A stretch of 7,443 nucleotides of DNA from an uncultured Oxalobacteraceae bacterium (GTDB lineage: Bacteria; Pseudomonadota; Gammaproteobacteria; Burkholderiales; Burkholderiaceae): the NCBI GenBank assembly GCA_946478765.1, contig CAMLDH010000190.1:1-7443 (forward strand). The letters are read 5' to 3'. The stretch's first letter is position 1. The number at the start of each line of letters is the position of its first letter. The notes beneath the pieces are model-generated. The model was not told the DNA's origin, made no database searches, and saw only the letters and a list, made by a program, of their open reading frames with translations. Positions 1-7,443 of this stretch are shown in pieces. Position numbers and translations under genes: made by a program.

Positions 1-47
1 GAGATAGACCTTGGTGACTGGAGTTCAGACGTGTGCTCTTCCGATCT
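1..47 (+). other. Illumina P7/Read 2 adapter contamination (not genomic)
   Basis: Bases 14-47 are the 34-base TruSeq Read 2 primer (it begins GTGACTGGAGTTCAG and ends CTCTTCCGATCT). Bases 1-5, GAGAT, are the last bases of the P7 flow-cell oligonucleotide. The 8 bases between them (6-13, AGACCTTG) sit exactly where the i7 index belongs. The order P7 end, index, primer is that of an intact library adapter, so this is untrimmed adapter at a contig end. Translations of it give the well-known contaminant peptides VTGVQTCALPI and MCSSDL. Anything predicted to start here is artefactual, and the true sequence begins at base 48. Confidence 0.97.
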
Positions 48-1093
48 TGCACCGCTTTCTGCGCCGGCCCGCGGTATTCTGGCGGCGTGTGGCGCCAGCG
101 CGCCTCCCGGTCCGCCAGAATTTCAGCCGCTGTTACGCCGAGTATGTGGTGCACGTTTTCGCCGACGAAGAGATAGCGGCGATCGCCGTCCGGCCCTTCA
201 AGAAATTGAAAAACGGCCAACGGCAGTGTTTCGGTCAGGTCGATCAGGCGCGTGCGCGCAGTCTCAGCGGCGACCTGCGCTTCAAGCAACTGTCTGGCGA
301 CTTCCTTGGCATCGGTAATATCCTGCCAGAATCCATTGAAGAGGAATCCGCCATCGGGATGCGGAATCGATGTCGACTCTCCCAGCATCCAGCGCAGTGA
401 TCCGTCGGGAAGCCGGATACGGCATTCCTGATGCCATTTCTCGCCGCTGGCCACGACTTTCAGGATCGACTCATTCACCATCGGCAGATCTTCGTCGATG
501 ATGAGAGAAAATACGCGGGCAGCGTCCGTGGTGACTTGTTCCGGCGTCAGCCCCAAGTGGCGCCAGTAGCTGTTTGCAAAAGGGAAGCTGGGAACATTTT
601 CTACCATCCGGAACTGATAGACGGCAACCGGCAGATTATCGGTGACATCGCTCAAGCGGCTATCGGCCTGCTGCAATTTTCGTTCAGCTTCCTGGCGTTC
701 GCTGATCCCCCGAATAAATGCAGTGGCATATTTGCGGCCGCTCTGCAGATAAGCATTGACGGCAATATCGACCGTCAGCACCCTCCCGCTTGAACAATGC
801 AACTGCATTTCGTGCCAGCGCTGCGTTTGCGCGCTGTCGTTGCGAGAGTCACAGGCCTCCCGCACCAGCGTTGCCCAGTCGGGATCGCCGTCGGCGGTCG
901 CGAGCAATGTCCCGATCTGCATCCCGACAGCCTGATTTTTCGCGATGCCAAACAATCGTTCGGCGGCGGAGTTCCAGAATTCGACCTTGCCTTCCCGCTG
1001 CAGTCCGATAATCGCCTCGGGTGCAACATCAAGCATCGCATGCAGCCGCCCGGCAAGTTCGGACATCTCGTCCGGTGCACTGTTCTCGCTCAA
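48..1093 (-). CDS. multi-PAS sensory protein, 3' end missing
   Basis: The reading frame is open from a start near 1093 to the adapter junction at 47, giving 348 residues without a stop. Residues about 15-135 form a PAS domain: LDVAPEAIIGLQREGKVEFWN at 21-41 is the classic PAS core, and ERLFGI follows at 45-50. A second PAS fold spans about 145-262 and ends in a PAC-like segment (RLPDGSLRWMLGE 227-239, then FWQDITDAKE 255-264). Short helical linkers (ERQEAERKLQQADSRL 132-147; AKEVARQLLEAQVAAE 262-277) join the domains. A third PAS domain starts near 283 and is cut. PAS repeats sense ligands, redox state or light and signal to an output domain such as a histidine kinase or GGDEF/EAL; that output would lie in the missing C-terminus, so the type of regulator cannot be told. 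No N-terminal membrane segment is visible, so it is probably cytosolic. I prefer the TTG start at 1093 because GAGG lies 8 bases upstream; an ATG at 1066 in the same frame lacks a good ribosome site. Confidence 0.88.
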
Positions 1094-1101
1094 CTTGACA
1101 T

Positions 1102-1105
1102 CCTC
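1102..1105 (-). promoter_or_regulatory. ribosome binding site supporting a TTG start
   Basis: GAGG on the minus strand is followed by 8 bases and then TTG (1093-1091), the first codon I assign to the PAS protein. The alternative ATG, nine codons further in (1066-1064), has only GCACCGGACGAG before it. This decides the start, although TTG starts are uncommon. Confidence 0.45.
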
Positions 1106-1178
1106 ATGCAGCTTGAAATTTGATCGACGACGGCACCATCCGCAAATGCCCTGTAAATACTCGCAGGTAGTCGTTTCG

Positions 1179-1184
1179 ATTCTA
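1179..1184 (-). promoter_or_regulatory. candidate extended -10 promoter for the PAS gene
   Basis: On the minus strand TGCTAGAAT matches the extended -10 consensus TGnTATAAT with one mismatch in the hexamer. It lies about 86 bases upstream of the TTG start. No good -35 hexamer is found at 16-18 bases; the closest is CTTCAG. An extended -10 can work with a poor -35, so this is plausible but unproven. Confidence 0.35.
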
Positions 1185-1210
1185 GCACGACAAAATCAAG
1201 CTGAAGGGGC

Positions 1211-1280
1211 GCCGAGGCCGCTCTACTTCTGCGGCATGCGTGCATCGAACATGCGATTGCCGCACTGTGCGCACCTCGGC
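1211..1280. repeat. nested inverted repeats in divergent intergenic region
   Basis: GCCGAGG (1211-1217) pairs with CCTCGGC (1274-1280). Within it TGCGGC (1230-1235) pairs with GCCGCA (1259-1264), and CATG-containing words lie inside. The octamer GGCCGCTC also occurs twice in direct orientation, next to the outer arms. The structure sits between the divergent PAS and oxygenase genes, so it may be an operator or a transcribed leader structure of the oxygenase. The sequence is GC-rich, so chance pairing is possible. Confidence 0.35.
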
Positions 1281-1337
1281 CGCTCATGGCGTTTTCGTCA
1301 GCGCAGCCGCGCTCCATTCACCGAGGGAGAAATAAAA

Positions 1338-2570
1338 ATGAGAAAATACAAGTTTCCTGATTGGTTCAATCAAGCGTGGCCGGACAGCCGGCTCGACGCC
1401 ATGAAGGCCGAAGGTGACCTGCTCGCCGATTCGACGGTCGCCATCATTTTCGCCAAAGGAGATCGCGATCTGGTCAATGCCGTAATGCCCGCGCTGCACG
1501 CACCCGGCGCCTGGCCCGCCAATACGCCGCCCGAACTCCAGTCCTATCTCGCCAGTTCGCAAAAATTGCCGGAATGGGCGGATCAAGCGACGCTGACGCG
1601 GGCATACGAATATATGACTACCCATGGCGTGCGCTACAACATAGTCTTGTTGTTCCTGTCCCTGCCGATTCTCAACGCATGGAAAACCGGCGGGGCACAG
1701 ACATTGGCGATGACTGGCCAATTGAGCCAGCGCTTCGCGCGACGTCTGTCAGAAACGCTGCGTTTCGTGCGCGCCGTGATCAAGGAGCAGGCGCTTGGTC
1801 CTGAGGGTGAAGGAATCCGCACCACGCAAAAGGTGCGGCTGATGCACGCCACGATCCGACATTTCGCGCGCAGTGCAGACGGCCCCAACGGCAGCGCCTA
1901 TTGGCAGAAAGATTGGGGACAGCCGATCAACCAGGAAGCGTTGACGGCAACCATGCTCGCGTTCAGCACGCTGGCGGCAGACGGATTGCGAAAACTCGGC
2001 GTACCGGTCTCGGCACAGGAGGAGTCTGATCTTTTGCATCTATGGAAAGTGATCGGCCATATCCTCGGCATCCGCGACGAAAACATGCCGGCCTCGGTGC
2101 ACGAGGCGCAGCTGCTCTGGAAGAAATGTGTAGATCGGAACTTCGGCCGCAGCGACTCCGGCGTCATGCTGACGAAGACGCATATCCAGTTCATGCGAGA
2201 TCTAGCCAAGGGCGATCCGCTGTTGGAGAGTGCGATGGGCGACGCCGACGCAGCGCTGCTGCGCTACCTGATGGGCTATCGGATTGCGGTACGGATGCTG
2301 GGCGCGCCGCGGCCGGGAATCTGGTGGCTGGCGGTATCGCTGGTACGCAAACTATTCGGACTGGCCGAAATCATCGTCGGCATGGATCGGCCTCTGCAAC
2401 TGTGGCTGAACGATCATGCCGCAGCGCTGCTGGAGAAGCTGCAGGAGTTTTGGGACCATCTGGACCAATCCAGGCCGTTCCACATTCCGAGCAAGGCGGA
2501 AGCGGAAGCCGGCATAGGCATGCCGCGCACACCCGTCGTGGCGGCGTCAATCGTACAAGAGACAGTGTAA
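1338..2570 (+). CDS. MpaB/Lcp-type (DUF2236) heme oxygenase family protein
   Basis: The 410-residue protein belongs to the oxygenase MpaB / latex-clearing-protein family (DUF2236), helical proteins of which the studied members bind heme b and cleave or oxidise hydrophobic substrates. It has the usual N-terminal pattern LDAMKAEGDLLAD (19-31) and the core KVRLMHATIRH (165-175). R136 and T140 (RLSET) and H170 have exactly the relative spacing of R164, T168 and the proximal heme ligand H198 of Streptomyces LcpK30 as I recall that numbering, a constant offset of 28. Positions equivalent to LcpK30 E148 and K167 would be A120 and E139, so rubber-type chemistry need not be conserved. No Tat or Sec signal is seen, so the protein is likely cytoplasmic; hydrophobic helices (102-112, 328-347) could contact lipid. 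GGAG lies 8 bases before the ATG. The frame stays open upstream to 945, but that stretch overlaps the PAS gene and lacks family similarity. The substrate is unknown. Confidence 0.85.
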   Translation: MRKYKFPDWFNQAWPDSRLDAMKAEGDLLADSTVAIIFAKGDRDLVNAVMPALHAPGAWPANTPPELQSYLASSQKLPEWADQATLTRAYEYMTTHGVRYNIVLLFLSLPILNAWKTGGAQTLAMTGQLSQRFARRLSETLRFVRAVIKEQALGPEGEGIRTTQKVRLMHATIRHFARSADGPNGSAYWQKDWGQPINQEALTATMLAFSTLAADGLRKLGVPVSAQEESDLLHLWKVIGHILGIRDENMPASVHEAQLLWKKCVDRNFGRSDSGVMLTKTHIQFMRDLAKGDPLLESAMGDADAALLRYLMGYRIAVRMLGAPRPGIWWLAVSLVRKLFGLAEIIVGMDRPLQLWLNDHAAALLEKLQEFWDHLDQSRPFHIPSKAEAEAGIGMPRTPVVAASIVQETV

Positions 2571-2591
2571 AAAAACGACGATGTCATCGTC
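2569..2591 (-). terminator. possible minus-strand terminator
   Basis: Read on the minus strand, GACGAT-GAC-ATCGTC forms a 6-bp stem with a triloop, followed by G and seven T residues (2575-2569) that overlap the oxygenase stop codon. It could end minus-strand transcripts arriving from the small secreted-protein gene, 375 bases away, and so protect the oxygenase gene from antisense reading. The stem is short and half A/T. Confidence 0.35.
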
Positions 2592-2693
2592 TTGTCATTC
2601 CCATTCACTAGAGCGGTTTGCGTGTCAGTGTGAGGGTAGCGAAGCGGTCTGCCGTGTTGATCGGAGGTGAGTGCAAGGGTGGAGCAGGGGTTT

Positions 2694-2711
2694 CGCATCG
2701 CATGCGATGCG
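2694..2711. repeat. perfect 18-bp palindrome inside the MITE-like element
   Basis: CGCATCGCATGCGATGCG equals its own reverse complement. It lies near the middle of the 246-bp element and could be a cruciform tip or a protein-binding site. Confidence 0.85.
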
Positions 2712-2722
2712 CCTGCGTAACG

Positions 2723-2744
2723 GCAATGGCTTGCAAGCCATTGC
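2723..2744. repeat. perfect 22-bp palindrome inside the MITE-like element
   Basis: The arm GCAATGGCTTG is followed directly by its reverse complement, with no mismatch and no spacer. It lies 11 bases after the 18-bp palindrome. Two long perfect palindromes this close together are not expected by chance. Confidence 0.88.
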
Positions 2745-2767
2745 GCGCCCTGCAAGGGCCGAGCACA

Positions 2768-2786
2768 GACAGGGTGGTTCCCTGTC
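2768..2786. repeat. hairpin GACAGGG/CCCTGTC inside the MITE-like element
   Basis: A 7-bp perfect stem encloses the loop TGGTT. An outer GCCGA (from 2759) can pair with TCGGC (2792-2796), giving a two-step stem. The upstream GCCCT/AGGGC hairpin (2747-2759) abuts it, so a transcript of this region would fold into several adjacent stems. Confidence 0.6.
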
Positions 2787-2872
2787 GAGCATCGGCAACG
2801 CTGCAATCGCCTTCGAGCAACGCGGCAGAACCCTTACACTGGCACGCAAACCGCTCTAACATCCCAGGAAAT

Positions 2873-2910
2873 GTGCGACGACATTGCGACGTCGGGCCGC
2901 ACGTTTTTTT
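2873..2910 (+). terminator. candidate terminator of the oxygenase gene
   Basis: GTGCG (2873-2877) pairs with CGCAC (2898-2902), with a further ACG/CGT step inside (an alternative is CGACG/CGTCG). G and seven T residues (2904-2910) follow. The plus orientation fits the oxygenase gene, whose stop is 303 bases upstream. Without the MITE-like element the distance would be only about 55 bases, which suggests that the element inserted between the gene and its terminator. The stem is imperfect, with a 5-base bulge. Confidence 0.45.
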
Positions 2911-2965
2911 CGTCACTTGAAATGGGAATGAAAACTGGTCTTTTCTCTGAAGCGGGTGTCATTGA

Positions 2966-3343
2966 CTAAAAACACTGAAGCGTCACGCCGCTGCCGTGAC
3001 AAGGCCGGCCGTTCTTGTCCAGGTAGGTATTGCCGACACCGCCGCTATACCGATTGCCGCCGGAATCCCAACATCCGCCAGGATCGCAGGTCGTTATAGA
3101 CACCGGCGGATTGACCGGCGACGGTGACGGTGCTGCAGCGCGCGACTCATGCTTCACGGAGACGGGAGGCGTTGACGAGCGACGCTCGATGGCAGGCGGC
3201 ACGATGCGCGTTCGCGCCGTGCGATTCCGCTCTGCGCAAGCAGGCCTTGCCTGGGACACGTGCACTTCGTTGCGTGCAGCGAATGCTTCATCCCCCGCTT
3301 GAACAAAGCCAAGCAGAAACACGAAAACTTTCAGATATTTCAT
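2966..3343 (-). CDS. small secreted protein with C-terminal four-Cys motif
   Basis: The product has 125 residues. Residues 1-22 are a Sec signal peptide: MKYLK, a hydrophobic core VFVFLLGFV, and an AFA cleavage site before ARNEV. A proline/serine/arginine-rich, probably disordered linker follows (about 30-80). The last 40 residues hold a compact motif, CDPGGCWDSGGNRYSGG (86-102) with further cysteines at 115 and 124; C36 lies in the linker. From memory, CDPGGCWDxxGxRY-type tails recur in small uncharacterised proteins of Burkholderiales. The four tail cysteines could form two disulfides in the periplasm or outside the cell. The function is unknown. The frame runs upstream to a GTG at 3463, but a minus-strand terminator (3418-3450) lies between, and that start would hide the signal peptide, so ATG 3343 is preferred although no clear ribosome site precedes it. 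The gene is probably monocistronic. Confidence 0.75.
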   Translation of the reverse strand: MKYLKVFVFLLGFVQAGDEAFAARNEVHVSQARPACAERNRTARTRIVPPAIERRSSTPPVSVKHESRAAAPSPSPVNPPVSITTCDPGGCWDSGGNRYSGGVGNTYLDKNGRPCHGSGVTLQCF

Positions 3344-3417
3344 TGACGGTATTGCGACGCCCGGATATAGCCATTTCGACGTTTTGCGACGCGCTTGGTT
3401 CCGCGCTGAAACCAGCG

Positions 3418-3450
3418 AAAAAAAGTCCGTGACTCTTGCGAGGCACGGAC
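3418..3450 (-). terminator. rho-independent terminator of the PLD-EEP operon
   Basis: On the minus strand GTCCGTG and CACGGAC form a 7-bp stem that continues, after one mismatch, as CTC/GAG closing a four-base loop. Seven T residues (3424-3418) follow directly. It lies about 210 bases beyond the EEP stop codon, with no gene between, so it should end the 6570-3661 transcription unit and insulate the secreted-protein gene. Confidence 0.8.
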
Positions 3451-3575
3451 AAACATCTGCCACTACCGGGGGAGAAAGGAAGACAGATTACGTGCATTAT
3501 CTGCCGATCTTGCTGCGCCTGCATCCTGTTAACTTTGACACTTCGTCAGCATGAATCATCATGGATTTTCGCCCC

Positions 3576-3602
3576 ACCGATCACTTAGAAAAAGTGAGCG
3601 GT
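3576..3602. repeat. hairpin without T-tract
   Basis: ACCG-A-TCACTT, loop AGAAA, AAGTGA-G-CGGT: ten base pairs with one A/G mismatch. It lies some 60 bases past the EEP stop codon on the minus strand. No run of T follows on either strand, so it may be a 3' stabilising structure or an operator rather than a terminator. Confidence 0.5.
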
Positions 3603-3629
3603 CACGTGCCGAATTCAGGAGCATATACT

Positions 3630-3666
3630 GGCTGATACATGCTGACATGGCAGGCGTTTATCAGCC
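3630..3666. repeat. inverted repeat spanning the EEP stop codon
   Basis: GGCTGATA (3630-3637) is the reverse complement of TATCAGCC (3659-3666). The TGA stop of the EEP gene (3663-3661) lies in the right arm. The 21-base loop contains CATG twice. In mRNA it would form an 8-bp stem right at the end of translation. Confidence 0.5.
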
Positions 3667-4404
3667 GTCGATATGCGCAATCAGCGGGAGATGATCGGAG
3701 GCCACCCGCGCCAATGGCGTGCGATGCACCTCGACATGCACCAGCCGATGGCGTGGCCTGATCCAGATACGGTCCAGCGCCAATGCCGGCCAGCGCGACG
3801 GAAAGGTGGCCGGTGCCGGCACCGCCTGGAAATGCGACACCAGCCAGCGCAGCGATCGCCCCCAGACGAACCATTCATTGACGTCGCCCAGCAGAATGAC
3901 CGGCATCTGATGGGTATCGAACACCTGCAGCAAGCGCCGTATTTGATCGCGCCGTTCCGCCAGCCGCAAGCCCAGATGCGTGGCGATCACGCGTAACGGA
4001 TGGCCGTGGCAATCGATGTCTGCATCCAGCGCACCGCGCGGTTCGCGGCTGCCGAACGAAATATCGACCGAACGTGTCTTGATGATCGGATAACGGCTCA
4101 ATACCGCATTGCCATAGCGCCCGTCCGGATCGTTGCAGGTCGGCCCTTCGGCGGCGACAAAGCCGGTCGCCTCTTGCAGCATTGCCAGCACATTCGGTAC
4201 TCGTGTGCCTCCCAGCGGCACTTCCTGCAGCGCGATGATGTCGGCGCGGATTTCACGTAATACCGCGGCAACGCGCTCCGGTGCAAACTTGCGATCAGTG
4301 CCCACGGCGCCATGAATGTTATAGGTCGCGATGGTAAGCGGCCACGGATTGAGATCGGGTGCGACCTGCGCCAGAAGCGGTGATGTTTCAGCGGCAAAAC
4401 TCAT
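3661..4404 (-). CDS. endonuclease/exonuclease/phosphatase (EEP) family protein
   Basis: The product has 247 residues, the usual length for a single EEP domain. All active-site blocks of the DNase I/APE1-like fold are present in order: TYNIHG (27-32, N29), LQEV with the metal-binding E61, YGNAVLSR (97-104, N99), THLGL (142-146, H143), GDVNEW (173-178, D174 and N176), LDRIWI (210-215, D211) and SDHLPL (236-241, D237, H238). The protein should be a metal-dependent phosphodiesterase or phosphatase; the substrate may be nucleic acid, inositol phosphate or a phospholipid head group. No signal peptide is visible. The gene starts 12 bases after the PLD stop, with GGGAG four bases before the ATG, so the two are co-transcribed and perhaps translationally coupled. 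E. coli YbhP, an EEP protein next to the cardiolipin synthase ClsB, is the closest parallel I know, which suggests a role in phospholipid metabolism. I do not assign a symbol because orthology is unproven. Confidence 0.9.
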   Translation of the reverse strand: MSFAAETSPLLAQVAPDLNPWPLTIATYNIHGAVGTDRKFAPERVAAVLREIRADIIALQEVPLGGTRVPNVLAMLQEATGFVAAEGPTCNDPDGRYGNAVLSRYPIIKTRSVDISFGSREPRGALDADIDCHGHPLRVIATHLGLRLAERRDQIRRLLQVFDTHQMPVILLGDVNEWFVWGRSLRWLVSHFQAVPAPATFPSRWPALALDRIWIRPRHRLVHVEVHRTPLARVASDHLPLIAHIDG

Positions 4405-4416
4405 TGCGCTCCCGTG

Positions 4417-6570
4417 TCATTTTTTTCCTTCCAGCAGATGTTGCAGCATCGTCGCCAGCCCCACCAGCATTGCGATCACCAGGACCAGTACCGTGACCGT
4501 CATCGCGCTCGGATTGCGTACTGCCTCCGCAAGGTGGTGAACGAACGTGACGGTCATGACGATACCGGGCGTCATGCCGAGGCAAGTACCGACGATGTAA
4601 TCCCGAAAGCGGATATGCAAAGCGCCGGCGATCACATTGACAATGGTGTACGGTGCAATCGGCACCAAGCGCACGACCATCATCGCGACAATACCGCGCT
4701 TTGCGATGCGTTGACTCAATCGGTTGATGCGCGGCCCAAAGAGGCGGCGCAGGGTTTCGCGTCCCAGCCAGTGTCCCAGCCCGTACGTGACAGCCGCGCT
4801 CAACAGCGCACCGGCGATCGCGTACACGGCGCCCAATACCGGACCGAACACGATGCCGGTAACGATAATCAGCACAGTCACCGGCGCCATCAGCAAGCCC
4901 GCGACCGCATAGCTCGCGACGATCGCGACCGGAGTAAAAGGCAAGGCATCAAGATCACGCGCCAACGCGACCAGCGAAGCCAGATTCACCCATTCGCGCA
5001 ACGGCATCCAGCGCCACGCGATGGCAAGCATGGCCAGCATGATCGCCACGGAACCGAGAATGATCAGGCGCCGTGGTGCATGCTTGCGTGCATCCGCCGG
5101 TACGAATTGTGCAACCAGTTTGTCCGGCTCGATCGGCCTTTCCGGATCGATCAGCGCCTGATCAGGAACGAGTGCATCCAGCTCCGGTGTCGCCGTCGGA
5201 TTCAATGGATGCAAGGAGCGGCCGGTGTGCTGCAATGCCCGGATAGCTGCATGCAAACTGCCGCGCCGCTGGAGTTCTGCATCCACTGCTTGCGGCGAAG
5301 TGGCAAGATGCTCCGCAAGCAAACGATTGCGCATATGCGCAATTGCCAGGCGAATGCGCGCAAGGTCTTCCGGGCTGCCGCGCGCCTCGATGGCAAGATT
5401 GCACTCCGTATCGAAAGCCATCGAACGGTTGCTCAGGTTCGCCGATCCGACACTGAACAAATCATCGTCGACCGCAAATACCTTGCTGTGTACATTGAGG
5501 CATCCCTGTCCCAATCCTGGAATGTAAGGGCAGTACAAACGATAACGCTCATATTGATCCGCCGCTTTCAGACGCCGATGCAAGCGGGCACGCAACACAC
5601 CCATCGTCACTTCTTCCAGCCAGCCGCTTTGGGTTTGCGGCGACACAACCAGCACTTCCGGCCCATCCGCCTCGCTCAGCCGGGCGGACAGCGCATCGCC
5701 GATCAGACCCGATGTGAAATACTGGCTCTCGAAGAACAAATGGCGCCGTGCCGCAGCAATCGCATCGAGGTGCAATTGGCGAATCTCATGTACACCGGGA
5801 TATCCCTCGAACGCGGGTTCGGTACGAGAAATCGCAATATCGATGTCCGTCAGATCAGGCGTAAACCCGGCGGGCCACCGGTCAGGGGCCTGCGCGCAAT
5901 AGCCGACCGCCTGCTGCCCGGTCGCGCGTTGCCAGCGCGTGCGCACCAGTTCACCCAGCGCGCGCGCCGCATCGCCGTCCACCATTGCCTGTACATCATG
6001 AAATGGGCCATGCGGTTTGCCGTCGGCGTCGCGCCGCCATGGCATGTTGCACGCATGTTCAGGCGTATCCCAGCGACATCGCGTCAAATCCAGGCCGCCG
6101 ACAAATGCCAGCGCGTCGTCTATCACAACCACCTTTTGATGATGCGATGCACCAATCGGATGCCGGTCATCCATTCGGAAAGCCAGGCGCTGATGGGTGC
6201 GCCAGCCCAACTTATAAGCCGGCAACCATTCGCGCTCCAATGCATACAGCATTGCAAAATCCCAATTCAATACATAGGTGCGTAATTGAGGGCGGGAAGC
6301 GACCACTGCATGTAAAAAATCGCCCAACGGTTCCGGGTATCCATCGTTTGCGCCCTCTGGAATCAGATGGGTACGGCTATCGATGTCCCAGCTAAGAATG
6401 AAAATACTGTGCTGCGCGTTGCGCATGGCCGCGCGCACCGCCCGAAAATAGGCATCGGCGTCGATCAGCAGACTGAATCGCCGCACCCTTTCAATGCGCC
6501 AGCAATTGTGTCCTGGTTGCAATAGCCCGGATTCACGGGAGAAAGTTTCGGAACAGGTCGGGTGAGACAC
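4417..6570 (-). CDS. phospholipase D/cardiolipin-synthase-like enzyme fused to a VTT membrane domain
   Basis: The product has 717 residues. The N-terminal two thirds is a phospholipase D superfamily enzyme with two intact HxKx4D motifs: H144-K146-D151, followed by the usual GG at 158-159, and H361-K363-D368, followed by GSANLSNRS (375-383). Such enzymes join or cleave phosphatidyl groups, as in cardiolipin synthesis. After a linker (about 450-500) comes a hydrophobic helix (502-519) and a VTT/DedA-like (TVP38/TMEM64, SNARE-associated) domain, about 545-705, with FGPVLGAVYAIAGA (575-588) and the RLVPIAPYTIVN block (634-645); several membrane segments are evident. VTT proteins are implicated in lipid scrambling or transport, so the fusion may couple synthesis with movement of lipid at the inner membrane. 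It is the first gene of the operon with the EEP gene. The start is GTG without a clear Shine-Dalgarno; LLQPGHNCWRI (16-26) matches the usual family N-terminus, so a start far downstream is unlikely. Confidence 0.9.
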   Translation of the reverse strand: MSHPTCSETFSRESGLLQPGHNCWRIERVRRFSLLIDADAYFRAVRAAMRNAQHSIFILSWDIDSRTHLIPEGANDGYPEPLGDFLHAVVASRPQLRTYVLNWDFAMLYALEREWLPAYKLGWRTHQRLAFRMDDRHPIGASHHQKVVVIDDALAFVGGLDLTRCRWDTPEHACNMPWRRDADGKPHGPFHDVQAMVDGDAARALGELVRTRWQRATGQQAVGYCAQAPDRWPAGFTPDLTDIDIAISRTEPAFEGYPGVHEIRQLHLDAIAAARRHLFFESQYFTSGLIGDALSARLSEADGPEVLVVSPQTQSGWLEEVTMGVLRARLHRRLKAADQYERYRLYCPYIPGLGQGCLNVHSKVFAVDDDLFSVGSANLSNRSMAFDTECNLAIEARGSPEDLARIRLAIAHMRNRLLAEHLATSPQAVDAELQRRGSLHAAIRALQHTGRSLHPLNPTATPELDALVPDQALIDPERPIEPDKLVAQFVPADARKHAPRRLIILGSVAIMLAMLAIAWRWMPLREWVNLASLVALARDLDALPFTPVAIVASYAVAGLLMAPVTVLIIVTGIVFGPVLGAVYAIAGALLSAAVTYGLGHWLGRETLRRLFGPRINRLSQRIAKRGIVAMMVVRLVPIAPYTIVNVIAGALHIRFRDYIVGTCLGMTPGIVMTVTFVHHLAEAVRNPSAMTVTVLVLVIAMLVGLATMLQHLLEGKK

Positions 6571-6870
6571 GATTGATTACCGGGTTAACAAGAAAAAAGC
6601 TTACTTTTCTCTTCGACGCATGAGCGCCCGGTTGGTTTCTTGATTAATTTCCTTGCGTCTATTTTCACAAAATCAGTAGCGCAGGGCGGCACTCCGGAGG
6701 CCTGCGCTACTTTCCGTTTCTATTTCAGATTTTGTGGGTACGGCATGCCACAAATCCGGTCTTTCCTTCATGCAAGGGCGTCAGGAACAGTGTGGCTTGT
6801 CCAGGCATCACGACTGCCAAGCTGCCAATCGAGTCAAGACTCAATCTCCATGCGTCTGAAGAAGATTGAA
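6571..6870. other. intergenic stretch between FKBP and PLD genes
   Basis: This 300-base gap contains no gene I can support. It holds the large inverted repeat at 6666-6736 and its alternative partner at 6748-6756. Closer to the PLD gene, ACCGGG and CCCGGT on the minus strand are inverted and about 45 bases apart. The promoter of the PLD operon must lie here or upstream, but no convincing -35/-10 pair is seen. Confidence 0.55.
6666..6736 (-). terminator. strong hairpin, probable terminator after the FKBP gene
   Basis: AGTAGCGCAGG (6675-6685) and CCTGCGCTACT (6701-6711) form a perfect 11-bp stem with a 15-base loop. On the minus strand GATTTTGTG follows, which is a weak T-tract. Outside it CACAAAATC (6666-6674) is inverted against GATTTTGTG (6728-6736), extending the left arm to 20 continuous bases. 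It lies about 160 bases past the FKBP stop and about 100 bases before the PLD start. A terminator is most likely; the tail is not a clean T-run, and on the plus strand the hairpin is followed by TTCCGTTTCT, so direction is uncertain. Confidence 0.6.
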
Positions 6871-7278
6871 TTATTTGCCGATCGATAGCAGTTCGACTTC
6901 AAAATTCAATGTGCTGCCCGGCGGTATGACGCCGGGAACGCCGCGTGCGCCATAGGCAGTCGCCGGCGGGCAAACCAGTTTTGCCTTGCCGCCGACCTTC
7001 AACTTTTGCACCCCTTCTGTCCAGCAAGGGATGACTTGCGACAGAGGAAACGAAGCCGGCGCCTTGCGGGCGTAGGAGCTGTCGAACTCCTTTCCATTTT
7101 CCAGCGTCCCACGATAGTGGACGGTAACAGTGTCGGAAGCTTGCGGATTTGCGCCGGCGCCAATCTTGAGATGTTGAATGGATACGCCAGACGGAAGGAC
7201 TTCGGGCGAAGCGGCGTCCGGGGCGGCGAAAGCGCTGGTTGCGAAAATTGTTGCGATGAGCGAGAACACGAGGCGCAT
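6871..7278 (-). CDS. exported FKBP-type peptidyl-prolyl cis-trans isomerase
   Basis: The product has 135 residues. Residues 1-18 are a Sec signal peptide (MRLVFSLIATIFATSAFA), with cleavage likely after AFA, so the enzyme should act in the periplasm as a folding helper that isomerises X-Pro bonds. One complete FKBP domain fills about 30-133. The active-site aromatic pocket is intact: Y55, F65, D66, V82, I83, W86, Y109 and F126 line up with human FKBP12 Y26, F36, D37, V55, I56, W59, Y82 and F99, with the same spacing from I83 onward. No dimerisation domain like that of FkpA or FklB is present, so this is a minimal FKBP. C85 and C103 are two extra cysteines. ATG 7278 is chosen because it yields the signal peptide and has AGAAAGG five bases upstream; the frame runs on to 7350, but that would bury the signal. 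The gene is probably monocistronic. Confidence 0.93.
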   Translation of the reverse strand: MRLVFSLIATIFATSAFAAPDAASPEVLPSGVSIQHLKIGAGANPQASDTVTVHYRGTLENGKEFDSSYARKAPASFPLSQVIPCWTEGVQKLKVGGKAKLVCPPATAYGARGVPGVIPPGSTLNFEVELLSIGK

Positions 7279-7327
7279 AAATACCTTTCTAAGATGAACA
7301 TACATTGGAGACGAAAGCGAGCTCGGC

Positions 7328-7333
7328 ATTTTA
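7328..7333 (-). promoter_or_regulatory. candidate -10 element for the FKBP gene
   Basis: TAAAAT on the minus strand differs from TATAAT at one position and lies about 50 bases upstream of the FKBP ATG. No good -35 hexamer occurs at 16-18 bases, so support is weak. Confidence 0.25.
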
Positions 7334-7404
7334 TCCGAGAAGCGGTGCATAGGCTTGCTGCAGCAAAGGCGAAAACAAACCCCATGCCATAATTTGGCAA
7401 CCCT

Positions 7405-7443
7405 ATGCCCTGCCCTACTGAAGTCCGCTCCGACCTATTGAGC
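7405..7443 (+). CDS. possible 5' end of an unidentified gene, cut by window end
   Basis: ATG at 7405 opens a frame MPCPTEVRSDLLS that runs off the window after 13 codons. It is divergent from the FKBP gene, with 126 bases between the two starts. No Shine-Dalgarno is visible before it; the preceding bases are TTTGGCAACCCT. Thirteen residues are too few to name a family. It could equally be chance. Confidence 0.25.
   Translation, partial: MPCPTEVRSDLLS

Follow-up and report, generated by a model that had tools for sequence, protein, structure and literature searches.

A palindrome-rich 250-bp element from an uncultured Oxalobacteraceae bacterium as a probable divergent, module-bearing relative of Correia repeats

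The window, a stretch of 7,443 nucleotides from an uncultured Oxalobacteraceae bacterium, contains a real, MITE-like element of 250 bp at positions 2609-2858. Our verdict is that the element belongs to a Correia-like superfamily, as a diverged form that carries an additional module. The fullest explanation, which we consider probable, is that it is a non-autonomous mobile element of this superfamily, a long form with an extra two-hairpin module, which is moved by an IS5-type transposase and acts at the ends of messages. The support consists of homology of the module, the same order of parts, compensated hairpins, dispersed relatives with 3-bp repeats and IS5-type ends on one family of relatives.

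Anatomy and surroundings of the element

The features of the element and its immediate neighbours are as follows.

1338..2570, forward strand: MpaB/Lcp-type oxygenase (Pfam)
2569..2591, reverse strand: terminator-like hairpin with a T run, read leftwards, a candidate terminator for the ORF on the right (terminator scan)
2609..2858, forward strand: whole element, TA to TA, 250 bp; the orientation is that of the core in Cupriavidus and Neisseria
2609..2637, forward strand: left terminal inverted repeat, TA + GAGCGGTTTGCGTG... (inverted-repeat comparison)
2638..2647, forward strand: unpaired 10-nt bulge AGCGAAGCGG between the end and the inner stem (fold)
2648..2654, forward strand: 5′ side of the inner stem, TCTGCCG (TTCTGGC in most Cupriavidus elements and in those of Eleftheria)
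2676..2759, forward strand: optional module, common to 4 of about 16 elements of the CH34 chromid (blastn)
2694..2711, no strand assigned: first module hairpin, an 18-bp palindrome with both varying pairs compensated
2723..2744, no strand assigned: second module hairpin, a 22-bp palindrome with all three varying pairs compensated
2758..2800, forward strand: diverged Correia-type core, namely stem GCCGA/TCGGC, CACAGACAG, hairpin GACAGGG-TGGTT-CCCTGTC, then AACG (alignment to CH34 elements)
2823..2829, forward strand: 3′ side of the inner stem, CGGCAGA (fold)
2830..2858, reverse strand: right terminal inverted repeat, complementary to the left repeat at 27 of 29 positions
2866..2910, forward strand: hairpin with its 3′ arm running into T7 (2904-2910), a possible terminator of the oxygenase gene (seen in the fold, absent from the terminator scan)

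The initial annotation described 27-bp terminal inverted repeats matching at 25 positions, with TA at both ends and two perfect internal palindromes. All of this was borne out. The repeats become 29 nt with 27 matches once the TA is included, TA lies at both outer ends (2609-2610 and 2857-2858), the termini are TAGAGCGGTTTGCGTG, and the palindromes of 18 bp (2694-2711) and 22 bp (2723-2744) are both perfect. In 2000 dinucleotide shuffles, a palindrome of at least 22 bp never occurred and one of at least 18 bp occurred in seven; in a further 2000 shuffles, the ends never matched at as many as 20 of the 29 positions. The z-scores of the fold were -13.7 (forward strand) and -12.4 (reverse strand), and none of 200 shuffles was equally stable. 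When the 14-mer end of the element was sought in the window with up to two mismatches, it was found at the two ends of the element only.

For coding content, we considered ORFs of at least 60 aa that overlap the element. Five of them (62-130 aa) were scanned against Pfam at E≤1; a sixth, 2042-2611 (forward strand), overlaps the element by 3 bases. Four of the five gave no match. ORF 2608-2916 (reverse strand) gave a single match (E 0.0035, 17.8 bits), which is below the family cut-off of 26 and which we take to be a chance match. The earlier description of the element as MITE-like and non-coding is supported as far as recognizable coding content is concerned; no match above the cut-off was found in the scan.

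The stop codon of the oxygenase gene lies 38 bp before the element, which faces a convergent ORF. As judged by kinship, the contig is Burkholderiales-like. The best organism-named relative of the oxygenase, among the matches listed, is from a Burkholderiaceae MAG. The small ORF to the right of the element (reverse strand) matched no Pfam family. Elsewhere in the window, Pfam assigned an endonuclease/exonuclease/phosphatase, a PLD/VTT protein, an FKBP and a PAS protein. It should be mentioned that positions 14-47, at the contig end, are an exact 34-base adapter sequence, which we take to be Illumina TruSeq. Because the ORF of the PAS protein (2-1093, reverse strand) enters this adapter, its last residues are an artefact. 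A 14-bp inverted repeat, TTGTCATTCCCATT/AATGGGAATGAAAA (93%), flanks the element on both sides at 2592-2605 and 2921-2934.

These surroundings allow a reading in which the element is an immobile regulatory or transcription-termination structure of two convergent transcription units. It has a gene on one side and a convergent ORF on the other, terminator-like hairpins are close by, and the 14-bp inverted repeat surrounds it. The number of terminator-like sites (two, against a shuffle mean of 1.0 with sd 1.2) is not above the shuffles. Homologous elements at many places in Cupriavidus metallidurans CH34 and Eleftheria argue against this reading, and we regard it as very improbable.

Relatives in Cupriavidus, Neisseria and viral contigs

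When positions 2560-2910 were compared by blastn with 72,556 plasmid and chromid records, two records matched at E 1e-5, both of C. metallidurans, over 2673-2772 (82% identity, E 5e-18). The module alone (2673-2759, blastn) matched four elements of the CH34 chromid with 83.9% identity (E 1e-17). In this chromid, we found 27 matching pieces, which we read as about 16 elements, of which four are long and contain the module and 12 lack it. The CH34 elements share an end repeat, the unpaired AGCGAAGCGG, the inner stem, the core stem and AACGAC, and most have the loop GCAGACAGTAC..GTACGGCAA. The bulge AGCGAAGCGG is present letter for letter, at the same position as in the window, in 12 of the 13 CH34 elements examined. 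It is found in three of the four module-bearing elements, the fourth (L006) differing by one base. The order of parts in the window element is the CH34 order: 29-bp end, unpaired AGCGAAGCGG, TCTGCCG/CGGCAGA, module, GCCGA/TCGGC, CACAGACAG and AACG.

The 84-bp module of the window is about 84% identical to that of the module-bearing CH34 elements, and the inner stem and core order are common to both. In contrast, the CH34 elements have GARGCNNTNTCAAAATGA-like terminal repeats where the window has GAGCGGTTTGCGTG..., the letters of the core hairpin differ, and their length is 190-191 bp against 250 bp. A search for the module in viral contigs gave six stretches, none of which shows the module, and a later search gave zero; the right half of the element gave only chance-like matches to plasmids. 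We found no published name for the module-bearing CH34 elements.

The core of the CH34 family (GCAGACAGTACAARTAGTACGGCAAGGC..GCAACG) is common to the Correia/NEMIS repeats of Neisseria, to Eleftheria, to Paraburkholderia and to several viral contigs, and the terminal repeats are mostly different. A CH34 element matched two N. gonorrhoeae records at no fewer than 40 places in each. One N. gonorrhoeae record, NZ_CP119140.1 (L106), is listed as a plasmid in PLSDB; its length of 2.17 Mb and its repeat content are chromosome-like. In viral contigs, the core pattern was found in eight stretches, six with Correia-type ends (one truncated) and two (L037 and L040) with other ends. More core-bearing elements are present in L160, L251, L291, L295, Eleftheria terrae and two Paraburkholderia records. 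The viral-contig elements with a Correia core include L251:2207-2306, L291:4737-4840, L037:2712-2791 and L160:6040-6148; the end repeats of L251, L291 and L037 are mutually unlike, and those of L160 are near those of Eleftheria.

The window element resembles the Correia/NEMIS/CREE repeats in being a small TA-ended inverted-repeat element with a long hairpin, and Correia repeats have short and long forms. IHF binding is a feature of strict-sense Correia/NEMIS repeats. The window element also appears to have part of the Correia core GCAGACAG...AACG, which is strong in the Cupriavidus relatives. There are several differences. The core hairpin of the window has diverged; the strict Correia terminal repeat TATAGTGGATTAA... 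is absent from the window element; and the Correia copies seen have no two-hairpin module. The length of 250 bp also lies outside the Correia lengths, given as mostly 104-108 or 153-157 bp in the portion of the literature available to us (PMC2649163). The label "undescribed" in the initial annotation holds for the window element itself as far as we searched but fails for its best-known relatives, since Correia repeats were discovered in 1988 according to the text seen of PMC10969869. The BRE, an approximately 90-bp repeat of Betaproteobacteria (Bordetella, Polaromonas and others), is described in the accessible part of PMC3110155 as having mobile-element features, as occurring in the bprJ sRNA region and as frequently tandem, unlike the window element. 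From this description, with which alone the comparison was made, the BRE of Bordetella and Comamonadaceae may be part of the same superfamily.

The place of the window element was examined with a model (R1). The model was built from an alignment (A4) of 12 module-free elements, which comprised nine of the 12 module-free CH34 elements together with L044, L160 and L046 and held no Correia-ended, module-bearing or window sequences; L014, L019 and L027 were omitted as more decayed. R1 found the Correia-ended elements submitted to it, those of L036, L038, L041, L042, L043 and L295 (E 1.8e-10 to 8.4e-4), the truncated Correia-ended element in L039 (E 1.2e-4), and L037 (1.7e-13) and L040, both with E below 1e-12. 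Among 168 further loci, matches at E≤1 numbered four in a set of 49, three in a set of 88 and one in a set of 31. None of the matches in the latter two sets (best E 0.067) was counted as an element, and R1 gave no clear elements in the 168 loci beyond those named here. L251 and L291, which a prior script filter had passed over, were recovered by R1. Two borderline matches in viral contigs were L182:2061-2169 (reverse strand, 21.5 bits, E 0.067) and L253:6678-6736 (reverse strand, 19.1 bits, E 0.092).

In the window, R1 matched 2622-2845 on the forward strand with 22.9 bits. The E value was 0.0041 in a search of 108 kb and 0.00028 when the window was searched by itself, in which case the other strand gave nothing at E≤10. 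The match extends across the ends, the bulge and the inner stem but passes over 138 nt in the middle, among them the core. Hairpin shape alone can come near this score: the reverse strands of L047 and L003 gave 21.5 and 14.2 bits, and the unrelated-looking L182 gave 21.5 bits. The 22.9-bit match was absent from an unfiltered R1 run on the window, where the best score was 10.6 bits (E 0.38); its 224-nt span may have been too long for the unfiltered length limit. The core model (R2) gave 10.5 bits (E 0.38, rank 2), which is weak by itself and not significant. The link of the window element to the family therefore depends on the homology of the module and on the identity of the bulge; its link to Correia repeats runs through the Cupriavidus intermediates. 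The parts by which we define the superfamily (terminal repeat, AGCGAAGCGG-type bulge, inner stem, core stem and AACG, in this order) are all present in the window, the core being the weakest.

Compensatory change in the stems

In the module hairpins, all five pairs that vary between the window and Cupriavidus changed on both sides (two of two and three of three). Because every varying pair is compensated, the folded form of these hairpins is probably under selection, as RNA or as a cruciform. As judged from these substitutions, this suggests that the folded form itself has some function.

In a five-row alignment of the window and long CH34 elements, both-side change was observed in 10 of 39 pairs (shuffle mean 2.9, a count that no shuffle of 500 raised to 10; 0-2 when slid). 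Because its four CH34 rows are closely related to one another, this alignment amounts to a comparison of two parties. For the 12 module-free elements of the Burkholderiales type, the corresponding value was 18 of 37 pairs (shuffle mean 7.9, none of 500 as high; 2-7 when slid). Twelve of these 18 pairs lie in the terminal repeat and five in the core stem. Paired change in the terminal repeat is also expected from a transposase that recognizes both ends, and the five core-stem pairs are more telling. An 18-row core alignment (A5) was then considered, from which we excluded L047, L014, L019, L027, near-duplicates and rows representing DNA that was already included. Its number of both-side-change pairs, five, was reached by 27 of 500 shuffles; its percentage paired, cells changed, pair types and score were reached by none of the 500. 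The initial annotation had raised a functional RNA or a cruciform as a meaning of the internal folding. The compensatory changes in the alignments of relatives favour a role of this kind, and the choice between RNA and cruciform is left undecided by the mismatch counts, since the distinct G-T and A-C mismatches (13 vs 7, 4 vs 3 and 2 vs 0) do not separate RNA from DNA.

These results bear on a reading in which selection acts on a conserved structured RNA (or cruciform); the Correia-type core would be functional in itself and would have been joined to several different terminal repeats. No relationship is apparent among the terminal repeats when those of the Correia-ended elements, L251, L291, L037 and the window are compared, while both paired and unpaired positions of the core persist (15 of 52 columns are invariant in the 18-row alignment). 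The stems covary in the five-row and 12-row alignments and, by four of five measures, in the 18-row alignment. However, related rows inflate the covariation counts, the mismatch test is neutral as to RNA or DNA, and Rfam gave nothing at the gathering score (two weak sub-threshold matches were returned, one lying outside the element). Moreover, AACAAAA.TCAG is common by eye to the Eleftheria and Correia ends, so that these ends may be diverged kin and not swapped. We consider this reading possible, with the balance somewhat against it.

Terminal repeats, candidate mobilizer and meaning

Eleftheria has 10 distinct 112-bp copies, nine identical and one with a single change, and all 10 have matching 3-bp flanks (TTA/TTA or TAA/TAA). 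Exact TWA flank repeats were present in six of 13 CH34 elements examined and in none of L160, L046 and L047. The Eleftheria ends are identical to the end of an IS5-family element of Pandoraea at 16 of 17 bases. When the Eleftheria end was compared with plasmids, 21 records matched. Eleftheria and C. metallidurans account for four of them. Among the 17 others, four have an annotated IS5-family transposase beneath the match, and in a fifth, from C. taiwanensis, an IS5-family transposase gene starts 41 bp further in. We examined three records with Eleftheria-type ends, from Pandoraea, C. taiwanensis and Sphaerotilus. The Pandoraea element (L103) is 864 bp, encodes DUF4096 and DDE_Tnp_1 in two frames and has 17/17 matching ends GAGCGGCTAACAAAACC; its flanks, TTA and TAA, are no repeat. 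The C. taiwanensis element (L104) is 865 bp, with a right end matching at 14 of 17 and TTA/TTA flanks. The Sphaerotilus plasmid (L105:2502-4641) has IS5-type ends with one mismatch each, TAA/TAA flanks and an ISAs1-family gene inside, perhaps an insertion sequence nested in another. Because of the 16 of 17 end bases and the 3-bp TTA/TAA duplications, IS5-type transposases are the best candidate mobilizer for the Eleftheria branch.

For the window element, the same can be proposed by kinship only as a candidate. Its first six bases, GAGCGG, are those of the IS5-family elements L103 and L104 (ends GAGCGGCTAACAAAACC), but its end departs after these six bases and it has no transposase gene. Its terminal repeat gave no match to plasmid records at E≤10. 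Its end pattern was found in genome contigs in one stretch, from Bacteroides, which we take to be chance; one search with the window's end was made at a gap of 80-110, a spacing other than its own.

The initial annotation considered that the element fits the IS630/Tc1-mariner type. As an ordinary MITE of this type, it would have a TA target and an irrelevant interior. The TA at both ends and the flanks CTA/TAA, which have only TA in common, fit such an element. In contrast, the relatives carry 3-bp TTA/TAA repeats, the Eleftheria copies have IS5-type ends, and the interior is conserved between genera with compensatory change. This reading was thus not upheld, and we judge it improbable, although for the window element itself neither IS5 nor IS630/Tc1-mariner is proven.

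Partners were sought in several replicons. For IS630, DDE_3 in the CH34 chromid and in one Bacteroides genome yielded none (0 of 2). In Neisseria, no paired Correia-type ends were seen around one DDE_Tnp_1 piece of an N. gonorrhoeae record; a short Correia element lies directly upstream of this piece. In two Eleftheria replicons, the end pattern (up to two mismatches) occurs at 22 places, and the 20 exact places are both ends of the 10 short elements; thus, these two replicons hold no IS5 partner. PF01609 occurs at 20 places in CH34 and Eleftheria; at the six of these that were examined, no exact 12-mers of the Eleftheria ends were found. Cupriavidus-type ends matched, among plasmids, the elements themselves and otherwise mostly chance-like sequences; bases 1-22 of this query had a 91% match in unannotated DNA of three Acinetobacter records. 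The mobilizing mechanism of Correia repeats had not been determined as of 2009, according to the part of PMC2649163 seen, and we found no later answer in the literature searched, including the accessible text of PMC5039591.

In the explanation that we prefer, an IS5-family transposase would have acted on the terminal repeats and moved the element to a site between the convergent gene and ORF. Upon transcription of either neighbour, the 3′ end of the message would contain the element, folded as a single long and branched hairpin; if the outer terminators are real, each transcript would pass through the element before stopping. Correia transcripts are reported to be subject to RNase III action (the portions seen of PMC10969869 and PMC2649163). 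By analogy, the folded element may be an RNase III substrate that sets the end and stability of the message, and message-end processing is the likeliest effect.

A broader proposal, which we put forward tentatively, is that the Correia-type core forms a mobile module, either structured RNA or cruciform, which is widespread in Betaproteobacteria, has become joined to several different terminal repeats and is moved in trans by IS5-family transposases; the long form in the window would add a covarying two-hairpin domain. In the literature searched, which left subscription journals mostly outside, we recognized no report of Correia-like elements in Cupriavidus or other Burkholderiales. Our searches found no print linking the members of the superfamily. 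Conservation of the interior fold across genera, with differing ends, goes beyond what MITE hopping needs and raises the question of the purpose of the fold. The non-Neisseria relatives with IS5-family ends make the question of the Correia mobilizer testable in harmless strains. If an IS5-moved structured core is confirmed, the Correia repeats, known for decades, would gain a wider family and a candidate mobilizer.
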